DNA from: Pleurocapsa sp. FMAR1
GTDB taxonomy: Bacteria > Cyanobacteriota > Cyanobacteriia > Cyanobacteriales > Xenococcaceae
Length of the DNA: 64,000 nucleotides
Reading direction: 5' to 3'
Assembly (NCBI RefSeq): GCF_963665995.1
Contig: NZ_OY762512.1
Coordinates: 186,001 to 250,000, forward strand
Shown: positions 1 to 64,000 of the stretch, one piece after another
How positions within the stretch are numbered: the stretch's first letter is position 1
How the letters are laid out: every line of letters begins with the position of its first letter
Translations under genes and position numbers: made by a program
The notes under the pieces: model-generated
Databases searched by the model: none
The model's input: only the letters and a program-made list of their open reading frames with translations
What the model was told of the DNA's origin: nothing

Positions 1-51
1 GCCGAGCCTTTAAGAGCAGTAGCTAAATATATCGTCACTCGCGATCGCTAA
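1..51 (+). CDS. C-terminal end of probable geranylgeranyl diphosphate synthase (partial)
   Basis: The first 17 codons form an open frame ending in TAA at 49-51 and read AEPLRAVAKYIVTRDR. This resembles the last helix of cyanobacterial polyprenyl (GGPP) synthases, which end in a similar 'L..LA.YI..R' pattern. From general knowledge crtE is often followed by a DUF212 gene in cyanobacteria, as here. The identification rests on 16 residues and this neighbour only; the rest of the gene lies outside the window. Confidence 0.4.
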   Translation, partial: AEPLRAVAKYIVTRDR

Positions 52-97
52 AACGAAACTCTATTTATCTAATATTTTTGGGGCAAGAAGATAAACC

Positions 98-565
98 ATG
101 CAGGAAGTTGCTGGTATTTTACACAATCAGATACTAATGGTGGCACTCTTAGCCTGTATTTCAGCACAGGGATTAAAGCTAGTCATCGATCTTGTTAGAA
201 ATCGTAAGCTAAACGTAACTTACTTAATGTCTCCTGGAGGAATGCCTAGCGCCCATTCAGCTTTAGTCGGTGCGTTAGCTACTAGCGTCGGCTCACTAAA
301 AGGTTGGTCTTCTGCCGAATTTGCGATCGCCTGTTTATTTGCCATCATTGTCATGTATGATGCTGCGGGGGTACGTCAAGCAGCAGGGAAACAAGCAAAA
401 ATTCTCAATCAGCTAATTGATGAACTGTTTCAAGAAAAGCATAATTTAAATGAAGAAAGACTAAAAGAGCTATTAGGACACACGCCTTTTCAAGTTCTAG
501 TTGGTCTGAGCTTAGGAATTAGTATTGCCATGGTATTTTCTAAGTATGTGTGGGTGAGCGGTTAG
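98..565 (+). CDS. Divergent PAP2 family (DUF212, YuiD-like) membrane protein
   Basis: A 155-residue membrane protein of the DUF212 family, distantly related to PAP2 phosphatases. It shows the family core SPGGMPSAHSALVGALAT (about residues 45-62) and the motif YDAAGVRQAAGKQA (about 88-101). Three or four hydrophobic segments are visible, at about 12-32, 50-66, 76-90 and 133-150. Length is normal for the family. The biochemical role is not established; a phosphatase or lipid function is inferred from the PAP2-like 'PSAHS' signature. It follows the probable crtE end by 46 bases and may be co-transcribed with it. Confidence 0.85.
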   Translation: MQEVAGILHNQILMVALLACISAQGLKLVIDLVRNRKLNVTYLMSPGGMPSAHSALVGALATSVGSLKGWSSAEFAIACLFAIIVMYDAAGVRQAAGKQAKILNQLIDELFQEKHNLNEERLKELLGHTPFQVLVGLSLGISIAMVFSKYVWVSG

Positions 566-706
566 TTGTCATACCAAGTTCATTTTATATCCATCGAAGG
601 AAGCAAATAAGAGTCTAAATACAGCATGATAGGCTGATGTTTTTTATTGTGTGATTTTAATGACAAAATTTAATAACGTTCAGCAATTTTATCATCACCA
701 ATTATT

Positions 707-1183
707 ATGATTCCTTCCTGGCTAGCGATCGCTATTGTTACTCTGATTGTTCCCTTTGGTTTAAATCGTTTAATTTCAAGTCAAGACTTTCGTTGGTTTA
801 AAAACTTGCGTCGTCCTAGCTGGTTAACCTTTGAAGGAGCTATTCCTATTATCTGGACAGTTATTTTTATCTGTGGTGCATGGTCTGCCTACAACGTCTG
901 GGAAACTAAACCTGGTGGCAATTCTCCTTGGTTACTAATGGGTTTTTATTTGCTGGTTGAAATATCAATTTCTCTTTACACCTTGGTAATGTGTAAAACG
1001 CGCAGCCTCAAGGTAGGCACAATTATTGGTGGGACTGGCTTCTTTTTAGGAGCAATCTTAGCGGTAATAGTTTTTCCTATATCTACTACTGCGTTTTGGC
1101 TACTAGTTCCTTATCTACTTTGGAGTCCAGTAGGAACTTTTGTTACGTGGAAAATGATGCAGTTAAATCCAGGTGATGTTTGA
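707..1183 (+). CDS. TspO/MBR family membrane protein
   Basis: A 158-residue protein with five hydrophobic segments and many tryptophans, the usual shape of TspO/MBR tryptophan-rich sensory proteins. The segment RRPSWLTFEGAIPIIWTV (about residues 36-53) fits the family's 'PxWxF..P..W' loop after helix 1, and WSAYNVWE follows. TspO proteins bind porphyrins and other tetrapyrroles in the membrane; that is family knowledge, not visible here. Similarity is moderate and the sequence is divergent from classical TspO, so function is less certain than family. Confidence 0.7.
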   Translation: MIPSWLAIAIVTLIVPFGLNRLISSQDFRWFKNLRRPSWLTFEGAIPIIWTVIFICGAWSAYNVWETKPGGNSPWLLMGFYLLVEISISLYTLVMCKTRSLKVGTIIGGTGFFLGAILAVIVFPISTTAFWLLVPYLLWSPVGTFVTWKMMQLNPGDV

Positions 1184-1231
1184 TGCTCAACCTTATACTA
1201 AATCCTGTTCGTATAGGTGAGTTATTTATTC

Positions 1232-1280
1232 CAGAGGTCAGAGGTCAGAGGTCAGAGGTCAGAGGTCAGAGGTCAGAGGT
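1232..1280 (+). repeat. Heptanucleotide tandem repeat (CAGAGGT) x7
   Basis: Seven perfect head-to-tail copies of CAGAGGT fill 49 bases, followed by a partial copy (CAGG). It lies 48 bases after the TspO stop. Short tandemly repeated heptamers are a known cyanobacterial class of repeat. With perfect units, copy number is likely to vary by slippage (inference). It is not coding. Confidence 0.95.
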
Positions 1281-1875
1281 CAGGAAGTTAATACCTACCT
1301 TTGTTAATCTGATTTAATCTTATTTGGTAATTAGTTGCTAATGAGCAAAAATAATGACAATTTTGATTAGTTCTAATCCTCGATATATTACCCATATCAA
1401 CCCTACTTTCAGGTTAAAGACAATTAATACGGTTGAGGTAGCTCTAAGCCTTGGAGATAAATGTAAGAACCAGTATTAAGAAAATGTCAGTTCGACGAAA
1501 ACATTTAAGAGGCTCGTTAGAGATTGATTCAAAGGAAAAGGGGACAAGGGAAGAGCTTTATTTTTCCTTCCTTGAACCTTTTCCCCCGTATTTAACCGAT
1601 GCTTTTTGACCCATTGAAGAACGTAGAACCACGCTCACGCAAGGGTCTTAAAACACTATTGTTCGGTCGCTCTTAACTGCTAAGACACTTTTATTCTCAA
1701 CTAGTCAGTTTTGGTGAGTTTATTTCTTTCTAACATTCAGAATCTAAGTTCTTTGGACACTCACGTTAAATAAAGTAACAAAAAATAAATAAATAACTTT
1801 TACTTTAACTTACTGTAAATAGTAGGCAAACAAGTAATTGTTTTAACCAAACTTATATTTTTAATCAGTAATACC
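1281..1875. other. Intergenic region without a convincing gene
   Basis: About 600 bases between the heptamer array and the XRE gene. The only structure seen is a long imperfect hairpin at about 1534-1586 (GGAAAAGGGGACAAGGG against a CCTTGAACCTTTTCCCCC arm). No open frame resembles a protein. Confidence 0.5.
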
Positions 1876-2166
1876 TTATTTATGCCATGATGCACTGCCG
1901 TTAGAACCATTATTATTGTTATTTGTTGGTAAAAGAGAATTAGGCAGTTCTTCAAAATTTTGTTTTACTGCCTTGCAAAATTGCCTCATTTGGGAAACTG
2001 TCATGGTAGGTTCAGCTTGTCCCTTTTCCCAGCGTCTAATAGTTGAAACTGCTACGCCGATTTCTCTAGCTAATTGTTCTTGAGAAAGTTTGACGTTTAA
2101 TCTTAATCTTTTAAATGGAGAATTGGTTTCTTGATGCTGAGATTTTTTTGGTCTGGTCATAGTCAT
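1876..2166 (-). CDS. XRE-family helix-turn-helix regulator
   Basis: A 96-residue protein with one Cro/C1-type helix-turn-helix: FKRLRLNVKLSQEQLAREIG (about residues 18-37) and VSTIRRWEKGQAEPT, the classic 'S..TI.RWE.G...P' recognition pattern. The tail is low-complexity and rich in Asn (NNNNN), probably disordered. Small single-domain XRE proteins with this layout are common in cyanobacteria, mostly of unknown target. It stands alone, with a 1.2-kb non-coding gap upstream of its start, so nearby regulatory targets cannot be named. Confidence 0.85.
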   Translation of the reverse strand: MTMTRPKKSQHQETNSPFKRLRLNVKLSQEQLAREIGVAVSTIRRWEKGQAEPTMTVSQMRQFCKAVKQNFEELPNSLLPTNNNNNGSNGSASWHK

Positions 2167-3405
2167 AAATTACGATAGAACTGAGTATTAGAAATATCAA
2201 ACAGCAAATAGTATACATATTGAATTTACTTTATTTCAAGATGCTATGTATAGTGGTAAAGCTAATAACTAATGTTTTTTAGCTGCTACTAACTATAAAA
2301 TCCAATGCTTAATATGGCAATATACTTTGGTACTGCTGTTTAGATAAAATAAGAGTAATTAGCGAATTAGAAAATATATTTGCTAGGCACTATCAAATTA
2401 ACAGCTTTATTTAGCTTAAAAATAGATTAGGGAAAAAATATAGAGATAACAATCCGCTTTATTTATCCGTTCAATTTTGTCTATACTAACAAAAAAAAAA
2501 AAGAACACTATTAGCAAAAACACCTAAATTCAAAAGTTTGATATTAAAGTTAATCTTAAATTAAGCGATAAACTACGCAACACATAGCGAATATATTTAA
2601 GCAAATTCAGTAATTGTTCTGAAGCGGTTTAGCAAACAAACTAATATTTAAGCTTGAAAATGGACAACTAATTGAGATTTAAAAATAATTAGTCAAAAAA
2701 ATGATTAGCGTTGGCTGGATTTCAAATCCGTTCAAGTTTAAAATAATTAAGATTTAAATCTTTTGGCTATCAATAAGCATCTATGCTTTGTATTTATTCA
2801 AGCATATTCGTGTATTTGAAAAATAATTTCCTTTGCTGTTCAAAAACTGTCTTAATCGTAAATAATTAGAGTAATATAAACATAAACATCTGTAAAACGT
2901 AAAAATTCAGGTATCAAAAAGAGAGAAATGGGTAAGGATTTAGGTTAAAAAAAATCAGTTGTGATTCGCGTTCTATGGCGCGATTTCAAGACACCGCCAT
3001 TAATTTGAGTGTGATACAGACTTCTCGCTTTCAAAGTCGCTCTGTCGTGCATTTTTTTGCTTCTGCTAAGGCTTATGTTGGAGTTGAATAACAACTCTGT
3101 TTAATTCTTGATACCTGAATTCTGACGATGCTTTTTTGCTTTGATTAGCGATACAAGTGTTTGATTATGTTTATCAAAATATTAAGAGTCGTAGAGAAAA
3201 GCTGCTTTCTTTTAACACTAGTGTAAATAAGCAGCTTGCTTCATATTCTCAAAGACAGTATTTTATACTATAAAAATGTTGAGTTATTTATGGAGTTGCC
3301 CTATTAAATCAGGTAGCTAAAAAAGTTTATGAGGATATAATATCTCTAGTGCCTGCTTTGCCATCTAAAGACTAACTGTTTTTAGCATCGCTTTAGGGCT
3401 ACTAA
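2167..3405. other. Long AT-rich intergenic region
   Basis: About 1.24 kb with no credible protein frame between the XRE gene and tpiA. It contains the element with inverted ends at 2904-3121 and a nested dyad at 3199-3237. In the latter, arms AAGCTGCTT (3199-3207) and AAGCAGCTT (3229-3237) enclose the palindrome ACACTAGTGT (3215-3224). The rest is AT-rich without recognised motifs. Confidence 0.6.
2904..3121. repeat. 218-bp element with 14-bp perfect terminal inverted repeats
   Basis: AATTCAGGTATCAA at 2904-2917 is exactly mirrored by TTGATACCTGAATT at 3108-3121. The interior is less AT-rich than its surroundings. It holds two further small stems: ATGGCG/CGCCAT (2975-3000) and GAGTTG/CAACTC (3081-3097). 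No frame codes for a transposase, so it could be a miniature inverted-repeat element or a structured RNA with a closing stem. No flanking target duplication was clear. Confidence 0.5.
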
Positions 3406-4131
3406 TTACTGATATTTAACAATTCGTGCAAAGTTAGCTGCTTCCAAGCTTGCTCCTCCGACTAATGCTCCATCAATTTCTGGTTGTGCCATAATTTCGT
3501 CAATATTACCTGGTTTTACAGAACCGCCATACTGAATTGAAATATCTTTATTATCAAGCTGTTGGCGAATAACACCGATGACACGGTTTGCTTCTGTAGA
3601 TTTGCAAGTATCGCCTGTACCAATTGCCCAAATTGGCTCATAAGCAATAATTAAATTACTCTGGTCTATTTCTAGCAAACCTTTTTTTAGCTGATTGATA
3701 ATAATATTTTCTGTTTCACCAGCATCTCTTTGTTCTTTAGTTTCTCCAACACAGAGAATAGGTTTTAGTTTGTATTTTTGAGCAGCCTTCAATCGCAGGT
3801 TTACTGTCTCATCGGTTTCACCAAAATACTGTCGTCTCTCACTGTGACCAATAACTACATAATCTACGCCGATTTCAGTCAGCATTTCTCCTGAAATTTC
3901 TCCAGTGTAAGCACCTTCTAATTCCCAATGAACGTTTTGCGCACCCAGCTTGACTCTACTACCATGTAAGTTTTTAGACATTACAGTAAGAGAGGTAAAA
4001 GGCGCACATAAAATGATTTCTCGTTCTTCTGCGGTATCCTCAATCTCCGATTTAAACTCTTGCACAAATTTCAAGGACTCCGCTTGATTTTTGTACATTT
4101 TCCAATTGCCAGCAATAACTATTTTTCGCAC
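3406..4131 (-). CDS. tpiA: Triosephosphate isomerase
   Basis: A 241-residue TIM-barrel enzyme interconverting dihydroxyacetone phosphate and glyceraldehyde 3-phosphate, used in glycolysis and the Calvin cycle in the cytosol. The N-terminus [10 protein letters not shown] carries the substrate-binding Asn9/Lys11. [13 protein letters not shown] contains the electrophile His96, and [11 protein letters not shown] contains the catalytic base Glu165 and mobile loop 6. [11 protein letters not shown] and [10 protein letters not shown] form the phosphate site near the C-terminus. Length and start ([11 protein letters not shown]) are normal. It is a single gene, divergent from rpoZ. Confidence 0.98.
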
Positions 4132-4632
4132 AATATAAAAAACATCTCAAATTCTCTGCAAATCCCAGTTTAAAGCTTTGTGGGGAGTTAAAGCTAGATT
4201 TTGATTTTTGCTCGTGTTTAATAGATGCTTGATTTTAAACAGAGTGAATGTTGTTGTCTATGTAGGTATAGATAAAAGTTAGGTCACATATAAATAACGC
4301 TACTTTCGGGTTATGGACATAAAATAGTTGGGCTGTAACCTATATAACCTATAACCTGTAATCTATAACGGAAAATCCTTTGAAAGATTTGTTGATTTTT
4401 CTAACCTAAAATTTCATCATCGAAAAACGGTTTTTCAATTACCTCTCTTTACAATAGTTCTACTCTTCCACGCGAACTCACGTTGAATAGTTGTTTTATT
4501 AAAAAACTTAACTTTAATTGGCGATCGCCTGTATTAGAGAGCGATCGCTCTTTTGCCGAGCGACAATCAAAAAATATTAAAGATCATCCTTTGTTAGAAT
4601 ACAGATATTCATACAAAGGATATCTATAATTA
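4132..4632. other. Divergent promoter region between tpiA and rpoZ
   Basis: A 500-base gap with no credible gene. It holds a run of near-direct repeats of the type AACCTATATAACCTATAACC (about 4337-4368) and two HIP1 octamers close together, around 4520-4552. The second HIP1 lies in the hairpin-forming GAGCGATCGCTC. Promoters for both flanking genes should lie here, but none was assigned. Confidence 0.45.
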
Positions 4633-4860
4633 ATGCAAAGAAAAAGTTCTTTTAACTCCTCTCAAATCATGTATCGTTCTGAAGAACTAGTTAGTGCTGC
4701 TTCTAATCGCTACCGTATCACTGTCCAGGTAGCCAATCGCGCTAAACGTCGTCGTTATGAAGAACTTGAAAGTTTTGACGACCCAAATATGAAACCCGTA
4801 ATTCGCGCCATTATCGAAATGTCAGACGAATTAACTCAGCCAGAAATCATTGGCGACTAA
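4633..4860 (+). CDS. rpoZ: RNA polymerase omega subunit
   Basis: A 75-residue protein matching cyanobacterial omega: [20 protein letters not shown] followed by [23 protein letters not shown] and a C-terminal acidic helix. Omega helps assemble and stabilise RNA polymerase by binding the beta-prime subunit. A purine-rich ribosome site (AAAGGAT) lies about 12 bases upstream of ATG. The DUF1818 gene follows 63 bases downstream on the same strand, an arrangement common in cyanobacteria. Confidence 0.93.
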
Positions 4861-4923
4861 GTAAATTGCCAGCTTTCAGTTTTCAGGTTCAAATTAGATT
4901 CAAAACCAAAAACATTGTCACGT

Positions 4924-5280
4924 ATGATGAAAAGTGGGGATGGTTGGCGTGTTGGCTGGCATCCTCATGGTTCAAAATATCAAGGTTTAATAGGTGCAAA
5001 CAATTGGGCAATTGAGCTTACTAAAGCCGAATTAAATGATTTTTACCGTTTATTAAATCAGCTAGTCGATACTATGAGAGAAATGGAGGCTGAGTTGATG
5101 GACGAAGAAAAAATTAGTTGCGAAGCGCAAAGCGATCGCCTGTGGCTAGAAGTAGAAGGATATCCCCAAAGTTATACCTTAAGAATAATTCTTAATGGCG
5201 ATCGCCGTTGCGAAGGAAACTGGACAGAAGGCATAGCCCCTAAAATAGTTGCTGCCCTTAGCTGCTTTGATTTAAGCTGA
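4924..5280 (+). CDS. DUF1818 family protein
   Basis: A conserved cyanobacterial protein of unknown function: KSGDGWRVGWHPHGSKYQGL at the N-terminus, then the family's NWAIELTKAELNDFYRLLNQ and LWLEVEGYPQSYTLRIILN. The frame is open from a TTG at 4915, but the tandem ATGs at 4924 and 4927 put the start directly before the conserved KSGDGWR, so 4924 is preferred. No signal peptide or membrane segment is seen. It follows rpoZ, as DUF1818 genes often do. Confidence 0.85.
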   Translation: MMKSGDGWRVGWHPHGSKYQGLIGANNWAIELTKAELNDFYRLLNQLVDTMREMEAELMDEEKISCEAQSDRLWLEVEGYPQSYTLRIILNGDRRCEGNWTEGIAPKIVAALSCFDLS

Positions 5281-5307
5281 GTCTTCTGCAAACACTTAAG
5301 ATTTAAA

Positions 5308-5994
5308 GTGATTAATAGAATATTATCTACGGCAGTTAAGTTTTATTTACGATCGCAAGTTTCACAGGTAAAAGATTTACAGGTAAAAATTGTTGGTAAA
5401 AATAGGCAAATTCTTCAGGGCTATATTCCCCAAGTCTTGCTTAGTTGCGATCGCGTTATATATCAAGGGCTGCACTTAAATCAAGTTGAAGTTAAAGGAG
5501 CTAATATTGGCTTTAATTTACCAGAAGTTCTCAAAAAGAAACCTTTTCAGCTTTTAGAGCCAATCGTAGTAGATGTTAAATTAAGCATCAACTCTGCTGA
5601 CCTACAATCCTCTTTGACTTCGCCTTTATTACAAAGTGGATTAACAGATTTGTTGCGCTCGATCCCGTTGATACAAGATCGAGCTATCTCAGAAATTAAC
5701 TGGCAATCAATTGCGATCGCTGCTCAAAGACTAAATTTAACAGGGATTTATCAAGATATCGAAAATCAAGCGCAAAAGCTGTATTTATCTACGGGTATTA
5801 AGTTGGCTGATTATCATACTCTTGATTTATCACCTGTAGAAATCGAGAGCGTTTTAAAATTTAAAGAATTTGCTCATTCTTTAAAAATCGATTTGGGACA
5901 AGACGTGGCAATCAAAGAATTAGTTGTTAAATCTGAGCAAATATTATGTTCAGGTAAAATAACAATTAACAACCTCGACAGTACATGCGGCTAA
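5308..5994 (+). CDS. DUF2993 (LmeA-like) lipid-binding family protein
   Basis: A 228-residue protein that looks like the DUF2993 family: VSQVKDLQVKIVGKNRQILQG at the start, then the amphipathic beta-strand repeats typical of the fold (GVxV..pxLL.GxL pattern, about residues 30-110). It starts with GTG at 5308. The family is thought to bind lipids, by analogy with mycobacterial LmeA; the role in cyanobacteria is unknown. The last codons (DSTCG-stop) lie inside a dispersed palindromic repeat (5974-6041), so the native C-terminus has probably been rewritten by the repeat. Confidence 0.75.
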   Translation: MINRILSTAVKFYLRSQVSQVKDLQVKIVGKNRQILQGYIPQVLLSCDRVIYQGLHLNQVEVKGANIGFNLPEVLKKKPFQLLEPIVVDVKLSINSADLQSSLTSPLLQSGLTDLLRSIPLIQDRAISEINWQSIAIAAQRLNLTGIYQDIENQAQKLYLSTGIKLADYHTLDLSPVEIESVLKFKEFAHSLKIDLGQDVAIKELVVKSEQILCSGKITINNLDSTCG

Positions 5995-6041
5995 AGCCTT
6001 TGTTTCAACGCGGGAAACCCGCGCAACGGACTGTCTCGCAA
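5974..6041 (+). repeat. Dispersed double-hairpin repeat, copy 1
   Basis: CTCGACAGT at the left pairs with ACTGTCTCG at the right, and the inner hairpin is CAACGCGGGAAACCCGCG followed by CAACGG. The same arrangement, with matching outer arms, recurs at 54863-54917 and near 62615-62669. This copy begins inside the 3' end of the DUF2993 gene and supplies its stop codon. Confidence 0.8.
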
Positions 6042-6044
6042 TGA

Positions 6045-7613
6045 TTATTGATCAATTACAAAGGGCTTCTCAGCGTATTCATGCCATTGACGCTGATGCC
6101 ATTGGGCTACATAAGGATTGACAACAAACTCAGGCTGCTCTCCAGCCTGGACATCAATACGTAGAAAAGAATAGGGTCTTTTGGTATTTCTACCTTTACC
6201 ATGGCGACCAATAAATAACTGAGACTGCCCTATGGGCTTGGAATCGAGATCGCCATCTTGAAATAACACTGCGCCTTCTCTTCTTTGCCGACGCAAACTA
6301 TGACCACTTCCACCACAGACAATCCAGTCTGTATATGAATCAGCGTAACCTGTATCTTTAGTATACAAATGCTCCATACAGTGAGCGTGACCTGATAAAA
6401 CTAAATTTACTACAGATCTGCCTGGCGGTAATTCTCCTATATCTTTGACCACGTTATCAAATACTTGACGCAAGCGATCGCGAATTGCTATAGTTTGTCC
6501 CTGATTCCATTTTGTAGCTTCGGTAACATAGGGAGGATGATGGAAAAAAACAATTCTGCCTCGTACAGATTCATCCTGCCAAGATGCGATTAAGCTATCC
6601 CTAAACCAATCTAATTGTTCCCAATCAGTTGCTTGTTGCACTTGATTTAGCTGCTTTTCTATATCTCTCTGACTTTCGGCAGTATATTCTAATTTTGCGT
6701 AGTAATCATCTATTTGTTCAGCATCTTCATAGTTATTGGGATCGAGCTTGTCCATTGCTGCTTGAATCGCTTCTTCTCGCTTGGCTAACTCACGTTGACG
6801 CTCTAATAGTTTGACTCTTTTATTTTTTCCTGCTTCCGTATCAGGAATCACTAAAGGCTCATTGAAAGTATTGGAATCTAAGGCAAAAAAATCAATCCCA
6901 CCATAGCGAAAAGTATAGTAACGATTGGGCAAGCGAGTAAATTTGCCTGGTTGATAGTTTAAACAGCGATCGCCTTGATGTTTAGCTGTATAGTAATTAT
7001 CTAAATGCTGTTTTAAATTGACCGTACCTTTAATATCTAATAAATAGTCTAGAAAAGCCCTAGCATAAGCATTTCCTTGCTCTGAGCCGTGCCAACCCAC
7101 ATCTAAATCTAATCTGCCTCGCAGCAATCGACGTGGCAACCAGGTAGCCTGAAACAAGATGCCATAAACAAGAGATAAATCATAGTAGTCGTGATTACCT
7201 GGAACAGGGAAAAATGGTAATTTAAACGTTAAGTCATCGTATTTGAGGTGTTGGGGATTTTCTCCGCCAACTAAAAACTCTTTATAAGGATTAATAAAAT
7301 TATTGTGATAATATTCGCTAGAACCTACTTGATAGACTACATCTCCCATATGCAGGATAAAACGTGATTGCTGATGTTCTAGCATCATCTCGGTAATTTT
7401 ACGTTGGGGGTGATGTTTTAAGTGTGAGCCACAGCCACTATCACCAATTACTAAAAAAGAAAATTGAGGATTATCTGTATCCTTCTCGTCAATTACTAAT
7501 TTAGTTTGAGCGATCGCCTCTTCTTTAAATAAAGATTCTTGCCAACGCACTCTACGCTGCATCTGGTCTATCTTGACCGATATTTGCGGATCTGAGACAA
7601 ATTCAAATTTCAT
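6045..7613 (-). CDS. Calcineurin-like metallophosphoesterase
   Basis: A 522-residue protein with the complete dimetal phosphoesterase motif set in order: FLVIGDSGCGSH (D-x-H-like, about residues 53-64), HMGDVVYQVG, PVPGNHDYYD (GNHD/E), VFFHHPPYV and LSGHAHCMEH. An insert of charged helix (RERELAKREEAIQAAMDKLD region) lies between blocks. No signal peptide is evident, so it is probably cytosolic. The substrate is unknown; the family hydrolyses phosphomono- or diesters. A small unknown gene ends 6 bases before its start and is probably co-transcribed. Confidence 0.88.
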   Translation of the reverse strand: MKFEFVSDPQISVKIDQMQRRVRWQESLFKEEAIAQTKLVIDEKDTDNPQFSFLVIGDSGCGSHLKHHPQRKITEMMLEHQQSRFILHMGDVVYQVGSSEYYHNNFINPYKEFLVGGENPQHLKYDDLTFKLPFFPVPGNHDYYDLSLVYGILFQATWLPRRLLRGRLDLDVGWHGSEQGNAYARAFLDYLLDIKGTVNLKQHLDNYYTAKHQGDRCLNYQPGKFTRLPNRYYTFRYGGIDFFALDSNTFNEPLVIPDTEAGKNKRVKLLERQRELAKREEAIQAAMDKLDPNNYEDAEQIDDYYAKLEYTAESQRDIEKQLNQVQQATDWEQLDWFRDSLIASWQDESVRGRIVFFHHPPYVTEATKWNQGQTIAIRDRLRQVFDNVVKDIGELPPGRSVVNLVLSGHAHCMEHLYTKDTGYADSYTDWIVCGGSGHSLRRQRREGAVLFQDGDLDSKPIGQSQLFIGRHGKGRNTKRPYSFLRIDVQAGEQPEFVVNPYVAQWHQRQWHEYAEKPFVIDQ

Positions 7614-7619
7614 ATACGG

Positions 7620-7808
7620 TTAGCGATCGCCTGATTCATGCAAGAAGTCCATTATCGTTTTTTTGTTCTTACTTTCAGTTACTCTTCCACCTTTTAAGGC
7701 TATCTTATGTGCTTCTTTGATTAAGTATTTGATATCAATGCGATCGCTATTATTTACTATTGCTTCAGCTGAGATTTCGGCTATAGCTGTCAATATCCAA
7801 TTCTTCAA
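7620..7808 (-). CDS. Small hypothetical protein upstream of the phosphoesterase
   Basis: A 62-residue frame on the same strand as the phosphoesterase and ending 6 bases before it. The sequence looks coding (balanced, amphipathic: IDIKYLIKEAHKIALKGGRV) but matches no family known to me. The tight spacing suggests a two-gene operon. It could instead be the remnant of a longer gene. Confidence 0.5.
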   Translation of the reverse strand: MKNWILTAIAEISAEAIVNNSDRIDIKYLIKEAHKIALKGGRVTESKNKKTIMDFLHESGDR

Positions 7809-8047
7809 TTAAGTATAGTAGATATTTTAGAGGAACGGAGTCAATAGAAAATCATGGAAGTCGTGAATTCAAGGAGAGGAGAAATACTTAATAAAATTGA
7901 ATATATAAGTATAGACTTGTGGAAACCGTACAAAAGTCTGGTAAAAAAGCTAATGCCAAATGCACAAGTAGTAAGCTGTTATTTACTGAAGAACTTTACT
8001 TATAACTCTCCACAACGCTACTAAAACATAACGCCTAATAAGATACC

Positions 8048-9394
8048 ATGTTCGCTCAAACCTTTGAAAGAATAAAAAAAATTCAGAATATTGCCGAATT
8101 AAGATTGCCAGTATTATTTTTTGGGTTTGCTGTTTGGGTATCATTTCCGATTTTGGGAATTATTCCCATGCTCTTAGCTATTCAACTAGATTTTTTAAGA
8201 CCATCTAAAAAGTACAGTAAGCTTTTATCTTTAAATAATTTTGTTTTAATTTTAATCGTTTTAACTATCTCGCTTTATCTTACTAGCATTGATGCTTTTG
8301 CTGATACTAAAGTTTATTTAGATATTTATGATAACTTAGACCGCCAAAGTCCTTTTGATAACTATATTGCTAAAGATCGTTCTGAAGTTGTCTTATTTTT
8401 ATTTTTTGCAATCATTCACTATCTAAGTAATGAATCTACATTTTGGTGCTTATTTTCCTTTGCCTTATTTAATAATTCTGTAATCGTTTTTTATATTAGT
8501 AAAAATCTATCGCCGAGGTATTATCCTACTTTACTTATAATTCTCTTTTCTAGTTACTTTTATTACTCACAAGTATTTTATATGCGCCAGTTTTTTTCTC
8601 TTGTTTTTGTACTAGCTGCGATCGCTAGTATGGAATCAAATTGGCTTTTATTTTGGATTTTCTCTTTGTTAGCAATTTTTTCTCATACCAGTAGCGTTAT
8701 TTATATAGGAGTTTGCTTAGGAGTTCAAACAGCAGGAAATATTAGTCAAATTATTAAAAAAATTCAATGGAAAAAAGAAGATAAAATTTTCTTATTGATT
8801 GGGTTAGGATTAGCAGTAATTACTTTGCTGTATATTGGATTGCAAGTATATAAAAATCCTCAAAGTGTATATCGATTTATAGGTAGTATTTTAGAGATTG
8901 TACCTAAAGCTCAAATAAGTAGATCGATACAGGGTAGAGTCGAAAACAATGATCGACGAGATACGGAACTATTTAGCTTAAATATTTTTCTGGCTATTGC
9001 TATTTTGTCTGTAGGAATTTTTATAGTATCTAGAAATTACAAAAAAATTACTCCTAAAATATGGTCTTTTATCTCTATTTATTTTATGTCTTTGCTACAA
9101 ATTTTGTTTATTTTAGTGACAGGATTTAATCAAAGAATCGTTTATTTATTCTTAGCTTTTTTTGGTTTGTTTTTTTGTATTGGGTTAGATGACCAAAAGT
9201 TAAATGAGCCTAATAAAATCAAAAATTTTGCCGTAGTTTCTGCCATAACTATTTTTATGGCGGCATCTAATACATTTAACTTTATTGGGGTTCAAGCAAA
9301 GATGCAGGATATTGTAGGCATAACCTTTTTTGATAAGCATCCTTTAGGTATGTCTTTATTTGATTATATTGTTTACTTTTTTCAGTCAATTTAA
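8048..9394 (+). CDS. EpsG-like exopolysaccharide polymerase (membrane)
   Basis: A 448-residue polytopic protein with about ten hydrophobic segments. It resembles EpsG/Wzy-type polysaccharide polymerases: after an N-terminal membrane pair comes the loop DTKVYLDIYDNL and the family-like 'NESTFWCLFSFALFNNSVI', then SQVFYMRQFFSLVFVLAAIA and a His-containing FSHTSSVIYIG. Such proteins join repeat units of surface polysaccharides in the inner membrane. The codons are very AT-rich. The sugar transferase at 10572 would be a sensible partner, although a divergent lipoprotein gene lies between them. Confidence 0.75.
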   Translation: MFAQTFERIKKIQNIAELRLPVLFFGFAVWVSFPILGIIPMLLAIQLDFLRPSKKYSKLLSLNNFVLILIVLTISLYLTSIDAFADTKVYLDIYDNLDRQSPFDNYIAKDRSEVVLFLFFAIIHYLSNESTFWCLFSFALFNNSVIVFYISKNLSPRYYPTLLIILFSSYFYYSQVFYMRQFFSLVFVLAAIASMESNWLLFWIFSLLAIFSHTSSVIYIGVCLGVQTAGNISQIIKKIQWKKEDKIFLLIGLGLAVITLLYIGLQVYKNPQSVYRFIGSILEIVPKAQISRSIQGRVENNDRRDTELFSLNIFLAIAILSVGIFIVSRNYKKITPKIWSFISIYFMSLLQILFILVTGFNQRIVYLFLAFFGLFFCIGLDDQKLNEPNKIKNFAVVSAITIFMAASNTFNFIGVQAKMQDIVGITFFDKHPLGMSLFDYIVYFFQSI

Positions 9395-9660
9395 AAGTTT
9401 TGCAGCAAATATTTAGAAGCTGCAAAATTCAATAGCTTTATTTATCTTGCGCTAGTTCAAATATTGGCGTTGCTGAATGAGTAATGATAAGTACTGCACG
9501 TAAAGATTCAGATACTAAATTGAGGGATTAAAGAAGGACGTTGGTAATACGGTTTCTATTTGTGTAGGCTACAAATGACTGACTTGGAGACTAGGGGGCT
9601 AAGGGATGGGGAGAAAGATTTGTAGCAGCGATTTTTATAATTGGTATAAAAGATCACTGT

Positions 9661-10155
9661 TTACTGGTTAGTAGAAATTTGCCGATTAAGAATAACAATT
9701 TTCCACTGTCCAAGTTGACTAGCTTGAAAAGCAATTTTGCTACCGTCACCGTTGATTGTAGGCTGGGAAACAGAGCCTTTAATGTTTACAGTCAATAGCT
9801 CTGTTTTCTGTTGTTGGCGATCGTAGACAAAAACATCTGTTTTTCCTCTTTCCGTAGAAACATAGGCAATATAGCGACCATTATCACTCAAGGCAGGTTG
9901 ATCTTGACTAGAATCTCGCCGATTGAGGTTGGGCAAAGATACAAGCTGTTTAGATTCTAAGTCGTAAAGAAAGATATTTCTGCGACCACGACGATCTGAG
10001 GCGAAAGCTAAGTAACGACCATCCGAACTATAGGCAGGATATTCTTCTACAGAATTGCTGTTGATACCTCCAGGAATAATTTCTGGTTGAACTAATAAAC
10101 TACTGCTACAACCATTAATTAAAAAAAAACTTAGCAAGAATAATCTTAAAATCAT
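9661..10155 (-). CDS. TolB/PD40-like beta-propeller lipoprotein
   Basis: The frame opens at 10224, but the ATG at 10155 gives a typical lipoprotein signal, MILRLFLLSFFLINGC, with a lipobox-like INGC; that start is preferred. The rest has TolB-type PD40 repeats: EYPAYSSDGRYLAFASDRRG, then QPALSDNGRYIAYVSTERGK and QPTINGDGSKIAFQA, i.e. three WD40-like blades. With only about 165 residues it is shorter than TolB and cannot form a full propeller alone. It is probably membrane-anchored and periplasmic; the partner is unknown. Confidence 0.75.
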   Translation of the reverse strand: MILRLFLLSFFLINGCSSSLLVQPEIIPGGINSNSVEEYPAYSSDGRYLAFASDRRGRRNIFLYDLESKQLVSLPNLNRRDSSQDQPALSDNGRYIAYVSTERGKTDVFVYDRQQQKTELLTVNIKGSVSQPTINGDGSKIAFQASQLGQWKIVILNRQISTNQ

Positions 10156-10571
10156 GCTTGACAATCTACCTCCAGATAAACTCGCATTTCTCTGGCAAAC
10201 TACGGTAAAACATACTACAATCATGCGTTTTATTTTTTAGATAAAGTGTAATTTATCCTCACTTCCCTACTTCTCTATCTTTTGGTTTTTAAAAATTAGC
10301 AGACGCAGAACATCAGTTAGTAAACTAATTGTCTAGCCTATTTTTTGATATTGATTTAATATTTGGCAACATTCCAAGATCGCCATTATTTAATTGATTT
10401 ATAGATAAATTTGACTAAATATATATGCCCTGATTCTATGATTTCTCGTACCAGTAGTTTCACTGTTAATAACAATTAAATTAAAACAATGCTTTTTAGG
10501 TGTTTTTACTGTTTTTCTTGTAATATGAATCTTAATTATAAAATTTCCTGAACTCAATATTCTGTTTATCA
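10156..10571. other. Divergent intergenic region
   Basis: About 415 AT-rich bases between the lipoprotein and the sugar transferase. Promoters for both genes should lie here. No repeat, RNA or protein fragment could be recognised. Confidence 0.4.
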
Positions 10572-12023
10572 ATGCTATACAGTAAACAACGGTCTAAATA
10601 TTCATCGACCTTGCTGGTATATAGTAGTACCTCCCGTGTGGTTATTGTCTCCTTACTAATTATTGGAGACATCCTTGGTTTACTATTGTGTTTCAATATA
10701 GCTCTTAAATTACGACTATCCAAATCCCTTGACTTAGGTTCGCCAGTTCTCTATGCTTTGATAGCTATATATCTGTTTGGATTATATTTAACCGACACTT
10801 ACAAGCTAAATAGACAGGTTTCTGGTGTACGCCTTTCAGAAAGAGCCGTCTTAAGTATTGTGATAACTATGGCAGCAGTCACCTCTGGTATCTACCTTAC
10901 AGGTTTGTGGGGTAGTGAGTTTCTAGTTGGCAGAGGCGTACTATTAATTAGTGGGTGCCTTTTTTCTATTTGGGCAGTAACCAGCCGAATGGTTGCTGAT
11001 AAATGGTTTAAAGCAAATCAGCAAAATAGTAGATTTTTAGTATTAGGAGACTATCAAAAGGTTATCGAGTTTGGTAAGGAACACCGCAAGCTAAATTCGC
11101 GTGCTGAATTTGTTTCCTTTTCAGATAAACTGGCTACCAATAGTTCTAGTTCTCTGGAGCAAAATTTTAGCAGAGGAGATAACAACTCTTTAATTTTAGA
11201 CAAGATAAATAGTCTAAGCTCAACTTGGAAACAGCAACATTGGTCAGGAATTTTGATTGATGGGGCAGAGCGTAATTTATCTGAGCAAATGATTCGAGAA
11301 TTAATGGATATAAGGCTCAAAGGGGTATATGTCTATAGCATAGCTGATTTCTGCGAACAGTTTTGGCAAAAAATTCCCCCCGCTTATGTTCAAGATGATT
11401 GGTTTGCCTTTACCTCTGGTTTTAACATTTTACACAGCCGCATTAAGGCAAAATTAAAGCAGCTAATCGACTTTTTGGTTGCAGCAGTTTTGTTGATTGC
11501 AACTTTGCCTATTACAGTTCCCATTGCCTTAGCCATTAAGTTTAGCAGTGAGGGCCCAATATTTTATTCTCAGATAAGAACGGGTCTAAATGGTAAAAAG
11601 TTTCGGGTATATAAATTCCGTTCTATGTACCAAAACGCTGAGGCTAAAGGCATTCAGTGGGCAAAGAAAAAAGATCCTCGCATCACCCGTGTTGGCAACT
11701 TTATCCGCTTAACTAGAATTGATGAACTACCTCAACTGTGGAATGTCTTTAAAGGAGATATGAGCTTGGTAGGGCCTCGTCCTGAGCGTCCAGAATTTGA
11801 TATTAATCTCAGAGACGAAATACCTTACTATGATGTTCGCTATTTAGTTAAGCCAGGGATTACTGGTTGGGCGCAAGTTTGTTATCCTTATGGTGCTTCA
11901 GTTGAAGATTCATATCAGAAGGTAGCTTACGATCTTTATTACATCAAAAATTACTCTCTCTTTTTAGACTTATCGATCGCCTTGAAAACTCTTAGAGTAG
12001 TGTTCTTAGGCAAAGGCAGATAG
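10572..12023 (+). CDS. Polyprenyl glycosylphosphotransferase (initiating sugar transferase)
   Basis: A 483-residue enzyme of the WbaP/WcaJ class that moves a sugar phosphate to undecaprenyl phosphate, the first step of exopolysaccharide assembly at the inner membrane. The N-terminal half has four membrane segments and a CoA-binding-like domain. A further hydrophobic hairpin (about 298-322) leads into the catalytic C-terminus, with GPIFYSQIRTGLNGKKFRVYK, the FRSM motif, DELPQLWNVFKGDMSLVGP and RPE. PGITGWAQV is also present. Length is standard. The sugar added cannot be told from sequence. Confidence 0.93.
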   Translation: MLYSKQRSKYSSTLLVYSSTSRVVIVSLLIIGDILGLLLCFNIALKLRLSKSLDLGSPVLYALIAIYLFGLYLTDTYKLNRQVSGVRLSERAVLSIVITMAAVTSGIYLTGLWGSEFLVGRGVLLISGCLFSIWAVTSRMVADKWFKANQQNSRFLVLGDYQKVIEFGKEHRKLNSRAEFVSFSDKLATNSSSSLEQNFSRGDNNSLILDKINSLSSTWKQQHWSGILIDGAERNLSEQMIRELMDIRLKGVYVYSIADFCEQFWQKIPPAYVQDDWFAFTSGFNILHSRIKAKLKQLIDFLVAAVLLIATLPITVPIALAIKFSSEGPIFYSQIRTGLNGKKFRVYKFRSMYQNAEAKGIQWAKKKDPRITRVGNFIRLTRIDELPQLWNVFKGDMSLVGPRPERPEFDINLRDEIPYYDVRYLVKPGITGWAQVCYPYGASVEDSYQKVAYDLYYIKNYSLFLDLSIALKTLRVVFLGKGR

Positions 12024-12119
12024 TTATCGCAGTACGTTAATCGGCTGAGAAAAAATTCAACTGTTCGTAAGTAATAAGTCTTTTAATACAAGCCCGTATA
12101 GCTTTACTTTTCCTAAAAA

Positions 12120-13490
12120 TTACTTGCCAATACAAAAACGGCTAAAAATACGTTCTAAGACAGACTCTGTGACCTCTTCCCCCGTAATTTCCCCTAAAGC
12201 CTGAATTGCGCCTCGCAGATCGATTGTCCAGAAGTCTAAGGGTAGTTGATTAGCAACAGTCTCTTGTACCTGCTCTAAAGATGCTTTGGCTCGAACTAAA
12301 GCTGCGGCTTGCCTTTGATTAACGGCTATTTCAGCATCAGCAGCAGTTGCTCCTTGATTAACCAAGGACAAAATAGCTTTTTCCAAATCTTCAATTCCCT
12401 TATAGTTAGCTGCGCTGGTATGAACTATCTGCTTAATTTCTGAAGGATAAGCATCTTGAGGAATAGCTAAATCAGTTTTATTAATTACTAAAATTAAAGG
12501 TCGGTGTTTTACCTGCTGATATATTGCCCGATCTTCGCTTGTCCAGCCTGTGGTTGCATCGATGGTTAACAGAATCAAGTCGGCTTTGGCTGCTGCGGTG
12601 CGCGATCGCTCTACACCAATTTTTTCTACCCGATCGGCAGTATCTCTAATACCTGCGGTGTCTAATACCTGAACGGGAATTCCTCCCACAACTAGAGTAG
12701 ATTCAATCACGTCGCGGGTTGTACCAGGAAGCTCGGTAACAATGGCGCGATCGCTTTTACTCCAGGCATTGAGCAAGCTAGATTTGCCAACATTTGGACA
12801 GCCAACGATCGCAACTTTTAAACCACTCCTCAGTAATTCCCCTTGCTCTGCGGTGGCTAAAATATTCTCTACCTGGGTTAAAACAGCCTGTATTTGTTGT
12901 TTGGTTTCAGCCTCATTTAAAGGCGGTAAATCATCTTCAAAATCGATCCGAGCTTCTACCTCTGCCAATATATCAAGACAGGCAGCCCGTAACTCATTTA
13001 TAGGACTGCTTAATTTTCCCTGTATTCCTGCCAAAGCTAATTGGGATGCTTCAACTGACTGGGCAGCAACAAGTTCGGCAATACTTTCAGCCTGGGTTAA
13101 ATCGATTCTGCCATTGAGGAAAGCCCTTAAGCTAAACTCGCCTGGCTGTGCCAATCTTGCTCCTTGAGCAATAGACAATTGTAAAACTGATTGGACTGCC
13201 ATGATTCCCCCGTGACAGTGAAATTCAACTACATCTTCACGGGTAAAAGAGCGAGGCGCAAGCATTAATAGTAGCAGTGCTTCATCTACAGTCTCTTTAG
13301 TTAGGGGATGGCGGATATAACCATAAATAATTCGATGACTTGACCAATCTTGTTTCCCTGGGGCAGAGAATAGGGCTTTGGCGATCTCTAGAGATTTTGC
13401 TCCTGATAAACGAACTATACCCACACTGCCCTGCTGGGGGACAATTGCCGTGGCGATCGCTACTATAGTTTCTCCCTGAATTAAAGACAT
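12120..13490 (-). CDS. mnmE: tRNA uridine-5-carboxymethylaminomethyl modification GTPase MnmE
   Basis: A 456-residue tRNA-modifying GTPase that with MnmG makes the cmnm5 group on wobble uridines. The N-terminal formyl-THF-binding domain starts [18 protein letters not shown] and contains VVEFHCHGG. The inserted G domain has GCPNVGKSS (G1, 230-238), the loop [17 protein letters not shown] (G3) and NKTD (G4). The protein ends FCIGK with the conserved catalytic Cys453. Length and termini are canonical. It is a lone gene. Confidence 0.98.
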
Positions 13491-13596
13491 TTAATTTGCC
13501 TGATATAAGCTAGCCTAATACGTTACATATTAACCTTTTAAAGCCTTTGCTCTTGTTGTATAAAGATAAGAGGTAAAAGGTAATAGGTAATAGATT

Positions 13597-14277
13597 ATGA
13601 AAAAAGCAGTAGTTTTACTTTCTGGAGGTTTAGATTCGGCTACCACTGCTGCAATTGCTATTGAGCAAGGTTATCAGTTAATTGCTCTTTCTTTTCGTTA
13701 TGGTCAAAAACATCATAAAGAGATAGAGTCTGCCAAAAAAATTGCCATTGCCCTCAACATCCAGAAGCACTTTATTATCGATGTTAATTTGTCTCAGTGG
13801 GGTGGATCTTCATTAACCGATGACTCGATGACTATTCCTCAAGCTGGTTTGCAAGCAGATGTAATTCCCTCTACCTATGTACCAGGGCGCAACACGGTTT
13901 TTATTGCGATCGCTCTTTCTTTAGCCGAAGCTCAAAATGCTCAAGCAATTTACCTGGGCATCAATGCAGTAGACTATTCTGGTTACCCTGATTGTCGTCC
14001 CGAATATTTGCAGTCGTATCAACACTTAGCCAATTTATCATCTAAAGCTGGAATTGAAGGTCACGCCCCGCAGCTAGTTGCTCCTTTGGTGGAAGATTCT
14101 AAAACAGATATCGTGCGTCGCGCCCTAAATTTAAACGTTCCCATTGCCGATACTTGGTCATGTTATCAAGGTGGAGATACTCCCTGTGGTTTATGTGATT
14201 CTTGTCGTATCCGCGATCGCGCTTTAATTGAAGTCGGACGCTCTGATTTAGTTACTCAAGCACTTAATTATGATTAA
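13597..14277 (+). CDS. queC: 7-cyano-7-deazaguanine synthase QueC
   Basis: A 226-residue ATP-dependent enzyme converting 7-carboxy-7-deazaguanine to preQ0 on the queuosine pathway. The N-terminal PP-loop is [15 protein letters not shown] (6-20). [13 protein letters not shown] and YVPGRNTVF follow, and the zinc site is in [16 protein letters not shown] near the C-terminus. Length is typical. It lies beside mnmE and upstream of tRNA-Cys. No preQ1 riboswitch could be recognised in front of it. Confidence 0.97.
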
Positions 14278-14411
14278 ATAATTAATAATTAATTCCCAAC
14301 TTTATGTTGATAACATTCCTCTTTAGATCATTCCGCAGAGATGCAACGCCCAGAATATTTTAATAGTGAATAAAGTTTGATATACTAATTGAGCATTACG
14401 CGAAAGTGTAG

Positions 14412-14482
14412 GGCGACATAGCCAAGCGGTAAGGCCGTGGATTGCAAATCCATTATCCCCAGTTCAAATCTGGGTGTCGCCT
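14412..14482 (+). tRNA. tRNA-Cys (anticodon GCA)
   Basis: A 71-nt cloverleaf. Acceptor arms GGCGACA (14412-14418) and TGTCGCC (14475-14481) pair, followed by discriminator T. The D-arm contains AGCCAAGCGGTAAGGC. The anticodon stem-loop TGGATTGCAAATCCA has GCA at 14444-14446. The T-arm is CCCCAGTTCAAATCTGGG. The 3' CCA is not encoded, as is usual in cyanobacteria. Confidence 0.97.
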
Positions 14483-14603
14483 CTGAGTGTTTGTGATCTT
14501 GTTAATCACAATGAGAATAAAAGCAAAAAACAGCCAGCACGATAGTAGTCACCATAAATTTTTGGTTGACACTAATCAACAAGGTAACGACAGTGCGATC
14601 GCG

Positions 14604-15401
14604 CTAATTAATTAGCCTTAGACGGGAATTATGGCTCTTTGGCGTATCTTCTAGCAAACAATAGGGACGACTATAAGATAAAGGGGACTCTAATGAATGC
14701 TGTACCAAAAAATCGGGATTACTCATAATTTTTTCAGTTGCTCCATCGTATACAATCTGACCTTGACTTAAAACGACAGTGCGATCGCAAAGTTCTAAAG
14801 CTAAGTCTAAATCGTGGGTTGCCACTAGTTGAGTTAAAGACAAATTTTTTAATAGCTCAATCAATTGACGACGAGAACGAGGATCTAACTGTGCCGAAGG
14901 TTCATCTAAAACTAACACCTGGGGTTCCATTGCCAAAACCCCAGCGATCGCAATTCGTTTTTTCTCTCCCCCCGATAAATTTTCGGTATTTCTTGACCCA
15001 TAATATTCTGGATCGATATCAACCATCATCATGGCGTTTTTAGCTCGCTCGGCTAACTCTTCATCTCGCCAGCCACGATTTTTAGGACCAAAAGTGACAT
15101 CATCCCAAACTGTAGGCATAAATAGCTGATTATCTGGATTTTGAAAGACTAAGCCGACAAAATTGCGAATGTCGCGCAAATTATCTGAATCAATTAACCA
15201 TTCTCCTACTTTAATACTTCCTGATTGGGGCAAAATAATTCCATTGAGGTGTAATTGTAAAGTTGACTTGCCCGAACCATTAGCACCGATAAGTGCTACT
15301 CGTTCACCCGCTTCGATGGCTAAATTAATGTTGTTTAAAGCCTTGGTTCCATCAGGGTAAGCATAGGTAAGATTTTTAATAACGATGGGATTGTGGTGCA
15401 T
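14604..15401 (-). CDS. cbiO: Cobalt/nickel ECF transporter ATPase (CbiO/NikO type)
   Basis: A 265-residue ABC ATPase powering the metal ECF importer. Walker A is GANGSGKST (39-47), the Q-loop is VFQNPDNQLF, the ABC signature LSGGEKKR (142-149), Walker B QVLVLDEPSA (161-170) and the H-loop VATHDLDLALEL. The sequence 'GLVFQNPDNQLF' is typical of ECF ATPases. It is the last gene of the cbiM-PDGLE-cbiQ-cbiO run, separated from cbiQ by 102 bases that hold a dispersed repeat. Metal choice (Co or Ni) cannot be read from this subunit. Confidence 0.93.
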   Translation of the reverse strand: MHHNPIVIKNLTYAYPDGTKALNNINLAIEAGERVALIGANGSGKSTLQLHLNGIILPQSGSIKVGEWLIDSDNLRDIRNFVGLVFQNPDNQLFMPTVWDDVTFGPKNRGWRDEELAERAKNAMMMVDIDPEYYGSRNTENLSGGEKKRIAIAGVLAMEPQVLVLDEPSAQLDPRSRRQLIELLKNLSLTQLVATHDLDLALELCDRTVVLSQGQIVYDGATEKIMSNPDFLVQHSLESPLSYSRPYCLLEDTPKSHNSRLRLIN

Positions 15402-15425
15402 TAAGATTTGAGTAATTAATTTTTA

Positions 15426-15491
15426 GGTAGGATGGGCAATAATATTTTTGAGTACGCTATCAAGTCAAATTTGGGTGTTGCCCACCTTACT
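15426..15491. repeat. Dispersed repeat with TGGGCAA/TTGCCCA ends
   Basis: GGTAGGATGGGCAA (from 15426) is mirrored by TTGCCCACCTTACT (15478-15491), about 38 bases apart. It sits between cbiQ and cbiO. The same arrangement, AGGTGGGCAA to TTGCCCACC, occurs at 54779-54838, so this is a dispersed family. It is not coding. Confidence 0.6.
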
Positions 15492-15503
15492 AGGTTTTCC
15501 CTG

Positions 15504-16286
15504 CTACCACTGCGGTAAATAAATAGCTTGTCCTAGTAATGCTAAAGCTGTGGTCAAGGTAATTACAATTGCATCTCGTCGTCCGCCAGATGGTACTTTT
15601 TCGACTACAGGTATTCCCTGATAACCACGGGCTAGCATCGCTTGATAAACTCGTTCTCCTCGCTCGTAAGTGCGAATAAATAAAGTACCCATCATGTTGC
15701 CAATAACGAGCCTTTGCCAAACGCTACTATTAGATAGGTTGCGAGACGCAGCAGCTTTACGCATTGCCTGAAACTCTCTAATTAAAACGCCGATATAGCG
15801 ATACATTGATGCCAAAGTAGCAACCAACAGTGGAGGTACTCGTAAGGCGGTCAAAGCATTAAGCAGGGCTGGAACTGAAGTAGTAAGAGTTAGTATGTTT
15901 AGCGTCAGCAGCGATAATAAAGCCTTGGTCGTGACACTACCCAAAACAGTTAAGCCTTCTGTGGTAATTCGTAGTATTCCCCAAGACCAAAGAACTTCAC
16001 CGCCGTCTCGAAATAAAGTTCCCAGCAGCACAACACCAATAAAAGCAAACTCAACGACGATCCTTTTAAACAATACTTTTTTGGTTACGCGACTGAAAAA
16101 AACTACGCCTAATACTCCTAACCCGTAGATTGCCCAAGTCCACCAGCGTCCATTTGGGGTTAGGGCGATCGCAAATACCATGAGTAAGGCACACAATAGA
16201 CGAGTACGGGGAGCAAGAGAATGCCAGAAAGTAGCTTGTTTGCTATCGATGTCTAAATAAAACGCCCCAAGATGTAGCAATAGCAT
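15504..16286 (-). CDS. cbiQ: Cobalt/nickel ECF transporter transmembrane protein CbiQ
   Basis: A 260-residue T-component with about five membrane segments that couples the ATPase to the substrate-binding subunit. N-terminal HLGAFYLDIDSKQATFWHSL is typical of CbiQ. The cytoplasmic coupling segments are ASMYRYIGVLIREFQAMRKAAASR and GTLFIRTYERGERVYQAMLARGYQG; the second carries the 'ER..R...AM..RG' signature that contacts the ATPase. It lies 36 bases after the PDGLE gene. Confidence 0.93.
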   Translation of the reverse strand: MLLLHLGAFYLDIDSKQATFWHSLAPRTRLLCALLMVFAIALTPNGRWWTWAIYGLGVLGVVFFSRVTKKVLFKRIVVEFAFIGVVLLGTLFRDGGEVLWSWGILRITTEGLTVLGSVTTKALLSLLTLNILTLTTSVPALLNALTALRVPPLLVATLASMYRYIGVLIREFQAMRKAAASRNLSNSSVWQRLVIGNMMGTLFIRTYERGERVYQAMLARGYQGIPVVEKVPSGGRRDAIVITLTTALALLGQAIYLPQW

Positions 16287-16322
16287 TCACTTACTTCTTA
16301 ATTGATTTAATTTGCTCGTTTG

Positions 16323-16685
16323 TTACTCTTCTCGATGAGAAGAAAGATGATTATCGGCAGATGAATGGGATTTTCTAACCACTAGTTTGCCAACTCCCCA
16401 CGCCAAACCAAAAGTAACTAAAGTTCCAACTAAACCTGCCATGGGTGTAGCTATTCCTTCGGGTACGCCTTTAAGAGAGTATTCATCGAATACTCGAGCA
16501 AAAGGCAATTTGTGGGCTGGTGCGTCTTCAGCAGCGCGATTTCCGAACTTCAAATCTTGGGAAACGCGATCGAGTCCATCGGGATTTGGGCTGGCAAAAG
16601 GAGAAACAAAAATGGCAATTAGCAATGCCACACCTAAGCCAGTAATAATAAAAGCGAAGTTACGATCTGGATGTTTATTACTCAT
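16323..16685 (-). CDS. PDGLE-domain protein (CbiN/NikN-like accessory subunit)
   Basis: A 120-residue protein with two membrane segments (about 10-28 and 84-102) flanking a periplasmic loop. The loop carries the name-giving motif SPNPDGLDRVSQDLKF. PDGLE domains replace or are fused to CbiN/NikN in metal ECF transporters and help load the metal into CbiM. It sits 30 bases after cbiM and 36 before cbiQ, so it belongs to this operon. The C-terminus is His- and Ser-rich (KSHSSADNHLSSHREE), possibly metal-binding. Confidence 0.9.
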   Translation of the reverse strand: MSNKHPDRNFAFIITGLGVALLIAIFVSPFASPNPDGLDRVSQDLKFGNRAAEDAPAHKLPFARVFDEYSLKGVPEGIATPMAGLVGTLVTFGLAWGVGKLVVRKSHSSADNHLSSHREE

Positions 16686-16715
16686 AAATTTAAAATCCTA
16701 TTTAATTAGATCTAA

Positions 16716-17393
16716 TTAACGCTGTACTACTGGGCGTGAACGAGATAATTTGTTTTGGCGAGGATCGTAAAGCAAATCTGGTCGAGTCCGCCAAATAAAA
16801 CTGACTACCGCTACGGTAATTAATGCTTCGCCGATTCCAATTAGCACGTGCCAAAATGCCATTGCCGATATGGCTACGTTTAGAGGTACAGTTCCTGATA
16901 GGGCTAGTTCTGTAGCAGCTACAAGTGAAGCAATAAATACACTTGTCCAAGCACTTATGGCTGTAGCGATCGCCATTCCCCGCCAGCTATCGCGACCGAT
17001 CGCCGAGCGAATTGCCCGATAAAGATAATAACCGCCAAAAGTGCCTATTAGCCCCATATTGACAATATTTGCTCCTAATACAGTAATTCCGCCGTCTTGG
17101 AAGAAAACCGCTTGAACGATAAACACTACGCTTACTACCAAAGTACCCGCCCAAGGACCGAGTAAGATTCCCGCTAACGTCCCTCCGAGTAGATGACCAG
17201 AAGTTCCTCCTGGTATGGGAAAATTAATCATTTGAGCAGCAAAAATAAAAGCAGCGCAGACTCCCATAATGGGAACTGTCCGCTCTTGATATTTCGCCTG
17301 TACTTGATTCAAAGCGACGGTGATTAGGGCGATCGCAATAACCCAAGTTACTAAACTAACTGGCAGGTTTAAAAACCCATCTGGAATATGCAT
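16716..17393 (-). CDS. cbiM: Cobalt/nickel ECF substrate-binding membrane protein CbiM/NikM
   Basis: The S-component that captures Co(II) or Ni(II). The open frame extends to 17453, but the ATG at 17393 gives MHIPDGFLNLPVSL. In CbiM/NikM the free N-terminal Met1-His2 is part of the metal site, so a 20-residue extension would destroy it and 17393 is the start. The motif INFPIPGGTSGHLLGGTLAG carries the second metal His region. Six or seven membrane segments are present. First gene of the operon; I found no cobalamin or NiCo riboswitch before it. Confidence 0.93.
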   Translation of the reverse strand: MHIPDGFLNLPVSLVTWVIAIALITVALNQVQAKYQERTVPIMGVCAAFIFAAQMINFPIPGGTSGHLLGGTLAGILLGPWAGTLVVSVVFIVQAVFFQDGGITVLGANIVNMGLIGTFGGYYLYRAIRSAIGRDSWRGMAIATAISAWTSVFIASLVAATELALSGTVPLNVAISAMAFWHVLIGIGEALITVAVVSFIWRTRPDLLYDPRQNKLSRSRPVVQR

Positions 17394-17632
17394 TGCCAAT
17401 TGAGGCTGCCAATTCCAAAATAACCAGTTACTGAAAGATATAGTAGATAGCACAATACTAATTGTTTATATTTTGTGGATTTTGGCAATATTTCTAGTTA
17501 TTGCTATTTCTCTTGTAGATTTTAAGTATCTTTACCGAATAAAAGCAATCCCGTGGGGGGGTATTTTGGCAATTTTTACTAAAAGATTTAACTTTTTACC
17601 TATTACTTATTACTTCCGCACAGCAGTATTAG

Positions 17633-18568
17633 TTAAGAGCTTTTTCTGAGTTTTCGCTTGAGTTCAAAGCAGCAAAATAAGATAATTGCAGTCAACAAAG
17701 GCAATAAAAAACGAATTGCTCGATATGCCAAAAGTGAACCTAAAATAGTGGTTGTAGGAATCTTGGGTAACAAAAATACAATGATGGTTTCAAATATACC
17801 AATCCCACCAGGAATATTACTCAAAATTGATATAGCCATACTAAACAAATAAATACTAAAAAAGCTCAGGTAAGATTTACCTACATAGTCAGGAATTAGG
17901 CAATATAAAACTGCTGTTGCCGATGCCCAATCTAATGAAAATATGGCAATTTGAGACAGCGAAATAGTAAGTTTAGGAAAAGAAATTATGTTTTTGCCAA
18001 TTCTTAAACGTTTTCTACGTTTGCATAAAAATAGATAAATTCCAATTAAGATTAAACAAACAATTCCTAAATAGCGAATTAGTGAGATATCAAAACTTAT
18101 AGATTTAGGTAACTGTAGGGGATTAAGAACAAATGTCAGACCACTTAAGGTTAATAGTCCTAACCAAAAACTAAGATTACCTAAAGCAATTATCTTGGCA
18201 ATACTTTTAGCTGGGACACCCCAGATAGAGTAAAAACGATAGCGAATTCCTCCGCCAATAAGTAGAGTAAAACCTGTAGTGTTGCTAATAGCATAGGTAA
18301 TAAAGGTGGTAAATAAAATTCGCTTGATACTCAGATAATACTGGAGATGTAGAAAAGCAATTAAATCATAACTACTAATTACTAAACAATTGAGAATAGT
18401 AAAAGCGATCGCAGCATATAATTGGCGATCGCTTATTCTAGATAAGCTATCTAAAATATCATCCAGGCTATATCGCCCTAATTCTCGGTTGAGTATGTAA
18501 AGACAGAAAACCAGCAACAGAGATCCCAAGACAGGATAAAGCCAACGAGTCAGGCGATCGCGATTCAT
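17633..18568 (-). CDS. UPF0104 / LPG-synthase-like flippase-domain membrane protein
   Basis: A 311-residue protein with eight or nine hydrophobic segments. It resembles the membrane half of lysylphosphatidylglycerol synthases (UPF0104): SNTTGFTLLIGGGIRYRFYSIWGV and SNIPGGIGIFETIIVFLLP are the two conserved blocks ('GGG.RYR' and 'PGGIG.FE'). It lacks the soluble aminoacyl transferase domain, so it is not an LPG synthase itself. Role unknown; lipid or polyprenol movement is a family guess. It is near the ECF operon but 65 bases outside the cbiM frame and has an independent start. Confidence 0.85.
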   Translation of the reverse strand: MNRDRLTRWLYPVLGSLLLVFCLYILNRELGRYSLDDILDSLSRISDRQLYAAIAFTILNCLVISSYDLIAFLHLQYYLSIKRILFTTFITYAISNTTGFTLLIGGGIRYRFYSIWGVPAKSIAKIIALGNLSFWLGLLTLSGLTFVLNPLQLPKSISFDISLIRYLGIVCLILIGIYLFLCKRRKRLRIGKNIISFPKLTISLSQIAIFSLDWASATAVLYCLIPDYVGKSYLSFFSIYLFSMAISILSNIPGGIGIFETIIVFLLPKIPTTTILGSLLAYRAIRFLLPLLTAIILFCCFELKRKLRKSS

Positions 18569-18813
18569 TAATTAGTTAGAGTTATTGACAGGCACTTCTT
18601 GACACTTGGTTAATTTCAGTAAAAACAACTAACAAAAAAGAGAATTATCAAGCAAATTCTCGTAAATATACTGTTGTTATTTATAGCAATAAACAGGATG
18701 ATAATTCTGTTCACTAAATAAAATAGTTGAATACAAAATTTTTTTGCCGTTAGCCTAGTCCAAGATAAACATTGCTCTTCATAGCTAGCCTAACTATCAT
18801 AGTCTTGCTCCAG

Positions 18814-18840
18814 AACCTAGCCTTTAAGCTAGGTTTTTTC
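18814..18840 (+). terminator. Intrinsic terminator on the plus strand with no annotated gene before it
   Basis: Stem AACCTAGC (18814-18821) and GCTAGGTT (18828-18835) with a CTTTAA loop, followed directly by TTTTT. The T-run lies on the plus strand only, while both neighbouring genes are on the minus strand. It therefore probably ends a small plus-strand transcript starting somewhere in 18570-18800, in a 344-base gap without a protein gene. Confidence 0.65.
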
Positions 18841-18912
18841 TTGTCAAAACAATGAACAATATTGTAAATTGTAACCTTGCAAACATAAAAATTAACTCAA
18901 TTGCAACCCTAA

Positions 18913-20328
18913 TTAACTAGAATCTCCACCAATTGTGACATTTTTGATTCTTAAGCTAGGGCCACCACAGCCTACAGCAAGACCAGATTGACCTCCTTTG
19001 CCACATCCTCCAGATTCGTCCCAAATAAAATCATCGCCAATTGCTTCAATATCAGCCAGAGTTTTGAAAACATTACCAGAAAGAGTAACGTCCTTGACAG
19101 GTTCAGCTAATTCTCCATTACGAATCATCCAAGCCTCTCCTGCACTAAAGATAAATATTTCGCCATTTGTCATTCCACCCAACCAATTGCGCGCATAAAC
19201 TCCCTTAGAGATTCCTTGAAATAATTCTTTTACTGGAGTATTGCCTCTACCAATCCAGGTATTAGTCATTCTGACTATCGGCGAGTAGTGATAGTTAAGA
19301 CAGCGTGCATTGCCTGTGGGTTTTGTATCTAATTTACCTGCGGTTTCTCTAGAGTGGAGTCTACCAACCAAAACTCCATCTTTAATTAGTTGGGTAGTGG
19401 TAGCGGGAGTACCTTCGTCATCATAATAGTAGCTACCCCGATGAATATAGTTCTGCTCGGATTCTCTGGGCGCAGCACCATCAAATATCTGTAAATCATC
19501 TGTACCAAAACGTTTTCCCATACTCATTGTTTCGAGCAGATCGGGATTTTCATAAGCCATATCTGCTTCAGATAAATGTCCAAAAGCCTCATGGACAAAC
19601 AGTCCTGTTAAAATGGGATCGATGACTACGGTATAAATATCCCCTTTAATTTTGGGCAAGGACAAGGCATCTACCGCTCTTTGTGCCGCACTGTTTACCT
19701 GTGAGTCTAACTGAGTTAAATCTTCGTAAGCCTGACGAGATCCCGTTGTTTCTCTACCTGTTTGGATTACCTCTTCTTTTCTAGCAGTAGCTGAAAAGCG
19801 CATTTCCATATCTGACCAAGATTGCTCAATGACGCTGCCTTCGGATGTGGCGATAATTATCTTTTGGGAACTGTCACTGTAGCCCACAGTGGTAGTGGTT
19901 AGACAGTCATGATAACCGCGTAGTAAGTCATTATAGCGATCGCATAACGCTTTTTTATCTGCTAAAGGTATTTCACGAGGATCGCTGCCTTTGAGGGGAA
20001 TTTGACAGATTGCTTGTACAGGTTCAACTGGGGCGAGTATAGTTTCTGAATCACCTACTATTTTTGCAGCAGCAATTGCCTCCTCAAGTCTAGCTACTAG
20101 GGTTGTCAAATCATCGAATGCTGCAAAACCCCAACCACCGCGATAACAGGCGCGAACTTGTCCCCCCAAAGCAATACTCTCGCTTAGGGTTTCTATTTTA
20201 TTGCTACGTAGAAAGATGTTTGTTTCTTCTGCCTGTTCTAGGCGAATAGTCAAAAAGTCAACGCGATCGCTATAGGCAGCAATCAGTTCAGTTAATCGAT
20301 TTTTGTGTTCAGCAAATAGCTTAGACAT
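18913..20328 (-). CDS. tldD: TldD family metalloprotease
   Basis: A 471-residue protein of the TldD/PmbA (U62) family. Bacterial TldD-TldE heterodimers are zinc proteases that degrade unfolded peptides and mature some ribosomal peptides. The zinc motif is complete: LFVHEAFGHLSEADMAYENP (HExxxH). GRLHSRETAGKLDTKPTGNAR and NGEIFIFSAGEAWMIRNGEL are typical family blocks. A glycine-rich end (GGCGKGGQSGLAVGCGGP) is also typical. With the intact HExxxH it is the TldD-type subunit; a TldE/PmbA partner is not in the window. Confidence 0.92.
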   Translation of the reverse strand: MSKLFAEHKNRLTELIAAYSDRVDFLTIRLEQAEETNIFLRSNKIETLSESIALGGQVRACYRGGWGFAAFDDLTTLVARLEEAIAAAKIVGDSETILAPVEPVQAICQIPLKGSDPREIPLADKKALCDRYNDLLRGYHDCLTTTTVGYSDSSQKIIIATSEGSVIEQSWSDMEMRFSATARKEEVIQTGRETTGSRQAYEDLTQLDSQVNSAAQRAVDALSLPKIKGDIYTVVIDPILTGLFVHEAFGHLSEADMAYENPDLLETMSMGKRFGTDDLQIFDGAAPRESEQNYIHRGSYYYDDEGTPATTTQLIKDGVLVGRLHSRETAGKLDTKPTGNARCLNYHYSPIVRMTNTWIGRGNTPVKELFQGISKGVYARNWLGGMTNGEIFIFSAGEAWMIRNGELAEPVKDVTLSGNVFKTLADIEAIGDDFIWDESGGCGKGGQSGLAVGCGGPSLRIKNVTIGGDSS

Positions 20329-20414
20329 TACAATTTTAAATAGGCTTAAGCTTCAAGTTTACCGCTTTTTCAAGCTCGATAAATTGAACCTAATATTTAA
20401 CAGCTATCTAAACC

Positions 20415-20873
20415 TTAATTTTGTAACAAGGGCAAACATTGATATAGTTTTTCATCTAAATACAAAGATTGCGGATAATTAATTGCCAAATCCATAGCTT
20501 CCAAAATGATGGCAGCATCACTTTCTTTGGTGCAGAAAGAATTGACTCCCAAAGAATACAAAAGCTCAATTACTTCTGGATGTTGATAATCACTCCAGTG
20601 AATAAAACTTGTTTGGGGGGAAATAGCTTTGATTAAGCTCAAGTTATCAGTATCAGATTCTTCTTCAATATCAAAAAATAAGACATCAATGGTCATCTCA
20701 CCATACATTAAAGAAAATACCTGTTCTGAATTATTTAGCAAAATTACCTGAAGATTTGGTCTGGCAGTTTTTATAAGTTGATTTAACTGTTGTCCTTGTC
20801 TATGAGATTCAATTATGACGACGTTTAAGGATTTAAATGATGATGGTTTTGGGGCTAAAATATCATCTAGCAT
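20415..20873 (-). CDS. Degenerate response-regulator receiver protein
   Basis: A 152-residue protein that threads as a CheY-like receiver: strand 1 LNVVIIESHRQGQQLNQLI, a phosphoacceptor-like Asp in IDVLFFDIEEESD, a Ser in SFIHWSDYQHPEV (T/S switch) and Lys in VNSFCTKESDAAI. The acidic pair after strand 1 is Glu-Ser rather than Asp-Asp, so Mg binding and phosphorylation may be impaired. It has no output domain. Some cyanobacterial receivers with such changes act as non-phosphorylated adaptors (inference). Confidence 0.6.
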   Translation of the reverse strand: MLDDILAPKPSSFKSLNVVIIESHRQGQQLNQLIKTARPNLQVILLNNSEQVFSLMYGEMTIDVLFFDIEEESDTDNLSLIKAISPQTSFIHWSDYQHPEVIELLYSLGVNSFCTKESDAAIILEAMDLAINYPQSLYLDEKLYQCLPLLQN

Positions 20874-21283
20874 AATTTTTAAAACGTATATTTTGCGTAT
20901 ATTTATTTAGATATTATTACCTACATTATTACACGTCTTATTTATCCTTAAGTATTTTTACGGTCAATTGTTGAAAACTTGATATAATTGCCTCTCTTTT
21001 TAAAATTTGTTTAAAGATCTGATCTAGGTATTTAGACGCTCAGGACGAAATAGTTGATTTAAAATATTTAAATCAATAGGCATATTCTTTACATTCTGTT
21101 ACAGTAGTGAGCGTAATTAAAAAATCGGGCAAAAAGCTCAATCAAAAATATAAGCTATGATACCAGTTCGGTTTTTGATTAAGACTTATTTTGCTTGTGT
21201 TAGATATTAGCTTTTAGCTCTCAGCCATTAGCTTTTAACTATTGCTGACAAATTTTTTTTGTAACTCAAGCTCATTTTTGATA
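20874..21283. other. Intergenic region with a possible plus-strand promoter
   Basis: About 410 bases without a convincing gene. TGATATAATTG (TATAAT at 20983-20988) looks like an extended -10 on the plus strand, without a good -35. Tracts such as AGCTTTTAGCTCTCAGCC near 21210 are common low-complexity repeats. Confidence 0.35.
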
Positions 21284-21484
21284 ATGTCTATCAATCCAAT
21301 TAGAATTAATGGCGAAAAATCATTCATTGTCGAAAAGCTGCCAAAAATTTCCTTAATACCCAATAAAAATAGCCAAATTTTGTGTCAGCTTGATTTTATA
21401 AATTCTCATCAATGGCTGCTGTTAGGTATTATCAGTACTATCTGTTTAGTTTTTATTATTGTTTCTTGTACTTGGATTGCCTAA
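21284..21484 (+). CDS. Small single-pass membrane protein, unknown
   Basis: The frame is open from a TTG at 21242, but the ATG at 21284 gives a cleaner 66-residue protein, MSINPIRINGEKSFIVEK onward. It ends in one strongly hydrophobic helix (WLLLGIISTICLVFIIVSCTWIA). No family recognised. Tail-anchored topology with the N-terminus in the cytosol is likely. It lies alone between two minus-strand genes, so expression is unproven. Confidence 0.45.
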   Translation: MSINPIRINGEKSFIVEKLPKISLIPNKNSQILCQLDFINSHQWLLLGIISTICLVFIIVSCTWIA

Positions 21485-21528
21485 ACAAAGATAATAAATA
21501 AATATTGAAGCTACTAAGTTATTTTCAA

Positions 21529-22299
21529 CTATAGATAGCTGGCAAAAAGATAAACTAAAGGCGCAATAGCGATCGCAGGTAAAAAAGAAGCGACGCGAAT
21601 TTTAACAATTTCTAATAAGTTAAAGCCGATCGCCATAATTATTAGACCACCAATGCCCGTAATTATTAACAGATAGGGATTATTACTAGGATCGGGAATA
21701 GTATCGGCTACTAAACCAACAATTAAAGATAATCCGCCTTGATAAATCCCAATTACTAAGATAGAAAAAGCAACTCCAATGCCATAAATATTAGCCAGAG
21801 CAATAGAAATCACTCCATCCATAGTTGCTTTTAAAGTTAATAAAGTATTGTCGCCATTTAGACCATTATTAAAACTACCAATCAAAGCCATTGGACCAAC
21901 ACAAAATAACAAACTACTAGCAACAAAACCTTCGGTAAATAATCCTTTGCCGCGAAACTTTTTCTTGAGCCAATTACCAATATTGGTGAGTTTTTCTTCA
22001 ATTTGCAATAATTCTCCCGCAACCCCTCCCAGCACTATTGACAGTAGTCCTAAAATTGCGCCATCAATACCTCCAGACTGAACTTTGCCTAGACTGTTTG
22101 CCATAGTTAAACCAATCCAAATCGTCAATAAGCCAATGCCTTGAGTAATGATAGTTTGGAGCTTAGGAGAAAGGCGATCGCTGAGTAATAAGCCCAGACT
22201 ACTCCCTAACAAAACGGTAAGAACATTAATCCAGGTACCGCTTGTCTTCGCCCAAAAGTTTAAATTCGCAATCAAGTAGATTGATAAAATAACGTTCAA
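21529..22299 (-). CDS. DUF554 family membrane protein
   Basis: A 256-residue polytopic protein with about seven membrane segments. It shows the DUF554 (YdfK-like) pattern: GTWINVLTVLLGSSLGLLLSDRL near the start, GEGVAGEL-like GVAGELLQIEEKL, then the conserved GFVASSLLFCVGPMALIGS and LKATMDGVISIALAN. Family function is unknown; some members are proposed small-solute transporters. Start may be at an internal Met, but none precedes the conserved GTWIN block more closely. Confidence 0.85.
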   Translation of the reverse strand: MNVILSIYLIANLNFWAKTSGTWINVLTVLLGSSLGLLLSDRLSPKLQTIITQGIGLLTIWIGLTMANSLGKVQSGGIDGAILGLLSIVLGGVAGELLQIEEKLTNIGNWLKKKFRGKGLFTEGFVASSLLFCVGPMALIGSFNNGLNGDNTLLTLKATMDGVISIALANIYGIGVAFSILVIGIYQGGLSLIVGLVADTIPDPSNNPYLLIITGIGGLIIMAIGFNLLEIVKIRVASFLPAIAIAPLVYLFASYL

Positions 22300-22468
22300 A
22301 TAAATATTTATCTAAGCCTGCGTAGATTATTACATAATGAAGCTTTAACCTGGACAAATAAGGTTTTAAGGATGTTCAAGTTTTACTTTGGTCTTTAGTG
22401 ATGCTGATGTAAGATATATCCTGGGAATCAGATCGGCAAATATAAAAGAATAATATCAGGAGATAGCT

Positions 22469-23338
22469 TTGGATAATAATCAGCCTGAAAAGTTAGCAGA
22501 AGTTTTGAAGGTGGCTCGTTCTGTCGCCTGGGGAGCAGCAGACATTCTTAGCTCTTTCTATCATAAAGATACTTCTGACTTGGATATTAAAAATAAAAAG
22601 GATGGTCCTGTTACTGACGCTGACATGGCTGCGAATAAATATATTCTTGGTCGGTTTAAAGAAGAGCTAGGTACAGAAGATTTTGGTTACTTGTCCGAAG
22701 AAACTTTTGACGTTAAAAAAGCCGAACCAGTTGACCACGATTGGGTTTGGATTATCGATCCTTTGGATGGTACACGAGATTTCATTGACAAAAATGGTGA
22801 ATATGGGATGCACATCGCCTTGGTTTATCAAGGTCGCCCTGTAATTGGAATTGTAGCTATTCCTGAAGCCGAAAAAGTTTATTTTGCCTCAAAAGGTAAT
22901 GGTACTTTTGTGGAAACTAAAGATGGTACGGTTACACCGATCAAAGTATCTGAACGTAACACTATTGAGAATCTATATTTAATCGTTAGTCGATCGCACC
23001 GTGACGATCGCTTTCAACAGCTAATCGATCGCTTGCCCTTTGCAGGTAAGAAATATATGGGTGGAGTTGGAGGAAAAATTTCTACCCTTTTAGAACAAGA
23101 ATCAGATGTTTATATTTCACTCTCAGGTAAGTCGGCAGCTAAAGATTGGGATTTTGCTGCACCAGAATTGATTCTCACCGAAGCAGGTGGCAAGTTTACC
23201 TATGTCAATGGTGAACCCGTTTATTATAATCAGGGAGATGTGAAACGCTGGGGTTGTATTGTAGCTACTAACGGACATTGCCATGAAGAACTTTGTACTA
23301 AAGCCAGTGCTATTATCGATGAGATCGATCGTGGATAA
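22469..23338 (+). CDS. cysQ: 3'(2'),5'-bisphosphate nucleotidase (CysQ-like inositol monophosphatase family)
   Basis: A 289-residue Mg-dependent phosphatase. The metal site is complete: GPVTDADMAAN, SEET (Glu), WVWIIDPLDGTRDFI (DPxDGT) and AAKDWDFAAPELILTEAGG (WD-aPe). The length and DPLDGTRDFI sequence suit CysQ, which removes pAp formed in sulfate assimilation; inositol phosphatase activity is an alternative. The start is TTG at 22469 with AGGAGA 6 bases upstream, and no better ATG precedes the conserved part. Confidence 0.88.
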   Translation: MDNNQPEKLAEVLKVARSVAWGAADILSSFYHKDTSDLDIKNKKDGPVTDADMAANKYILGRFKEELGTEDFGYLSEETFDVKKAEPVDHDWVWIIDPLDGTRDFIDKNGEYGMHIALVYQGRPVIGIVAIPEAEKVYFASKGNGTFVETKDGTVTPIKVSERNTIENLYLIVSRSHRDDRFQQLIDRLPFAGKKYMGGVGGKISTLLEQESDVYISLSGKSAAKDWDFAAPELILTEAGGKFTYVNGEPVYYNQGDVKRWGCIVATNGHCHEELCTKASAIIDEIDRG

Positions 23339-23437
23339 TATGTTTGGTTAGGCTAAATACTCTAGCAGCAGGTAATTTTTGCTTCTTGAATTTAATCATG
23401 ATTTCTTGGAGTAAGCTAAATATCTAGAAAAATATTC

Positions 23438-23728
23438 TTGATAAACAACGGTATTGATTCAAATACTATTTATCCCGATCTAAAGGCTGCTGCTGCTGCG
23501 GTGTGTCGTAGGTGGTGTGAGCAACATGGCTATAGCGATTGTTTCTATCAACAGGGAAGTTGGTGGGCATTTCCTGCTAACGGCGTGCTGCCTATCAAAA
23601 TTTATGATGTAATCGATCTAGAGCATACTAAAGCCGAGCGGATTCAAGTTAAATATTACTCTATTGCTCTATCAGTTGCCTTACTTCCAGATGGCTGTAT
23701 TGCACCTCATAATCATCCTGAGATTTAA
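23438..23728 (+). CDS. Conserved hypothetical protein, 96 residues
   Basis: A small soluble protein starting with TTG: KAAAAAVCRRWCEQHGYSDC then QGSWWAFPANGVLPIKI and a C-terminal DGCIAPHNHPEI. The sequence looks like a conserved cyanobacterial protein, but I do not recognise a named family. Its TAA overlaps the TAA of tenA on the other strand (23725-23728), so the two genes converge with shared stop bases. Confidence 0.6.
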   Translation: MINNGIDSNTIYPDLKAAAAAVCRRWCEQHGYSDCFYQQGSWWAFPANGVLPIKIYDVIDLEHTKAERIQVKYYSIALSVALLPDGCIAPHNHPEI

Positions 23729-24399
23729 TTTATTTGCCAGCGTTCGAGATGATAGGCACTATCCCAAAACATCCATTCAAACTGAGAAGCGCGATAAAAT
23801 ACCTGATTCATTAAAGCCAATTCGGAATTGCTAGCCTTAGTTGCCATGTCATTTGCCACGTTAATGACACTTTCAACAGATGCTTCAAAATCTTTATCAA
23901 TATAGGTATCAATCCATCTTTGATAAAAATTATCTTGCTCATTTACCTGTTGATAAATATGTTTGCCTACTTCCAAGTAAATCCAAAAACAAGGCAAAAC
24001 AGCAGCAACGCTAATAGGAAAACTATGTTGATAGGCAGTGGCTAATAAAAAATTAGTGTAATTCAAACAAGTAGGAGAAGCTTGACTGGATAATGCTACT
24101 TCTGGCGAGATATTAAACTCCCGAAAAAACTCTGTATGTAAACTACGTTCAACGGCGATCGCAATTTGAGCATTAAGAGCAAACTCTAACTGTAAGTCGG
24201 CAGTTGGTGCTTTGGCAGCAATAATAGCTAATACGCGGGCAAATTCCCCCAAATATATGCCATCTTGAATTATGTAATGCTGAAATATCTCTTTGCTTAA
24301 TGAACCTTGCTCAAGCTGCTGAATAAACTCCATCTTCAAGATAGAGCTATAGATGTTATCAATGTTGTCCCAAGCCTGAGCAGAAAAATTCATATACAC
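23725..24399 (-). CDS. tenA: TenA/Thi-4 family aminopyrimidine hydrolase (thiaminase II)
   Basis: A 224-residue all-helical protein of the TenA family, which salvages thiamin pyrimidine by hydrolysing aminopyrimidine breakdown products. Key positions are present: YIIQDGIYLGEFAR (substrate Asp), VLPCFWIYLEVGKHI with the active-site Cys, and QFEWMFWDSAY with the conserved Glu. Because the central Cys is kept it belongs to the TenA_C type. No TPP riboswitch was seen upstream; a dead toxin gene lies there. Confidence 0.9.
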   Translation of the reverse strand: MYMNFSAQAWDNIDNIYSSILKMEFIQQLEQGSLSKEIFQHYIIQDGIYLGEFARVLAIIAAKAPTADLQLEFALNAQIAIAVERSLHTEFFREFNISPEVALSSQASPTCLNYTNFLLATAYQHSFPISVAAVLPCFWIYLEVGKHIYQQVNEQDNFYQRWIDTYIDKDFEASVESVINVANDMATKASNSELALMNQVFYRASQFEWMFWDSAYHLERWQIN

Positions 24400-24471
24400 A
24401 TTAAATATTGAACCTTAAGTATATTGACTGCGAAAAACTATTGAATATAATCTATGATTCGATTTGTACAT

Positions 24472-24658
24472 CTAGCTAATCAGCTTGTCATATTTTGCAT
24501 GAGTACAAACCCACACCCCTGAAATACCATCTTTAACTTCAACTTTCAATGGCTCTATAACCTTTCCCAGCAAGAATCGATCAATATTGTCTAACCTTTT
24601 TGAAGTGTAGCGATTGATGTCATGGATCTGTTTTTAGCAATTCATAATTTTCGTCTGC
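24472..24658 (-). pseudogene. Degraded RelE/ParE-like toxin
   Basis: On the minus strand the conceptual peptide reads ADENYELLKTDP, stop, HQSLHFKKVRQY, stop, SILAGKGYRAIES. After a one-base frame change it continues VEVKDGISGVWVCTHAKYDK and LIS-stop. This is the C-terminal two thirds of a RelE/HigB-type toxin ('LHFKK...R.GYRAL...D...W.W.GTHAEYDKL'). At least two stops and a frameshift make it inactive; the first stop is a TGA where this family has TGG (Trp). No antitoxin gene was found next to it. Confidence 0.75.
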
Positions 24659-24874
24659 TATTCGCTTATAGACATGACTTAATGAGCTTTGGTTTAGTAT
24701 TATCCAATTTTATCAGAAAGTCTCAGTCAGATTTTGTTTAGAGATTTTGCACTCACTCAATTGATAGCTTTTTCGGCGATCGCACTCAAGCAGCGATTTT
24801 TGCTACTCAACGTCGATTTTTGTAGTAACTGTCTAAATATTTGACAAAGTATTTAACCAATTGCTATTATTTAT

Positions 24875-24897
24875 AACAATTGTTCGATATAAATAAA
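24875..24897. promoter_or_regulatory. Candidate TetR operator, copy 1
   Basis: Palindrome AACAATTGTT (24875-24884) followed by GTTCGATATAAATAAA (24882-24897), just before the tetR ATG at 24900. The last 16 bases recur in inverse orientation at 26753-26768 before devC. This placement fits autorepression by the TetR protein. Confidence 0.55.
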
Positions 24898-24899
24898 AT

Positions 24900-25466
24900 A
24901 TGCCCAAGATTGTCGACCGCGATCGCTATCGAGAAGAATTACTTAGTAAGTGTTTCGATCTCTTCGCAGATAAAGGTTATGGTTCGGTAACGATGCGTCA
25001 AATAGCCGAAGAATTAGAAGTTTCTACAGGAACTTTGTATCATTATTTTCCTAGCAAAGAAGCATTGTTTGAGCAGTTAGTAGAAGCGTTGTCTCAAAAA
25101 GACATTAATCAAGCATTGAAAGAATTGGATGGAATGCAAACACTGCAAGAAAAAGCAGCAGGAATTGGAGAATATTTGCTTAAAAATGAAGATTATTTTA
25201 TCAAGTGGACTTGTATTATGGTCAATTTTTATCAACATCAAGACGCTAAAGAATTTAAAAAAAGTGGTGTATTTAGGCGAGCAAATGAAAACTACGCTAA
25301 GGCAATTTACGATCTATTAGGTGTTAAAGATAGAGCATTGGCTATATTTATTTATTCTTTTATTGATGGTCTAATTCTCGAAAGATTATGGGGAGATGAA
25401 TCAGTTTCTGTTCCCGAACAATGTCAATTATTAGGCAAAATGCTTACTGCTTATTTAGAAAAGTAA
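24900..25466 (+). CDS. TetR/AcrR family transcriptional regulator
   Basis: A 188-residue repressor. The N-terminal helix-turn-helix is VTMRQIAEELEVSTGTLYHYF (about 30-50) followed by PSKEALFEQLVE, the canonical TetR pattern. The C-terminal ligand domain is unassigned. It sits 61 bases upstream of devB and shares a candidate operator sequence with devC, so it very probably controls the devBCA exporter and itself. The inducer is not known. Confidence 0.93.
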   Translation: MPKIVDRDRYREELLSKCFDLFADKGYGSVTMRQIAEELEVSTGTLYHYFPSKEALFEQLVEALSQKDINQALKELDGMQTLQEKAAGIGEYLLKNEDYFIKWTCIMVNFYQHQDAKEFKKSGVFRRANENYAKAIYDLLGVKDRALAIFIYSFIDGLILERLWGDESVSVPEQCQLLGKMLTAYLEK

Positions 25467-25527
25467 GATTTACGTTGTTGTACAAAAACTTAGAAAAAAT
25501 TTTATTTCTGTTAAGGAAGAAGAAATT

Positions 25528-26721
25528 ATGACTTTTAAGCTATTTGTGAAATCTAGAAATAAATGGTTAATTAGTTCGATAATTACCGCTACTGCCATTA
25601 CTGGTGGAATTACAATCTACGGCATTTCTCAGTATGGACAAGTAAATCAAACGACATCAAATTCAGTGCCAACTAAACCGCTCGCGCCGAAAATAACCTC
25701 ATTAGGAAGACTCGAACCAGAAGCAGAAGTAATTAAATTATCTGCACCCTTAGCATTAGATGGCGATCGCCTTGCGGAATTATTAGTAGAAGAAGGCGAT
25801 CGCGTTAAAGCAGGACAAGTAATTGCTATTCTCGATTCAAGAGATTCCTTGCAAGACGCAGTGCAGCAAGCACAAGAACAAGTAAAAGTTTCTCAGGCTA
25901 AACTCGCTCAAGTTCAAGCTGGTGCTAAATTGGGGGAAATTCAAGCTCAAAGAGAACAGATTTCTCGCTTAAAAGCCGAATTAATTGGCGAAATTAAAAG
26001 TCAAAATGCAGCGATCGCTAGTTTACAGGCACAGGTAAATAATGCCCGCAGTGAATACAATCGTCATCAGCAACTATATCAAGAAGGTGCGATCGCAATT
26101 TCGACTTTAGACAGCAAACGTCTGGCTTTAGAAACGGCACAAGAACAATTGAAAGAAGCACAAGCAACGCAAGATCGCACCAATAGCACTCTTAAAGCGC
26201 AGTTAGCCGAAGCTAAAGCAAATTTAGATCAGATTTCTGAAATTCGTCCAGTAGATGTTAATGCAGCACACACCGAAGTTAATAGCGCGATCGCTGTCTT
26301 AAACAAAGCAAAAACTGACTTAGCACAGGCTTACGTTCGTGCGCCGATGGATAGTCAAATTCTTAAAATTCAGACGCGATCAGCGGAAAAGATAGGCGAT
26401 TCGGGTATTGTCGAATTGGCACAAACGGATTCCATGATAGCCATAGCTGAAGTTTATCAGAGTGATATTGCTAAAGTAAAAGTGGGACAGTCAGCAGAAA
26501 TTACTGGTCAAGCTTTTGAGGGAATAGTCAGAGGCAAGGTCGTTCAAATTGGCTTACAGGTTAGCAGACAGGATGTATTTAGCGATCGGCCTGGAGAAAA
26601 TTTAGATCGCCGTGTGATTGAAGTAAAAATTCGTCTCAATCGAGAAGACAGCAAACGGGTTACTGGTTTGACTAATTTACAAGTGCAGACAGCAATTAGC
26701 AGCGCAAGGCTTGCGCCCTGA
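25528..26721 (+). CDS. devB: DevB-type ABC exporter membrane fusion protein
   Basis: A 397-residue HlyD-family periplasmic adaptor. One N-terminal membrane helix (about 12-31) is followed by half of a lipoyl domain (LAELLVEEGDRVKAGQVIAI), a long coiled coil (about 105-240, rich in AQ/LA) and the second lipoyl half (AYVRAPMDSQILKIQTR). The beta-barrel follows. DevB joins DevCA to an outer-membrane channel. In heterocyst formers DevBCA exports glycolipids; here no such link is shown, and a TetR-controlled efflux role is more likely. Confidence 0.9.
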   Translation: MTFKLFVKSRNKWLISSIITATAITGGITIYGISQYGQVNQTTSNSVPTKPLAPKITSLGRLEPEAEVIKLSAPLALDGDRLAELLVEEGDRVKAGQVIAILDSRDSLQDAVQQAQEQVKVSQAKLAQVQAGAKLGEIQAQREQISRLKAELIGEIKSQNAAIASLQAQVNNARSEYNRHQQLYQEGAIAISTLDSKRLALETAQEQLKEAQATQDRTNSTLKAQLAEAKANLDQISEIRPVDVNAAHTEVNSAIAVLNKAKTDLAQAYVRAPMDSQILKIQTRSAEKIGDSGIVELAQTDSMIAIAEVYQSDIAKVKVGQSAEITGQAFEGIVRGKVVQIGLQVSRQDVFSDRPGENLDRRVIEVKIRLNREDSKRVTGLTNLQVQTAISSARLAP

Positions 26722-26752
26722 AAAATAATGAGCGATCGCCTTTTTCTTTCAA

Positions 26753-26775
26753 TTTATTTATATCGAACGTTCGAT
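26753..26775. promoter_or_regulatory. Candidate TetR operator, copy 2, before devC
   Basis: A perfect 14-bp palindrome ATCGAACGTTCGAT (26762-26775) preceded by TTTATTTATATCGAAC (26753-26768). The latter 16 bases are the exact reverse complement of 24882-24897 upstream of tetR. It lies in the 131-base gap between devB and devC. Confidence 0.6.
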
Positions 26776-26852
26776 CGTATACGAACTTGAAATGATGTCC
26801 ACAGATAAATATTTGCTTGCTAATCACTTAATAAACAGATGAGATTGATACT

Positions 26853-28019
26853 ATGTTTTCTAAACTATTTCGCAGAACACCGTTAGCACTTAGACAAGTA
26901 GTGAAAGACAAGACTCGTTTAATGGTGGCGATCGCGGGAATTGCTTTTGCAGATATCTTGATGTTTGTGCAGATGGGATTTGAAAACGCGCTTTACGATG
27001 CTGCAATTAAACCGCATTTGAGTTTACAGGCGGATTTGGTGATGATTAATCCCCAATTTCAAACTCTATTTTCCGTCAAAGATTTTTCTCGCGATCAACT
27101 TTATCAGACATTAGGAAATAACGCAGTTAAATCAGTTAGTCCTGTTTATATCTCCACTGGACAATGGCGCAATCCCCAAACGAGACAGGAAAGAGCAATA
27201 TTAGTCTGGGGAATCGATCCTACTGTCAGTGCGTTTAAGTTTCCTGAAGTCGAGCAAAATCGAGATAGTTTAAAACAATTAAATCAAGTATTATTCGATC
27301 GCGCTAGTCGTCCCGAATATGGTGCAATTCCAGACTGGTTAAAACAAAAAGGTAGTGTCGAAACTGAGATTAACGATAAAGAGATCGCTGTCAAAGGATT
27401 ATTTACTCTTGGTTCGTCTTTTGCTGCGGATGGCAATATTATTACTAGCGACTCAACCTTTTTGCAAATTTTCCCCCAACGCCAAAGCGATCGCATTGAC
27501 GTTGGCTTAATTAAATTAAAGCCTAAAGTCGATCCCAAACAGGTGCAGTTGCAATTAGAAGCAATGTTACTCCATGATGTCAAAATTTTAACCCCCAAAG
27601 AATTTGCTGAAATTGAAAAACAATATTGGGCAAACGGTACAGGTATCGGCTTTATTTTTGGACTGGGTGTAATCGTAGGTTTTATTGTCGGTATCATCAT
27701 TGTCTACCAAATTCTTTACTCCGACGTTTCTCAACATCTGCCTGAATACGCCACTCTCAAAGCAATGGGTTATAGCGATCGCTATTTATTATGGGTTTTG
27801 CTACAAGAAGCCTTACTTTTGGCTTTATTAGGTTATTTTCCTGGACTGCTTCTGGCTTTCGGACTTTATCAAATTGCCTATGCTGCTACTCTACTGCCGA
27901 TCATTATGAAGTTAGAAACAGTAATATCCGTTTTGATCCTAACTATAGTCATGTGTAGCGTTTCAGGAGCGATCGCGATGAAAAAACTGCGCTCGGCAGA
28001 TCCAGCAGATGTTTTTTAA
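26853..28019 (+). CDS. devC: DevC-type ABC exporter permease
   Basis: A 388-residue permease of the MacB/FtsX-like type: one N-terminal membrane helix (RLMVAIAGIAFADILMFVQMG), a large periplasmic domain (about 50-255) and three C-terminal helices including GLGVIVGFIVGIIIVYQILY and the FtsX-like motif LPEYATLKAMGYSDRYL. 'DKTRLMVAIAGIAFADILMF' is characteristic of DevC. It works with DevA (ATPase, 50 bases downstream) and DevB. Confidence 0.92.
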   Translation: MFSKLFRRTPLALRQVVKDKTRLMVAIAGIAFADILMFVQMGFENALYDAAIKPHLSLQADLVMINPQFQTLFSVKDFSRDQLYQTLGNNAVKSVSPVYISTGQWRNPQTRQERAILVWGIDPTVSAFKFPEVEQNRDSLKQLNQVLFDRASRPEYGAIPDWLKQKGSVETEINDKEIAVKGLFTLGSSFAADGNIITSDSTFLQIFPQRQSDRIDVGLIKLKPKVDPKQVQLQLEAMLLHDVKILTPKEFAEIEKQYWANGTGIGFIFGLGVIVGFIVGIIIVYQILYSDVSQHLPEYATLKAMGYSDRYLLWVLLQEALLLALLGYFPGLLLAFGLYQIAYAATLLPIIMKLETVISVLILTIVMCSVSGAIAMKKLRSADPADVF

Positions 28020-28069
28020 AAAAGTAAAAAGTAATTTTTCAGGTAACAAGTAGCTAGTAGCAAACTAAA

Positions 28070-28741
28070 ATGATTATTTCTATCGACAATCTCAATCACT
28101 ATTTTGGTGCAGGCGCGCTTCGCAAACAGGTCTTATTCGATATCAATTTAGAGATCAAAACAGGAGAAATTGTAATTATGACAGGGCCTTCTGGTTCTGG
28201 TAAAACTACTCTTTTAACCTTAATGGGTGGCTTGCGCTCGGCACAAGCAGGAAGTTTAAAAATATTAAAACAAGAAATCTACAATGCTAGTAAACGACAA
28301 TTAACCCAACTTCGCCGTCAGATTGGTTATATTTTTCAAGCGCATAATTTAATGACCTTTTTAACAGCTAAAGAAAATGTGCGTATGTCTTTAGAATTGC
28401 ATAACGAAATTTCAGATCGAGATTTAGATAATAAAGCGATCGCTATCTTAGAAAAAGTTGGCTTAGAAAATCGGGTTGATTACTATCCTGAAAGTTTATC
28501 AGGAGGACAAAAACAAAGAGTTGCGATCGCCCGCGCCCTTGTTAGTAATCCTAAAATAGTTTTAGCAGATGAACCGACTGCTGCACTCGATAAAAAATCT
28601 GGGCGGGATGTAGTAGAGTTAATGCAGCAGTTAGCTAAAGAACAAGGTTGTACCATTCTTTTAGTTACTCACGATAACCGTATTTTAGATATTGCCGATC
28701 GCCTTGTTTATCTGGAAGATGGTCGTTTGATTCAAAATTGA
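28070..28741 (+). CDS. devA: DevA-type ABC exporter ATPase
   Basis: A 223-residue ABC ATPase: Walker A GPSGSGKTT (39-47), Q-loop IFQAHNLMTF, signature LSGGQKQR (143-150), Walker B IVLADEPTAALD (163-174) and H-loop VTHDNRILDIADRLVYLEDG. 'NHYFGAGALRKQVLFDINL' is typical of DevA. It completes a TetR-devB-devC-devA unit. Substrate unknown. Confidence 0.94.
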   Translation: MIISIDNLNHYFGAGALRKQVLFDINLEIKTGEIVIMTGPSGSGKTTLLTLMGGLRSAQAGSLKILKQEIYNASKRQLTQLRRQIGYIFQAHNLMTFLTAKENVRMSLELHNEISDRDLDNKAIAILEKVGLENRVDYYPESLSGGQKQRVAIARALVSNPKIVLADEPTAALDKKSGRDVVELMQQLAKEQGCTILLVTHDNRILDIADRLVYLEDGRLIQN

Positions 28742-28790
28742 GTCGACAAATATCCGTATGGGCAGCTTGGTAACTTTTATAATCAAGTAT

Positions 28791-29924
28791 TTAGGCAGCA
28801 GAAGATAAATTATATTTTGCACTCACGACGCTACGATAATACTCCTGTAGCTGCCTAGTAGCAGCAGCCCAACCCCATTGTTCAGCTTCAGAGCGAGCAT
28901 TTTGACGTAATTTTTCTCTTATTTTTGTAGCTGATAACAAAGATTTGGTGGCGTTAATTGCACCATCAGGATCATCTGGTTCAAACAAATAACCATTCAC
29001 TCCATCTGTCACAATATCAGGAATACCGCCCGAACGAGCAGCCACTACAGGACAACCCGCAGCCATTGCTTCGAGTAAAACTAAGCCTAGGGTTTCGGTG
29101 CGGGAAGGGAATACAAAAGCATCAGCAGAAGCAAAAGCCGAGGCTAATTCTAATCCTTGTAAATAACCAACGAAATTAGTCTTTGTACCTGCAAAATGCG
29201 CCTCTAATGACTCTCTGCTAGGACCGTCTCCCACTATAGCCAAACGAGCTTCGGGAATGGCTTCGAGTACAGGCTTGATCTGATCGATCTGCTTTTCTGC
29301 TGAGACTCGACCAACATAGAGCAATAAAGGAGCATCAGGGTTTCCTTGAGATAGGCGCGATCGCATTTGGGCAGAAGCTAAATGAGGCTGAAACATTTCT
29401 GTATCTACCCCCCGTTGCCACAAGTCCACCCTTTCAATGCCATGATTGACTAATTCTTTGACCATCACGCTAGAGGTACAAAGATTTAATCTAGCTTTAT
29501 TATGAGCAGCCTTTAATAATTCCCACAGCAGCCCTTCTAAAGCACCTAAGCCGTAATGCTGAAGATATTGAGGTAAATGAGTATGATAAGAAGCTACTAA
29601 AGGTATGTTCATGGTTTTAGCGTAGTAAATACCGCCCACTCCTAAAAATGCAGGATTTACTACGTGGATCAAGTCTGGCTGAAATTCTTTGATCGCATTT
29701 TTTGTTCCTAGAGGCAAAGCTAATTTGAGTTCTGGATATAAAGGCAGAGGAACACCACGCACACCATATACTTTTGCTCCTTTATACTCGCTTAAGCCAC
29801 CTTCTGGCGCAACTACTAAAACGCGATCGCCATTTCTTTCTAAATGCTCAATCGTATGTTTAAGACGAGTAACAATACCATCAACCTTTGGTAAAAACGT
29901 TTCTGTAAAAAGGGCAATACGCAT
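28791..29924 (-). CDS. sqdX: Sulfoquinovosyltransferase SqdX (GT4 family)
   Basis: A 377-residue GT-B glycosyltransferase. MRIALFTETFLPKVDGIVTR is the conserved N-terminus of cyanobacterial SqdX. YVGRVSAEKQIDQIKPVLEA and FPSRTETLGLVLLEAMAAGC carry the donor-binding E(x7)E motif. SqdX moves sulfoquinovose from UDP-sulfoquinovose to diacylglycerol, making the thylakoid sulfolipid SQDG. Length matches. Distinction from mannosyltransferases of the same family rests on the N-terminal match; sqdB is not nearby. Confidence 0.83.
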   Translation of the reverse strand: MRIALFTETFLPKVDGIVTRLKHTIEHLERNGDRVLVVAPEGGLSEYKGAKVYGVRGVPLPLYPELKLALPLGTKNAIKEFQPDLIHVVNPAFLGVGGIYYAKTMNIPLVASYHTHLPQYLQHYGLGALEGLLWELLKAAHNKARLNLCTSSVMVKELVNHGIERVDLWQRGVDTEMFQPHLASAQMRSRLSQGNPDAPLLLYVGRVSAEKQIDQIKPVLEAIPEARLAIVGDGPSRESLEAHFAGTKTNFVGYLQGLELASAFASADAFVFPSRTETLGLVLLEAMAAGCPVVAARSGGIPDIVTDGVNGYLFEPDDPDGAINATKSLLSATKIREKLRQNARSEAEQWGWAAATRQLQEYYRSVVSAKYNLSSAA

Positions 29925-30149
29925 AATTTGTCAATTATAAATAGAGTCAGTCCAGAGTAGAAGATAATTTAGTAATACTGTAGGTTGCAATTTTTAATCT
30001 TGATTAAGATTTTACAGCTATTTTTGGCGAAATATGCTAACAATTTCTTATGTTCTCATTAATTGTCTTAACAAAGCAAAAACTGCTGCCGAGAAAAACC
30101 AGAACAGGTTAGTATTTTTCAATGACTCTTAAAGTTTTGATACGGATTT

Positions 30150-30515
30150 ATGTCGATCAAGAAAAATTTATTACCGACAGAAATTATTCTGACACCTGCT
30201 CGTCAATGTATTGCCAAGCTTAATATTGATCGCCGACTTCAGCCAGGCGGCTATATGGATTATGAGGGTAAAACCTATGCCATCCTTGAACGTCATCACT
30301 TTTATCAATATCGGGTAGGTGGCTATCGTTTTAATAAAGCCACTCTTCATGTCCAAGAATCAAAAAGACCAGAAGAAACTACTTTAATTGGCGATCGCTA
30401 TGTAGTTGGCAACGCTAACTGTCGCTTTAATGCTCGCTCAGAAATTATGCGCTGTGCGGTTGTCCCTGAAGGTCCTTGTAAAGGATGTCGTTATTTTGAA
30501 CCAATAGACAATTAG
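30150..30515 (+). CDS. DUF6464 family protein
   Basis: A 121-residue conserved cyanobacterial protein. It shows GGYMDYEGKTYAILERHHFY, the QYRVGGYRFNKATLHVQ strand and a C-terminal Cys-containing end: GNANCRFNARSEIMRCAVVP then GPCKGCRYFE. The four cysteines in that segment suggest a metal site or disulfides. Function unknown. It lies alone between sqdX (other strand) and the PQQ propeller gene. Confidence 0.8.
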   Translation: MSIKKNLLPTEIILTPARQCIAKLNIDRRLQPGGYMDYEGKTYAILERHHFYQYRVGGYRFNKATLHVQESKRPEETTLIGDRYVVGNANCRFNARSEIMRCAVVPEGPCKGCRYFEPIDN

Positions 30516-30635
30516 TACGTGACTTAATTTTAAGAATCACAATTCATTCTAGTTGAAAATGATTATAGCGTCCTGATTTATGGAGAAACTATTCTGAAAA
30601 CTAAGAATATAAAATTAACTTGAGAACTTGAAATT

Positions 30636-31802
30636 ATGTTTCGCTCTAACTTTCAAAGAACTGGAGTTTATAGTACGTCAGAAATTCGTCAATTCAATAG
30701 ACTTAAGTGGCGATCGCCTAAATCTCCTGATTTTTTGACTTGGTGTTTTGGTTTTACTGCTGGAGAGGGGATAGTTTGTATTGCTAGTAGCGATCGCCAT
30801 GTATATGGATTGGATTCTGAAACTGGACAACAATTGTGGATATATCAGCTAGGCGAAAAAATTTCCTCTTCCCCAACAATTTGTGATGGAATAGTTTATG
30901 TCATTAGCCTTAAATTTAATGGAGCGATAACAGATCAATATCTTAGAGCAATAGATATTAAATCTGGACAAGAGTTATGGCAATTTAAACTAGAATTTCA
31001 ACCATCATCTTTAATTTATGGTTCTGTGCCTTCATCACCAGTAGTATCCCAAGGAGTAGTTTATATCGGCGCAACAGATGGCTATCTTTACGGAATAGAT
31101 ATTTCTTCAGGAGAATTGGTGTGGAGTTTCAAGACAACTAAAAATATGCCATTGACTCCTCCTGCACTTCAAAATGACATTATTTGTGTAGCTAGTGGCG
31201 ATGGCTATTTATATGCCATTGACCTATCAACAGGACAACAAAAATGGAAGTATGAAATTGGCGGTTTAAAGCCTTTTTCGCCTTCTTTTCCAGCGATCGC
31301 TAATCAGTCAGTCTACATCATCAGCAGTGATAATACTCTTTATTCTTTGAACCTTCAGACAGGAGAATTAATCTGGACATTTAAAGACAAGGGAATGTGT
31401 TTATACGCACCTATAGTTACTGAAAAAGCCATATATATTTGTGGTTCTAATACTCCTTTGTCCGCTTTAAATATTGAAACAGGAAAAACTTTGTGGGCAT
31501 TTCAAAGTGATGTGAAGTATCTTTCTAGTCCAGTAATGGTAGGAAACATAATTTACATTGGAGGTCAAGGATTTTTACAAGCATTAGATTTAAGTACGAG
31601 AAAAGAGCTTTGGCAATTTTCAACTCCTTTGCCTGAAAATATAATGTTAGAACCACAATTTTTGATTGGTAAATTGGGAGAACAAATTTTATCTAAATTA
31701 ACAGGAGCTACATTTCGTACCGAAAAGTTTTCGACTCCAATAATTTATGAAAGTGTAATATACGTTGGGTGTAAGAATGGATATCTTTATGCTCTACATT
31801 AA
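30636..31802 (+). CDS. PQQ-like beta-propeller repeat protein
   Basis: A 388-residue protein made of about seven or eight repeats of the pattern 'vYvgs.DgyLYAlDl.tGelkWkf', for example GYLYGIDISSGELVWSFKT and GYLYAIDLSTGQQKWKY. This forms an eight-bladed PQQ-type propeller as in BamB-like and quinoprotein domains. No signal peptide or dehydrogenase motif is seen, so a scaffold or WD-like role in the cytosol is more likely than a PQQ enzyme. No partner gene is evident. Confidence 0.85.
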   Translation: MFRSNFQRTGVYSTSEIRQFNRLKWRSPKSPDFLTWCFGFTAGEGIVCIASSDRHVYGLDSETGQQLWIYQLGEKISSSPTICDGIVYVISLKFNGAITDQYLRAIDIKSGQELWQFKLEFQPSSLIYGSVPSSPVVSQGVVYIGATDGYLYGIDISSGELVWSFKTTKNMPLTPPALQNDIICVASGDGYLYAIDLSTGQQKWKYEIGGLKPFSPSFPAIANQSVYIISSDNTLYSLNLQTGELIWTFKDKGMCLYAPIVTEKAIYICGSNTPLSALNIETGKTLWAFQSDVKYLSSPVMVGNIIYIGGQGFLQALDLSTRKELWQFSTPLPENIMLEPQFLIGKLGEQILSKLTGATFRTEKFSTPIIYESVIYVGCKNGYLYALH

Positions 31803-31875
31803 AAATATGACTTTTAGTTAATGAAATTTGTTTTGCCGCAAATGATTAGTGAAAATATAATTATTTGTGCTTTAA

Positions 31876-32085
31876 TCAGTACATCGACCATAAAAAAAAG
31901 TCATTACTTCTTCTACAAAGCATCCTTTCTGTACTCTCTTTTATTCTTTCGGCGATGCCACATCTAGCAATAGCTGAAAAAATAGAATATTGATCACTAG
32001 GTATGAGATTATGTACTATTTTTGCTTCAGTGATACTTTTAGTTTCGCCAATAATTGCACGCTGTAAACCAAATAAAATATTAAG
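31876..32085 (-). pseudogene. Short orphan frame, possible gene remnant
   Basis: In the 357-base gap before nagA a 69-codon minus-strand frame lies between stops and reads FGLQRAIIGETKSITEAKIV, then HNLIPSDQYSIFSAIARCGI and AERIKESTERML. The composition looks like real protein, but there is no ATG, GTG or TTG at its start. It is probably the tail of a decayed gene. I do not recognise the family. Confidence 0.3.
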
Positions 32086-32159
32086 TCAAGTAAAAGTTTT
32101 TTATGTTGATAAGAAATGTATTTTTTTTCTTTTCCTTATGATGTTTTCTATCCTTCTTT

Positions 32160-33305
32160 TTACCTAATTAAATTGAGTCTCGTCCAAGATAATTTTTGTT
32201 GTTTATCCCAATGCCAACGTAACAGGTTAGCTGGTTGTCCAATACCAATTCCTGATAAATTGATTGCTTTGCGGGGAGATTCTGTTGCCATAGCGATCGC
32301 TTTTTCGACATCGCAACCCCACTTGACTAAATTGGTTACGCCGACTAACAAAGGTAAAGTTGTGCCTGATAGTGTACCGTCAGGTAATCGAGCGATACCC
32401 TCTGTAACAGTAATCTTGCGCTCATCCCAGGGATAATCCCCGTCAGCTAAACCAATAGGCGATAGAGCATCGCTAACTAAAAAGATTCCCCGATCATAAT
32501 TGCTGGCTTTTAGAACAATTTCCAACATTGTTGGACATACATGATTACCATCAGCAATTAAACCGCAATACACATGAGGATCAACAATTGCTTCGCCCAA
32601 TAATCCTGGTTCGCGGTGGTGCAGAGTAGGCATGGCATTAAAAGCATGAGTCACCATTGATGCACCCTGCTTAAATGCTGTTTTTGCGATCGTAGCTGTA
32701 GCTAGAGAATGCCCCAGACTAACAATAATATTTTCTTCCGTTAAATAATTAATTGCTGTTCGGCTGCTGTCTAATTCTGGCGCGAGAGTCATCACCTTAA
32801 CAACGTGGCTATAGTTTCCTAGAACACTTTTAAGATTGGCGATAGTTAAAGGCAATAAATATTGTTCTGGATGTGCGCCTCGCTTTTGATAGTTCAAAAA
32901 TGGCCCTTCTAAATGAACTCCCAAAACTTGTGCCGTATCTTGTAAACTATCTTGGTTTGCCATAAATTGGGCTATGGTAGCTAGCGAGCACTGTATTTTG
33001 TCAACCGCCGTGGTCACAATAGTTGGTAAAAAGCCATCTACTCCCTGCTGCCAAAGGAAGTCACAGATTTGTTTTAGTTTGGGTAAATCTTTTGCTTCTA
33101 GATCGGGAAAAGCCAAACCCAAGCCTCCATTGATTTGTAAATCTACTCCTCCCAAGGACAGCCAATCGCCATCTAAGTCTATAATTGACGCTTGACAGGC
33201 TAGCTGAGGAGCAATTTTGGCTATTTTTTTGTTTTCAATAGCAACTTGTTGTAAAGTCTCATGTCCAGCAAGACGGGCATTGACGATTAATTGGCTGACT
33301 GTCAT
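32160..33305 (-). CDS. nagA: N-acetylglucosamine-6-phosphate deacetylase
   Basis: A 381-residue amidohydrolase removing acetate from GlcNAc-6-P in amino-sugar recycling. Motifs in order: LGGVDLQINGGLGLAF, VHLEGPFLNYQKRGAH (metal Glu), SLGHSLAT (His), THAFNAMPTLHHREPG (His), CGLIADGNHV (substrate His) and FLVSDALSPIG with the catalytic Asp. Length normal. No nagB nearby. It is divergent from purE, 82 bases apart. Confidence 0.95.
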   Translation of the reverse strand: MTVSQLIVNARLAGHETLQQVAIENKKIAKIAPQLACQASIIDLDGDWLSLGGVDLQINGGLGLAFPDLEAKDLPKLKQICDFLWQQGVDGFLPTIVTTAVDKIQCSLATIAQFMANQDSLQDTAQVLGVHLEGPFLNYQKRGAHPEQYLLPLTIANLKSVLGNYSHVVKVMTLAPELDSSRTAINYLTEENIIVSLGHSLATATIAKTAFKQGASMVTHAFNAMPTLHHREPGLLGEAIVDPHVYCGLIADGNHVCPTMLEIVLKASNYDRGIFLVSDALSPIGLADGDYPWDERKITVTEGIARLPDGTLSGTTLPLLVGVTNLVKWGCDVEKAIAMATESPRKAINLSGIGIGQPANLLRWHWDKQQKLSWTRLNLIR

Positions 33306-33387
33306 TTATAGCGTTGCTTTTTTTATTTAATATTAATAAAGGTTGCCAAACAAGATAAAATACATAATTCAGAATTGGTAGAAAATA

Positions 33388-33912
33388 TTGACTGAAACTA
33401 CGCCGTTAATTGGAATTATTATGGGCAGTGATTCTGATTTGCCGACGATGGAAAAAGCGATCGCTGTTTGTGAGGATTTTAATGTTGCTCATGAAGTAGC
33501 AATCATTTCTGCCCATCGGACTCCAGAGAGAATGGTTAGTTATGCCCGTAATGCACACCAAAAAGGGATCAAGGTGATTATTGCAGGTGCTGGGGGCGCA
33601 GCGCATTTACCAGGGATGGTAGCGTCTCTCACTCCTTTGCCTGTTATAGGTGTTCCTGTTACTACTCGTCAATTAAATGGAGTTGACTCTTTATATTCTA
33701 TTGTGCAAATGCCTAGAGGTATTCCTGTTGCTACCGTCGCTATTGGCAATGCTCAGAATGCAGGATTATTAGCCGTGCAAATTTTGGCTACGGGCGATCG
33801 CCAACTGCAAAAAAAAGTAGAGCAGTATCGGCAAAATTTAGCGCAAACCGTGCTTGACAAACAAGATCGGCTTGATAGATTGGGGTATCAAGCATATCTC
33901 AAAGAAATGTAA
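33388..33912 (+). CDS. purE: 5-(carboxyamino)imidazole ribonucleotide mutase PurE
   Basis: A 174-residue enzyme of purine synthesis that rearranges N5-CAIR to CAIR. The signature IIMGSDSDLPTMEKA holds the substrate-binding Ser-Asp. ISAHRTPERMVSYA has the catalytic His, and AGAGGAAHLPGMVASLT and GVPV are family-typical. It starts with TTG at 33388, since the conserved part begins only eight codons on and no ATG precedes it. Single gene; purK is not adjacent. Confidence 0.97.
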   Translation: MTETTPLIGIIMGSDSDLPTMEKAIAVCEDFNVAHEVAIISAHRTPERMVSYARNAHQKGIKVIIAGAGGAAHLPGMVASLTPLPVIGVPVTTRQLNGVDSLYSIVQMPRGIPVATVAIGNAQNAGLLAVQILATGDRQLQKKVEQYRQNLAQTVLDKQDRLDRLGYQAYLKEM

Positions 33913-34112
33913 TATTCACCGATTCTTGTTTATGGCTTGTTCTTGTAGAATTAAACCGTATGCTCAATATTAGCAAATAAGAAAATCGGTTCTTAAATGA
34001 GAAATCAGCAGGAAAACTTTACATTTCTTTACCATAGCTAAGAATTAGTGTAAACTACCTGAGAAACGTCATATATCAAACTATATCAAAAGTAAGAGGA
34101 GCAAAAGAAAAG

Positions 34113-34985
34113 ATGCAGTCGGCTCAGACACTGCGAACAGTACCAAGAGAGTATTTAAAAGCTCCTGGTGGATTCAATCCCAATGTGTTGATGGTGATTG
34201 CAGCAATTATGTTGCTAACTATCTCGACCACTGGTTATTTTCGATGGGGATTCACAGCTTGGTGTTGTTTTATAGCTAATGTCCTAGCACTACATTTGTC
34301 AGGAACAGTTATTCATGACGCTTCTCACAATAGCGCTCACAGCAATCGTATAATTAATTCTATCTTGGGGCATTGTAGTGCTTTGATGCTGGGTTTTGCT
34401 TTCCCTGTGTTTACCAGAGTGCATCTGCAACACCACGCTCACGTAAATGATCCTGAAAACGACCCTGACCACTTTGTTTCTACGGGTGGTCCATTATGGC
34501 TTATTGCCGCCCGTTTTTTCTATCATGAGTTTTTTTTCTTTCAAAGAAAACTATGGCGCAAATATGAATTGCTAGAATGGTTTCTCAGCAGATTGTTTCT
34601 CGTTACTATAGTTGCTTTAGGGATTCATTATGACTTCATCGGTTATGTAATGAACTTTTGGTTTGTACCAGCAATGGTAGTAGGGATGGCATTGGGGTTG
34701 TTTTTTGATTATCTACCCCATCGTCCGTTTCAAGAACGCGATCGCTGGAAAAATTCGCGAGTTTATCCTAGTGCAGTTTTAAATTTGCTTATTTTGGGGC
34801 AAAACTATCATCTGGTTCATCATTTATGGCCTTCTATTCCCTGGTATAAGTATCAAGCAGCCTATTACAAGACTAAGCCCTTATTAGATGCCAAAGGCTG
34901 TGAACAATCTTTAGGTCTATGGAATAAAAACTTTTTTAGCTTTTTATACGATATATTTTTAGGAATTCGCTTTCGTAAACATTAA
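34113..34985 (+). CDS. crtR: Beta-carotene hydroxylase CrtR
   Basis: A 290-residue membrane di-iron hydroxylase of the desaturase superfamily, specific to cyanobacterial carotenoid synthesis (beta-carotene to zeaxanthin, or deoxymyxol to myxol). His boxes are VIHDASHNSAHS, HLQHHAHVNDPENDPDH and QNYHLVHHLWPSIPW. N-terminal VPREYLKAPGG matches CrtR. Four membrane helices are visible. AGAGGAG lies 10-16 bases before the ATG. menC follows on the same strand, but 41-53 bases away and with no functional link. Confidence 0.95.
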   Translation: MQSAQTLRTVPREYLKAPGGFNPNVLMVIAAIMLLTISTTGYFRWGFTAWCCFIANVLALHLSGTVIHDASHNSAHSNRIINSILGHCSALMLGFAFPVFTRVHLQHHAHVNDPENDPDHFVSTGGPLWLIAARFFYHEFFFFQRKLWRKYELLEWFLSRLFLVTIVALGIHYDFIGYVMNFWFVPAMVVGMALGLFFDYLPHRPFQERDRWKNSRVYPSAVLNLLILGQNYHLVHHLWPSIPWYKYQAAYYKTKPLLDAKGCEQSLGLWNKNFFSFLYDIFLGIRFRKH

Positions 34986-35038
34986 ACTGCGAAGCAGTTA
35001 GCTTTAAGCTATAAGCTTTCCTAGTTTTGCAGAGCAAA

Positions 35039-35959
35039 ATGGTCGATAAGTTTAAATTTAAATTTGATATTTATCAACGTCGTTTTAAGCAACCCTTGCG
35101 TACTAGTCATGGTCTTTGGCAAATACGTGAGGGTATTATTATTAGCTTAGAAGATTCAACAGGCATTGCTCAAGGGGAAATTGCTCCTTTGCCTTCTTTT
35201 GGCTCAGAAACTATGTCTCAAGCATTAAGTTTCTGTCAGCAGTTGGGAGATACTGTCAAAGTACAAGATATTTTCAGTATTAGCGATCGCCTGCGGTGCT
35301 GTCAATTTGCTTTTGAGTCAGCCTTATTAAACCTGAAGCAACCTTTAGGATTAGCTAACTATACTAATCGTAATCTTGATTATTGTTATCTTTTGCCCGC
35401 AGGAGAGTTGGCTTTAACAAGCTGGCAGTCAATTTATCAGGCTCAATCAAATTCTACCTTTAAGTGGAAGATTGGCGTGTATCCTTTAGCAACAGAAATT
35501 GAGATTTTAAAACAATTAGTTAAGAGCTTTCCCGCACACATTAAATTAAGACTTGATGCTAATGGGGGGTTAAATTTAACTCAGGCAAAAACTTGGTTAG
35601 CAGTGACAGATCAATTACCAGCGATTGAATTTGTAGAACAGCCACTACCTCCTGACTGTTTTACTGAAATCCTAAAATTAAGCCAAGAATACAATACCCG
35701 AATAGCATTGGATGAGTCTGTTGCTAGCTTTGAAAAACTCCAGCAAGCATATAAGCAAAAATGGCGAGGAGTATTTGTCATTAAAGCAGCAATTATGGGT
35801 TTTCTTAGCAGAATCGAGGAGTTTTGTACCAGTAACTCTCTAGATATTGTCTTGTCTTCAGTGTTTGAAACCAAGGTCGCTCGTAGTGCAGCGATCGACC
35901 TTGCTCACAGGTTAAATCATCCTCGTGCAGTAGGTTTTGGCATCGACCATTTTTACTAG
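35039..35959 (+). CDS. menC: o-Succinylbenzoate synthase MenC
   Basis: A 306-residue enolase-superfamily enzyme of phylloquinone (vitamin K1) synthesis, making o-succinylbenzoate from SHCHC. Catalytic set: STFKWKIGVY (KxK lysine), KLRLDANGGLN (Asp), AIEFVEQPLPPD (Glu), IALDESVAS (Asp) and GVFVIKAAIMGF (Lys). The N-terminal YQRRFKQPLRTSHG is typical. The frame opens at TTG 35027, but ATG 35039 is preferred. Related dipeptide epimerases are less likely given the cyanobacterial context. Confidence 0.9.
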   Translation: MVDKFKFKFDIYQRRFKQPLRTSHGLWQIREGIIISLEDSTGIAQGEIAPLPSFGSETMSQALSFCQQLGDTVKVQDIFSISDRLRCCQFAFESALLNLKQPLGLANYTNRNLDYCYLLPAGELALTSWQSIYQAQSNSTFKWKIGVYPLATEIEILKQLVKSFPAHIKLRLDANGGLNLTQAKTWLAVTDQLPAIEFVEQPLPPDCFTEILKLSQEYNTRIALDESVASFEKLQQAYKQKWRGVFVIKAAIMGFLSRIEEFCTSNSLDIVLSSVFETKVARSAAIDLAHRLNHPRAVGFGIDHFY

Positions 35960-35969
35960 CTTATTAAGC

Positions 35970-36012
35970 TAGGACTTACGCAGTGAATCGAAAATTGGGT
36001 GCGTAAGTCCTA
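35970..36012. repeat. 43-bp inverted repeat between convergent genes
   Basis: TAGGACTTACGCA (35970-35982) is perfectly mirrored by TGCGTAAGTCCTA (36000-36012) around a 17-base loop. It lies in the 91-base gap between menC and the GT2 gene. GGACTTACGCA ends are familiar from cyanobacterial IS-derived elements, so a MITE relic is likely; it may also serve as a two-way terminator although no T-run follows. Confidence 0.6.
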
Positions 36013-36050
36013 ATAGTCATATCTAGTGTGGGCATAATCTTTAAACTGCA

Positions 36051-37013
36051 CTAGAAAATACATTTCTGCATCAGGTTTTGCCACTCAAGAGATGAAGTAA
36101 GAGAGAGAACATCAAACTCTTTGCCATATTCAGCAGAATAGTTTTTAAAAGATTTAATCCAGTTAAAAATAATTTTTGTCGGATATTTGGGACTGTGAAA
36201 CCAAGACTGATAGAGATAGTAATTCATTTTGGTCAAATGTCCTGTTTGATATAATCGCCAAGCACTCCAGATTAGAGTTTGGCAACGGGATTTCGCCTCT
36301 AAGGCTTTAACTTTTGGAGGTAAGTTCGATTGAGCAAAAAATCTGGTGACAATCTGATCTAATTCTTGAGTCTGTAGCAGGGTATTGTTAGAGGCATTCG
36401 CTTCATGCTGGCGATATTTTACAGTCGTTTGTTCTACCCAGGCAGCAGTACAACCCATGGCAACCAAGCGTAATACCAAATCTACATCAGGTGTTTGTTC
36501 TAAGCTGGTATCAAAGCCAGGCGATCGCTTTAGCCAAGCAGCACGAAACAACATTGCCCCCAAAAACACAGGTTTCCAGACAATTAAATCAGCCAAACTG
36601 AGATTAGGAATGTGTTGCCAGGGCTGCACCGCAGCCTCTACTTCGCCTTGCTCATTAACGATTTGCCAACCGCTATTAACCATGCCCAAAGAGGGATTTT
36701 GTTCTAGTAAAGCTACTTGAGAAGCCAGCTTACGAGGCAGAAAAACATCATCCTGATCCAAAAAAGCAACATATTCCCCTTGAGATACTTTTAAGCCAAG
36801 ATTACGGCTAGCAGCAACTCCTTGATTGGTTTGGCTGAGATATTTAATTTGATCGCCGTATTGTTTGACAACTTGACGGGTGTTATCTGTCGAGCCATCA
36901 TCTACTACTATAATTTCATAGTCTGTATAGGTTTGAGCCAAAATACCATCTATAGCTTCGCCAATAAAGCGATCGCCATTGTAGGCGGGAATAATTACAC
37001 TAACTTTGATCAT
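36051..37013 (-). CDS. Family 2 glycosyltransferase
   Basis: A 320-residue GT-A enzyme: VSVIIPAYNGDRFIGEAIDG then YTDYEIIVVDDGSTDNTRQVV (nucleotide-binding DDGS), EYVAFLDQDDVFLPRKL (DxD) and LEQTPDVDLVLRLVAMG with the acceptor-site ED-like pair. Soluble. Such enzymes build surface glycans; substrate unknown. It stands alone upstream of the guanidine module, on the opposite strand. Confidence 0.9.
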   Translation of the reverse strand: MIKVSVIIPAYNGDRFIGEAIDGILAQTYTDYEIIVVDDGSTDNTRQVVKQYGDQIKYLSQTNQGVAASRNLGLKVSQGEYVAFLDQDDVFLPRKLASQVALLEQNPSLGMVNSGWQIVNEQGEVEAAVQPWQHIPNLSLADLIVWKPVFLGAMLFRAAWLKRSPGFDTSLEQTPDVDLVLRLVAMGCTAAWVEQTTVKYRQHEANASNNTLLQTQELDQIVTRFFAQSNLPPKVKALEAKSRCQTLIWSAWRLYQTGHLTKMNYYLYQSWFHSPKYPTKIIFNWIKSFKNYSAEYGKEFDVLSLTSSLEWQNLMQKCIF

Positions 37014-37033
37014 AAGTATTCAAGCAATGAGGG

Positions 37034-37085
37034 ATAAGCGCGAAGTTGCGTTGCGGGGATTCCCCCCGTTGAGCAAACTTCGTAA
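37034..37085 (-). repeat. Dispersed double-hairpin repeat, variant copy
   Basis: On the minus strand ACGAAGTTTGCTCAACGGGG, then GGAATCCCCGCAACGCAACTTCG. The outer arms CGAAGT/ACTTCG and inner TCAACG..CCGCAACG core match the copies at 5974, 54863 and 62615, with a changed outer stem. It lies upstream of the GT2 start and before the riboswitch. Confidence 0.65.
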
Positions 37086-37270
37086 GAAAAGATCACGGAT
37101 GAGGCTAATTAGCATTACTGAATTTATAGGTTATACGTATATCCTCAAAAGTCTACTCTTCATACATGATTTTAGTTAGTAAACCATGACATTTAGATAC
37201 AGCTACGGTAACAAGTTATACATTTTTGTCTACAGCAAGTAAGTATCTTGAGTGTAAGAAAAATTTCAGA

Positions 37271-37405
37271 TAGCTTCTAGGGTTCCGATTTAAGGCAACT
37301 AATAAATGGCTGGTCCGAGAGAAGCAAGCTACCTACAAAGTTAATAATTTCAGTAGATTTTACTACTAGGTAGCTCCACGGCGGGAAAAAAGCCCGGGAG
37401 GATTC
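37271..37405 (+). promoter_or_regulatory. Guanidine-I (ykkC) riboswitch aptamer
   Basis: The conserved blocks are present in order. CTAGGGTTCCG lies at 37277-37287 and GGCTGGTCCGAGAG at 37308-37321. A stem AGCTACCT (37327-37334) pairs with AGGTAGCT (37368-37375). CACGGCGGG (37377-37385), an A-run and GCCCGGGAG (37392-37400) complete it. These are the hallmark sequences of the ykkC class that binds guanidinium. It lies directly upstream of the gdmH gene, and its 3' side overlaps a terminator, as expected for a switch that turns genes on when guanidine binds. Confidence 0.95.
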
Positions 37406-37443
37406 GATGCTTTATACTAAGTGTCGAACTTCCTGGGTTTTTT
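37393..37443 (+). terminator. Riboswitch-controlled intrinsic terminator
   Basis: CCCGGGAGGATTCGA (37393-37407) can pair, with a few G-T pairs and a mismatch, to TCGAACTTCCTGGG (37424-37437), followed by TTTTTT (37438-37443). The left arm shares GCCCGGGAG with the aptamer, so folding of the aptamer and of the terminator exclude each other. A GTG at 37421 that would extend gdmH upstream lies inside this hairpin and is not a start. Confidence 0.88.
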
Positions 37444-37474
37444 AATTTATAGCAAATTGTGGAGAAATAATTTA

Positions 37475-38668
37475 ATGAGCGGACAACCCCCATTTCAACC
37501 ACCTAATAACAATGAAAATGAATACAGCAGTGAAGCGCAAAAAGCGTTAGACAAAGAAAGACAGCTACCCCTTACAGGCTGGCAGCAAGAAGTAGACCAA
37601 GGCTTAGAATATGGTTTAGAAGCAGCAGAAAGTATAAATGACCGAACTATTTCTACTTTTTCGCGGGGAGAATTGCCCCACTATGCAGGAATTAATACTT
37701 TCATGAAAGCTCCCTATTTGGAGAATGTAAATCAAGTAGGCAATTACGACGTAGCAATCATTGGCGTTCCTCATGATTCTGGGACTACCTACCGCCCTGG
37801 CACAAGGTTTGGGCCTCAAGGTATTCGCAAAATTTCTGCTTTATACACCCCCTATAACTTTGAGCTGGGGGTAGATTTACGCGAACAAATTACTCTCTGC
37901 GACGTGGGAGATATATTTACTATTCCTGCTAATAATGAAAAGTCTTTCGATCAGATTTCCAAAGGTGTGGCACACGTTTTTAGTTCGGGAGCATTTCCGA
38001 TTATCTTAGGAGGCGATCATTCCATTGGCTTTCCTACAGTTAGGGCTGTTTGTCGTCATCTAGGAGATAAGAAAGTTGGTATTATTCACTTTGATCGCCA
38101 TGCCGATACCCAAGAAACTGATTTAGATGAAAGAATGCACACCTGTCCTTGGTTTCATGCGACCAATATGGTAAATGCTCCCGCCAAAAACTTAGTGCAA
38201 ATGGGCATCGGTGGCTGGCAAGTACCCCGCCCAGGAGTAAAAGTATGTCGAGAAAGAGCGACTAATATTTTGACCGTAACCGACATTGTGGAAATGGGCT
38301 TAGATGCAGCAGCAGATTTTGCTATAGAGCGAGCTTCAGACGGTACGGATTGCGTTTGGATTAGCTTTGATATTGACTGCATCGATGCAGGTTTTGTCCC
38401 TGGTACTGGTTGGCCCGAACCTGGCGGATTGTTGCCCCGCGAAGTTTTGCATTTACTCAAGAGGATTGTTCAAAATACCACCGTATGCGGAATAGAAGTT
38501 GTCGAAGTCTCTCCACCCTATGACGTTAGCGACATGACGGCATTAATGGCAACCCGCGTAATCTGCGACACAATGGCACATTTAATTATATCGGGACAGT
38601 TACCTCGTACAGAAAAGCCCTCTTATATTCACGACGAAGCCCAAGTAGTCGATGAACCTTGGCAATAA
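37475..38668 (+). CDS. gdmH: Guanidine hydrolase (Ni-dependent, arginase/agmatinase fold)
   Basis: A 397-residue ureohydrolase-fold enzyme. ATG 37475 is preferred, with GGAGA 9 bases upstream. Metal-site motifs: IILGGDHSIGFPTV (179-183), IIHFDRHADTQETD (206-211) and WISFDIDCIDAGFVPGTG (Asp299, Asp301). The DRHAD and CIDAGF variants, the long N-terminal arm and the size fit the cyanobacterial group typified by Synechocystis Sll1077. That protein was shown to be a Ni-dependent guanidine hydrolase (guanidine to urea plus ammonium), not an agmatinase. The guanidine riboswitch and the HypA/HypB-like genes downstream support this strongly. Confidence 0.92.
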   Translation: MSGQPPFQPPNNNENEYSSEAQKALDKERQLPLTGWQQEVDQGLEYGLEAAESINDRTISTFSRGELPHYAGINTFMKAPYLENVNQVGNYDVAIIGVPHDSGTTYRPGTRFGPQGIRKISALYTPYNFELGVDLREQITLCDVGDIFTIPANNEKSFDQISKGVAHVFSSGAFPIILGGDHSIGFPTVRAVCRHLGDKKVGIIHFDRHADTQETDLDERMHTCPWFHATNMVNAPAKNLVQMGIGGWQVPRPGVKVCRERATNILTVTDIVEMGLDAAADFAIERASDGTDCVWISFDIDCIDAGFVPGTGWPEPGGLLPREVLHLLKRIVQNTTVCGIEVVEVSPPYDVSDMTALMATRVICDTMAHLIISGQLPRTEKPSYIHDEAQVVDEPWQ

Positions 38669-38702
38669 GCAGAGGTGCAGAGGAAGTAGGGGGAAGATAA
38701 GG

Positions 38703-38822
38703 TATAGCAGTCGAAGCAAAGGTTAAGACAACTATTATTTGTTTCGCGCAGAGACGCAAAGCGGTGCGACCCCGCGTCGACGTAAGGCGCAAGGGAACGC
38801 GCACCAAGACAGACGCAAAGAG
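38703..38822 (+). repeat. 120-bp dispersed repeat, copy A
   Basis: Begins TATAGCAGTCGAAGCAAAGG and ends with a stretch containing CACCAAGACAGACGCAAAG; it is GC-rich with internal hairpins (CGCGCAGAGACGCAAAGCGG). An inverted second copy, roughly 85% alike by eye, lies at 43922-44043. It separates gdmH from the methyltransferase. Non-coding. Confidence 0.8.
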
Positions 38823-38906
38823 ATTTAAGAGATATTTTAAATGTCTTAATCTATAGTTCGGTTGCTATAAAACTAAGAACTACTTATTAGTCCAAGGATG
38901 AGATAA

Positions 38907-39677
38907 ATGACGGACAATCTATATCAAATGAATCCTCAAGAGCGATTTAGCGATCGCGCCGAAGATTATGCTAAATATCGACCTAGTTATCCATCTGAGG
39001 CTATAGACTGTATTTTAGATGAATTGAGCGCACCATCTCAGTTAATAGCTGCCGATATCGGAGCGGGGACTGGTATTTCTGCTCGCTTGCTAGCCGATAG
39101 AGGAGTTAGGGTAAAAGCGATCGAGCCTAATTTAGCCATGAGAGAAGTAGCAACTCCTCATCCATTAATTCAGTTTAAAGATGGTAATGCTGAGAGTACT
39201 AAATTAAATAACAATTCAGTCGATTTAGTTACTTGTTTTCAGGCTTTTCACTGGTTTAATCCCGAACTAACTTTAACCGAAGTTGCCCGTATTGTTAAAT
39301 CTCAAGGCAAAATCGCTCTAATTTGGAATGACCGCGACATTAATGGAAAAGACGAATTTACTCGTCAACATGGAAAGATTATTACTCAAGCATCTGGTAA
39401 CAGCCCCATTCACTCTCGTCTCGATGGATATAGTTATGAGCTAATTAATTCTTGGTTTACCAATCTGGTTCGCTATAGTTTTCCCTATCAGCAAGCTATG
39501 ACTAAAGAACAATTAATTGGGTTAGCTCTTAGTGCTTCCTATATACCTAAAAGAGGAGATATACATCAACAACTGGTTAATAATTTAACTAATTTACACC
39601 AGAAATATAGCGATAAATTGGGTTTAGTTTACCTGCAATATCAAACTAACGTTTATTTAACAAATGCACGAAACTGA
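38907..39677 (+). CDS. Class I SAM-dependent methyltransferase
   Basis: A 256-residue methyltransferase: RFSDRAEDYAKYRPSYP at the start, SAM motif I ADIGAGTGISARLLADRG (about 49-66), VKAIEPNLAMREVA (acidic ribose ligand), DLVTCFQAFHWF (motif IV) and IALIWNDRD. The fold and 'F..RA..Y...RP.YP' start resemble UbiE/Tam-like small-molecule enzymes. It ends 14 bases inside ghaA (39664), so the two are translationally linked. It sits inside the guanidine module, but its substrate is unknown; methylation of a guanidino compound is only a guess. Confidence 0.85.
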   Translation: MTDNLYQMNPQERFSDRAEDYAKYRPSYPSEAIDCILDELSAPSQLIAADIGAGTGISARLLADRGVRVKAIEPNLAMREVATPHPLIQFKDGNAESTKLNNNSVDLVTCFQAFHWFNPELTLTEVARIVKSQGKIALIWNDRDINGKDEFTRQHGKIITQASGNSPIHSRLDGYSYELINSWFTNLVRYSFPYQQAMTKEQLIGLALSASYIPKRGDIHQQLVNNLTNLHQKYSDKLGLVYLQYQTNVYLTNARN

Positions 39678-40113
39678 TATGACCAAGGCTTTAATCTTAA
39701 CGGTTAAAGATTGGTATTATTCTCAATCCGAACCACTAAAAATAGACAAGATTCATTTAGTAGTTGGCAAGTTTACCTGTGTCGAACCCGTAAGTTTGCA
39801 GTTTGCCTTTGAAGTTCAAACTCGCAATACTTTCTTGGAAGGAGTGGAACTAGCCATTCGCGACATTCCTTTAATTGCTTTTTGTCATGCCTGTCAACAC
39901 GAGTACACACCCGAAATTGGACTGCAATATAGCTGTCCCGATTGTAAATCTCCTATGGAAGATATTCGCTCTGGTCGAGAACTAAAAATTGATCGCATTG
40001 AATATTCTGCAAATTCCTGTAAGGGCGAACGGAGAGGCACTTTCGTTGGGCGGGTTCCCCGACTTGAGAAAAGTGCCGAACCCGAAGGGCCGTTCGCCCC
40101 TACTGATTACTAA
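39664..40113 (+). CDS. ghaA: HypA-like nickel chaperone for guanidine hydrolase
   Basis: A HypA-family protein that delivers nickel. It starts MHETDMTKALILTV with the Ni-ligand His2, which fixes the start despite the 14-base overlap with the previous gene. The zinc site is Cys74, Cys77, Cys91, Cys94 (FCHACQHEY and YSCPDCKSPM). Homologues beside gdmH in Synechocystis (GhaA) activate the hydrolase rather than hydrogenase; no hydrogenase gene is seen here. The frame runs to 149 residues, but the last 30 or so are encoded by a palindromic repeat (40023-40099). Normal length would be about 115-118. Confidence 0.9.
   Translation: MHETDMTKALILTVKDWYYSQSEPLKIDKIHLVVGKFTCVEPVSLQFAFEVQTRNTFLEGVELAIRDIPLIAFCHACQHEYTPEIGLQYSCPDCKSPMEDIRSGRELKIDRIEYSANSCKGERRGTFVGRVPRLEKSAEPEGPFAPTDY
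40023..40099. repeat. Palindromic repeat inside the 3' end of ghaA
   Basis: GGGCGAACGG (40023-40032) is mirrored by CCGTTCGCCC (40090-40099). Within it, GGCACTTTCGTTGGGCGGGT and ACTTGAGAAAAGTGCCGAAC form a second pairing (GGCACTTT/AAAGTGCC-like). A related short hairpin, GGCGAACGGCTTTTCGCCC, occurs at about 48322. The repeat is translated in frame as the ghaA tail. Confidence 0.75.
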
Positions 40114-40131
40114 TTACTATTAATTGAAAAA

Positions 40132-40833
40132 ATGCACCAAACATTTGACGCTGCAATTGAGCTTAATTTACTCCACGCCAACCAAGAAGGCGCAGACCAT
40201 AACCGAGAACACTTCGATCGCTGGGGTATTACCTGTCTCAATATTATGAGCAGTCCTGGGGCGGGAAAAACTGTTCTTCTCGAACAAACATTAGCTGCAT
40301 TAAAAGCTAAATTTAAGCTCGTAGTCATTGAAGGAGATATGACCACCGAACTGGATGCTGATCGCCTTCGTAAATATGATGTTCCTGTAATTCCAATTAA
40401 CACTGGACGTTCTTGCCATTTAGATTCCAAGATGGTCGCGGGAGGCATTCACACTCTTCAACATCAATACAATCCCAGCGATTTCGATTTAGTTTTTGTA
40501 GAAAACGTGGGGAACTTAGTTTGTCCCGCCGAATTTGAAGTAGGCGAACACGCTAAGGTGGCTTTACTCAGCGTCACCGAAGGAGAAGACAAACCCTTAA
40601 AATATCCCGTGATGTTCCAGCAAGCAGATTGCCTGTTAATTACCAAAACCGATTTAGCACCCTATTTAGACATTGACCTTAATCGCATTGCTGACAATGT
40701 ACGGCAGATGAATCCCCACGTAACCATTATCTACCTCTCAGGGAAAACAGGCGAGGGTTTGCAACAGTGGTTTGATTGGGTCGGTCAAAGTCTAAAAGCA
40801 AACCAAGCCAACCAGTTGGCAACAAAAGTTTAA
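40132..40833 (+). CDS. ghaB: HypB-like nickel-insertion GTPase for guanidine hydrolase
   Basis: A 233-residue HypB-family GTPase. P-loop SPGAGKT (41-47), [11 protein letters not shown] (about 68-78), the G-domain metal site Cys95-His96 (NTGRSCHLD) with Cys131 ([10 protein letters not shown]), and TKTD (GTP base). It lacks the His-rich N-terminal store of hydrogenase HypB proteins. It begins 18 bases after ghaA. In Synechocystis the equivalent (GhaB) is needed for active guanidine hydrolase, so the same role is assigned here. Confidence 0.92.
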
Positions 40834-40909
40834 AGAAGTTGGGGTGAACTGCCATTCGCCCCAACAAATATCAAATACATGACGATCAAAATTGACCAGT
40901 ATTATAATT

Positions 40910-42412
40910 ATGACAACAAAACTTCTGTTCTGGGGAATTATCGTATTTTTGGTTGGTACTTTAGCAATTGGACTATGGGCTGCCAAACAAGTTAAGGGAG
41001 ATAGCGAAAACTATCTAGTTGCAGGAAGAGGGCTAGTTTTGCCTTTAGCAGCAGCGACTTTGATGGCGCAGTCAGTAGACTCTAATGCCACTTTGGGCAA
41101 TACTGATTTGGTAGCCGAGTTTGGTTTTTGGGCTGGGGCATCTTTACCAATTGGGTTAGCACTGTGCTTGTTTTTAACTGCCCTATTTTTTGCTAAACCA
41201 ATGAACCGTATGGGTTTAATTACTCTGCCAGATTTTTATAGAGTTAAATACAATCATCTCACTGAAGTAGTGGCATCGCTGTTAATGGTGCTGAGTTTTT
41301 CTTTTCTGCTAGCTGGTAATTTAGTGGCAGGGGGATATATGTTCGAGGCTTTTCTCGGCACGAGCTATACGGCTGGGGTAATACTGTTAGCAATTGTGGT
41401 CTTTATCTATACTGCTAGCGGTGGGCTGTTTGCTGTGGCATATACTGACGCTATTCAAGTTGGTATCGCTCTTATTGGTTCATTAGGTTTACTGGCTTTT
41501 ATCGCTGTTAATTTTGGGTTAGAAATTCCTGCCGATACTGGTCCATTGGCTTTTGCACAATTAACCGATCCTGGTGCTGGTGCAGTAGTTAACTGGGCAA
41601 CTCTACTCGCATTGGGATTGGGAGATATCGTGGCGATCGACTTTATGGCACGCATCTTTGCAGCTAAAAGCCCCGAAACCGCACAAAGAGCCTGTTTAAT
41701 TGGCTGTGCTGGTACTTTGATTATTGGTATTCCTTTTTCTCTTATTGCTCTTTCTGCACCACAAATTCTCGCTGATGCGGGGATTACTCCTGATGGTCCC
41801 ATTTTGTATGCCTTAATTGATGGTGTGGTACCTCCCCTACTGGGATTGATAGTTATTATGGCAATCCTTTCTGCTTCTCTTTCTACTGCTGATGGAGCAA
41901 TTTTAGGCACTTCTTCCGTCATCGCCCACAATATTGTAGGGATTCAAGCCAATGACAACAATGCAGCAGGAGACAGACTTTTATTAATTACTCGTACCAT
42001 GGCTTTTGTAATTACCACTTTGGGAGTGATTTTTGCCCTCAAAGTTCCTCAAACTGGGGTTTTGCTGCTACTGGCTTTTGATCTCGGCTTCGCAGGTCTT
42101 CTAGTACCTCTTGCTGGGGGTATTTACTGGAGTAAGGCAACTTGGCAGGGTGCGCTATCCTGCATTGTTTTAGGTTCGCTGACGCGATTAATTTTCTTTG
42201 TGCTAATGCCTGTTACCTTTGGGATCGACAATACGCTGCTATATATTCCTAATGATATTTTTACGGCAGATTTTGATGGTTTTCCGACTCTGATTAGTCC
42301 TTTGGTAGGATTAACTGCATTTATTATCGTCTCTAATCTGACAGGAGGAAATAAAGCTACAAGAGAGCGCGCACGTTCTAGCAAAAGAGAAGCGCAAATA
42401 TATCGAGGTTAA
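40910..42412 (+). CDS. Sodium:solute symporter (SSS family), candidate guanidine importer
   Basis: A 500-residue protein with about 13 membrane segments. The frame is open from TTG 40892, but ATG 40910 is preferred (MTTKLLFWGIIVFLVGT). SSS features: GDSENYLVAGRGLVLPLAAA, GLITLPDFYRVKYNHL, AVAYTDAIQVGIALIGSLG and ASLSTADGAILGTSSVIAHNI, the last holding the Na2-site Ser-Thr pattern. It follows ghaB by 76 bases on the same strand. Synechocystis has an ABC importer in the matching position, so a guanidine import role is a reasonable inference, but a urea or other solute is possible. Confidence 0.85.
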   Translation: MTTKLLFWGIIVFLVGTLAIGLWAAKQVKGDSENYLVAGRGLVLPLAAATLMAQSVDSNATLGNTDLVAEFGFWAGASLPIGLALCLFLTALFFAKPMNRMGLITLPDFYRVKYNHLTEVVASLLMVLSFSFLLAGNLVAGGYMFEAFLGTSYTAGVILLAIVVFIYTASGGLFAVAYTDAIQVGIALIGSLGLLAFIAVNFGLEIPADTGPLAFAQLTDPGAGAVVNWATLLALGLGDIVAIDFMARIFAAKSPETAQRACLIGCAGTLIIGIPFSLIALSAPQILADAGITPDGPILYALIDGVVPPLLGLIVIMAILSASLSTADGAILGTSSVIAHNIVGIQANDNNAAGDRLLLITRTMAFVITTLGVIFALKVPQTGVLLLLAFDLGFAGLLVPLAGGIYWSKATWQGALSCIVLGSLTRLIFFVLMPVTFGIDNTLLYIPNDIFTADFDGFPTLISPLVGLTAFIIVSNLTGGNKATRERARSSKREAQIYRG

Positions 42413-42447
42413 GATTATGGCGATCGCTTTGATAGAGAAATAAATTT

Positions 42448-42894
42448 TTACTTTAGAGAGTTCAGTAGCTTGATTGGACGAGTAGCCTTAATTACGGGAT
42501 AATCTTGAGGATATTTCTGATACATATATTGTTCGTATTCGTACCAGTGCTTTTCCCCTTTTTCACGGTTACAAGTACGACAAATTACCCAGAGATTTGA
42601 CCATTCTAAAGATAACCAAGGATATTGCGATCGCGGTAACTTATGATCGATAGTTTTACCTCCGCGATCGCCATATTTTTCGCTACAAATTGGGCAATAC
42701 CAGTCAGAATGTTCTGTGACCCAAGCTTTGCTTTCGGCAGTAGTACCACATTCAAAGTCGCCGTTTATATATCGCCAGTAATTAAATTTTAAATACTCTT
42801 GAAAGTCTTGGGTTGTTAATCGGTTATATCTACGGCTACCAATCTTATCGGCTAATTTAAAAAGTTCGCTTAATTCTTTATTTTCTAAATCCAT
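42448..42894 (-). CDS. HNH endonuclease
   Basis: A 148-residue nuclease-like protein. The zinc-supported HNH core is WYCPICSEKYGDRGGKTIDH (Cys67, Cys70, Asp83-His84), then SNLWVICRTCNREKGEKHW (Asn100, Cys105, Cys108), a complete HNH/McrA-type finger. The N-terminal 45 residues are helical and contain LSELFKLADKIGSRRY (8-23), which resembles a segment of the next protein upstream. Third gene of a three-gene operon; it starts 17 bases after the 126-residue gene ends. Defence, mobile-element or repair roles are all possible. Confidence 0.88.
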   Translation of the reverse strand: MDLENKELSELFKLADKIGSRRYNRLTTQDFQEYLKFNYWRYINGDFECGTTAESKAWVTEHSDWYCPICSEKYGDRGGKTIDHKLPRSQYPWLSLEWSNLWVICRTCNREKGEKHWYEYEQYMYQKYPQDYPVIKATRPIKLLNSLK

Positions 42895-42911
42895 GATTAA
42901 TTAATATAAAT

Positions 42912-43292
42912 TCATTTACTATAGTCAACTATTTCTACCTTTTGGTCGGGATATTGACTGTCGATAATATCGGCAATTTCATCTAATTCTTGAGCAATTC
43001 TTTGATTACGCTGGTTGATTTCTTGACTATCAAAATATTTATTACCGATACGGTCTGCCTCGATAAATAATTCTTCTAGACTCAAGCTTTTAACTGTTTC
43101 TTGTTCCTGTAGTTCCCTAATTTTTTCAAATAGCTTAATAACATTTGTCCAGCCAAGATTACGATACTTATGCACCTTGAGCAAAGTTTGATTTTCTTTA
43201 GTTAATTGCTGGCGATCGCGAGAGTTTTTACGCTGAACTTTGCGGTAACTCATGCCTCGAAAAGTTCGTGCTGATGATTTTTTACTGCTCAT
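42912..43292 (-). CDS. Hypothetical protein of the HNH cassette, middle gene
   Basis: A 126-residue protein. The first 35 residues are very basic (KKSSARTFRGMSYRKVQRKN), suggesting nucleic-acid binding. The C-terminal half is acidic and helical, with SLEELFIEADRIGNKYF (about 71-87), which matches 'LSELFKLADKIGSRRY' of the HNH protein. It begins 6 bases after the stop of the coiled-coil gene. No named family recognised. Confidence 0.7.
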   Translation of the reverse strand: MSSKKSSARTFRGMSYRKVQRKNSRDRQQLTKENQTLLKVHKYRNLGWTNVIKLFEKIRELQEQETVKSLSLEELFIEADRIGNKYFDSQEINQRNQRIAQELDEIADIIDSQYPDQKVEIVDYSK

Positions 43293-43298
43293 GAAAAA

Positions 43299-43799
43299 TT
43301 AACCCAAAGTAGATTTAAGTAGCTCGAACAGACGTTTTCTAATTTCTAAAATATTTTCTAAATTGAGCAAAGATTTAATTTCTACGGTTAATTTAAATCT
43401 AATTTCATCAACTATATTTTTGAGATGTTTGTTGTCTTTTTTAAGAACATCGTTAGCTTCAACTAGGTTGCTTATTTTATCTTTGAGTTCCTTAACTTGC
43501 TCTTCTAGTTCTGCTGAATTTTCGCCGTTGCTGCTGCCTATTTTTAGAGTAAGTTCTTCTATCTGCACAATATATGACTGAATTTCTTGATTGCGCTTGG
43601 TGACCATCCCTTTTTGAGCAGCCTGAAGTCGCTGACGATTAGATAATTCCGCACCAGCAAACTGCGATGCAGCACGACGAATAAACAATTCATCAATATC
43701 AGTATCGGTTTTAAAATTAATTGATTCTAAAGCTCTTTGAGCATCGGCTTTCGTCCAACCTTCATGATTGAGTAATTCAATCGCCTCTTTTTTATTCAC
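43299..43799 (-). CDS. Coiled-coil protein of the HNH cassette, first gene
   Basis: A 166-residue protein. The N-terminal 60 residues form a helical domain (KKEAIELLNHEGWTKADAQR then FKTDTDIDELFIRRAASQF). A long coiled coil follows (about 74-135, NQEIQSYIVQIEELTLKIGS, then ELEEQVKELKDKISNLVEAN), and a C-terminal helical end. No catalytic motif is seen. It probably multimerises or senses. It leads a tight operon with the 126-residue gene and the HNH nuclease. Confidence 0.7.
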   Translation of the reverse strand: MNKKEAIELLNHEGWTKADAQRALESINFKTDTDIDELFIRRAASQFAGAELSNRQRLQAAQKGMVTKRNQEIQSYIVQIEELTLKIGSSNGENSAELEEQVKELKDKISNLVEANDVLKKDNKHLKNIVDEIRFKLTVEIKSLLNLENILEIRKRLFELLKSTLG

Positions 43800-43921
43800 G
43801 GTTAAATCTCAAAATTAGTGAGGATTGGTCTAATTTTAAGTATTCTTTATCAGCTTGAAAGCGATCGCGATCATCAACCAGTAAAATATAGCAATCGAAT
43901 AATAGATTAGGACATCTTCTA

Positions 43922-44043
43922 ACCTCTCTGCGCCTCTGCGTCTGTCTTGGTGAGCGTTCCCTTGCGTCTTTCGCCGACGCGGGGTCTCACCGCTTTGCGC
44001 GAGATAATTATTTACTGTCTTAACCTTTGCTTCGACTGCTATA
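43922..44043 (-). repeat. 120-bp dispersed repeat, copy B (inverted relative to copy A)
   Basis: Read on the minus strand it starts TATAGCAGTCGAAGCAAAGG, as does copy A at 38703. It continues with CGCGCAAAGCGGTGAGACCC and AAGGGAACGCTCACCAAGAC. The two copies face each other and bracket the methyltransferase-ghaA-ghaB-symporter genes plus the HNH cassette (5.1 kb). The rest of the gap 43800-44112 holds HIP1-like octamers and nothing else recognisable. Confidence 0.8.
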
Positions 44044-44112
44044 AGTAAAAGCGATCGATATCTTCCTATAGCCGATGCTGTACTGCTTGACAGATAGAGC
44101 GATCGCTTTTAC

Positions 44113-44475
44113 TTATTTATAATAGGTTACGCCACGATATTTTAATTTGGTTTTCTGTTGCTTTAAAGTCTTGCTTTTTTCAATTTGTAAAGTCAAATTC
44201 CAAGCGCAATCGAGTTTTTCTATATGATCCAAATTCCAGCAATCTTGAATAAATTCTCTTTTGTGGTCATACCAAAATGCGATCGGATCGAAAACTCTTA
44301 ATTCAGACTTCTGGAATAGCTGTTTGATATAGTTCAGCCAGGGAAATTTAGGATTAATTCTCGCGCTAAGAGAATTTCCTCGATAGATAATCTCTCTGTT
44401 TTCAACTATTACTGCTGGTGCGGAAAGGGTCTGATGCTCTTCGTTGTATGGCACTCCCCGATAAGTTAGCTTCAT
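44113..44475 (-). CDS. DUF4278 domain protein
   Basis: A 120-residue protein whose start is best placed at ATG 44475 (MKLTYRGVPYNEEH), three codons inside the longest frame. DUF4278 is a short cyanobacterial motif 'L.YRG..Y', seen here at both ends: KLTYRGVPY near the start and KLKYRGVTYYK at the end. The middle (about 35-100) is basic and unassigned. Function unknown. Confidence 0.7.
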   Translation of the reverse strand: MKLTYRGVPYNEEHQTLSAPAVIVENREIIYRGNSLSARINPKFPWLNYIKQLFQKSELRVFDPIAFWYDHKREFIQDCWNLDHIEKLDCAWNLTLQIEKSKTLKQQKTKLKYRGVTYYK

Positions 44476-44676
44476 GGATGTCACCTCTGTTACTGTATTT
44501 TTGTGAGGTGCGTTCCTTCAGGATGCTTGAGTTATTCCTTACTTCCGTCTTCTCTCATAAGTGCAGAGGAAAGATGAACGATTTAATAGTTCTACTCTTA
44601 TGATAATCAATAAATTACAGATTGAGAAGGTGGGATAATACTAAATTCTCTTCAAGTTAGGTAGCTAATAATTGAT

Positions 44677-45843
44677 TTAAGCTGAAACAAATTCTTTATT
44701 GGCTATTTCTAAATACATTTGTTCTAGCTTGTTGATATTTTGATGAAGAGTATATCTTTCTAACACTCTTTGTCGAGCTTTGTTGCCTAACAAGCTGGTC
44801 ATTTCGGGATGATTACGAAACAAAGGTAACAAAATTTTTAGCTGTGCTGCGACTTTTTGGGTATCTAATACTACTCCCGCGCCGTCTTCTAAGACTTCAC
44901 CGTCTGCCCCTGCATCTGTTGCTAGACAAGCTACCCCACAAGACATAGCTTCTAAGAGAGATATAGACAAACCTTCTACCAAGGACGGTAAAATAAACAC
45001 ATCAGCAGCCCTTAAAATATTAATGCGCTGTTGTTCATCAGCAATAAAGCCAAGCCAGATAATATTGTATTCTTTGCCATAATGAGGCTGAAGGGAGGCT
45101 CTAATCGGACCATCGCCAACCATTACTAGTTGACAATCATCTCCCATGTCGGCTGATTTCCAAGCTTTAAGGAGAGATTCAATATTTTTTTCGGTAGAAA
45201 TACGTCCTTGATAGACAAATAGTTTTTTGGCATTTAGCTGATACTTAAGACTGGAATAGCCAGGAGAAAACTTACGTTCATCAACGCCATTGGGAATAAT
45301 AACTACGCGATCGCCTGGTACTCCCAGTTTAATCAATAGATCTCGCTGAATTTCGCTAAAAACAATGACCCGATCGTAACGAGCTAAAAAGGGGGCATAT
45401 AGCTGATAAGTCAAGTATTGGGTACTAGACTTCAGATTGCGGATTTTGCTGTCAAAAGGGGGATGAAAAGTAGCAACTAGGGGAATGTTTAATTCCTCGC
45501 AGATCTCTGGCAGCAAAAAATCCAAAGGAGATAGAGTTAAAGAAGCATGGACTAAATCTGGTTTTAGCTTACGCAGCGATCGCAACAAGATCTTACTAGA
45601 CTTGAGTGTAGGAATAGTGTAAACCTGAGATTTATAAATAAATGGCAGCGGAATTTCATGGCAGTTAGAGGAGTCATGAAGATTTGTTTGATGCTCCCAG
45701 TGAAGTTTATAATCACTCTGAGGTTGAGAGAAATGCAGAAAGCTAACCTTATAGTCTCTGTCTAACAATGAGTTAGTTATTTCCCGACCATAGGTTACAT
45801 TGCCACAAAAGGGCGATTTTTTTCCCAGCCAAGCGATGTGCAT
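44677..45843 (-). CDS. Family 4 glycosyltransferase (GT-B)
   Basis: A 388-residue GT-B enzyme: HIAWLGKKSPFCGNVTYGRE at the start, VIIPNGVDERKFSPGYSSLK (acceptor to donor domain linker), YQGRISTEKNIESLLKAW and FILPSLVEGLSISLLEAMSC with the donor-site E(x7)E. Cytosolic or membrane-associated, adding a nucleotide-sugar unit to a lipid or glycan. It resembles SqdX in fold, but the N-terminus differs, so it has another substrate. No glycan operon surrounds it. Confidence 0.9.
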   Translation of the reverse strand: MHIAWLGKKSPFCGNVTYGREITNSLLDRDYKVSFLHFSQPQSDYKLHWEHQTNLHDSSNCHEIPLPFIYKSQVYTIPTLKSSKILLRSLRKLKPDLVHASLTLSPLDFLLPEICEELNIPLVATFHPPFDSKIRNLKSSTQYLTYQLYAPFLARYDRVIVFSEIQRDLLIKLGVPGDRVVIIPNGVDERKFSPGYSSLKYQLNAKKLFVYQGRISTEKNIESLLKAWKSADMGDDCQLVMVGDGPIRASLQPHYGKEYNIIWLGFIADEQQRINILRAADVFILPSLVEGLSISLLEAMSCGVACLATDAGADGEVLEDGAGVVLDTQKVAAQLKILLPLFRNHPEMTSLLGNKARQRVLERYTLHQNINKLEQMYLEIANKEFVSA

Positions 45844-46019
45844 TCAAATGATTTTTTCCTTTAAGCAACGACAATTAATAATTGATTTTTAATTACTGTC
45901 GATCGACTTTAGTTAATTTACCAGATTAGGGGTGCGGTTTGGCTGATTACTGCAAAAATCAGCCTTTCCAGTATTAAATTTTAATCTTTTCTAATTTTTA
46001 ATAATGATTAATAGCCAAT

Positions 46020-47411
46020 TTAGGCTTTGTTTGAGGATTGCTGAGAAGAGGATTGTTTACTTTCTTGAAGAATGTACCAGGTTAAAACTCCACCTAGGGC
46101 TGCGATCGCTCCTAAGCCCAACATCACCGCAGGTAATCCAAAACGAGCCTCTGCTTCGGTAGCTAATACTAAAGGTAAAGAAAGGGCAATATTAACTGCG
46201 TTGTTTTGTAAACCAAAGACTTTACCCCTCATTGATACAGGGGTTTCAGACTGGATGGTAGTTTGCATTGGCACACCAACCAAAGCTGCAAAAGCACCCA
46301 GCAAAGTAATCATGCTTAAAGCAAACCAGAGATTCTGGGTAGCAAAAGACAGTCCTACCAAAGATGCTGCTACACCAATTGAGCCGATTAAGCTCAATAG
46401 AGTAGGATCGAGATTTTCTCCCTTACTACCGAGAATAGCTGAACTAATAGCCATACCCACTCCTGCTGCTGCCAGCAAGATGCCAAATTCTTCGGCTTTG
46501 ATCTGAGGAATTTGATCTGCCATGCTAACCGCTAAAACTGCCAAAGCAGCAAAGATAGAAAACAAAATAACTAGCTGAATCAGGGCATTGCGTACAGTGC
46601 TATTTTGTTCTAAATATTTAAGACCATCCTTGATATCCTGCCAGACGCGGGGCAGCTTTTCGTCGGCTGACTTAGGTTGTTCATCCGTTTGTAGTGCTAA
46701 TAAAATAATACCAGCGATCGCGTAAGCTCCACCAACTAAAAGTGCTTTACCTATACGACTAGGCAAACCGATCTCAACAGCTATACTATCAGCAATACTT
46801 AGCAATGGCTCTCCAATGGCAAAACCAATAATTAGCAACGCCATCATCGTTGTAGTGTAAAGGGAGTTAGCTGCTAATAAATTTCTTTTTTTAACGATTA
46901 GAGGAATTACAGCTTGTTCTGCGGGGGCAAAAAACTGCGTAAAGGTAGAAACAATAAAAGTAATACCTAACATGAAGGCAAATCCTAAAGAAACGCCTTC
47001 AAATAAAGTTTTTCCTTGGGATAAGAGTAATAGAGGCGGTATGGCTAGTACTAATATTCCTCTTAATAAATTAGAAATAACTAAAATTGACTTTTTCTGC
47101 CAGCGATCTACATATACCCCCGCAAAAGAGCCAAACAAAACCGCAGGGATGGTAAAAGCGATCATCACAGGGGATACCCATTGGCTAATTGGCTGATCGG
47201 GCAATTGAAATTGATTAGCAATAATGGCGATCATTAATACTAAGTAAACTTTGTCTGCTAGCTGAGAAAATATTTGACCACTCCAAAGGATCAGGAAGCG
47301 ACTATTTTTCAATACAGGAGCAAACCCTTGGGATTTTTCTCTGGGCTTTGGCTCTACGGTAACTTTATTATTTATTGTATTTTCTGAAGTTTCTAATTCC
47401 GACAGTGGCAT
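46020..47411 (-). CDS. MFS family transporter
   Basis: A 463-residue protein with 12 predicted membrane segments and a hydrophilic N-terminal 30 residues. NSRFLILWSGQIFSQLADKV opens the first helix. The MFS loop 2-3 motif GVYVDRWQKKSILVISNLLR and the repeat-like GIGMAISSAILG follow, together with PVSMRGKVFGLQNNAVNIAL. It is of the Enterobactin-exporter/MFS_3 kind common in cyanobacteria. Substrate unknown. It lies 22 bases after recO on the same strand and may be transcribed with it. Confidence 0.88.
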   Translation of the reverse strand: MPLSELETSENTINNKVTVEPKPREKSQGFAPVLKNSRFLILWSGQIFSQLADKVYLVLMIAIIANQFQLPDQPISQWVSPVMIAFTIPAVLFGSFAGVYVDRWQKKSILVISNLLRGILVLAIPPLLLLSQGKTLFEGVSLGFAFMLGITFIVSTFTQFFAPAEQAVIPLIVKKRNLLAANSLYTTTMMALLIIGFAIGEPLLSIADSIAVEIGLPSRIGKALLVGGAYAIAGIILLALQTDEQPKSADEKLPRVWQDIKDGLKYLEQNSTVRNALIQLVILFSIFAALAVLAVSMADQIPQIKAEEFGILLAAAGVGMAISSAILGSKGENLDPTLLSLIGSIGVAASLVGLSFATQNLWFALSMITLLGAFAALVGVPMQTTIQSETPVSMRGKVFGLQNNAVNIALSLPLVLATEAEARFGLPAVMLGLGAIAALGGVLTWYILQESKQSSSQQSSNKA

Positions 47412-47433
47412 TGTAAGTAGTGCTAATTTTATT

Positions 47434-48297
47434 CTAAAACTCTACGTATAAGTTATCTACTAGATTAGCCGAACGAATTGTTCTACCAATATGGTATTGA
47501 ATATATTCTCGCAGAATTCTTTCAACTCTGATCCAGGCAGTATGCAAATCAAAATTATTTAATTGCTCGGCAGTAAATTTTGCTGCGGGGGGTAGTTGGT
47601 GATGATTAAGCTGCTGTAACAAAGATAACTCTAAACTATTTACTCGGTGGTCTATTTTGGGCAGACGACTATTATAATTTTCTGAGTGATCATCATGTTC
47701 ACCTGTTTTTCTATTTTGTTCTGGTTTTAACATTCTCAAATCGACAATTCCCCCAGCTTCAAAACTAAAGCCTACCCGCCATTGAGCAGAAGTTAGATCT
47801 GGAGTAATAAGTTGTTGTGTCAAACAGCAGTCAAATACCTGGGGACTTAAACCAGCGATCGCAATTAAATGAAATACCCCTTGAGCTAAATAAGGGTACA
47901 CTGATTCGCCTACTGGAAACTTCTCTAAACGTCGTAGATGTTCATTTAATAATTCGTATAGTTCTGGTTGAGGTTGTTCATCCACCGCCAAAAATATAGT
48001 TAACTCTGCCAAATATTGAGCAGCAGCCAGTTTACCAATATCTCGACTCAAACCAGGATAAGTATACTGAGTATCAGCCTGAATAATCTTATCAAGCGAT
48101 CGCCCTTTAATAATCAATAGTTCATTGACTACAAATAGCTCTGTTCTTCCTCTCAAGCTAGATTTGAGCTTTTTTGCCCCAGGAGCAACAGCCCGAATCA
48201 TACCATATTCTGGCGTTAATATTGTCACCAGGCGATCGTTTTCTTTGATTGACGAGCCTTTCAAGATAATTCCCGTGGCTTTATATTTTTGATTCAT
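47434..48297 (-). CDS. recO: DNA repair protein RecO
   Basis: A 287-residue recombination mediator that with RecR loads RecA on SSB-coated DNA. The N-terminal OB fold has KATGIILKGSSIKENDRLVT, TPEYGMIRAVAPGAKKLKSS and LRGRTELFVVNELLIIKG, all typical. A helical domain follows (YLAELTIFLAVDEQPQPELY), and the C-terminus ends RILREYIQYHIGRTIRSANL. No zinc-finger Cys cluster is complete, which is usual in cyanobacterial RecO. A small GGCGAACGG-type hairpin lies just upstream. Confidence 0.93.
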   Translation of the reverse strand: MNQKYKATGIILKGSSIKENDRLVTILTPEYGMIRAVAPGAKKLKSSLRGRTELFVVNELLIIKGRSLDKIIQADTQYTYPGLSRDIGKLAAAQYLAELTIFLAVDEQPQPELYELLNEHLRRLEKFPVGESVYPYLAQGVFHLIAIAGLSPQVFDCCLTQQLITPDLTSAQWRVGFSFEAGGIVDLRMLKPEQNRKTGEHDDHSENYNSRLPKIDHRVNSLELSLLQQLNHHQLPPAAKFTAEQLNNFDLHTAWIRVERILREYIQYHIGRTIRSANLVDNLYVEF

Positions 48298-48364
48298 TAA
48301 CGGTAATTAGTAATAAGCTAGAGGCGAACGGCTTTTCGCCCTTACAGTATTAAGTAATCAGTAA

Positions 48365-49039
48365 TTATTTAGCTGATTCATTCTGTTGGCGAATTAAATA
48401 GATACCGCGAGATGTACCTAGACGTGTTGCTCCAGCGTGGATTAAAGCGATCGCCTGTTCGTAGGTACGAATGCCTCCTGATGCTTTAATACCCACTTCT
48501 CCTCTGGTAATTTGCTTAAGTATTTCTACATCCTCAACCGTTGCGCCACCAAACCAGCCAGTACTAGTCTTGAGGTATGCTGCTCCCGCATCCATACATA
48601 TTTTTCCTGCTAGCCTTTTTTCTTCGTTAGTCAAAACGGTAGTTTCTAAGATTGCTTTAATGACTTGCCCAGTTTCGGAGCAGATTTCGGCTATTTCGTC
48701 GTATACTTTGCTTGATTCTCCTGATTTTAGCCAGCCAAGGTTAATTACTACATCTAGCTCGGTTGCGCCGTTTTCCACCGCTTCTTGTGCCTCATAGAGC
48801 TTGGTTGCTGAAGAAGTAGCACCACTTGGAAAACCAATTACCGTACATACTTGAGTTTTTTTATCGTGTAATAGTTCTTTTGCCTGTGTTACTGCTATGG
48901 GGTAAATACACACCGAGGGAAAATCATATTGCCAAGCTTCCTGACAGACTTGCTTAACTTCTTCGGGAATAGCACTAGGCTTGAGCAGCGTATGCTCGAT
49001 GTAGGTAGCAATATCGATGTTAAAATCCTTTGCAGACAT
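48365..49039 (-). CDS. deoC: Deoxyribose-phosphate aldolase
   Basis: A 224-residue class I aldolase that splits deoxyribose 5-phosphate to acetaldehyde and glyceraldehyde 3-phosphate. The catalytic Schiff-base Lys is in [16 protein letters not shown] and the second Lys in [33 protein letters not shown] carries the catalytic Asp. N-terminal [11 protein letters not shown] is typical. Length normal. It lies beside recO, the usual cyanobacterial neighbour. Confidence 0.95.
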
Positions 49040-49253
49040 AATTTTTGTTGATAAACAGACTAGCTATATAAATAATTGTCGCAAATTTTCAGTTTCAAAT
49101 TGGTGGGCAAATTCCCAAAATTAGATAGTAGTATTTAATAAAATAATTTTTGTCCGCTCTACTACTGCCTTAAGATGTTAATCGGCTTATGAGGTGATAT
49201 TGGTATAACCTGATGATATACCTTGCAAGTCCTAGAGTGTCGAGCGGATAGCT

Positions 49254-50813
49254 ATGAAAAATGTTGTCGAAACCATTGTCGTCTCTGCTTCTCAGATGCA
49301 GCAAATAGAAGAACAGGTTTTTAACGCTGGTATGCCTGTGGCAGCATTGATGGAAAAAGCGGCAAGACTTTGTGCTGAGCGCATCCAAAGTTTATATCCT
49401 CGATCTAAGTTTGGCAGCGTGGGAATTTTGGTAGGGCCAGGACACAACGGCGGAGATGCTTTGGTAATTGCTCGCGAATTACATTTAGCAGGATATCAGG
49501 TCGAAATTTATCGTCCATTTTTTAAGTTAAAGACGTTGACATCTCAACACTGTAACTATGCCAATAGTTTGGGCATTACATTTTATGAAGAGATTCAGCC
49601 TTTAAAAAAATGTCAGTTGATTGTTGATGGTTTGTTTGGCTCTGGTTTGACACGAGATTTGCCTGATAATATTATTGAAGCCTTAAACTCAATCAACAGT
49701 TGGTCTAAACCAATAGTCAGTATCGATCTGCCTTCGGGAATACATACCGATACAGGGGCAGTATTAGGTTCTGCTATCAAAGCAAGCCACACATTCTGTT
49801 TAGGCTTGTGGAAACGAGCTTTTTTCCAGGATTTAGCTTTAGAGTATTTTGGTGAAAGTGAAAGAATTGATTTAGGTATTTTACCGCACCATATTTGGTC
49901 TGTTTTGCCTCAACCAGCACCAGTAAAACAGATAACAAAAGCGATCGCCTTTCAATTTTTACCTCTTCCTCGTCCTTTAGTTACCTACAAATACCGTCAA
50001 GGACACCTGCTCTTAATCTGTGGCTCTCGCAAATATACAGGAGCCGCTATTTTAACCTCCCTAGGAGCAAGAGCTAGTGGAGTCGGAATGCTGTCTATAG
50101 CTGTGCCAGAATCGTTGAAAAACTTACTGATTAGTCATTTACCTGAAGCGTTAGTAGTTAGCTGTCCTGAAAACAAAGAGGGTGCGATCGCCTCTTTACC
50201 TTTTTCTACAGCTAATTTAAGTCAGTTTACAGCGATCGCCTGTGGTCCTGGTTTAAGTAGCGATGCTAAGTCTGTGGTGGAAAAAGCATTGCAATCAGAA
50301 TGTCCTCTTATTTTAGATGCTGACGGTTTAAATTTTGTGGCAGAACAAGGAGCAACAGAAATTTTAACTCAAAGAGATGCTCCTACCGTCCTAACTCCCC
50401 ATTCGGGAGAATTTAAACGCTTGTTTCCTGAGATTAGCGACTTAGAAAATGACCGCCTCAATGCAGTAACGACCGCAGCCAAACAAAGCCAGGCTACCGT
50501 ACTCTTAAAAGGAGCAAAAACAGCGATCGCTAATCCTGATGGTTTGACTTGGTTAATTCCTGCGAGTACTCCAGCTTTAGCCAGAGGTGGTAGTGGCGAT
50601 GTCTTAACAGGTTTGATTGGCGGTTTAGTTGCTCAAGGAACAAAAATAAAAAGCAATAATTTATTTAATATTGTGGCTAGTGCTGCCTGGTGGCACGCTC
50701 AAGCAGGAATTATGGCAGCGCAAGAATATTCTGAATTAGGTGTAGATGCAACTACTTTGGCTCACTATTTAACTAAAGCAATTAGCAGATATTCATCAAA
50801 AGTTCCAGATTGA
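49254..50813 (+). CDS. nnrDE: Bifunctional NAD(P)HX epimerase/dehydratase
   Basis: A 519-residue fusion repairing hydrated NAD(P)H. The N-terminal YjeF_N epimerase half (about 10-220) shows ASQMQQIEEQVFNAGMPVAA, VGPGHNGGDALVIARELHLA and IDLPSGIHTDTG. The C-terminal YjeF_C ADP-dependent dehydratase (about 235-515) has ICGSRKYTGAAILTSLGARA, ACGPGLSSD, LDADGLNF, TPHSGEFKRL and the ribokinase-like LARGGSGDVLTGLIGGLVAQ. Both halves are complete. It is divergent from deoC. Confidence 0.96.
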   Translation: MKNVVETIVVSASQMQQIEEQVFNAGMPVAALMEKAARLCAERIQSLYPRSKFGSVGILVGPGHNGGDALVIARELHLAGYQVEIYRPFFKLKTLTSQHCNYANSLGITFYEEIQPLKKCQLIVDGLFGSGLTRDLPDNIIEALNSINSWSKPIVSIDLPSGIHTDTGAVLGSAIKASHTFCLGLWKRAFFQDLALEYFGESERIDLGILPHHIWSVLPQPAPVKQITKAIAFQFLPLPRPLVTYKYRQGHLLLICGSRKYTGAAILTSLGARASGVGMLSIAVPESLKNLLISHLPEALVVSCPENKEGAIASLPFSTANLSQFTAIACGPGLSSDAKSVVEKALQSECPLILDADGLNFVAEQGATEILTQRDAPTVLTPHSGEFKRLFPEISDLENDRLNAVTTAAKQSQATVLLKGAKTAIANPDGLTWLIPASTPALARGGSGDVLTGLIGGLVAQGTKIKSNNLFNIVASAAWWHAQAGIMAAQEYSELGVDATTLAHYLTKAISRYSSKVPD

Positions 50814-50976
50814 TCTACATTTGGCAATTATCATCTAAGTAGTATTTAATAATACAATTATATTTTCTGTGTAACATAATTATCGGTATAAGCATAAATT
50901 CTACCTTTAGTGCGATCGCTTTCTTTCTTAAACTCCTTCAATTTCATTTAGTGGCAATCAAACTTTTTTTTGTTGA

Positions 50977-52358
50977 TTAAACATAGTAGATATCAAATAA
51001 ACAACTAAATCCCGCAGTCATACCTGGAAAGACTTCATACACTGCATCTGATAATCCTAAGCCTAATTTCCAAAGTAGAGAAACTACGATACCTGAAATC
51101 ATGATGGCGATCGCAGCAGGAGTAGAGACAGGTTTTTCATAGCACCTTAATATTAGCAAGACTCCCAAACCAGAAGCTAAAATCGACCAAGCAAAGGTGA
51201 TTAAACCAAATACGCTATCGTTATTAGCAAGCGCAATTATTAAGACAATTGCGGTAACAATTAAAGTACCTATTTTGGCGTATTTATAGGACTTGGCTAA
51301 TCCTGGAAACAAGTCTTGAGTTAAAGCAGCAGAACAAGACAGTATTTGAGAATCGGCAGTAGAAATAGTACAGCAGCAAATAAGCCAGCTAACATTACTC
51401 CGACTAATATTCCTGGTAACAATTCCTGAGATAAATCGAGCAAAGCTAACTCTGGATCGCTTAAGTTTGGTAATATTGTTCTGGCTGCAAAGCCAATAAA
51501 AATGGCAGTAAAAGCAGTAATAAAACCGCAAATAGTTCTGATATTTCGTGCTTTGTTCATATTATCAGCCGAATCTAGTGCCATAGCCCTGACTAGTATG
51601 TGAGGCTGTCCAACAGCACCAAATCCCGCTACTAGCCAGCCGATGAAGAATGGCAAAAATCCCCAGGCTAAATCGCTCGGAAATAAAGCTACCAAGTTTG
51701 CATCTATCTGTCTTAAGTTGGTAAATATGTTACCAACTCCATCACCTGCAAAGATAGTGACGGTAAACAACAGTAGCAACGCACCAATCATCACAATAGT
51801 TTGTACTGAGTCTGTCCAAATTGAGGCGCGAATGCCTCCAGAGAAGCAGTAGACAACTACAATGATTGCACCAATGATAATCCCCCAAGCATAATCCCAA
51901 CCAAAAAGACTATTTAATGCTTTACTTCCTGCTAGCAGTTGCGCTGCTGCATAAGCACCCAAGAAGAAAATTGTAATCAACGCTGAAATAACAGAGATCC
52001 AGCGATAACCGGGTTGCTTTTGTGCCAGAAATGCAGGCACAGTTTCAGAGTCAGATGCTTCTGAAACTTGGCGTAATTGCTTAAAAACGAACGTCCAAGC
52101 TAGATAGTCGCCGATCGCCCAGCCGATCGCTAGCCAAATTGCTGATAAACCTTGAGTGTAAGCATATCCTACTTGCCCAGTAAATAAAAACCCACTTTGT
52201 CCAGTAGATAAAGCAGATAAAGCGATCGCCCAAGGATTAACATTTCTCCCTGCAAGTAGGTAATCACTCGTACTGTCTTGCTTCTGAGTTGCTGCATAAG
52301 TACCTACAATAGTAAATAATAGCAGAAAAAATAAAAAGGAAATTAGGGTCAAAGCCAT
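50977..52358 (-). pseudogene. Sodium:solute symporter (PutP-like), frameshifted
   Basis: Two overlapping frames together make one SSS transporter. The first (52358 to about 51370) carries STSDYLLAGRNVNPWAIALS, FSGGIRASIWTDSVQTIVM and VAGFGAVGQPHILVRAMALD, and breaks after MLAGLFAA. The second frame resumes with TISTADSQILSCSAALTQDL. The join needs removal of two bases (GT, plus-strand 51370-51371) or one insertion. The shape is that of Na+/proline symporters, of near full length (about 460). It is either a recent pseudogene or a sequence error; no other stop was seen in the merged frame. Confidence 0.85.
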
Positions 52359-52529
52359 AAAAAATTAGATTAGATGTCTAATGAAATGAAGCAAAAGGCT
52401 CGGTATAATAGCATTTCCCCATTTAAAAGTAAATGCTATTATAGGTAAGTAAACTCAATTTTTCAGAAAATTATATTTTCTCAAAATAGTCTGTATTATC
52501 TTTTAATTTAGCGAAAATGAGAGAGCATT

Positions 52530-52733
52530 ATGATTGTTGCTAACAGCCAAGAAAATCAAAAAAGAATTGTCACAGCACCTCAACCAAGCTTATCTTTAGA
52601 CTCTACTGCGACTAATATTCCCTCTACTGTAATTAGTGTTGAATTAAACGAAAATGAAGAAGTGGAGTGGATTTGGACAACTTATTCTAATGGTCAAAGA
52701 GTAGTAACAGGTTATAACATCATTCAAAAATAG
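52530..52733 (+). CDS. Small hypothetical protein, 67 residues
   Basis: A short soluble protein ending NEEVEWIWTTYSNGQRVVTG then YNIIQK, with a hydrophilic N-terminal half. Looks like a conserved small cyanobacterial protein, but no family is recognised. It has a normal ATG and stands alone before the PIN pair (105 bases apart). Confidence 0.5.
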   Translation: MIVANSQENQKRIVTAPQPSLSLDSTATNIPSTVISVELNENEEVEWIWTTYSNGQRVVTGYNIIQK

Positions 52734-52837
52734 TTTAAGCAACTTTATCCCGAACAATCTACTATAGCCATTATTACCTATCATCCTGTGGCAAGATATT
52801 TTACTGTTTGATAATTTTATTGAAAACATAAAGAAGT

Positions 52838-53149
52838 ATGCCCAAAATTGATTTAAGAAAAGCTGTTCAGAATGTTCAAGATTATATCGTTGAGTTCAAT
52901 GATATTCTCGAAAATAATTTAGAAGGAGCAATGGTTGAAGAAACTGAGTTATCAGAGGATGAGAAATATTGGTTAATTACTATTGGTTTTAATCGTAAGA
53001 TTGATCCACGAGAACAATATGTATCTGCACTTATGGGTGGTATCCTCGCTAAAGCAGAGAAACCAGCGACTATGAGGAGAGACTACAAAATTTTCAAGGT
53101 AGATTCATCGACAGGGGAAGTCGTATCGATGAAAATTTACAAACTGTAA
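52838..53149 (+). CDS. Hypothetical protein paired with PIN-domain gene
   Basis: A 103-residue protein. The middle and end (YWLITIGFNRKIDPREQYVS, then YKIFKVDSSTGEVVSMKIYK) resemble a small PepSY-like alpha/beta fold; the N-terminus is helical and acidic. Its TAA overlaps the ATG of the PIN gene by one base, as in toxin-antitoxin pairs, so it may be the cognate partner or antitoxin. It has no DNA-binding domain that I can see. Confidence 0.65.
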   Translation: MPKIDLRKAVQNVQDYIVEFNDILENNLEGAMVEETELSEDEKYWLITIGFNRKIDPREQYVSALMGGILAKAEKPATMRRDYKIFKVDSSTGEVVSMKIYKL

Positions 53150-53637
53150 TGACTGAAATTTCAGCATTATTATCTAAATATAGTGTTAAAGGAATTTTAA
53201 TTGATACAAATATTTTGCTTTTATATTTGATTGGCTTAGTCAACCGTGACAGAATTCCTCGGTTTAAGAGAACTGCACAATTTATTCCTGAAGATTATGA
53301 TCTTCTTTTTCAGTTAGTTAATAGTTTTCAAAAAGTAATTACAACTCCAAATATTCTTACCGAAGTTAATAGCCTAGCTAATCAGTTAGGAGAACCTGAG
53401 CGATCGCAATGTCTAAACATATTTGCTGGGCTAATTGCGGGAATTAGCGAACAATGCCTCGATAGTGGTTCTGTTGCCAAGCACGAATTGTTTGCTCGTT
53501 TTGGTTTGACCGACTGTGCAATTATGTATCTTGCTAAAGATAAATATCTTGTTTTAACTGATGATTTAAAGCTATCACTTCATTTAAAAGCACAAGGAAT
53601 TGACGCTATTAATTTTAATAACTTGCGAACATTATAG
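53149..53637 (+). CDS. PIN-domain protein (putative RNase/toxin)
   Basis: A 162-residue protein with the acidic PIN residues in order: GILIDTNILLLYL (Asp19), TTPNILTEVNSLA (Glu72), FGLTDCAIMYLAKD (Asp122) and LVLTDDLKLSLHL (Asp138/139). These coordinate Mg for RNA cleavage in VapC-type toxins and other RNases. It is slightly longer than VapC, and its upstream partner is not a known antitoxin type. The start overlaps the previous stop. Confidence 0.8.
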   Translation: MTEISALLSKYSVKGILIDTNILLLYLIGLVNRDRIPRFKRTAQFIPEDYDLLFQLVNSFQKVITTPNILTEVNSLANQLGEPERSQCLNIFAGLIAGISEQCLDSGSVAKHELFARFGLTDCAIMYLAKDKYLVLTDDLKLSLHLKAQGIDAINFNNLRTL

Positions 53638-53670
53638 AATTAATAACTGCTGAAACTACGATTGCGATCG

Positions 53671-54720
53671 CTATAAACTAAATTCCATTCCTGATAGGCT
53701 ATTATTGGTTTTAATAACCTGTTCGAGTTTAAAACCACTCTTGGCAAACAATTCTTGAAACTGTTTTTTAGTGCGCCAACCACCACCAGGAGTAGCGACA
53801 TTTATTTGTACCGCAAAAATACCTGGCATTATTCCATCCGCTTCGGTTTTAGGTTCATCGATATCGGGAACAAAAGACTGTAGAAGGATTAGTTTGCCAT
53901 CATCGGGTAATGCTGCTTTGCAGTTTGCCAAAATTTTCATCGCATCTTCGTCACTCCAGGCAGAGATAAAGTGCTTCATGACGATCGCATTTGCCCCTTT
54001 TGGTATCTCTTGAAAGACATCTCCAGTTTTGATTTCAATATCATCTGGATCGACACCCAAACTGCCAATATATTCCCTGGCTGTTTCTGCAACATCAGGC
54101 ACATCAAACAAAATCCCCTTACAGCCATAACGTTTAACGATGTTGGCTATCAAGCCGCCCTGTCCACCACCGACATCCATTACCGTTTCATACTGACCAA
54201 AATCATAGGCATCTAGCAAACCATCTACCTGTGAGTTGGTTAGGAAACTCATGGCTTTGATAAAAGTATCTTTACTCCAGTCGTTGTCGTAACAGTATTG
54301 ATAAACACCTTTATCATTAGCCAACTCAAAAGGAACTACACCCTTGGCTAATGCCTCTGGTAAAACTTTCCAAGCATCCCACTGTGCAGGTTCAATGAGG
54401 TGCATTGCTAAATGCCCTACGGACGGTTCTTTGTTGGTTACTAATAAGGTGGATGTTTCTGTAGCTGCGAATACTCGTCCTGCTTTTTCTTCTAATACCT
54501 CAACATGAGCTAAAGCGCGGAGAATAAAGTACAGTCGTTCGGTATCAGTATTTGTTTTATCTGCCAAACTCTCTACAGTTTGTTCTCCAATATCATCAAG
54601 TAAATTAAAAATTCCTAAACGAGTTGCTGTATAAAGACATTGACTTTTTACAAAGGTCAACATTAGATCGAAAGCTCTTTTTTTTGCTTCGGTATTGGGA
54701 TTTGCGCGAGTAGATACCAT
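53671..54720 (-). CDS. O-methyltransferase-like enzyme in mycosporine cluster, catalytic His missing
   Basis: A 349-residue methyltransferase of the plant-OMT / hydroxyneurosporene type: helical dimerisation domain (about 10-110), SAM motif VMDVGGGQGGL (180-190), LFDVPDV (204-210) and GDVF. In this family the base lies in a 'HDW.D' segment; here the aligned segment is MKHFISAWSDED (248-259), with Ser-Ala in place of His-Asp. It lies 210 bases downstream of mysC on the same strand, where mysD or mysE is usual. A role in tailoring mycosporine is inferred, not shown. Confidence 0.8.
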   Translation of the reverse strand: MVSTRANPNTEAKKRAFDLMLTFVKSQCLYTATRLGIFNLLDDIGEQTVESLADKTNTDTERLYFILRALAHVEVLEEKAGRVFAATETSTLLVTNKEPSVGHLAMHLIEPAQWDAWKVLPEALAKGVVPFELANDKGVYQYCYDNDWSKDTFIKAMSFLTNSQVDGLLDAYDFGQYETVMDVGGGQGGLIANIVKRYGCKGILFDVPDVAETAREYIGSLGVDPDDIEIKTGDVFQEIPKGANAIVMKHFISAWSDEDAMKILANCKAALPDDGKLILLQSFVPDIDEPKTEADGIMPGIFAVQINVATPGGGWRTKKQFQELFAKSGFKLEQVIKTNNSLSGMEFSL

Positions 54721-54778
54721 TTTGATTACTGATTATTAAAACAGTCTGTACAATATTTAATGATTTAATGTTTTAGCG

Positions 54779-54842
54779 AGGTGGGCAAAATCGGCTTATT
54801 GAACTTGTTGTACAATTTGAATTTTAGACTTGCCCACCCTAC
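54779..54842. repeat. Dispersed repeat with TGGGCAA/TTGCCCA ends, second copy
   Basis: AGGTGGGCAA (54779-54788) is mirrored by TTGCCCACC (54830-54838), with a CTAC end. Same arrangement as the copy at 15426-15491. Lies between mysC and the extra methyltransferase. Confidence 0.6.
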
Positions 54843-54851
54843 AAATTGATA

Positions 54852-54928
54852 AATGTTTAATGCTCGCCCTCGACAGTTTGCTCAACGGGGGCAACCCCCG
54901 CAACGCAACTGTCTCGCAATGTTCAATG
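54852..54928 (+). repeat. Dispersed double-hairpin repeat with flanking direct repeats
   Basis: The 55-bp core (54863-54917) reads CTCGCCCTCGACAGTTTGCT, then an inner CAACGGGGGCAACCCCCG hairpin, CAACGC and the closing ACTGTCTCGC. It is bordered by AATGTTTAATG (54852-54862) and AATGTTCAATG (54918-54928), an 11-base direct repeat with one mismatch, like an aged target-site duplication. Confidence 0.75.
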
Positions 54929-54930
54929 TT

Positions 54931-56310
54931 TCAGTCTCCGCCGATTTCGACTAATTTGCCGATATTAAAATCGATTTTGACCCAGCCTTGAAGACGACGT
55001 AAATTATCGAGTAAAAGCAAAGGAATTTGCCAGTTATGCAGCATTAAAAAGGGTAAAGGATCGTCTGGGCTTAGAACAGCGTCAGTTCCTTTGGTTATCT
55101 TTTGCCACCAAGCTTTAAGTTCTGCTAAAGAACGGATACTTAATAACCTCCAGAGTTCGTGATACGTCCAGTAGGTAGGTTTGCTATCGGGTAAAGGAGT
55201 AATGGGCTGTTCTTGTGGTTCACCATCTGATAGATAAGCTTCTGCTACTCCTGAATGATCGTGAAACATAGTAATGGCAGAATGCAGACGAGGATTACAT
55301 TCAATGGGATAAACTGTTCCGTCTTCTGTTTGAATCATGTCAAAACAAATTTGTCCTGTTAGATTCATTTTCTGCACAAAGGTTTTTACCCATTGATAGA
55401 TCGTGGGATTATCTACCTGTTCGTAATTAACCTGAGAAGGAGAAGATTTAGAACAGCAGTGCAGTCTAATTTTTCCCTTGCGGACAGTTGCATGAAAGCA
55501 ATATTCTTGTCCGCGAATAAATTCTTGCATTACCCAGGGCTTTGCTTCGCTAATAGGTAAACTACGAACATAGTCTTCCATTTCTGAAAAGGGCAATCTA
55601 GTTAAATCTAGTCGCAATACCGAATCATAAGGAATACTTTTAACAATATATTTACTACCGTCACTCTCGAAATCGAAGTCTAGGATCTGTTGCGGATCGG
55701 TAATACGAAATACTTTAGGTGCAGATAAACCTAGTTCTCTAGCTTTTGAGCAAAAGGCGTGTTTATCGTCAAGAATGGCAGTAACTTCTGGATCGAGATG
55801 AATTGATTCGCAGTAAGGTTCTAAAGCTTTCTTGGCTAAAGAATCATAGTAGCTAGAAATGGGACTGGATACGGGAACAAAAAGATCGATATCTTGCTTT
55901 TTGGCTATATCAACTAAAGCTTGACAGTATGCCTCTGGTTCTTTTTCGGGAACAGGTACGGTAAAAAACCCTTTGACAGCGCGGGAAAAACGATGACCCG
56001 ACAGCCAATATTTATGGGTTTCTACCAGATATACTTCATGTCCATCTCTGTGGAAAGATCTTGCTAGCTGTAACGCCTTGGTCATTTTTGCACCTGTGAT
56101 CAGGATGCGTTTTTTTTCCGTTGGGGTATTGGGCGCGATCGCGCGATCGCCCTTACCTGAGATGATATTTTTAATCATAGACAAAAACACCAACGCCAAA
56201 TTAAAAGGAAGTAACAGCAATAGTAATGCCAGTGTACCCAAATTTTTGGCGATGCCTTCGGCTAGCTTCGCAATCGCCAAACCACGGGAAATAAATAATG
56301 TTTGCGCCAT
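54931..56310 (-). CDS. mysC: Mycosporine-glycine synthase (ATP-grasp ligase) MysC
   Basis: An ATP-grasp ligase joining glycine to 4-deoxygadusol to form mycosporine-glycine. ATG 56310 (MAQTLFISRG) is preferred over 56331, matching the N-terminus of Anabaena MysC. A hydrophobic segment (about 23-42) precedes ILITGAKMTKALQLARSFHR. Also present: KYWLSGHRFSRAVKGFFTVP, VPVSSPISSYYDSLAKKALE, the ATP-grasp CFDMIQTEDGTVYPIECNPR and the end LRRLQGWVKIDFNIGKLVEI. It is separated from mysB by 56 bases containing a perfect palindrome. Confidence 0.95.
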   Translation of the reverse strand: MAQTLFISRGLAIAKLAEGIAKNLGTLALLLLLLPFNLALVFLSMIKNIISGKGDRAIAPNTPTEKKRILITGAKMTKALQLARSFHRDGHEVYLVETHKYWLSGHRFSRAVKGFFTVPVPEKEPEAYCQALVDIAKKQDIDLFVPVSSPISSYYDSLAKKALEPYCESIHLDPEVTAILDDKHAFCSKARELGLSAPKVFRITDPQQILDFDFESDGSKYIVKSIPYDSVLRLDLTRLPFSEMEDYVRSLPISEAKPWVMQEFIRGQEYCFHATVRKGKIRLHCCSKSSPSQVNYEQVDNPTIYQWVKTFVQKMNLTGQICFDMIQTEDGTVYPIECNPRLHSAITMFHDHSGVAEAYLSDGEPQEQPITPLPDSKPTYWTYHELWRLLSIRSLAELKAWWQKITKGTDAVLSPDDPLPFLMLHNWQIPLLLLDNLRRLQGWVKIDFNIGKLVEIGGD

Positions 56311-56335
56311 CTGAAATAAATTCAAGTACATTGTG

Positions 56336-56363
56336 GTAGGGGCGTTTCGCGAAACGCCCCTAC
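56336..56363. repeat. 28-bp perfect palindrome between mysB and mysC
   Basis: GTAGGGGCGTTTCG (56336-56349) followed directly by its reverse complement CGAAACGCCCCTAC (56350-56363), with no loop. It lies in the mysB-mysC gap, 5 bases before the longest mysC frame. GTAGGGGCG...CGCCCCTAC ends are seen in many cyanobacterial repeats. It could fold in the mRNA and separate the expression of the two genes. Confidence 0.85.
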
Positions 56364-56366
56364 GGG

Positions 56367-57203
56367 TTATTTACGCTTAATGAGGGTTACGCCATCCCGC
56401 AAGGGAATCATCACCTGTTCGACACGAGGATCTTCGGCAACAAAGCGGTTAAAACGGGCGATCGCCTTACCATTTTCTGTCCGTTGTTCTTCGGGCAAAT
56501 AAGGTTGTCCCTGCATCAGAGTATTATCTACACAGATAAAACCATCAGGTGTTAACAAATTACTCTCCAATAACAGGTTGACATAATTGATATATCCACC
56601 TTTATCAGCATCGATAAACACCAAATCAAAAGACTCCCCCGTATCTATTAGCTGATTCACAGTCTCAATTGCGGGGGCAACCTTAACCTCAATTTTTTTA
56701 CCGTGGGTAGAAGCAGCAAAACAGTCGATCGCAAACTGGGAAACGTATTCGTCTACTTCGCAAGCAAGTAAGTAACCGTCATCTGGTAAAGCTTCGGCGA
56801 TCGCTAAAGCGGAATAACCAGTGAACATACCAATTTCTAGTACGCGCTTGGACTTGCTGATAGACACCAACATCTTGAGTAGTTGTCCTTCAATATGCCC
56901 AGAAAGCATTTCTTGTTCTAAAGCGCGAACCGTTTCGCCATCGTCAAAACGTTTACTCCAGTCTTCTTTTTGGGTTCTATCTGTCAAATTAGCTAGAGCC
57001 TCTGATTCAGAAGTAGTGCAGGCTTCTAAATAGGGGTCGATTCCCGCAGCTAAATGATATGCTTCGTCTAAGAATGTTTTAAATTCAGTTGAAATCGATT
57101 CTGTTTTGGCTGCGTTTAGAATGTGTTCTAGCTGCTGGACAAGAATCCCTAAAGGAGTAACTGGTCTTGCGGTTTTCTTCTGAGCTTCTGCTGTTCCCAC
57201 CAC
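56367..57203 (-). CDS. mysB: 4-Deoxygadusol O-methyltransferase MysB
   Basis: A 278-residue SAM-dependent methyltransferase of the caffeoyl-CoA OMT type that makes 4-deoxygadusol from the mysA product. LEIGMFTGYSALAIAEALPD (motif I), FDLVFIDADKGGYINYVNLL (metal-binding Asp region) and GFICVDNTLMQGQPY match MysB of Anabaena. It starts two bases after the mysA stop, so translation is coupled. Confidence 0.95.
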   Translation of the reverse strand: MVGTAEAQKKTARPVTPLGILVQQLEHILNAAKTESISTEFKTFLDEAYHLAAGIDPYLEACTTSESEALANLTDRTQKEDWSKRFDDGETVRALEQEMLSGHIEGQLLKMLVSISKSKRVLEIGMFTGYSALAIAEALPDDGYLLACEVDEYVSQFAIDCFAASTHGKKIEVKVAPAIETVNQLIDTGESFDLVFIDADKGGYINYVNLLLESNLLTPDGFICVDNTLMQGQPYLPEEQRTENGKAIARFNRFVAEDPRVEQVMIPLRDGVTLIKRK

Positions 57204-57205
57204 GA

Positions 57206-58450
57206 CTATCTACTCCCTGCTAACGCTTCTTCAGTTGATTCTTTGCCTTCATTCATGTATACTTGCGTTCCTAAACCTGAATCAGGATAGTCGGCGCAAA
57301 TACGTCTGTGTTCGGCTAAAGTTTCTTCCAACTCGTCTTTTTCTAGGTCGTTGATAAAGAAACAAGTTCCAATCGGTTTGGGTACGGCTGCTCTAAGTAA
57401 ACCATCTCTAGTTTGGGTAATAGATTCACCAGCTTTCCACAGTAAGTCTATATCTAAAACTGGGTTATCTAATGCCAGTCCGATATTATTCATGGTGGTT
57501 AAAATGCGATCGCGATCTTCAGGAGTAATATAGCCTCGCGTTGCTGCTATTGTAGCCGACAGTGCCATGTCAATATTGACCGCATGACCATGATATAGAG
57601 GAATTTCTGGAGTAAGCTCAAAGGTAGGACTCCAGGTATGTCCGTAAGCAATTACCCGATCTAAATCTAGTTCGTGGAGGTTGGGTGCTTCCAACTCCAG
57701 CATTTTTTTGATTGCTTTATAAGTTAGCTTACGTCCAATTTCACGGATTTCTTCACTACCGTTAAGATAACCAAAGCGAGTCTCTAATAGTTCTTTGCCA
57801 TATTTTTCTAATAGCTCAAACACCTCTTTATGAGAGACTACGGCAATTTTGACTAATTCTGCCATTCCATTACGCACCTGTGCTTCTGGTAAAGTACGTA
57901 GAAAAGAAAAGTCAAGAATTACTTTTTTCGAGGCGTGATAAGCACCAAGACGATTCTTTAGTTTCTTGTGGTTAACTGCAACCTTGATAGCTACACTAGC
58001 ATCAACCAAGCCAATCATAGTCGTAGGAATGCGAATATAGTTGCTGCTGCGACGATAACTAGCACAAGCAAAACCAGCCACGTCAGTAATCAAACCACCA
58101 CCAACTACTAATACAGGCTCTTTACGTACCAAACCAAAATCAGCAAAAGCGTCAACTATCTTTTCTAAAGTTTGTAAACTCTTATCTAACTCACTAATAA
58201 TGATCGCGAAGACTGTTAAATCGATATCGTAATGCTTGAAGTATGCTTCGATTTGGTCTTTGTAAAGCCGATGCACGTTAGCATCTACAACCATTAAGCA
58301 GCGTCCGAACTTTTCATAGCTGTCTGCAATTTCTCTATTTTTGGTATCAAACACTCCTTCTACAAACAGAAGATCGTACTCAATTTTTTCGTAGCCTTCA
58401 ACTCTAAACGCTGTGTCTGTAGCTACAAATTTTGCTTCAATTTGACTCAT
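57206..58450 (-). CDS. mysA: 2-Demethyl-4-deoxygadusol synthase MysA
   Basis: A 414-residue sugar phosphate cyclase using sedoheptulose 7-phosphate, the entry step to mycosporines. [18 protein letters not shown] is the characteristic start. [20 protein letters not shown] (NAD-binding), [40 protein letters not shown] and [20 protein letters not shown] (metal His) follow. The pattern is that of DDGS rather than 3-dehydroquinate synthase. First gene of the mys operon, with a 1.1-kb non-coding region upstream that should hold its promoter. Confidence 0.96.
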
Positions 58451-59556
58451 TATTTTTGCCTAAATACAACTGAAATATCTACAAGATTACTTTGTAAACT
58501 ATTTACAAATCATCTTTTTTTTTATGGGCGAAAGAAAACTAACTGAGGTAAAATTTACCTCAATTTATTGGTTAACTCCTATAAATATCTTCCATCCATT
58601 GAAGGCAATGACTTGGCTTTTTTATAAGATGTCAGTTTTTTGCTTATTTTCAATCTAAATTTTAGAAGCTACTACCTTTTAAAAAGATAAAGTAAACAAT
58701 CTAAATTTAGAACAAAAACCTCGGTAGAAAAAGTACTGGTGGATAGCCTGTAATCAATTTATTTAACCTTACCTATTTATATGTAACACAATTCTTATTC
58801 TTAAGTATCTGCACATAGTCATAGTTCAGAAAAAATCGTTCAACAGATTAAAAGTGATTATCAAGCTATGCAATTGCCGATTTATTTAATTCTCACTTAC
58901 TTACATTTTCATTAAAGCAAGTTTTTGGGGCTTAATTCGCCATCATTTGTAAATTTATGTTAAGATTGTCTTAAGTTTGTTAACGTAATTTACATTTATC
59001 TCAGATTTACCTTGATGAAAAGCAAAAAAATATAATTAAAAACAACAAAACGATACTTACGCTAATATTTTTGATTAATCAAAAATATTGCCTGTATAAT
59101 AACCAAATTACTAAGGCAATTTTTTGAATAACTTTTATGACAATAAAAATTTCAATTTATGCTTGATAAAGTATGAAATACGAAAAGAAATAATGCTAAT
59201 TTAAACTAAATAGAAGAAACTGCTAACTGCTATTAGAAGACATCTGTTACAAATACTGTCTAATACCATTTGCAACTTCAAGCATAAGCTTGATGTACAT
59301 TAACTAATTATTTGTTATCTTAACAAAATAATGTCATTTATTTTTTAACATCCCAAAACTGTTACAAATGATAGACTATAGCCAGATTAATCTAATTAAA
59401 TTGCTTCAACAAGTCGATTCTATAAGCTTGGGAAACCCAAGCATAGCCAGACTTCAAAGTGCCATTTGAACAAATTAACAAATTAGGTGGCACTTTCTGT
59501 ATTTATAACAATTTAACTGTCATACCATTTCTCCATGAAGATGCACTAAATTAATA
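58451..59556. other. AT-rich region upstream of mysA
   Basis: About 1.1 kb without a credible protein. Near its far end are two tandem hairpins on the plus strand. GCTTGGG (59426-59432) pairs with CCCAAGC (59436-59442), and AAAGTGCCA (59456-59464) with TGGCACTTT (59488-59496). A small palindrome CAAGCATAAGCTTG lies at 59279-59292. UV or light control of mysA presumably lies here, but no motif could be assigned. Confidence 0.5.
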
Positions 59557-59827
59557 ATGGTGATCTGGCGCAAAGAAATGGGAAATAGATTTCAGGTAGA
59601 AGTCAATGAGAGTAAAAAAGAATTAAGACATCGATTGCATCATTCAGTTACCTCTAGCAGTAGAGAAAGATTACAGATGCTGTATTGGCTAAAACAAGAT
59701 GCGATCGCGCTTCTTATTGGATTATTGCAAGATATCAACATGGCGATTGGGTATGCCTCCTAAACGGAGGCACCCCTCGCCATCAAAACAAACGAACTAG
59801 AGCATAAGAGTAGAATTTGCCAAAATT
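59557..59827 (+). pseudogene. IS630-type transposase N-terminal remnant
   Basis: The 68-codon frame WRKEMGNRFQVEVNESKKEL, then SSSRERLQMLYWLKQDAI, resembles the N-terminal helix-turn-helix of cyanobacterial IS630 transposases ('...KE(K/R)LQML.WLK...'). After a frame change the DNA still reads ARYQHGDWVCLLNGGTPRHQ, like the following 'KYR.GGL..LL..GT' block. The DDE part is absent, so this is a dead fragment. Confidence 0.6.
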
Positions 59828-59859
59828 TCTTTTAGTTTAAAGATGAAGTAACCGCTGGC

Positions 59860-61676
59860 TTACAATCTCGGATCGACAGGTTCGCTTTCGAGTGCCAACA
59901 CTCCAAACACACATTCATGAACCTTTCTCAATGGTTCGTTACTGACAAAACGCTTTAAAGCCTCAACACCAAGAGCAAATTCTCTGAGGGCGAGCGATCG
60001 CTTCTTGAACGGCGCATTCGCGCCAGCGTCCCGAAGGGACTTTGAGGCGTTAGCCTCTGTGTCGCAGAAGACGGGGGTAACCCCCCTTCGGGTGAAGCAG
60101 TTTCGCAGGGCGGGGTACCGCCCAAGTCGCGTCTAGCGACAGGCTCTGGAGAGCCTCGCCTAACGGGAGGAAAGTCGGCACGTTCCAACGTGCGCTGCTT
60201 TGCAGCCTGCAGCGGGGAAACCCCGCCACTCTCAGCAATAGCGCTACTCGGAGGGAACCTCCGCAACGCTTTGCTTCGCAACGAACTGCTTCACCGCAAC
60301 GCGCTGCATCGCTTTCTAGTCAAGCCTCTTTGTTTGAGTCGTTCTAGATGTTCTGGTAATGAGTATTCCAAACTGTAGATAATTCTGAGATATTCCGCAC
60401 GACGAGCAAGTAATTTTGTCTTGATTGAAGAACTTTCTCCCAGTACAAGTATAGCAAATACCAATTCCTTCATCTCTAATACCAAAGCCTTTTTCAACCA
60501 CGCTTTCATCGCGACACAAAACAACTATGACGCGAGAACCCATGTGTTTTTCTTCACAGATAACTTGCTTGACATTATGTTGCTGATAATAAGTAAAAGC
60601 TTCAGTAGGATGTTCTAAAAAATCTGGTAGTTTGGATGTGGCGACAGGAGACATAGTGGGAGGAAGATAAATAAGCCATTTGGGATTGACCGCAAAACGG
60701 CTCATAACTTCTAAAGCAGTAATGCTTTGGTCTTCGCGGATGACGATCTTGCCATAGATATCAGTATTGATAAACCGTTTACCCGTTACGTCTTCAATAT
60801 CTAAGACATCATTCTGTTGCTGAAAATTGTTATTGATTTCTGCATCCAAAGGTTTAGCAGGTTGGCAATACACCTTAGCAGCATTGACGCTAACTAATTC
60901 TCGTTCGGGATAGCGCAAGGCGGTTAACTTTCCACCAAAAACACAACCCGTATCAATATCAATAGTATTATTCAACCATTCTGCCTCTGGTACTGGAGTA
61001 TGTCCGTAGACAACGATCGCCTGACCGCGATATTCTCTCGCCCATTCGTAACGAACGGGAAAACCAAACTCGTCTATTTCTCCTGTAGTTTCACCATAGA
61101 GAGCAAAATATCGAAAGCACCCCGTTCGTGTTTGCGGTTGGTCCACATTGGTTGGATAGCAACTTCTACCGCTTCAATTTCCTCGACAGAAGACAGCTTA
61201 TAGATAAATCTAAAACCCTCCCGTTTTAAATTCTTGAGCGATCTCTTTAAACTACGAGCATGGTTTTTGACCACGTGAGAGCCAAACTGTCGATCTGGTC
61301 GTTGTTTGTTTCTTTCGTGACATATCGACTCAGGCAGATCGAAAACAATTGCTGCTGCAAAACAATGAAACTGTTTGGCTAAATTAATTAAAGGCTTACG
61401 GCTTTCTGGCTGTACATTAGAAGAAGCAACATAAGGGCGATAGTTTACATATTGTTCTAAAAGGCTGTCTTTTGCTGAGAGTTTACCCCGAACTAATTCT
61501 ATTGGGTCGATGTCTAAAAGTAAGGCTGCGGTGCAGCGTTCTGTAGTTGCTTCTGGATAGAATACGTGTGCTTTACCAACCGAAACCCAGAATGTCTGAC
61601 ATTTATTTGGATGTTTGTGGAGTAAATATCCTAAGTCTGTAGCGGGTTGATGGGTAGTAGTAATAGTCAACAGCAT
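59860..61676 (-). pseudogene. Collapsed hen1-pnkp RNA repair locus
   Basis: Pieces of two neighbouring genes are joined. Frame 1 (from 61676) begins with the Hen1 N-terminus, MLLTITTTHQPATDLGYLLH to about residue 88. It then jumps into the kinase part of Pnkp (FHCFAAAIVFDLPESICHER, residues about 90-189). Near 61105 a second deletion leads, in another frame, to the Pnkp phosphatase end ([35 protein letters not shown]) and ligase start ([18 protein letters not shown]). A third deletion near 60430 removes most of the ligase. Its tail, [19 protein letters not shown] then LALREFALGVEALKRF, ends at 59860, split by a 304-bp insertion. Walker A, the Hen1 catalytic half and the phosphatase start are lost. 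Confidence 0.88.
60004..60307. mobile_element. 304-bp palindromic hairpin array inserted in pnkp remnant
   Basis: Bordered by direct repeats ATCGCTT (59997-60003 and 60308-60314). It consists of about ten short hairpins with tiny loops, such as GCACGTTCCAACGTGC, GCGGGGAAACCCCGC, GGGGGTAACCCCCC, GCTGCTTTGCAGC and GAGGCGTTAGCCTC. Removing the insert with one repeat restores the Pnkp ligase frame exactly (LTRKRSLALREFALG). Open frames crossing it are artefacts of base composition. Confidence 0.85.
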
Positions 61677-61780
61677 TTTTCTTGCTCACACATAAAGTAT
61701 CGAAAGTTAGAGTCAGGCGCTCGACTGTTTTTAACGTCGATAATTTGCTCGATCTTAAATGAGTCACCAATCTTACCCAT
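61667..61780 (-). CDS. Possible 37-residue leader ORF overlapping hen1 start
   Basis: ATG at 61780 opens MGKIGDSFKIEQIIDVKNSR, ends with MCEQEKCC, and its TGA falls inside the hen1 remnant's first codons (ATGCTGTTGA). Such overlap suggests an operon gene from before the locus decayed. No family is recognised and the ribosome site is weak, so it may be a chance frame. Confidence 0.25.
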   Translation of the reverse strand: MGKIGDSFKIEQIIDVKNSRAPDSNFRYFMCEQEKCC

Positions 61781-62251
61781 TGTTATAGTTCATTAGAACT
61801 AACATACAGCAATATTAACAATTTCAACTTATTGGCGATCCGAAGGCTACACCCATTCGTCCTACCTATTCAAGTATTTATGCTCGAAGAGTACAAGCCA
61901 TCAAGTGGGATAACAAGTGCAAGCGCGGGGCATAATCTCAATATGGCGTTGAGCCGAGATACGTGTAAAATCATGCCACATCGACTTACAACTACTGCTA
62001 CTATTGCGTTTCAGGTTCGATAGGAATAACCATTGCTGTTTCCAACGGTTGAGGTAGATTATCAAAATCAACGATATAGTCTCCATAACGCGCTTTGATG
62101 ACCAGTCAGATAGGGACTCAAAGTAGCTAATGTTCGAGGTTTAATAACATATCTTTCAGCACTCAAAGAGCGAATAATCGAAGAAATATCAAAAGCATTC
62201 TGCCAAATAATAGAATTAGCAATTAAATTTAGATACTTGAGCCTTTTCTTG

Positions 62252-62296
62252 ATGCAGTCGCTTCAACGGAGAGAATCTCCGCAACGCGCTGCATCG
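62252..62296. mobile_element. 45-bp hairpin insertion in the Tn3 remnant
   Basis: Outer arms GATGCAG (62251-62257) and CTGCATC (62289-62295) enclose a TCAACGGAGAGAATCTCCGC inner hairpin. It is bordered by a 9-base direct repeat CTTTTCTTG (62243-62251 and 62297-62305). It splits the conserved transposase block between NDPLEQEK and RLKYLN, showing that it inserted after the gene existed. Confidence 0.8.
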
Positions 62297-62584
62297 CTTT
62301 TCTTGTTCTAAGGGGTCATTATCAGTAATCAATCCATCTTTGCCAAAAAACAGCCATTTAGAAAAACCGTTATAGGCTTCTACAATATTTATTGGTACAG
62401 GAAGTAATTTGCCTTCTCAAACCCATGTCGGAGATATATTGCAATACGTCGCGTTTTTGGTGGGAAGCTTCCCACCAAAAAGCCGACTGTAGAAACATGG
62501 TTCTGACGACTCTACCTAATTCGCGAAAAGCCTGATAAAGCCTGATAAAGCCTATTTTTACGACTATAAGTTCCCGCCCTCGCC

Positions 62585-62750
62585 AACCAAGGGGTACCCC
62601 CCGCAGGTACCTCACCCTCGACAGTTCCTTCAACGCGGGGAACCCGCGCAACGGACTGTCTCGCAACGGGGTGAAACCCCGCAACGGTTTTGCGAAACAG
62701 CCTTGCAGGAGGGTTTCCCTCCGCAGAGGACTGTTGAGGGTGGCTCGCAA
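62585..62750. repeat. Cluster of palindromic hairpins in the Tn3 remnant
   Basis: Consecutive small hairpins, including GGGGTACCCC and GCGGGGTTTCACCCCG-like (on the minus strand). A full copy of the CCTCGACAGT...CAACGCGGGGAACCCGCG...CAACGGACTGTCTCG unit lies at about 62615-62669. They interrupt the transposase between LRKL and the AFRELGRVVRT block. The frames at 62370-62823 through here are not proteins. Confidence 0.75.
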
Positions 62751-63216
62751 TTTTCTCAAGATAGTCGAGGGCATCAATTTTCCTGCTCTGATAGATAAAA
62801 CCACTCTCATTAAATCTTGCCAATGAGTTTTAATTAACTCCCAATTAATGACATCTCCAAATAAAGGTTCAAGATATTTATATTTGTCGTCAGCACTGAC
62901 ACGACAAAAGGTATCGCACTATATTCCTCACCCAAGTTCAAACAGGTACAGATATGGTCAATAATAGGATGAGGGATAAACTCAAATTGACCGCACAAAA
63001 GTAGCCTAATCGCTGAAAGGTTTTGAGCATGACCAAAAAGCTAAACTGTCCTTAATAACTACAAGTTTTAGATCTGGCTAATTTAATTTCTTTTTCTGTG
63101 GAAGTGTAAAATTCGATTAATTCCTTGTTACTGGGGTTGGGTTTAAAACGAGGGTAAGCAGTACGCTCAATTGATGTAATTAAAAATTACCTTCTCATTA
63201 TGTTGAATTATAGTTT

Positions 63217-63233
63217 ATGATAACGATTATCAT
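63217..63233. promoter_or_regulatory. Zur-type operator before znuA
   Basis: ATGATAACGATTATCAT has arms ATGATAA/TTATCAT around CGA. TGATAAC-G-ATTATCA fits the 7-1-7 cyanobacterial Zur box (TGATAATnATTATCA) with one changed base. It lies 26 bases upstream of the ATG of a zinc-binding protein gene, where a repressor would block transcription. Fur boxes look similar, but the gene content favours Zur. Confidence 0.75.
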
Positions 63234-63258
63234 TTTACATCAATCGAGAGTCCAATAA

Positions 63259-64000
63259 ATGCTAATAGGTAGTCACAAGATTAAGATACCCTTCAATGTA
63301 TCTTCAGCTTTTAGAATAAAATTCTTTAAATACTCTTTAATTACGGGTTTAACTTGCTTAAGTTCTATTTTGGTAAATACCGTTGCCACAGCACAAAGTA
63401 ATTCCAGTCCCAAAATTGTCGCGACTTTTCTGCCAATCGATCTATTTACCCAAGCCGTGGTGGGAGATACGGGACAGGTAGATATTTTAATTGCTCCAGG
63501 TACAGAAGTTCACGAGTATCAAGCTACTCCAGACGATGCTAAGACCTTAGCATCAGCAGATGTTTTAGTAGAAAATGGATTGGGTATTGAAGAATTCTTG
63601 GCAGGTTTAGTAACTAATGCAGGTAATTCGCAGCTACAGCAAATTGATTCTAGTAAAGGAATAACAGTCATTAAAGAAGAAGAACCAGGAGACGATCGCG
63701 AAGAGGTAAATCCCCATGTTTGGTTAGATCCAGTGTTAGCGCAACAACAGGTAGCGACTATTCGCGATCGCTTGATTGCCATCGATCCGACTAACGCAGA
63801 TAGCTATCGTACCAATGCCGAGGCTTATATTCAACAACTAAAACAGTTAGATGGTGAATTTAAGCAAAAATTAGCACCCGTTAAAGGCTGTAATTTTATT
63901 ACTTTTCACGATGCTTTTCCTTACTTAGCCCGACGCTATGGACTCAAACAAGAAGCGATCGTCGAAATTCCCGAAGATAGTATTACGCCCAAAGATATTC
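63259..64000 (+). CDS. znuA: Zinc ABC transporter substrate-binding protein ZnuA (partial, runs off the window)
   Basis: The first 247 residues of a TroA-superfamily metal receptor. A signal sequence (about 20-45, ending NTVATAQ) exports it to the periplasm. The metal His ligands are in APGTEVHEYQATPDD (His85), NPHVWLDPVLAQQQ (His153) and TFHDAFPYLARRYGL (His217). The loop before NPHVW, usually His-rich in ZnuA, is acidic here (KEEEPGDDREE). The upstream Zur-type box argues for zinc rather than manganese. The C-terminal end lies beyond 64000. Confidence 0.9.
   Translation, partial: MLIGSHKIKIPFNVSSAFRIKFFKYSLITGLTCLSSILVNTVATAQSNSSPKIVATFLPIDLFTQAVVGDTGQVDILIAPGTEVHEYQATPDDAKTLASADVLVENGLGIEEFLAGLVTNAGNSQLQQIDSSKGITVIKEEEPGDDREEVNPHVWLDPVLAQQQVATIRDRLIAIDPTNADSYRTNAEAYIQQLKQLDGEFKQKLAPVKGCNFITFHDAFPYLARRYGLKQEAIVEIPEDSITPKDI

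Follow-up and report, generated by a model that had tools for sequence, protein, structure and literature searches.

What does a transporter of the sodium:solute symporter (SSS) family carry when its gene closes a cluster for guanidine breakdown? The question is raised by the cyanobacterium Pleurocapsa sp. FMAR1 (GCF_963665995.1; a single-contig genome of 5.43 Mb), from which we analysed a stretch of 64,000 nt, hereafter the window (NZ_OY762512.1, positions 186,001-250,000). On the forward strand of the window, an NtcA-type site, GTAN8TAC (37208..37221), with a TAN3T box 22 bases downstream, is followed by a guanidine-I riboswitch (37266..37402; RF00442, 79.9 bits, cut-off 63) and then by gdmH, encoding a Ni-dependent guanidine hydrolase (37469..38668; PF00491), a class I methyltransferase gene (38907..39677; PF08241), hypA (ghaA), encoding a nickel chaperone with a lengthened C terminus (39664..40113; TIGR00100, 117.6 bits, cut-off 88.1), hypB (ghaB), encoding a nickel insertion GTPase (40132..40833; TIGR00073, 309.9 bits, cut-off 121.2), and finally the SSS gene (40910..42412). 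The last is open over 500 amino acids from its ATG, and its product matches PF00474 at 115.6 bits against a gathering cut-off of 22.8, which places it within the SSS family, as a member of a new predicted substrate branch. Relatives of this protein stand beside genes for guanidine breakdown in many bacteria, and guanidine import is therefore its most likely function; on the strength of its family, its AlphaFold2 model and its gene context, we infer its substrate, its coupling to Na+ and its inward direction, and regard it as quite probably a Na+-coupled guanidine importer.

The earlier note on this DNA, which had suggested such an importer, placed the SSS gene 76 bases behind ghaB, and the spacing is as it described (last base of hypB at 40833, SSS start codon from 40910). 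In the interval from gdmH to the SSS gene, a simple scan found no terminator-like site on the forward strand, which makes it plausible that the SSS gene is co-transcribed with the riboswitch-gdmH operon in Pleurocapsa sp. FMAR1. The distance from the riboswitch to the SSS gene is 3.5 kb, a gap of 238 bases separates gdmH from the methyltransferase gene, and a promoter-like match stands immediately before the SSS gene, such matches being no commoner than in shuffled sequence. The next ORF downstream of the SSS gene lies on the opposite strand. Among the best 80 of 187 relatives described below, a methyltransferase gene is also found between gdmH and hypA at L004, L005, and L010. The hypA ORF spans 149 amino acids, of which the HypA model covers residues 1-115; the stretch beyond the model holds a 14-base inverted repeat (40019-40103) near the end of the gene, and the ten-base core of this repeat has no second exact copy in the window.

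That the cluster serves guanidine depends first on its hydrolase. The window GdmH matches the Synechocystis guanidinase of solved structure almost from end to end, and its best PDB matches are 7esr/7oi1. In the part consulted of a 2024 Nature paper (PMC11410670), guanidinases are recognised by Thr, His, and Trp at three positions, and all three residues are present here (Thr107, His224, and Trp315); our test used these three of the four residues named in that paper, the fourth being Glu344. The window gdmH is 83-94% identical to most of the gdmH genes that neighbour cyanobacterial SSS genes, and 72% identical to that of L026, which departs from the pattern (T, H, and R at the three positions). 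The whole-genome gdmH match of L026 spans residues 6-290 only, so that it may be a broken or frame-shifted copy.

To survey the relatives of the SSS protein, one genome per species was scanned; of the 187 relatives found, we examined the best 80 and not the more distant ones. These 80 loci comprise 31 of a cyanobacterial branch (one labelled Chloroflexaceae), an actinomycete metagenome-assembled genome (MAG; L032), 23 other actinobacteria, and 25 haloarchaea. Among these best 80, the fetched stretch includes gdmH in 16 of the 31 cyanobacterial loci and in L032; in 13 of the 15 remaining cyanobacterial genomes it is encoded elsewhere, and thus 29/31 cyanobacterial genomes plus L032, or 30 of the 32 genomes reached through their SSS loci, have the gene. 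Whole-genome searches found no gdmH match in G408 (a MAG) and G410 (Hydrocoleum); in G408, the contig stops about 130 bases beyond a guanidine-I riboswitch that faces its end. An even sample of 386 cyanobacterial genomes gave a similar picture: a close SSS relative (at least 69% identity) is present in seven, including that of the window, and all seven have gdmH, which occurs in 59 of the 386 overall (Fisher 1.4e-6, uncorrected for kinship). Three further SSS matches in this sample, at 30-32% identity, belong to genomes without gdmH. The arrangement of gdmH with the SSS gene is conserved well beyond chance, in both cyanobacteria and actinobacteria; the earlier note had called for a survey of this kind, and the lack of conserved neighbourhood that it said would count against its proposal is not what we find.

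The guanidine-I riboswitch of the window is the only match over the cut-off in the 5.43-Mb genome. In nine of the best 80 of 187 loci, the SSS gene itself is the first gene behind such a riboswitch (L011, L019, L023, L064, L065, L066, L069, L070, and L073), the first three scoring 77-86 bits when scored again. L019 is telling, since its gdmH and SSS genes are divergent and each has a separate riboswitch. On a Rubrobacter plasmid, a riboswitch, gdmH and the SSS gene follow one another, with a formamidase gene on the other strand and urease genes beyond, an order that also speaks for a guanidine importer. Searches of whole genomes, which covered those of 67 of these best 80 loci, gave guanidine-I matches in 26/32 and 9/35, with none in the 12 haloarchaeal or the 13 carboxylase-linked genomes searched. 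Rfam guanidine riboswitches are also absent from 12 SSS loci without linked gdmH (L008, L015-L018, L020, L022, L027-L030, and L054) and from the seven carboxylase-linked loci scanned. As a separate observation, the genome of L008 has hypA-hypB on the stretch L118 behind a guanidine-I match that stays below threshold (45.6 bits), and a second such match, also sub-threshold, precedes its gdmH on a different contig.

The actinobacterial relatives bring a second breakdown pathway into the comparison. All 23 actinobacterial loci among the best 80 of 187 adjoin either gdmH (10) or genes for DUF1989 (13), the Pfam family (PF09347) of carboxyguanidine deiminase. A carboxylase gene is present in 12 of these 13 DUF1989 loci; the thirteenth stretch, L072, is too short to show one. 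Each of the 12 enzymes carries Asp at the equivalents of both K. lactis positions 1330 and 1584, the published combination that marks a guanidine rather than a urea carboxylase. An even sample of 296 genomes from the actinobacterial class around one relative yielded six others with an SSS relative (E < 1e-80), and every one of them adjoins gdmH (four) or DUF1989 plus carboxylase genes (two), in a sample where gdmH occurs in 18 of 296 genomes, the central one included. Four of these six have their own guanidine-I riboswitch, fewer than 40 bases from the SSS match. None of the six stretches has more than two of the sampled 60-base probes in common with any of the 80 named loci. In a tree of 67 members, including that of the window, with two distant SSS outgroups, the actinobacterial proteins linked to gdmH and those linked to carboxylase genes are intermingled, with three changes of pathway, at least two of them forced by well-supported branches; the root is unsure because the outgroups are very distant. 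As judged from this tree, the transporter has been retained while the breakdown pathway changed. Since guanidine is the substrate common to the two pathways beside which the SSS gene is kept, this supports guanidine as its solute. The earlier note drew its importer from context only, and the riboswitches owned by some relatives, together with the guanidine carboxylase pathway that others accompany, now lend that proposal support from comparative sequence.

The predicted structure of the protein (AlphaFold2, mean pLDDT 84.3) has the LeuT-type fold, with broken helices predicted at about residues 56-57 and 241-242. Its nearest solved structure is the human choline transporter CHT1 (9bim; Z 46.8 over 470 residues, 2.9 A, 24% identity), followed by a sialic acid symporter, with DUR3 at Z 33.3 or less. 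Ala322, Ser325, and Thr326 of TM8, which align with A343, S346, and S347 of CHT1, supply the Na2 residues and are present in 67/67 members of the tree set. Asp57 and Asp244 are likewise found in all 67 and Asp239 in 65, with Asn in the other two; we infer that these acidic residues, which lie at the broken helices, bind guanidinium, Na+, or both. The PutP equivalent of Asp57 is known as a Na+ residue. Both residues of a third Na+ site, Asp180 and Asp328, are present in 27/27 cyanobacterial and 14/14 haloarchaeal proteins, but the site is lost in the actinobacteria (Asp180 in 0/26, Asp328 in 3/26), for which a lower Na+ ratio is predicted.

These results bear on the idea that the protein is a DUR3-like urea transporter, serving the uptake or recovery of urea that GdmH has produced. 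Urea is indeed the product of GdmH, DUR3 also belongs to the SSS family and shares its fold, urea is a small nitrogen-rich molecule close to guanidine in shape, and the Rubrobacter plasmid has urease genes near its SSS gene. However, the route of the 13 actinobacterial DUF1989 loci, 12 of them with the guanidine-type carboxylase, yields allophanate without urea, the riboswitch before several SSS genes is of the guanidine-I class, and the model lies nearer to CHT1 than to DUR3/UreA, whose substrate is neutral. We consider a urea transporter improbable.

If the SSS protein imports guanidine, it occupies a position that is usually held by another machine. In cyanobacteria, the slot after hypB is taken by an ABC importer or by an SSS protein. 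Of the 59 cyanobacterial genomes with gdmH, 37 supplied 40 stretches for comparison; these 37 do not include the genome of the window and its congener G070, both of which have SSS in the slot. The gdmH gene was among the ORF calls of 35 stretches, and at these 35 loci ABC genes (an NMT1-like binding protein, a permease, and an ATPase) were found at 28, SSS at two, neither at five, and both at none. Conversely, no gene for the ABC binding protein was found in the window or in the 80 SSS loci kept as the best of 187. Mutual exclusion of the two transporters across whole genomes was also expected and holds in part only: among the 59 gdmH genomes, a relative of the ABC binding protein is missing from 4/7 with SSS versus 3/52 without (Fisher 0.0024, uncorrected for kinship), and 28 further SSS genomes divide into 12 with a close relative (at least 49%) and 16 with none. 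The exclusion thus applies to the slot and not to the genome. Pleurocapsa sp. FMAR1 itself has a complete, unlinked ABC importer (genome positions 4915903-4918793; L200 5142-8032, reverse strand), whose binding protein falls inside the gdmH-linked ABC clade and for which no guanidine riboswitch over the cut-off was found, and the SSS protein may therefore be a second route that adds to this importer. Among six actinobacterial gdmH loci without SSS, from five of which ten nearby proteins were scanned, an amino-acid permease gene adjoins gdmH in one, an ABC permease gene lies near it in another, and a third has a 2OG-Fe(II) oxygenase gene; one and the same part thus seems to be played by different transporters. 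At L236, which lacks this SSS, gdmH adjoins such an oxygenase gene, and guanidine is possibly produced in the cell there rather than imported.

The haloarchaeal relatives are less easily read. In 24 of the 25 haloarchaeal loci among the best 80 of 187, the SSS gene adjoins one for a GdmH-like enzyme of 31-36% identity, and in all 24 of these loci this ureohydrolase has Glu in place of the Trp expected of a guanidinase. The clusters combine the SSS gene, a MazE/AbrB-PhoU-domain gene, and that of the GdmH-like enzyme (L033-L040, L042-L053, L055-L057, and L071, and also L204 and L206), with a formamidase gene near the cluster in L206. It is a tentative and rather doubtful extension of our reading that the whole clade consists of guanidinium importers across cyanobacteria, actinobacteria, and haloarchaea, the haloarchaeal clusters serving guanidine, or a guanidino compound close to it, by an archaeal route that has yet to be described. 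The same clusters can be cited for a transporter of some wider or other guanidino compound, such as methylguanidine, with guanidine as a secondary substrate. The part consulted of one report (PMC12508155) describes a halophile with guanidine riboswitches on an operon that converts methylguanidine to guanidine, and Pleurocapsa sp. FMAR1 has its ABC importer as well; on the other hand, according to the same part of the report, the class I riboswitch found there does not accept methylguanidine, and no dedicated demethylation gene was recognised among those SSS neighbours that were scanned. There is little chance, in our judgement, that guanidine is only the secondary substrate.

In the part consulted of PMC11589582, choline in CHT1 is surrounded by W62, Y67, Y91, W141, W254, and W406, which align with Val56, Thr61, Leu83, Leu133, Ala242, and Leu386 of the window protein; the aromatic cage is gone, and the replacing residues are unchanged in all 67 relatives except at position 56 (Val in 53, Leu in 14, the haloarchaea having Leu). 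That the protein moves proline, choline, or pantothenate and stands beside gdmH by accident is very hard to credit, because, although PutP is its best NCBIfam match and the choline transporter CHT1 its best solved relative, it scores far below the cut-offs for PutP (TIGR02121, 121 against 515.5 bits) and PanF (96.3 against 328), has lost the cage, and shares its guanidine context across two bacterial phyla and two pathways.

Returning to the guanidine importer, its expression would be tied to nitrogen supply. Among the SSS-bearing cyanobacterial loci of the best 80 of 187, GTAN8TAC, a pattern that we take to be the NtcA site, occurs within 200 nt upstream of 16 of 17 riboswitches, two of which (at L019) share one site, against a background of 3.9% of 200-base windows in the same loci; the exception is L006. 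The full arrangement with TAN3T precedes 11/17 riboswitches (background 0.8%). At the ABC-type gdmH loci, GTAN8TAC lies within 450 bases in 18/28 (background 7.6%), and before the riboswitch-free SSS genes it is mostly absent, occurring in two of 11 (L015 and L028; L054 was left out). According to the part consulted of PMC10094980, the Synechocystis gdmH operon drops under excess ammonium. In the mechanism that we propose, nitrogen shortage would fire the NtcA-type promoter, the riboswitch would let the transcript pass only with guanidine present, the SSS protein would import guanidinium together with Na+, and HypA and HypB would load GdmH with nickel for the splitting of guanidine into urea and ammonium. 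The combined pattern suggests a guanidine route that is open only under nitrogen shortage and with guanidine available to the cell.

Known systems offer partial parallels. The Synechocystis ABC importer Sll1080-1082 occupies the same slot after gdmH-hypA-hypB under a guanidine-I riboswitch, but it is driven by ATP, uses a binding protein, and is not homologous to SSS. The APC-superfamily permease of Nitrospira inopinata, a predicted guanidine importer, is, like SSS, a single-gene secondary carrier that accompanies a guanidinase under a guanidine-I riboswitch; however, it belongs to another transporter family, proton symport was suggested by its authors, and nickel chaperones are lacking there. 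CHT1 (SLC5A7) and the bacterial sfCHT share the SSS fold, the Na2 residues, and an organic cation as substrate, whereas the window protein has acids at its broken helices instead of the aromatic cage. The Gdx carriers (SMR) are likewise guanidinium carriers under guanidine riboswitches, but they are exporters working by proton antiport. The Gdx fold is unrelated to that of SSS. A 2025 review, in the part consulted, names only ABC and APC importers, and a literature search of partial coverage recognised no paper linking an SSS protein to guanidine. A sodium-driven importer, if real, would add a third type of transporter to those that fill this operon slot, one that spares ATP; it would provide an SSS protein for a planar cation, alongside the structurally known branches for choline and urea, and would give a testable substrate to proteins whose annotation goes no further than "sodium:solute symporter family protein".

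Two further features lie downstream in the window. A glutamine riboswitch (RF01739, 55.4 bits; 44507-44582, reverse strand) stands ahead of a small ORF (44113-44484, reverse strand), and glutamine riboswitches also occur near the SSS gene at L011 (4475-4553) and L054 (9367-9442). A second SSS paralogue (51321-52358, reverse strand), an ORF of 345 amino acids about 31% identical over 192 residues, is possibly a remnant.

Follow-up and report, generated by a model that had tools for sequence, protein, structure and literature searches.

What does a second methyltransferase do when it is encoded directly behind the core genes for MAAs, candidate natural sunscreens that owe their diversity to a few tailoring enzymes, of which the majority have never been assayed? 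The question is raised by a 64,000-nucleotide stretch of Pleurocapsa sp. FMAR1 DNA (hereafter the window), in which four intact open reading frames, all on the minus strand between positions 53671 and 58450, encode MysA, MysB, MysC and then a PF00891 methyltransferase, referred to here as MysF (Table 1). Operons of this mysABC-mysF form present a single tailoring enzyme on its own after the core genes, and its reaction bears both on which nitrogen is methylated and on how an O-methyltransferase fold works without the His-Glu-Glu triad; it could also give an NMR-solved compound a gene. The best explanation, held here with middling confidence, is that mysABC would lead to mycosporine-glycine, which MysF would then methylate, most likely on the glycine nitrogen.

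Layout and identity of the mysABC-mysF operon

The window genome consists of one contig of 5.43 Mb, and its nearest named relatives are Pleurocapsales (Pleurocapsa, Myxosarcina, Hyellaceae). The four genes are separated by gaps of 2, 35 and 210 bp (mysA/mysB/mysC/mysF), no terminator-like site was seen on the coding strand within the operon, and neither mysD nor mysE adjoins it. The mysA product finds its best PDB match in 5tpr (646 bits over residues 1-403), which bears the PDB label '3-dehydroquinate synthase' and which we take to be the Anabaena DDGS, and mysA is 64-71% identical to the mysA genes adjoining mysBC in other mysF genomes. In relatives, too, mysB adjoins mysA and mysC, and among the three MysC copies of Nostoc sp. 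UHCC 0926 the window MysC most resembles the glycine-type MysC1 (60%; 55 and 53% for the other two). The first-pass annotation had described mysA, mysB and mysC as complete and expected them to yield mycosporine-glycine; the former is borne out by intact frames and by agreement among Pfam, NCBIfam and PDB matches, and the gene assignments support the latter, with MysA and MysB predicted to form 4-deoxygadusol and MysC mycosporine-glycine.

Table 1. Genes of the operon and residues of MysF, in window coordinates
Feature	Position	Strand	Description
mysA	57206..58450	-	414 aa; sugar-phosphate cyclase, desmethyl-4-deoxygadusol synthase type; PF01761/PF24621
mysB	56367..57203	-	278 aa, GTG start; O-methyltransferase predicted to make 4-deoxygadusol; PF01596, 180 bits
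mysC	54931..56331	-	466 aa; ATP-grasp ligase; NF005315 520 bits, ATP-grasp_3
mysF	53671..54720	-	349 aa; SAM-dependent methyltransferase; PF08100+PF00891, 124 bits
His107	54400..54402	-	H in 46/46 MysF; Leu/Val/Phe in paralogues
SAM-binding motif DVGGGQG (residues 182-188)	54157..54177	-	retained; Asp182 in 46/46
Ser253-Ala254	53959..53964	-	TCT GCC (complement of 53964-53959); catalytic His-Asp position; S253 in 46/46 MysF
Gln281	53878..53880	-	first triad Glu position; Q in 46/46 MysF
Trp315	53776..53778	-	second triad Glu (GGxERT) position; W in 46/46 MysF

A tblastn search of plasmids returned, as the best match to the window methyltransferase, the MysF of Nostoc sp. UHCC 0926 on plasmid pn1 (52.8% identity over 97%), while the remaining plasmid matches, among those listed, reached 28-32%. 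MysF was named in 2023 from this strain as an MAA-cluster methyltransferase, and the gene order on pn1 (MysF homologue, TauD dioxygenase, NRPS) agrees with the published mysF-mysI-mysE (PMC10510106). At the level of sequence, the full-length match and these published neighbors identify the window gene as a MysF. This assignment is further strengthened by a single clade that unites the window and UHCC 0926 proteins against the paralogues (support 0.96) and by the position of the gene in an MAA cluster next to mysC, its product being distinct from MysB (PF00891 vs PF01596). The methyltransferase is therefore not the singular orphan that it had first appeared to be but a member of a described family, and the underlying observation of a real, conserved pathway gene without the family's base stands. 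The window mysF is under purifying selection (dN/dS of 0.04-0.06 against close relatives), which, together with its full length, rules out a degraded gene; a methyltransferase of an unrelated pathway was likewise rejected, as even the nearest paralogues in the genome share no more than 28-34% identity with it and retain the triad residues.

Despite the shared PF00891 fold, the shared Ser, Gln and Trp at the triad positions and the origin of both from MAA clusters or strains, the UHCC 0926 protein belongs to another sub-branch (14 sequences, mostly beside MysE-like NRPS, support 0.57) and has Val in place of Ala at residue 254. Its gene is followed on pn1 by mysI and mysE, whereas the window mysF lies 3' of mysC with neither. 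According to the paper that named the family, MysI and MysE always accompany MysF (PMC10510106); adjacency to MysI and a Gly-type MysE is absent at the window mysF and missing from most relatives as well, and it is a reported neighbor pattern, not a property of the MysF protein. No enzyme assay of any MysF was found in the open-licence literature.

Several elements of this arrangement have precedents. The absence of mysD and mysE from the cluster, which the first-pass annotation had noted, is already reported for most Pleurocapsales in a 2021 study (PMC8472315); these have the same gene order and often lack mysA, as do the clusters of four of our loci (L015, L016, L018, L022). The passages on these clusters mention no methyltransferase, and the window strain differs in keeping mysA and in having mysD elsewhere. 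In Brasilonema, an 'additional methyltransferase', comparable by gene position, comes straight after mysABC, followed by a transporter and, as a difference from the window, by a dioxygenase and mysE (PMC9918943). MysF in MAA clusters, an extra methyltransferase after mysABC and Pleurocapsales clusters without mysD/mysE are thus known; the mysABC-F form lacking MysI/MysE, its spread, the family-wide triad loss described below and a proposal of glycine-N-methylation for MysF are all points on which our search of the open-licence literature gave no report.

Linkage of mysF to mysC and the substrate of MysF

MysF was found in 17 of 390 genomes of the class and in 36 of 342 genomes of the order, 48 genomes overall; some sampled genomes (G handles) are possibly identical with named loci, and the gene absences given here rest on similarity searches in genomes some of which are draft. 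In the class sample, mysC is present in 16 of the 17 mysF genomes against 67 of 390 overall (hypergeometric p 1.7e-12), and mysF lies directly 3' of mysC in 12 of the 16 genomes that have both, with gaps of 25-403 bp. Conservation of the gene beside mysC, which the first-pass annotation had put forward as a check, is upheld by these counts. Among 27 further mysF neighborhoods in the order sample, mysC is immediately upstream in 12 and a MysE-like NRPS lies beside or near in 10, and in Gloeocapsopsis crepidinum LEGE 06123 (L023) mysF again follows mysC. Such linkage across genera rules out mysF as a chance neighbor of mysC. The identities of mysF and mysC to the window co-vary (r 0.88), and Pleurocapsales share 72-84% identity over the mysBC-F block with Leptolyngbya/Phormidesmis-type genomes, which suggests transfer of the block as a unit. 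GH32/GH43-like genes are also conserved neighbors of mysF, including at loci without a nearby mys gene.

In the published scheme, MysF methylates the free nitrogen of palythine made by MysE and MysI (PMC10510106). The distribution of the corresponding genes points elsewhere: mysD occurs in only three of the 17 mysF genomes (the window genome G000, G377 and, as a divergent copy, G328) and was missing from the other 14 at a relaxed cut-off, a MysI orthologue was found among mysF genomes only in UHCC 0926, and a HAD-linked TauD among the 17 only in the window genome. Across mysC genomes, mysD is rarer with mysF (3/16) than without it (28/51; Fisher p 0.02), a contrast that is conservative given the more permissive mysD search in mysF genomes. 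One genome of the same genus by grouping (G198, 99% complete) carries mysBC-F and a cyclase, and similarity searches found in it no mysD, no MysI and no substantial NRPS match. Because no mysD is detectable in 14 of the 17 mysF genomes and MysI was found only in UHCC 0926, the substrate of MysF is probably the MysC product, mycosporine-glycine; an enzyme acting on what MysC makes would be the simplest reading.

The window genome itself presents a more intricate case. A lone mysD (protein P0005, 341 aa) lies at 2.61 Mb (G000:C1:2614870-2615892), which rules out a genome without mysD. The earlier statement that mysD and mysE are missing thus holds for the cluster and fails for the genome as regards mysD, and one half of what the first-pass annotation had named as counting against its reading, a mysD elsewhere, was found. 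The MysD shares 46-59% identity with proteins from 29 other genomes; mysC is present in every one of the 30 genomes that give a MysD match, and the two genes adjoin in many. On the same strand 3' of the remote mysD follow a HAD phosphatase-like gene and a TauD dioxygenase gene with overlapping frames. The HAD-TauD pair also adjoins mys genes in seven further cyanobacterial genomes (L170-L176), before mysABCD or mysBCD, and an eighth copy (L177) ends at a contig edge. A 2025 preprint describes such a pair, alike by gene combination and position, in MAA clusters of Actinomycetota, Pseudomonadota and Bacillota and states it to be absent from Cyanobacteriota (PMC11888242), whereas nine cyanobacterial genomes, the window genome included, carry it here; no paper placing HAD-TauD in cyanobacteria was found in the open-licence literature. 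The window-genome TauD (P0006) was rejected as the published MysI (24% over 75 residues, E 0.06), and a similarity search found no MysI orthologue in that genome, which encodes three PhyH-family proteins, as possible candidates for MysH, and several NRPS (best 47% in the MysE search), none of the latter near mysF or mysD. Discontiguous MAA pathways are already known, and the window strain, with its remote mysD beside HAD-TauD, probably makes imino-MAAs, and perhaps palythines too, from two distant loci.

These genes bear directly on the alternative in which MysF acts on a palythine supplied by other enzymes (here MysD and then HAD-TauD) and methylates its free C3 nitrogen to give aplysiapalythine C, as proposed for UHCC 0926 (PMC10510106). 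The adjacency of mysD and HAD-TauD in the window genome fits this route, unpublished work cited in the preprint reports palythines from a Rhodococcus operon with a pair of this kind (PMC11888242), and part of the route could come from other dioxygenases, such as the PhyH proteins present in 15 of the 17 mysF genomes or the different TauD beside mysC-mysF in L217. However, most mysF genomes are without mysD, MysI and HAD-linked TauD, so that one would not expect a free C3 amine in them, and the methyl position in the UHCC 0926 compound was not verified by NMR (PMC10510106). We consider methylation of the C3 nitrogen unlikely and favor mycosporine-glycine as the acceptor molecule.

The active site of MysF

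Within the MysF stretch that reads ...VMKHFISAWSDED..., Ser253-Ala254 takes the place of the family's His-Asp, and the first-pass observation is exact; the solved relatives among the matches listed and three paralogues encoded in the window genome carry His-Asp/Asn there. Ser253 is present in 46 of 46 unique MysF proteins, and His occupies this position in all three paralogues and in CalO6, LaPhzM, AlpH, MmcR and DtpM. At position 281, Glu is found in the three paralogues, CalO6, LaPhzM and AlpH, and Asp in MmcR and DtpM; at position 315, Glu is found in the three paralogues and in the solved relatives among the matches listed. Positions 253, 281 and 315 correspond to the His-Glu-Glu catalytic triad of plant COMT, and the His-Asp change is one third of a complete, family-wide loss of this triad.

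The AlphaFold model of the window MysF (pLDDT 88) has the PF00891 fold, and its top structural matches include LaPhzM, DtpM, RosA and MmcR, of which LaPhzM and RosA are N-methyltransferases. MysF shares the fold, the dimerisation domain and the SAM motif with plant COMT and with CalO6, LaPhzM, AlpH and MmcR, and thus has every feature of COMT-type PF00891 enzymes considered except the His-Glu-Glu triad: where these keep a catalytic His, Glu (or Asp) and Glu, MysF has Ser, Gln and Trp. His107 is a candidate substitute base or substrate ligand. The triad loss fits an acceptor from which no proton has to be removed; it is not diagnostic of N-methylation because LaPhzM, itself an N-methyltransferase, keeps His-Asp.

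An anionic oxygen would be such an acceptor too. Methylation of the glycine carboxylate to an ester, or of 4-deoxygadusol to an enol ether, would need no base, accounts equally well for the missing base and the two missing supporting Glu and agrees with the O-methyltransferase fold of MysF. Counting against it, we know of no carboxylate- or enol-O-methylated product of this type from MAA-producing cyanobacteria. An N-methyl MAA is proven (PMC7821102), and we regard O-methylation as somewhat more doubtful than methylation of the C3 nitrogen. The least probable reading is that MysF no longer methylates (being a scaffold or catalyzing another SAM-using or SAM-independent reaction) or acts on a non-MAA substrate such as a sugar-containing compound, for which the complete triad loss, the other reactions known in the fold (RdmB is annotated in the PDB as a hydroxylase) and the GH32/GH43-like neighbors could be cited, but against which stand the retained SAM motif, the tight genomic link to mysC and the production, by the only chemically studied MysF strain, of an MAA with a mass compatible with one additional methyl (PMC10510106).

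Glycine-N-methylation as the proposed reaction

Methylation of mycosporine-glycine by MysF, in which the glycine installed by MysC would most likely accept the methyl on its nitrogen, would give mycosporine-N-methylglycine (predicted [M+H]+ 260.113), a compound of which we know no report. In combination with a palythine-forming set, which the remote mysD-HAD-TauD suggests for this genome, the product would be an MAA of the aplysiapalythine-D type ([M+H]+ 259.129, ~334 nm). Aplysiapalythine-D, with its methyl placed on the glycine nitrogen by NMR and its absorption at 334 nm, prevails among the MAAs of benthic cyanobacteria in an alpine lake whose flora includes Tolypothrix, Schizothrix, Calothrix and Nostoc, and it was tied to no taxon (PMC7821102). 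It is a cyanobacterial N-methylglycine MAA, the product type predicted for MysF, with neither a gene nor a producing taxon assigned. N-methylation of the glycine nitrogen is the best mechanism that we can infer, and it would explain this compound. The MAA of UHCC 0926 absorbs at 336 nm and its mass data best fit a glycosylated aplysiapalythine C, while NMR could not verify methyl or CH2COOH on the nitrogens (PMC10510106). A glycine N-methyltransferase would therefore explain aplysiapalythine-D, the UHCC 0926 compound and the mysABC-F operons together. More tentatively, we propose the full set of consequences: that MysF may be the mycosporine-glycine glycine-N-methyltransferase, that mysABC-mysF strains may accumulate mycosporine-N-methylglycine, that the gene for aplysiapalythine-D may hereby be identified and that the published methyl position in UHCC 0926 may be wrong.

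Several considerations weigh against the glycine nitrogen. In mycosporine-glycine this is an enaminone nitrogen and hence only weakly nucleophilic, in the published scheme the methyl goes to the other nitrogen (PMC10510106), and the mysD-HAD-TauD genes leave a palythine route possible in the window genome. The retention of His-Asp by LaPhzM and the missing link of aplysiapalythine-D to a taxon count on the same side. A further lead, not evidence, comes from Gloeocapsa BRSZ, which is reported to have a MysA-MysB-MysC cluster and whose crude extract absorbs at ~325-330 nm, vs the 310 nm of mycosporine-glycine (PMC12967839), a value that would fit N-methyl mycosporine-glycine.

Core-forming genes in related clusters

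Remnants of the mysA N-terminus persist upstream of mysB in two of the compared loci (L022 and L018; table), which indicates that mysA has decayed in sister lineages, and the window copy is intact. Elsewhere, the mysA position beside the mysB-mysC-mysF block is taken by a cyclase of ~590-630 aa, with 36-39% identity to MysA and an additional N-terminal region, or this cyclase is located elsewhere in genomes without mysA (L019, L020, L044, L183, and G328:C1:1509937-1511061 in a sampled cyanobacterial genome). Two other genes lie upstream of mysC-mysF in Gloeocapsopsis crepidinum LEGE 06123 (L023) and in L219-L223: one encodes another cyclase, with 35-36% identity to MysA, and the second a shorter methyltransferase (30-35% to MysB). 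These two would constitute a separate core-forming pair.

Coordinates of features in the window and in compared loci
Feature	Location	Remark
Sodium:solute symporter (PF00474)	window 50977-52358	split across two frames
Palindrome GTAGGGGCGTTTCGCGAAACGCCCCTAC	window 56336-56363	12-bp arms; mysB-mysC gap
mysD-HAD-TauD	G000:C1:2613085-2615892 (= L057 8083-10893)	window genome
mysA N-terminus remnant	L022 4506-4619	upstream of mysB
mysA N-terminus remnant	L018 3052-3273	upstream of mysB
NRPS adjoining mysF	L051 4229-9403 (G328)	condensation, adenylation, methyltransferase, carrier, thioesterase domains

Genes accompanying mys clusters

In L021, L045-L050, L052-L054, L217, L218, and L224, the surroundings of mysF include a GH43-like gene, in many cases accompanied by a GH32-like one; the GH43-like gene is also found near mysF where mysABC is not nearby. 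These genes are perhaps linked to glycosylated MAAs. Because a methyltransferase is among its predicted domains, the L051 NRPS could be the enzyme that adds an already methylated amino acid. TauD dioxygenases of a further type occur between mysB and mysC in L217 and directly before mysF in Hassallia (L021). Although a 2025 preprint states that Cyanobacteriota are without the HAD-TauD pair (PMC11888242), it is present in the window genome beside mysD and adjoins mys clusters in other cyanobacteria (L170-L177).

Apparently broken genes and a palindrome in the window

The split of the window symporter reflects either a frameshift or an assembly error, and intact copies stand directly 3' of mysF in L018, L022, L212, L215, and L216. 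The mysB-mysC palindrome is probably a dispersed repeat. Fragments of Pnkp/Hen1 RNA-repair genes (PNKP_ligase, Hen1_L, AAA_33), apparently frame-broken, were also observed at window 60316-61676.
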